Position numbers and translations under genes: made by a program. A model generated the notes under the pieces. The model was not told the DNA's origin. It searched no databases and worked only from the letters and a program-made list of their open reading frames with translations. From Thioalkalivibrio sp. (GTDB lineage Bacteria > Pseudomonadota > Gammaproteobacteria > Ectothiorhodospirales > Ectothiorhodospiraceae), in contig PWGH01000197.1 of the NCBI GenBank assembly GCA_003555285.1, forward strand, positions 1-11,401: a stretch of DNA of 11,401 nt, read 5' to 3'. This document shows positions 1 through 11,401 of the stretch, piece by piece. Each line of letters starts with the position of its first letter. Position 1 is the first letter of the stretch.

Positions 1-142
1 GATGACGATGGACCTCGAGGTCGCCCCTGAGGTCGCACTCGAGGGCCTCGCGCCGGGCCTCGAGATCCGCTTTCGGATGCACGAGATCGAGGACTACGTC
101 TACCGGATCACGGCCATCGAGCCGGTGATCCACGACCACTGA
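1..142 (+). CDS. cusB: C-terminal end of a CusB-like copper/silver efflux adaptor with a CusF-type domain (partial)
   Basis: Only the last 46 codons are present, read from base 2 to the TGA at 140-142. The peptide begins with the triad MTM followed by D, L, E, V, and continues with GLAPGLEIRF and an ending YRITAIEP. This is the pattern of the CusF metallochaperone fold, in which two methionines (MTM) bind Cu(I) or Ag(I) and a 'GLxPGxxVxF' strand follows. In many CusB/SilB periplasmic adaptors this fold is appended to the C-terminus, where it loads metal into the pump. The gene ends 10 bp before cusA, so the two are almost certainly co-transcribed. It could instead be a free-standing CusF; the missing upstream part would decide. 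The family call rests on a short stretch and on its position next to cusA. Confidence 0.68.
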   Translation, partial: MTMDLEVAPEVALEGLAPGLEIRFRMHEIEDYVYRITAIEPVIHDH

Positions 143-152
143 GGGATCGATC

Positions 153-3100
153 ATGATCGAGAGGATCATCGAGTGGTCGCTGGAGAACCGGTTGCTGGTT
201 CTGCTGCTGACCGTCGTGTTCGTCGCCTGGGGCAGCTTTTCGCTGCGCCAGATGCCGCTGGACGCCATTCCCGACCTGTCGGACGTGCAGGTGATCGTGC
301 ACACCGCCTATCCCGGCCAGGCGCCGCAGGTGGTCGAGGATCAGGTCACCTACCCACTGTCCACCGCGCTGCTCGCCGTGCCGCAGGCGCGCGACGTGCG
401 CGGCTTCTCGATGTTCGGTGACTCGTATGTCTACGTGCTGTTCGAGGACGGCACCGACCCCTACTGGGCCCGGGCGCGGGTGCTCGAATACCTGAGTCAG
501 GTCGCCCCACGCCTGCCCGACGGCGCGCGCCCGGCGCTCGGCCCGGACGCGACCGGTGTCGGCTGGGTCTACCAGTACGCGCTGGTCGATCGCAGCGGGA
601 CGCTGGATCTTTCCGAATTGCGCTCGCTGCAGGACTGGTTTCTGAAGTTCGAGCTGCAGGCGGTGATGGGGGTCTCCGAGGTCGCCACCCTCGGCGGTAT
701 GGTCAAGCAGTACCAGGTGGTGCTCGATCCCAATCGGGCGCGTGCCTACGGCCTGACCCTGCCGCAAATCCGCACGGCGATCCGCAATGCGAACCAGGAG
801 GCCGGCGGCTCGGTGCTCGAGATGGCCGAGGCCGAGTACATGGTCCGCTCGCGCGGCTACCTCACCGGCATCGAGGACCTGCGCCTGGTGCCGGTGGGCC
901 TGGGCGCGGACGGCACGCCGATCCTGCTCGAGGACGTCGCCACGATCCGTCGGGGTCCGCAGGCCCGGCGCGGCATCGCCGAGCTCGACGGCGAGGGGGA
1001 AGTGGTCGGCGCGCTGGTGGTGATGCGCCACGGCGAGAATGCGCTTGCGACCATCGAACGGGTGAAGGCGCGCCTCGCCGAACTGCGCCCGGGTCTGCCG
1101 GCCGGGGTCGAGATCGTCGAGACCTACGACCGCTCGATCCTGATCCAGGAGTCGGTCGACAACCTGATCGGCAAGCTGCTGCAGGAGTTCGTGATCATCG
1201 CGCTGGTCTGCGTGGTCTTTCTGCTGCACCTGCGCTCGGCGCTGGTCGCGATCATCGCGCTGCCGATCGGGATCCTGGCGGCGCTCACGATCATGCAGGC
1301 GCAGGGCATCAACGCGAACATCATGTCGCTCGGCGGTATCGCGGTGACGATCGGGGCGATGGTCGATGCCGCGATCGTGATGGTCGAGAACCTGCACAAG
1401 CGCCTGGAACGCGCCCGCCCCGGCGAGGACCGCTGGCAGACCGTCGCGATCGCGGCCAAGGAGACCGGACGGCCGATCTTCTTCGCGCTGTTGATCATCG
1501 TGGTCAGCTTTCTGCCGCTGTTCACGCTACAGGGCCAGGAGGGGCGGATGTTCCAGCCGCTCGCCTTCACCGGCACCTATGCGATGGCGATGGCGGCGGG
1601 CCTGGGGATCACCCTGGTGCCGGTGCTGATGGGCTATCTGGTGCGCGGGCGGATTCGTCCGGAGGCTGCCCATCCGTTGAGCCGGCTGCTGATCGCGCTC
1701 TACCGGCCGGTGTTGCAGGGCCTGCTGCGCCACCCCTGGGTCACCGTGACCGGCGCGCTGCTGCTGGCCGCCAGCATGCTGTACCCGGCGAGCCAGCTCG
1801 GCAGCGAGTTCATGCCGGAACTCGACGAGGGCGATCTGATGTACATGCCCTCGCTGGAGCCGGGCGTCTCGATCGGCAAGGTGCGCGAGTTCCTGCAACA
1901 GACCGACCGTCTGATCCTGAGCGTGCCCGAGGTCGACCAGGTCTTCGGCAAGGCCGGGCGCGCCGAGACCGCCACCGACCCGGCGCCGATCGGCATGCTG
2001 GAGACGCTGATCCGCTTCAAGCCGCGGGACCAGTGGCGCGAGGGCATCACCAAGGCCGACATCATTCGCGAACTCGATGACGCGGTCCGTTTCCCGGGCG
2101 TGGCCAATGTCTGGGTGCCGCCGATCAAGACCCGCATCGACATGCTCGCGACCGGCATCCGCTCGCCGGTGGGCGTGAAGATCGCGGGCGCGGACCTCGC
2201 CGAGATCGAGCGGATCGGACGGGCGGTCGAGGCGGTGCTGCAGACGGTGCCGGGCACCGCCTCGGCCTACGCCGACCGGACCGCGACCGGGCGCTATGTC
2301 GAGATCGAGATCGACCGGCGCCGGGCGGCGCGCCACGGCGTCAGCGTCGCCGAGCTGCAGGGGGTCGTCCAGATGGCGGTGGGTGGCATGAACGTCAGCG
2401 AGAGCGTGGAGGGCCTGGAGCGGTATCCGATCAACCTGCGCTATCCGCAGGACGCGCGCGATTCGCTGGAGCGCCTGCGCGAGTTGCCGGTGGTGACCCC
2501 GAACGGGGCGCATCTGGCGTTGCAGGCGCTGGCGCGGGTCGAGATCGTCGACGGTCCGGCGATGATCCGGACCGAGAACGCCCGGCTGAACGGCTGGGTG
2601 GTGGTCGACGTGCGCGATCGCGATCTCGGGTCCTACGTCGCCGCGGCGCGCCAGGCGGTCAGCGAGCAGGTGGAACTGCCGGCCGGCTATTCGATCACCT
2701 GGTCCGGCCAGTACGAATACATGGAACGCGCGAAGGAGCGGCTGACCTGGGTGTTTCCGGTGACGCTGGTGCTGATCTTCCTGCTGCTCTACCTGTGTTT
2801 TCGCAGCGGCGCCGAGGCGCTGATGCTGATGGGCGCCTTGCCCTTCGCCGCGGTCGGCGGCGTCTGGCTGCTGCACTGGCTCGCCTACGACCTGTCGGTG
2901 GCGGTTGCGGCCGGCTTCATCCTGCTGTTCGGGCTGGCCGCCGAATTCGCCGTGGTGATGCTGATGTACATCCGTACCGCGGTCGAACAGAGCCGCCCCG
3001 CGACCCGCGAGCAGCTGCTCGCGGCGATCGTCGACGGTGCGGTGCTGCGGGTGCGCCCGAAGGCGATGACCTCGCTGACCGTGGTGCTCGGCCTGTCGCC

Positions 3101-3257
3101 GTTGCTGTTCGCGACCGGACCCGGCTCCGAGGCGATGCAGCGCATCGCGACCCCGGTGGTCGGCGGCATGATCACCGCGCCGCTCGTCTCGCTGCTGCTG
3201 ATCCCGGTGCTGTACTGGCTCTGGCAGCGCCGCGGCCTGCCGCGCGCGGCGGTCTGA
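153..3257 (+). CDS. cusA: CusA-type heavy-metal efflux RND pump (Cu(I)/Ag(I))
   Basis: Full-length inner-membrane RND transporter of 1034 residues, the usual size. It exports monovalent copper/silver from cytoplasm and periplasm through a CusB adaptor and an outer-membrane channel, driven by protons. Typical stretches are DLSDVQVIVHT (res 41-51), GDSYVYVLFEDGTDPYWAR (89-107) and LGPDATGVGW (129-138). The three methionines that bind metal in E. coli CusA (M573, M623, M672) align with M565 (LMYMP), M615 (IGML) and M664 (IDML), with the same spacing of 50 and 49. The proton-relay residues appear as D405 (GAMVDAAIVMVEN), E931 (LAAEF) and K970 (RVRPKAMT). Membrane segments lie near 11-30, in five stretches between 340 and 500, near 530-550, and in five between 865 and 1025. 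The start ATG is preceded by AGGGA at 142-146, six bases away, overlapping the end of the upstream gene. The N-terminus MIERIIEWS matches the family start (MIEWIIRRS in E. coli). Specificity for Cu/Ag rather than divalent metals is inferred from the methionine triad. Confidence 0.95.
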   Translation: MIERIIEWSLENRLLVLLLTVVFVAWGSFSLRQMPLDAIPDLSDVQVIVHTAYPGQAPQVVEDQVTYPLSTALLAVPQARDVRGFSMFGDSYVYVLFEDGTDPYWARARVLEYLSQVAPRLPDGARPALGPDATGVGWVYQYALVDRSGTLDLSELRSLQDWFLKFELQAVMGVSEVATLGGMVKQYQVVLDPNRARAYGLTLPQIRTAIRNANQEAGGSVLEMAEAEYMVRSRGYLTGIEDLRLVPVGLGADGTPILLEDVATIRRGPQARRGIAELDGEGEVVGALVVMRHGENALATIERVKARLAELRPGLPAGVEIVETYDRSILIQESVDNLIGKLLQEFVIIALVCVVFLLHLRSALVAIIALPIGILAALTIMQAQGINANIMSLGGIAVTIGAMVDAAIVMVENLHKRLERARPGEDRWQTVAIAAKETGRPIFFALLIIVVSFLPLFTLQGQEGRMFQPLAFTGTYAMAMAAGLGITLVPVLMGYLVRGRIRPEAAHPLSRLLIALYRPVLQGLLRHPWVTVTGALLLAASMLYPASQLGSEFMPELDEGDLMYMPSLEPGVSIGKVREFLQQTDRLILSVPEVDQVFGKAGRAETATDPAPIGMLETLIRFKPRDQWREGITKADIIRELDDAVRFPGVANVWVPPIKTRIDMLATGIRSPVGVKIAGADLAEIERIGRAVEAVLQTVPGTASAYADRTATGRYVEIEIDRRRAARHGVSVAELQGVVQMAVGGMNVSESVEGLERYPINLRYPQDARDSLERLRELPVVTPNGAHLALQALARVEIVDGPAMIRTENARLNGWVVVDVRDRDLGSYVAAARQAVSEQVELPAGYSITWSGQYEYMERAKERLTWVFPVTLVLIFLLLYLCFRSGAEALMLMGALPFAAVGGVWLLHWLAYDLSVAVAAGFILLFGLAAEFAVVMLMYIRTAVEQSRPATREQLLAAIVDGAVLRVRPKAMTSLTVVLGLSPLLFATGPGSEAMQRIATPVVGGMITAPLVSLLLIPVLYWLWQRRGLPRAAV

Positions 3258-3258
3258 C

Positions 3259-3289
3259 GATGGACAGGAACACGGTGTTCCTGTCCATC
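3259..3289. repeat. 31-bp perfect inverted repeat directly after cusA
   Basis: The arms GATGGACAGGAACAC (3259-3273) and GTGTTCCTGTCCATC (3275-3289) are exact reverse complements around a single central base, 3274. The element starts 2 bp after the cusA stop codon. In RNA it could form a 14-bp stem with a 3-base loop. No run of T follows on either side, so a classical intrinsic terminator is not supported. A role in 3'-end protection, as a Rho-associated hairpin, as a dimer-binding operator, or as a mobile-repeat end is possible. Confidence 0.75.
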
Positions 3290-3302
3290 CCCGGTCCGCC
3301 GG

Positions 3303-3325
3303 GAAACCCGCCTGCGTCGGGATTC
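3303..3325. repeat. Imperfect hairpin of the GGRATTCCCGCC...GGGAAT interspersed type
   Basis: GAAACCCG (3303-3310) and CGGGATTC (3318-3325) pair at 7 of 8 positions around the loop CCTGCGT. The word order resembles the common intergenic repeat with GAATCCCG arms around a GCGTAGGC/CCTGCG core seen in many proteobacteria; that likeness is from memory. It lies 13 bp after the perfect 31-bp palindrome and may belong to the same cusA 3' region. No protein-coding potential is evident in the 203 bp between cusA and the next gene. Confidence 0.45.
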
Positions 3326-3418
3326 TCGGCACGGCGATGGAATGAACCGGCTGCCGCTGTGGTCGTATCGGTACAACCGCCTGAAAAATCCACGACCGCG
3401 TTCGACTCGGGGTTTGCG

Positions 3419-3433
3419 CCCGGACCCTCCGGG
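3419..3433 (+). promoter_or_regulatory. Small stem-loop in the leader of the MBL-rhodanese gene
   Basis: CCCGGA (3419-3424) and TCCGGG (3428-3433) are perfect reverse complements around CCC. The hairpin ends 17 bases before the GGAGG ribosome binding site (3451-3455), and a second copy of TCCGGG (3447-3452) overlaps that site. The first arm could therefore pair with either copy, which would hide the ribosome site in one of the two folds. This is a geometric observation only; no known riboswitch class is recognised. Confidence 0.35.
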
Positions 3434-3460
3434 TGACGGCCCCAAGTCCGGGAGGCCGCG

Positions 3461-4858
3461 ATGATCTTCAAGCCGTTCTACCTGGAAAGCCTGGGGCACG
3501 CCTCGTACTTCGTCGGCTCGGAGGAGACCGGCGAGGTTCTGGTCCTCGATGTGCGTCGCGATGTCGACGCCTACCTGCAGGAGGCCCAGACGCAGGGCAT
3601 GCGCCTGCGCTACGCCGCCGACAGCCACCAGCACAACGATTATCTCTCCGGCATCTGTGAACTGCCCGAGCGGGCCGACGTGCAGCTGTTGGCCGGTGCG
3701 CGCGCGCAACTCGGCTATCCCGTGCACTACATGGAAGACGGCGAGCGTCTGCGCATGGGCGAGGTCGAGTTCGAGGTGCTGCATACCCCGGGACATACGC
3801 CGGAACACATCTCGCTGCTCGTTTACGACCGCTCCCGCGGCGAGGCCCCGGCCTTGCTGCTCTCCGGCGGCGCGCTGCTGGTGAACGACATCGCGCGTCC
3901 CGATCTGCTCGGCGGCGAAGAGCAGACGCGAGCCGGCGCACGGGCCTTCTGCCATACGCTGCAGGAGAAGATCCTGACGCTCCCCGATCACGTGCCGGTG
4001 TATCCCACGCACGTGGCCGGATCCCTGTGCGGCGGCAACATCGGCAGCATGCTGTCGACCACCATCGGCTACGAGCGGCGGATGAACCGGCTGCTCGCGA
4101 ACCTGAGCGACACCGACGGCTTCGTCGAGCGCTGCCTGGAGCTGAAGGACCTGCCGACGGTCCCGCCCTACTGGCGCCGCATGCGCCAGCAGAACACCGA
4201 CGGGCCGGGCCGCCTCGGTGTGTTGCCCGAGCCGCCCGCGCTGCCGCCCGAGGCCTTCGAGCGCCGGAGCCGCGAGGCGCATACCTTCGTGATCGATGCC
4301 CGTTCGCCGGAGGCCTTTGCCGCGCATATCCCGGGCGCATTGAATGTCGCTGCGGGTACCCCCTTCAGCACCTGGGCGGGAACCGTCCTGCCTGAGGGCG
4401 CCCGTACGCTGCTGGTGGTGGAGCAGCCCGGCGATCTGCAGGATCTGTATTGGCAGCTCCTGCGCATCGGTTATGACCTGCCCAGCGGCTGGCTCGCCGG
4501 CGGCATGCTCGCCTGGCGGACCAGCGGCCGCGACCTCGAGCTGATGCCCCAATGGACGATCCACGACCTGCACCGGGCACGGGAGCGCGATCGCGATCTG
4601 CTGATCCTGGACGTGCGCCAGCCCGCCGAATGGTCCGCGGGCCATATCCCCGGCGCCCGCCACATCAGCGGCGGCGAGCTGCCCCAGCGTCTGGGCGAGG
4701 TGCCCCAGAAACAGCCGGTGGCCGTGATCTGCGGCAGCGGCTACCGCTCCTCGGTCAGCGCCAGCCTGCTCCAGCGCGAAGGCCGCGATCCGGTCTTCAA
4801 TGTGCTGGGCGGCATGACCGGCTGGCAAAACGCCGGCTACGAAACCGAAGCCGCGTAA
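3461..4858 (+). CDS. Metallo-beta-lactamase-fold / double rhodanese fusion (persulfide dioxygenase-like family)
   Basis: A 465-residue cytoplasmic protein. Residues ~1-260 form an MBL-fold domain resembling ETHE1/CstB-type persulfide dioxygenases, with HQHNDY at 56-61, GHTPEH at 111-116, SGGALLVNDIARPDLL at 135-150 and YPTH at 181-184. Residues ~265-360 and ~365-465 are two rhodanese domains. Only the second has the catalytic loop, CGSGYRS with Cys424; in the first the Cys is absent (LLVVEQPGD). Relatives act on glutathione persulfide or other sulfane sulfur. The canonical iron ligands His, His, Asp should be H56, H112 and the Asp of a TGD motif, but here the motif is SGG (G137). The last His of HxHxDH is Tyr61. 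Both changes also occur in some MBL-rhodanese relatives as I recall them, so this may be a subfamily with another metal or no oxygenase activity. The start is supported by GGAGG five bases upstream. It stands alone between cusA and a convergent kinase gene. Confidence 0.85.
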   Translation: MIFKPFYLESLGHASYFVGSEETGEVLVLDVRRDVDAYLQEAQTQGMRLRYAADSHQHNDYLSGICELPERADVQLLAGARAQLGYPVHYMEDGERLRMGEVEFEVLHTPGHTPEHISLLVYDRSRGEAPALLLSGGALLVNDIARPDLLGGEEQTRAGARAFCHTLQEKILTLPDHVPVYPTHVAGSLCGGNIGSMLSTTIGYERRMNRLLANLSDTDGFVERCLELKDLPTVPPYWRRMRQQNTDGPGRLGVLPEPPALPPEAFERRSREAHTFVIDARSPEAFAAHIPGALNVAAGTPFSTWAGTVLPEGARTLLVVEQPGDLQDLYWQLLRIGYDLPSGWLAGGMLAWRTSGRDLELMPQWTIHDLHRARERDRDLLILDVRQPAEWSAGHIPGARHISGGELPQRLGEVPQKQPVAVICGSGYRSSVSASLLQREGRDPVFNVLGGMTGWQNAGYETEAA

Positions 4859-4903
4859 CGACGACACCGATCTGACCTTGACCTTGGCGTTGGTGGCATG
4901 CCC

Positions 4904-4948
4904 GGTGGACCCGCTGCGCTTGGCCCACCCTACCTTGGCCCACCCTAC
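4904..4948. repeat. GTAGGGTGGGC-type palindromic repeat with a 15-bp tandem duplication
   Basis: GGTGGACC (4904-4911) and GGCCCACC (4922-4929) form an 8-bp imperfect palindrome around CGCTGCGCTT; the single mismatch becomes a G-U pair in the minus-strand transcript. The unit CTTGGCCCACCCTAC occurs twice in tandem (4919-4933 and 4934-4948) without a mismatch. Read on the minus strand the unit is GTAGGGTGGGCCAAG, very like the GTAGGGTGGGC...GCCCACC interspersed element common in gammaproteobacteria (from memory). It fills the gap between two convergent genes, and the second copy supplies the TAG stop codon of the sensor kinase. It may serve as a bidirectional transcription end, although no T-run is present. 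Confidence 0.65.
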
Positions 4949-6759
4949 GGGTGTCGGTAGGTGCCGGGCCGGGGCTCCTGGTTGCAGGGGATGCGGATGC
5001 TGTAGTGCGTACCGGGACCGCAGGTGACGGTCAGGCTGCCATTCACTTGTTGCACCAGGCCTTGGATCAGCCTCAGGCCGAGCGTGTGCGGGTGGGCCAA
5101 GTCGAGATCGTCGGGAAAGCCGACGCCATCGTCGATCACGTCCAGCCGAATCGCGCTGTCGGTCTGTTCCAGCGCCACTTCGAGCCGGCCGGCGCGCCCG
5201 TTCGGAAAGGCATGTTTCACCGCATTGGTGATCAATTCGACTGCGATGAGCCCCACGGTATCGGCCAGTCGCGCGGGGACGGTGATGGCTTCGCACCGGC
5301 AAACCACGGTGATGTTCTCGGCGAGTTCCAGTACCTCGGGCGCGAGCTTGCGGAGGTAGTCGTCGAGCCGGACGGTCGTGCTCGGATCCGAGGCGTTCAA
5401 TAAATCGTAGACGCCGGAAATGGCCAGCACCCGGGAATGAATCTCCTCCAAGGCGGTGATCGCATCCGGCGAGGACACCGTGGGGCGCATCAGCTGGATC
5501 ATGGCGCCGATCAGCGAAAAGCTGTTCTTGGCCCGGTGCTGCAGTTCGCGCAGCAGGACATTCTTCTCCTGCAACGAAACCTGCATGGCGTCCTCGGTCC
5601 TTTTCAGCCCGCCGATGTCGGTATGGGTGCCGAACATCCATTCCGGGACGCCCTGGGCATCGCGGGAGACGAGCTTGCCCTTGCCCAACAACCAGACCCA
5701 ATTCCCATTCTTATGGCGCATCCGGAATGCGCATTCATAGTGATCGCTCTTGTCCCGGAGATGATCCTTGAGGGCGGCGCTCACCCGCTCGACGTCATCT
5801 GGATGGACGAGCCGGAGGGCCATGTCCATGCCGTCCGTCAGCCACTCCGCCTGGTGATAGCCCAACATGCCGGCCCATTTCTCATTCACCACGAAGCGGC
5901 CGGTCTGTACGTGCCATTCCCAGGTCCCGACGTCTGCGCATGCAATGAGGTGGGCCAGGCGGCCCTGTTCCGCCCGGAGTGCCAGTTCCGTCTGTTTGCG
6001 GCCGGTGATGTCCTTGGCAAAGAAGGAAACCCCGACGATCTTGTCCTGAATGACGATCGGATGGGCATCGACCTCGAACCAACTGGTGCCCGAATCCCCC
6101 TCGACCGACTGCTCGAACACCAGATGGTGGTTCGACAGGGCCTGGTCCACCCGTTCCTTCCAAACCGGTCGGAGTGTGGATGGAAGGGCCTCCAGCAGGT
6201 TGTCGCCCGGACCGACCGCCACACCGGTGCAGGCCACGAACGTGCGCAGGAACACGGTGTTGGCGTAGAGGAGTTCGTGGGCGCGGTTGATCGCTCCGAT
6301 TGAATCGGTGGTGTTTCCCAGGATGGCGGAGAGCTTTGCGTTACTCTCCTGCAGGCGGCGTTGCTGTTCCTGGATGATCCGTTCCTTCTCGAACAGCCGT
6401 GCGGCCACCTGGATCGAGGCGTCCAGCGCCGGAGTGCCGGCCGTCTTCATCACATGGCCATACGATGAGACGTGCTCGGTCTGGGCCAGCACCTCGGGGG
6501 CCATGGTGTCGGACAGAAAAATGACCGGGACCTCGCGTTCGCGCAGGATCCGGGCGGCGGTCTCGGGGCCATTCAGCCCCGCACCCAGATCCATGTCCAT
6601 CAGGATCAGGTCGATTTCGGGGTGCGTGCGCAGGGTCTCGATCGCAGCCTCGCCGGAACGCGCCTGGAGGACCGAGTAACCATAGTGTTCCAGGGCCGCC
6701 TGTTCGGCCATGGCCGTGATGGATCGACCTTCGACCAGCAACAGCGTTTCACCACGCAT
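4945..6759 (-). CDS. Soluble hybrid sensor kinase: receiver - PAS - PAS - HisKA_2 - HATPase
   Basis: A 604-residue signalling protein with no membrane segment or signal peptide, so probably cytoplasmic. Residues 1-125 are a receiver domain with phospho-acceptor D55 (LILMDMDLG), S83 and K105 (VMKTAG). The usual acidic pair VED(E/D) reads VEGR (E10-G11), so one Mg-binding Asp is missing. PAS domains lie at about 138-258 (ending FFAKDITGRKQTE) and 265-388 (GTWEWHVQTGRF, ending FGTHTDIGGLKRTED); the ligand is not predictable. The histidine domain is HisKA_2 type, with LRELQHRAKNSFSLIGAM around H408. The ATPase domain has the N-box AVELITNAVKH (506-516) and DDGVGFP (543-549). Kinases of this group usually signal to a separate response regulator; none is visible nearby. 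The start ATG has only a weak AAGG six bases upstream, and no better in-frame start exists. The stop codon lies inside a repeat element. Confidence 0.9.
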   Translation of the reverse strand: MRGETLLLVEGRSITAMAEQAALEHYGYSVLQARSGEAAIETLRTHPEIDLILMDMDLGAGLNGPETAARILREREVPVIFLSDTMAPEVLAQTEHVSSYGHVMKTAGTPALDASIQVAARLFEKERIIQEQQRRLQESNAKLSAILGNTTDSIGAINRAHELLYANTVFLRTFVACTGVAVGPGDNLLEALPSTLRPVWKERVDQALSNHHLVFEQSVEGDSGTSWFEVDAHPIVIQDKIVGVSFFAKDITGRKQTELALRAEQGRLAHLIACADVGTWEWHVQTGRFVVNEKWAGMLGYHQAEWLTDGMDMALRLVHPDDVERVSAALKDHLRDKSDHYECAFRMRHKNGNWVWLLGKGKLVSRDAQGVPEWMFGTHTDIGGLKRTEDAMQVSLQEKNVLLRELQHRAKNSFSLIGAMIQLMRPTVSSPDAITALEEIHSRVLAISGVYDLLNASDPSTTVRLDDYLRKLAPEVLELAENITVVCRCEAITVPARLADTVGLIAVELITNAVKHAFPNGRAGRLEVALEQTDSAIRLDVIDDGVGFPDDLDLAHPHTLGLRLIQGLVQQVNGSLTVTCGPGTHYSIRIPCNQEPRPGTYRHP

Positions 6760-6791
6760 CGATGGCCTTGGGGTAGAGATCCATGTCGTTA

Positions 6792-6821
6792 CTGATAAAC
6801 GTTATCGGCTTCCAGCCACAA
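6792..6821 (-). promoter_or_regulatory. Possible weak promoter of the sensor kinase gene, with a palindrome
   Basis: On the minus strand TTGTGG (6821-6816) is followed after 18 bases by TATCAG (6797-6792), a poor fit to sigma-70 hexamers (3/6 and 4/6). Between and overlapping them is GATAA-ACG-TTATC (6794-6806), an AT-rich inverted repeat that stands out in this GC-rich window and could be an operator. The interval 6760-6889 between the kinase and the upstream chimeric gene otherwise shows no feature that I can support. Confidence 0.22.
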
Positions 6822-6889
6822 GGCGTCATAGTACCCAGGCGTTCAAGTATCCGGCGTGGTAGTGCCCTGGCCGCGTCCGCGGGATGGCC

Positions 6890-7675
6890 TCAGCGTTCGC
6901 GTTCGAGCCCTTGGTTGGCGCCGTTCGGGATGGCCCCAACCGGTGCCAGCGGTAGATGCAGCACGAAGGTGGTACTGCCATGTTCCGACTCGACGGCAAT
7001 ATCCCCGCCGTGCGCCTCGACGATGGACCGGGTGATCGCGAGCCCCAGACCCGCCCCTTCGCCGTGGCCGGAGCGTTCGGGATCGACCCGGTGAAACCGG
7101 TCGAAGAGCAGCGGCAGCCGATCCGGCGCAATGGTCGGCCCCGGGTTGCGCACGCTAAGCCGTGCCCGATCGCCTTGGGCCTTGATCGAGATGTCCACGC
7201 AGCCTCCGGCCGGAGTGTGACGCAGGGCGTTCGACAAGAGGTTCGACAGCGCGCGGCGGCGCAGCAGGTCGAGTTCGAGATCGGCGGCGGTGAGCACCCC
7301 CTCGGGTTCCTTGACCTTGCCCCGGCGCAGCAGGCTGCGCACCCGCGCGAGCAATTCGGAAAAGGCAAAGGGCTTGACCAGGTAATCGTCGGCCCCCAGT
7401 TCCAGGCCGCGGACCCGATCCTCGACCTGATCGCGCGCGGTCAGAAACAGCACGGGCATCGCGCTTCCGGACAGCCGCAGCGCCTGCAGCAGTGCCCAGC
7501 CGTCCAGCCGGGGCAGCATCACGTCGAGCACCAGCAGATCGTGGTCGCCCGTGGTGGCCAGATGGAGGCCATCGAGGCCGTCGCGGGCCAGATCGACCCG
7601 GAATCCGGCCTCGCTCAGACCCTTGCGTAGGTAGTCGCCGGTCTCCGGTTCGTCTTCGACGATCAGGATCTTCAC
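6890..7675 (-). CDS. Chimeric remnant: CusR-like receiver fused in frame to a CusS-like kinase ATPase domain
   Basis: A 261-residue open frame. Residues 1-~118 are an OmpR/CusR-type receiver: [20 protein letters not shown], acceptor D51 ([13 protein letters not shown]), T79 and K101 ([22 protein letters not shown]). Residues ~128-141 ([14 protein letters not shown]) are the beginning of the regulator's effector domain. From residue ~142 it becomes the ATPase domain of a heavy-metal sensor kinase: [14 protein letters not shown] (N-box, N149), [21 protein letters not shown] and [20 protein letters not shown]. Missing are the winged helix, the kinase's membrane and periplasmic parts, HAMP and the phosphorylated His. 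Regulators of this type are ~225 residues and kinases ~450-470, so about 1.3-1.4 kb would have been lost. The join falls where both parents typically read LLRR(R)A. The start is a GTG with no clear ribosome site, chosen because the family begins M-[KR]-I-L-[IV]-V-E-D-[ED]. It probably once controlled the nearby cus genes. It cannot bind DNA or autophosphorylate in the usual way, so it is perhaps a pseudogene despite its open frame. Confidence 0.85.
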
Positions 7676-7750
7676 GCGATGGGGACACCGGCTTGGGGTC
7701 GGTCCTTATTCTGCCAGGATCATCGCGGAAGCTTCGCAGGAACCTTCCTT

Positions 7751-7776
7751 GTAGGAGGCGAGCCCCCTCGGCGACC
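7751..7776 (+). repeat. REP-like element (GTAG + hairpin)
   Basis: The sequence starts GTAGGAGGCGAG and continues CCCCCTCGGCGACC. CGAG (7759-7762) pairs with CTCG (7767-7770) around CCCC. A leading GTAG tetranucleotide followed by a GC-rich palindrome is the layout of RAYT-associated REP elements, such as GTAGGAGC...GCGAC in pseudomonads. The stem is short, and only one copy is seen here. The whole interval 7676-7866, between two minus-strand genes, contains no other feature I can support. Confidence 0.35.
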
Positions 7777-7866
7777 GCCCTTCACGGCGCCAAGCAGGAA
7801 CGGACGTTGACGGACACCAATCCTCTCCGTCGAACAGTGGTTTGGTGGGCCCGTTGTGGGGTGGGG

Positions 7867-9090
7867 TCAGGAGGCACGGCAGCCGGTCAGTTTCAGTTGC
7901 TGGCCGGCACGGATCAGGTAGCGGGGACCCGCGATGCCGTTGGCCTCGGCGATGGTCCGGGTGTTGGGGCAGCCCTGCTGGTGGGCGATGGTCGACAGGG
8001 TATCGCCGGGGCGTACGGTGTAGGTGCGCACCGCGAGCAGGATTCGGCGTTCCTCGCGGGCTGCGTGCAGCCGTTGCGCCAGCATCAATCGGGGTCCTGC
8101 GAGGCAGTGTTCGTGGTAGCGGGCCACCAGTGAGGCCGGAAGGTGCACGATAGCGCCCGCGGGCAGGGTGGCATCATGGTCGTGGCGCGCATTGAGGTTG
8201 CGCAGCGTGCGGAACCAGCCGGACCGGCTATCGCCGGATTGGCTATCGGATGGACCCCCGGACTGACCCAGGCAAACGCTGAGTTCGCTCAGGCTGATCG
8301 GTGCCTGCAGGATGATACGGTCGGGCACCGGGTTCAGCGGCGGAAGGATCAGGCCATAGGCCTCCGGACGCTGGAACAGCAGGGCCGCCGCCAACACGTA
8401 GGGGACGTACTCCTGCGTCTCACGGGGCAACTGCCGGAAGAACTCCGGGTTCCAGAAGCTCGGATCATCACTGCTTCTCACCAGGCGCCGGACGCGGGTC
8501 TCCCCCAGGTTGTAGGCGGTCAGCGCCAGTTCCAGATCGCCGTCGTATTCGGCGAAGCGCTCCTTCAGGTAGGCCACATTGGCGCGGGTGGCGGCGGTCG
8601 GATCGAAGCGCAGATCGAAATCGTCTTCCGTGGCCAGCCCCAGGCGCAGCCCGGTGTGGTGCATGAACTGCAGCGGCCCGGCGGCCCCGGCCCGGGAGAC
8701 CGAATGCACCCGGCCGCCGGATTCCTTGGCCAGAATGCCGAACAGCAAGGCCTCGGGCAGGCCTGCCGCCTGATATTCCGGCGCCATCAGGTGGCGCATG
8801 TGTGCGTAGTGCTCGTAGGCGTCGAGCAGCGTGGGGCGCATCCAGGTCAGCCACTCGTTCAGCGCGGCCCGGACCAGACTATGGCTCTCGATGGCCTCGG
8901 CGAAGGCCGCGTCGGCCAAGGACCAGCGTTCGAGATCCGAACGCGTCAGGACCTCGTTGGCCGGAGCTGCGGAAGCCGAGCCTGCGTCGAACGGGGTGTC
9001 ATGGTTCAGAGCGAAGGCGGGAGCCGTCGCCCACAGTGGGCTGCAGGCGAGCAGCAGCCAGCCCGCCGCGTGGGCAATCGATGGTGTCAA
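7867..9090 (-). CDS. MltD-like lytic transglycosylase with C-terminal LysM, exported
   Basis: A periplasmic muramidase-like enzyme that cleaves peptidoglycan with formation of 1,6-anhydromuramic ends. I place the start at the TTG of 9090-9088, giving 407 residues, because a perfect GGAGG (9102-9098) lies seven bases upstream. The protein then begins with a signal peptide, MTPSIAHAAGWLLLACSPLW followed by ATAPAFA, with likely cleavage after A27. An upstream ATG at 9201 in the same frame would add 37 residues with no secretory character. The transglycosylase (SLT) domain spans about residues 95-225: catalytic Glu123 in ILAKESGG, then AGAAGPLQFM, and AYNLGETRV at 192-200. Residues ~265-325 resemble a degenerate LysM-like spacer as in MltD. 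A clear LysM, TYTVRPGDTLSTIAHQQGC to LIRAGQQLKL, spans about 356-401. LLAC at 13-16 is a weak lipobox, so a lipoprotein form cannot be excluded. It lies 141 bp downstream of mtnC on the same strand. Confidence 0.88.
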   Translation of the reverse strand: MTPSIAHAAGWLLLACSPLWATAPAFALNHDTPFDAGSASAAPANEVLTRSDLERWSLADAAFAEAIESHSLVRAALNEWLTWMRPTLLDAYEHYAHMRHLMAPEYQAAGLPEALLFGILAKESGGRVHSVSRAGAAGPLQFMHHTGLRLGLATEDDFDLRFDPTAATRANVAYLKERFAEYDGDLELALTAYNLGETRVRRLVRSSDDPSFWNPEFFRQLPRETQEYVPYVLAAALLFQRPEAYGLILPPLNPVPDRIILQAPISLSELSVCLGQSGGPSDSQSGDSRSGWFRTLRNLNARHDHDATLPAGAIVHLPASLVARYHEHCLAGPRLMLAQRLHAAREERRILLAVRTYTVRPGDTLSTIAHQQGCPNTRTIAEANGIAGPRYLIRAGQQLKLTGCRAS

Positions 9091-9097
9091 GGCTGAT

Positions 9098-9102
9098 CCT
9101 CC
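9098..9102 (-). promoter_or_regulatory. Ribosome binding site GGAGG that fixes the TTG start of the transglycosylase
   Basis: On the minus strand GGAGG is followed by seven bases (ATCAGCC) and then TTG (9090-9088). Translation from there opens directly with a signal peptide. No comparable site precedes the in-frame ATG codons further upstream. Confidence 0.75.
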
Positions 9103-9151
9103 GGGACCTGTTGCGTCAAGCCGCCCCCGTGGGACCATCTCACGAGGCACC

Positions 9152-9166
9152 GTCCATGCGATGGAC
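9152..9166. repeat. Short inverted repeat upstream of the transglycosylase gene
   Basis: GTCCAT (9152-9157) and ATGGAC (9161-9166) are exact reverse complements around GCG. It lies in the 141-bp interval between mtnC and the transglycosylase, ~60 bp before the TTG start. It could be an operator or a weak mRNA hairpin; with 6-bp arms chance is possible. Confidence 0.3.
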
Positions 9167-9231
9167 CGGGCGGGCGTTGGTTGCTGGTGAAGCGGCCGCA
9201 AATCGTCATCCGCCGCACGTTTCCGGCCAGC

Positions 9232-9945
9232 CTAGGCGCCCTCGAGCGCGAGCTCGGCGAAGCTTGTCACCACCGGGATTCCGAGGGCCTCCAGCGGCGC
9301 ATTACCGGGGCGGTGCACCCCGGCCACGGCCAACCCCGCCGTGCGGGCGGCCGCCAGTTCGGGTTCCAGATCGGAGAGGAACAGGATCTCGGCCGGGGCC
9401 AGCCCGATGGCCTCGGCGATGTGCCGGTAGGAGTCCGGCTCGGTTTTCGCCCCAGTGCGGGTATCGAAGAAGCCCCGGAAGCGGGATCGGAGATCGCCCG
9501 CGACGGTGTGGCCGAAGAACAGGTCCTGCGCCTCAACCGAACCCGACGAATACACGTACACGGGCAGGCCGGATTGCGCCCAGCCCGCGAGCGCGGCAAC
9601 GGCATCGTCGTACACGTGCGCCTTCAGGGCGCCGCTGGCATAGCCGCCGCGCCAGATCATGCCCTGCAGGGCCTTCAGCGGCGGTGCCTTGCGATCGGCA
9701 TCCAGCCAGTCGATCAGCAGGGTGGCGACCGCGGCCGGCGGCGCATCGGACGGCAGACCGCCCAGGGTGCGCGCCTCGGCCAGCAGCGCGGCGACCTCGG
9801 GGGCCTCGGCGTGCTCGGTGACGAAGGCGGCCAGCCGTGCTCGCGCATACGGAAACAGCACGTCCTTCACGAAGGACACCGAGCCCACCGTGCCCTCGAT
9901 GTCGGTCAGGATCGCGCGGGCGCGCATCGGTTCGGGTGTCGGCAT
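9232..9945 (-). CDS. mtnC: Enolase-phosphatase E1 (methionine salvage)
   Basis: A bifunctional HAD-family enzyme. It converts 2,3-diketo-5-methylthiopentyl-1-phosphate to the enol form and dephosphorylates it to acireductone, the substrate of MtnD. The 237-residue product begins MPTPEPMRARAILTDIEGT. Visible motifs are DIEGT (15-19, nucleophile D15), VSFVKDVLFPYA, the second HAD motif SSGS (133-136), K167 in GAKTEPDSY, and the metal-binding SDLEPE (191-196). Length is close to the ~229-residue E. coli-type family. The same frame extends 36 codons further upstream into mtnD, but that part (Pro/Ser/Arg rich) is not family-like. I choose the ATG at 9945, which follows the mtnD stop by 10 bp with a weak GAGCGG ribosome site overlapping that stop. 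An alternative start is M7. Confidence 0.93.
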   Translation of the reverse strand: MPTPEPMRARAILTDIEGTVGSVSFVKDVLFPYARARLAAFVTEHAEAPEVAALLAEARTLGGLPSDAPPAAVATLLIDWLDADRKAPPLKALQGMIWRGGYASGALKAHVYDDAVAALAGWAQSGLPVYVYSSGSVEAQDLFFGHTVAGDLRSRFRGFFDTRTGAKTEPDSYRHIAEAIGLAPAEILFLSDLEPELAAARTAGLAVAGVHRPGNAPLEALGIPVVTSFAELALEGA

Positions 9946-9955
9946 CGACGTCCGC

Positions 9956-10480
9956 TCAGGCCTCGCCATGCGCCGGGAAACGGGCGGCGATGGCGTCACC
10001 CGTGAAGGTGGCGACCCAGCCTTCGGGATTGCTGAACAGGCGCAACGCGGCAAAGGCCGGGCGCGTGCCCATGTCGAACCAGTGCCGGGTGCCGGCCGGC
10101 ACGCTGATCAGGTCGCCCGCGGCGACCTCCACATGCAGGACCTCGTCGCCCAGGTGCAGGAAGAAGGATCCGCCGCCGCTCAGCATCAGCCGGCATTCGT
10201 CCTCGGCGTGGGTGTGCTCGGCAAGGAACTTCTCCCGCATCGTTGCGTGATTGGGGGTCTCGGGGGTCACGGCGACCACGTCGGCGGTGGTGTAGCCGAA
10301 CTGCTGCTTCAGGTCCTCGATGATCGGGCCCAGGGCCTCCAGGCTGCGATCCTCCGGCAGACTGCGGCGTTCGAACCGGATGCCGCGGCGGTCGAGTTCG
10401 GCCGTGATCCCGGCCGGGTCCACCACGCGTAGCTGGGGGTTGGCGGGTTGGTCGTCGGCATAGATGGACAACTGGCTCAT
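9956..10480 (-). CDS. mtnD: Acireductone dioxygenase (methionine salvage)
   Basis: A cupin enzyme that oxidises acireductone with O2. The Fe form gives formate and the 2-keto precursor of methionine; the Ni form gives methylthiopropionate, formate and CO. The 174-residue product begins MSQLSIYADDQP. The metal ligands are visible: H89 and H91 in EHTHAEDE, E95, and H133 in AGTRHWFDMG. The 44-residue spacing from first to last His equals that of the Klebsiella enzyme (H96 to H140). The ATG at 10480 overlaps the mtnB stop as ATGA, which indicates translational coupling, and has AGGA seven bases upstream. An upstream ATG ten codons earlier lies inside mtnB and is unlikely. Confidence 0.95.
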   Translation of the reverse strand: MSQLSIYADDQPANPQLRVVDPAGITAELDRRGIRFERRSLPEDRSLEALGPIIEDLKQQFGYTTADVVAVTPETPNHATMREKFLAEHTHAEDECRLMLSGGGSFFLHLGDEVLHVEVAAGDLISVPAGTRHWFDMGTRPAFAALRLFSNPEGWVATFTGDAIAARFPAHGEA

Positions 10481-11103
10481 CGGCGGATCCTGAGTTCTTC
10501 GAGCAGGCAAGTGAGTAGGAATTCCAGCGCGAGAACATGGCGATAGGCCTCGTTCACCGTGGCGCCCCAGACATAGAGGCCGTGCCCCGCGAGCAGGAAG
10601 CTGCGGGCCGGGGAGGAAAAACTGCCGGCGGCCTCGATGCGCCGGGTCAGCGCCGGGATGTCCTGGTCATTGCCATGCACATCGATCGTCAGGCGCCCGG
10701 TGTGTGTGGTCTGACCGGCCAGGGCCTTTTGCAGTTCGAAGCCCTCGAGCACGAGGACGCCGTCGGCGGCCGCGATCCGGGACAGCACCGTCGCCGCCAT
10801 CGAATGGATGTGCAGCACCGCGCCGATGCCGGGATCGTGCCGGTACAGCCCCAGGTGCAGTGGCGTCTCGGCCGAGGTCCCGGCCGCGTAGGCGCCTTGG
10901 AGTGGGATGACCAGCACGTCGCTCTCGCGCAGGGCGGCCTTGTCGGCGCCGGATCGGGTGATCGCGACGCGCTGTTCATCCAGGCGGACCGAGAAGTTGC
11001 CGCTGGTCGCCGGGACCAGGTTCCGGGTTCCCAGATCCCGAACCACCTGAACCAATCGGACCAGCGCGGGGCTGCGGGCGGTGACGGGCGGCGAGAGGCT
11101 CAT
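10477..11103 (-). CDS. mtnB: Methylthioribulose-1-phosphate dehydratase (methionine salvage)
   Basis: A class II aldolase-fold zinc enzyme that dehydrates 5-methylthioribulose-1-phosphate to the diketone used by MtnC. The 208-residue product shows LVPATSGNFSVRL (29-41), the catalytic-type Glu79 in SAETPLH, zinc ligands H98 and H100 in HIHS, a third His174 in AGHGLYVWG, and EGFELQKALAG (120-130), all typical of MtnB. The start ATG at 11103 has AGGA six bases upstream. It is first of the mtnB-mtnD-mtnC cluster. The remaining pathway genes (mtnA, mtnP or mtnN) are not in the window. Confidence 0.95.
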   Translation of the reverse strand: MSLSPPVTARSPALVRLVQVVRDLGTRNLVPATSGNFSVRLDEQRVAITRSGADKAALRESDVLVIPLQGAYAAGTSAETPLHLGLYRHDPGIGAVLHIHSMAATVLSRIAAADGVLVLEGFELQKALAGQTTHTGRLTIDVHGNDQDIPALTRRIEAAGSFSSPARSFLLAGHGLYVWGATVNEAYRHVLALEFLLTCLLEELRIRR

Positions 11104-11173
11104 GGCGGATCCTGGCTGCGGACGGGTCGACGCAAGGGGTCGGGCACACGGAACTGCGCCGACAGACGCGCCA

Positions 11174-11203
11174 AGAATAGAGCTTTTGTCACGGCTGGAT
11201 CAA
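11174..11203 (-). promoter_or_regulatory. Candidate sigma-70 promoter of the mtnBDC cluster
   Basis: On the minus strand TTGATC (11203-11198) is followed after 18 bases by TATTCT (11179-11174), each 4 of 6 to consensus. The region TGACAAAAGC between them is the most AT-rich stretch in the surroundings. Transcription would start near 11166, leaving a ~60-base leader before mtnB in which I see no known riboswitch. The -35 hexamer overlaps the stop codon of the upstream gene and one arm of an inverted repeat. Confidence 0.4.
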
Positions 11204-11222
11204 CGCCCCGGCCGATCCAGCC
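11193..11222. terminator. Hairpin across the end of the DUF4139 gene
   Basis: GGCTGGATC (11193-11201) and GATCCAGCC (11214-11222) are perfect 9-bp reverse complements around a 12-base GC-rich loop. The stem includes part of the upstream gene's stop codon (minus-strand TGA at 11202-11200). On the minus strand it is followed by GTGACAAAAGC rather than a T-run, so intrinsic termination would be weak. It may partly insulate mtnB from upstream transcription. Confidence 0.4.
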
Positions 11223-11401
11223 CCTGCAAGGTGTTCACCTCCTGCGGCCAGGAGACGGTATAGCCGAACTGCAGGGTTTCGGTGCCGCCGGCAGCCATTG
11301 CCCGGGTCCAGGACAGCACGCCCAACCGGTCGTCGACGGCGCGCGCGGTGGGTGGCGTGGTCGTGGCCGTGAGTTCGACCTGGATGCGCTCGTCCCTGGA
11401 C
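11200..11401 (-). CDS. C-terminal end of a DUF4139 (MuiA-like) protein (partial)
   Basis: The last 66 codons and the TGA stop are present; the rest is beyond the window. The peptide reads SRDERIQVELTATTTPPTA, then GVLSWTRAMAAGGTETLQF and GYTVSWPQE, ending LQGLDRPGR. This matches the end of DUF4139 domains, which read roughly 'DERIKVELL..P', then 'G.L.W...L.PGE...I.FGY.V.WP....L.GL'. These are periplasmic or envelope proteins of unknown function, some called 'mucoidy inhibitor MuiA'. It ends 97 bp before mtnB on the same strand. The family call is from pattern memory on a short piece. Confidence 0.62.
   Translation of the reverse strand, partial: SRDERIQVELTATTTPPTARAVDDRLGVLSWTRAMAAGGTETLQFGYTVSWPQEVNTLQGLDRPGR

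Follow-up and report, generated by a model that had tools for sequence, protein, structure and literature searches.

The window analysed here, that is the whole stretch of 11,401 nucleotides from contig PWGH01000197.1 of a Thioalkalivibrio sp. assembly, contains an open reading frame in which the beginning of a CusR-type response regulator is fused to the end of a CusS-type histidine kinase (Table 1). Just downstream of this frame lies a kinase of 604 amino acids composed of a receiver, a PAS_3 domain and a HisKA_2/HATPase unit (4945-6759, minus strand), and a rhodanese protein (3461-4858, plus strand) is encoded between this kinase and the CusA-type pump. In its N-terminal part, the rhodanese protein resembles hydroxyacylglutathione hydrolase, with a weak match to a bifunctional sulfur transferase/dioxygenase as well. 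Three overlapping frames at 9232-11103 (minus strand) encode a HAD hydrolase, an acireductone dioxygenase (ARD) and a class II aldolase, and presumably form a methionine-salvage operon. A search for CusR boxes with a consensus sequence gave two matches at three mismatches against a chance expectation of 1.21 and was rejected as a line of evidence.

Table 1. Coordinates of the chimeric frame, of its parts and of the efflux pump gene in the window
Feature	Position	Strand	Basis
Chimeric ORF, 261 aa, GTG start, stop included	6890..7675	minus	ORF list
CusR-type receiver domain, residues 3-113, with D51, T79 and K101	7337..7669	minus	Pfam + alignment
Residues 114-142, comprising the linker and the beginning of the former CusR effector domain up to the join	7250..7336	minus	
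Join, three codons CGC CGC GCG = RRA, residues 140-142	7250..7258	minus	
CusS-type HATPase_c, N-box onwards, residues 143-244; about 44 domain-start residues absent	6944..7249	minus	
C-terminal tail, residues 245-261	6893..6943	minus	
CusA/CzcA-type heavy-metal efflux RND pump	153..3257	plus	Pfam, NCBIfam

Considering its domain composition, the frame matches two Pfam domains alone, Response_reg at residues 3-113 (E 1.2e-27) and HATPase_c at residues 140-244 (E 7.8e-28); neither a winged-helix (Trans_reg_C), HAMP or HisKA domain nor a sensor domain was detected by Pfam in the chimera. In NCBIfam, the first 144 residues correspond to positions 1-141 of the 218 positions of the CusR-type family TIGR01387, and the rear runs to the final position of the CusS-type family TIGR01386 (457 of 457), both scores falling below the family cut-offs (195.6 bits vs 279.2 for CusR, 150.3 bits vs 292.55 for CusS). 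The original prediction had described a chimera of a CusR-type receiver and a CusS-type kinase end that has lost the DNA-binding, sensor and phospho-His parts; the exact limits of the frame, Pfam and NCBIfam bear out both statements, and the chimera is real and was largely read correctly. D51, T79 and K101 of the receiver, which we take to be its phosphorylation-site residues, are invariant across the alignment with homologues. The C-terminal tail has about the same length as that of the Thioalkalivibrio CusS P0121 and is therefore probably the original end of CusS. Compared with an intact heavy-metal two-component tandem of CusR (TIGR01387) and CusS (TIGR01386), the chimera preserves the order cusR-cusS, and its two halves can each be assigned clearly to one partner. 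It is, however, a single gene rather than two, and it has lost the winged helix, the sensor, the membrane parts, HAMP, the phospho-His domain and the first part of the catalytic domain.

Lineage of the two halves, intact pairs and the join

Both halves were observed to match the same lineage. In a search with the entire chimera, with the 120 best of 7999 scored proteins listed, the top named hits were CusR proteins of Thioalkalivibrio, from T. paradoxus (81% over 63% of the query), T. nitratireducens (80% over 63%) and Thioalkalivibrio sp. (89% over 53%). For the rear half, the best match among those listed is a partial CusS from a Thioalkalivibrio metagenome-assembled genome (68% over 97%, tail included). 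Such a common lineage is expected for a deletion within one locus.

We then compared the chimera with the intact loci of relatives. The 151 loci fetched were mostly picked by similarity to the query and do not represent a random sample; 23 of them had no CusR match and the others correspond to 112 distinct loci, 93 of which carry a same-strand CusS match downstream of CusR. In these 93 pairs the distance between the two join points ranges from 1272 to 2018 bases (1272-1491 in 92 pairs, 2018 in the remaining one), and no collapsed pair was found among them. The other 19 loci comprise 12 with less than 2 kb of downstream DNA and 7 with 2.4-8 kb in which no CusS match was found.

The join itself falls in a motif, RRA (residues 140-142), which is compatible with both DLLRRRA in CusR and LMLRRAL in CusS. 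Close regulators read DLLRRRAT (P0006) and DLMRRRAT (P0004) near this place, and the close kinase at the join is P0121, a partial kinase of 264 amino acids. With either regulator and P0121 as parents, the run shared at the join amounts to three residues, and a run of at least three is found at about 0.15% of the possible joins (exactly three at 0.14%, four at 0.008%). When the kinase P0125 replaces P0121, 0.18% of the possible joins have a three-residue run; if P0012, whose sequence has V instead of A, is taken as the CusR parent, the run shared at the join drops to 0. At the DNA level, the codons at 7258-7250 make a repeat of about 9 bases possible, the true parental DNA not having been found. 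A strong repeat hotspot was considered at this site and rejected: an in-phase repeat of at least 9 bases occurs there in 3 of 87 intact pairs vs 0.9% of 16,980 control window pairs, a slight excess only.

The original prediction had attributed the chimera to an in-frame deletion within an adjacent cusR-cusS pair, and this proposal gains support from the common lineage of the parents, the spacing of 1.27-1.49 kb in 92 of 93 pairs and the residues shared at the join. Since the halves are of the same lineage and relatives have CusS downstream at such a spacing, we infer that the internal deletion of a tandem cusR-cusS pair is the best origin. According to the mechanism that we propose, the break would have occurred in the codons of the short motif common to CusR and CusS, and the same reading phase on both sides would have put the two frames in register; a repeat of at most about 9 bases would likely have served for slippage or RecA-independent recombination. 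Provided that both parents carried these codons in the same phase, the exchange would preserve the frame, and no selection is then required to account for its being open.

Truncation, age and predicted product

The kinase part of the chimera is shorter than its domain assignment suggests. Indeed, the Pfam PF02518 match begins at about the N-box, and alignment with the intact CusS fragment P0122 places the start of the kinase part at about the equivalent of its A68. AlphaFold models this fragment (mean pLDDT 86.4) with the following elements ahead of that point: a strand (24-27), two helices (28-38 and 40-46), a further pair of strands (49-54, 57-60) and the opening turns of the N-box helix (residues 62-67 of a helix spanning 62-79). 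Nothing in the chimera corresponds to P0122 residues 24-67, which make up about 44 of the 147 residues that P0122 has from position 24 onwards, so that the chimera has no complete CA domain of the CusS type. The conserved ATPase boxes announced by the original prediction are all present, but the ATPase domain that carries them is incomplete. In the same way, the catalytic core of Escherichia coli CusS (PDB 7zp0 chain E; 54% identity over 106 alignment columns, rmsd 2.1) has residues ahead of the N-box which the chimera does not have. The AlphaFold model of the chimera itself is weak (mean pLDDT 77.4, pTM 0.55), with receiver residues 80-100 scoring below 50, the former CusR strand region drawn within one long helix (130-153) and no strands in place of the lost catalytic ones; we gave it no weight as functional evidence. 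The likely product is a receiver attached to a broken, presumably inactive catalytic domain. A working ATPase appears doubtful, and at most the intact receiver would survive. More generally, this case illustrates how domain searches may make a deletion remnant resemble a novel signalling design: the Pfam HATPase_c match, starting at about the N-box, conceals that nearly one third of the catalytic domain is gone.

Decay of the two halves was considered and rejected, no sign of it being seen. The receiver departs from three columns conserved at 95% or more (E11, K18 and R26), the mean being 0.77 over 117 sequences chosen by similarity to the query; of the 116 homologues, 1 exceeds this number and 8 equal it. 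No departure from columns conserved at 90% or more was seen in the kinase half, for a mean of 0.75. These data are compatible with a recent event. The chimera is either recent or retained, its single sequence fitting both, and selection for some role stays conceivable given an open frame and two halves without decay.

Taken together, we propose that this gene is probably what remains of a deletion of about 1.3 kb between cusR and the following cusS and that it most likely represents a non-working remnant, acting at most as a weak phosphate sink. The product would consist of an intact receiver still able to accept phosphate, carried by a catalytic domain without its first strands and helices, and it would be deprived of metal sensing, autophosphorylation and DNA binding. 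Alternatively, the organism could possess an intact cusR-cusS pair of which the contig skips the middle through an assembly or library artefact. The sequence indeed rests on one contig, and five of the six other chimeras described below are single-member, single-contig proteins. We consider this explanation unlikely: the putative repeat at the join measures about 9 bases, which is shorter than usual assembly words, and the GC3 values of the front half (0.84) and of the rear half (0.79, slightly below) are to be compared with 0.81-0.93 for five neighbouring genes. The chimera also belongs to a cluster of two member sequences, which nevertheless derive from one contig and thus bring no independent proof.

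A working chimera, in which the receiver would regulate the residual GHKL domain or serve as a decoy draining phosphate from another metal kinase, seems very unlikely. It would agree with the retention of D51, T79 and K101, with a kinase half free of departures from conserved columns and with the existence of an established design, that of REC-controlled histidine kinases such as LvrB, described in the accessible text of PMC13269768 as frequent and having LvrB as their prototype. LvrB of Leptospira (PDB 8vc9), like the chimera, has a receiver and kinase parts in one chain, and LvrB chains were the best by E-value in a Foldseek search with the chimera, where they matched as separate parts only (TM-score 0.39, rmsd 29). 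However, LvrB is a histidine kinase (PMC13269768, accessible text), whereas the chimera has no HisKA, thus no phospho-His domain, and its catalytic domain is cut. Moreover, the same join was found in none of the 120 proteins listed for each search (whole query and rear half), and most of the receiver is gone from P0124, a related chimera, so that receiver retention is not a common trait. The gating of a GHKL ATPase by the receiver, put forward in the original prediction, is therefore left unsupported by a truncated catalytic start and by relatives among which none listed shares the join.

Other CusR-CusS chimeras and wider searches

Among the 356 proteins fetched, 7 match both CusR and CusS, the present chimera included, and they show seven different pairs of end points. 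In each of the other six (P0002, P0028, P0124, P0269, P0270 and P0273), the start of CusR is fused in frame to the end of CusS. A receiver and HATPase_c occur together in 2 of the 119 further hits listed with the full chimera as query, P0002, which additionally retains most of the winged helix, and P0028. For the rear half, precomputed Pfam domains show this pair in 0 of the 119 further hits listed. P0124 (182 amino acids), found by alignment and close to Thioalkalivibrio, consists of about 23 residues of CusR followed by CusS; its first 23 residues are identical to those of several CusR, including P0030 of Thioalkalivibrio sp., and its rear shares 121 of 158 residues (77%) with P0121. The P0028 search provided P0269, P0270 and P0273, which combine a receiver with larger CusS parts that include HAMP, HisKA and HATPase_c. 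In P0270 (478 amino acids, 15 member sequences) the CusS part begins ahead of HAMP, and this protein is perhaps a kept chimera, since it is the only one of the seven with more than two members.

Seven chimeras with seven pairs of end points indicate that the cusR-cusS collapse recurs. From these sequences it looks like a recurring accident rather than an architecture, and the present gene is most likely ordinary in kind, one more in-frame fusion of adjacent two-component genes. Protein searches reveal in-frame collapses only, those out of frame being invisible to them. A set of chimeras with differing joins could be used to gauge the frequency of in-frame fusion of adjacent two-component genes, and such fusions are a possible raw material for REC-controlled kinases.

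A stronger reading would be that tandem cusR-cusS pairs collapse frequently and are sometimes selected, chimeras that keep the promoter and the receiver damping or silencing the copper response as phosphate sinks, with the present one being recent. The seven different joins among the fetched proteins, two of which are near Thioalkalivibrio, are compatible with it, and we regard this reading as highly improbable. As for an established receiver-HATPase architecture of which the chimera would be a member, its probability is negligible: P0028 (302 amino acids) likewise shows Response_reg and HATPase_c as its sole Pfam domains above the cut-off, but its join lies elsewhere, with more of the catalytic domain retained, its halves match a separate intact CusR (P0262, 85%) and CusS (P0241, 91%), and its own join is absent among the 119 others listed for it, including the five proteins with a repeated receiver or both parts (P0001, P0269, P0270, P0273 and P0003). 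The database search for receiver-HATPase_c proteins of about 260 residues, suggested by the original prediction, thus returned P0028, with another join, and the join of the present chimera in 0 of 119 other proteins for the whole query and 0 of 119 for the rear half, each search covering the best 120 of 7999 scored proteins, from which rarer or more distant proteins with the same join could escape.

Wider searches were conducted in genomes and plasmids. With the chimera as query, matches were obtained in 15 of 150 genomes at E 1e-50. Further searches for relatives matched 2 of 20 genomes at 1e-60, 2 of 5 at 1e-70 and 0 of 1; at 1e-63 none of 369 genomes matched (at most 7 candidates being scored in each of the 20 genomes listed). 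A DNA search matched 16 of 369 genomes at 1e-50. The neighbouring transglycosylase, used as query, weakly matched 5 of 5 genomes and, in a larger set, 336 of 369, the two best at 47 and 51% identity. At least 5000 plasmid records match, and in 74 of 5000 one place covers at least 80% of the query; a regulator together with a second kinase-type feature is named in 14 of the 25 rows listed, five of which were read. Plasmid H1 carries the kinase and the regulator as separate genes, and in H9, H14 and H22 the match lies inside single genes of about 3.5-4.9 kb. No short gene like the chimera was found in these four annotated loci; in H8 the matching region has no annotation.

Two-component gene fusions are reportedly the subject of work by Cock and Whitworth (2007). 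No published CusR-CusS chimera was found in the literature, as judged by titles and abstract starts. In the accessible text of the sources, adjacent two-component genes are known to fuse (PMC4558063, PMC8175716), a census in archaea gives 445 proteins with HisKA, HATPase and an N-terminal receiver (PMC5847659), and a survey devoted to gene organisation left out HATPase domains devoid of a phosphotransfer domain (PMC3018481). Finally, in P0003 (276 amino acids), a CusR, part of the receiver is repeated, which represents a tandem duplication within the same gene family.
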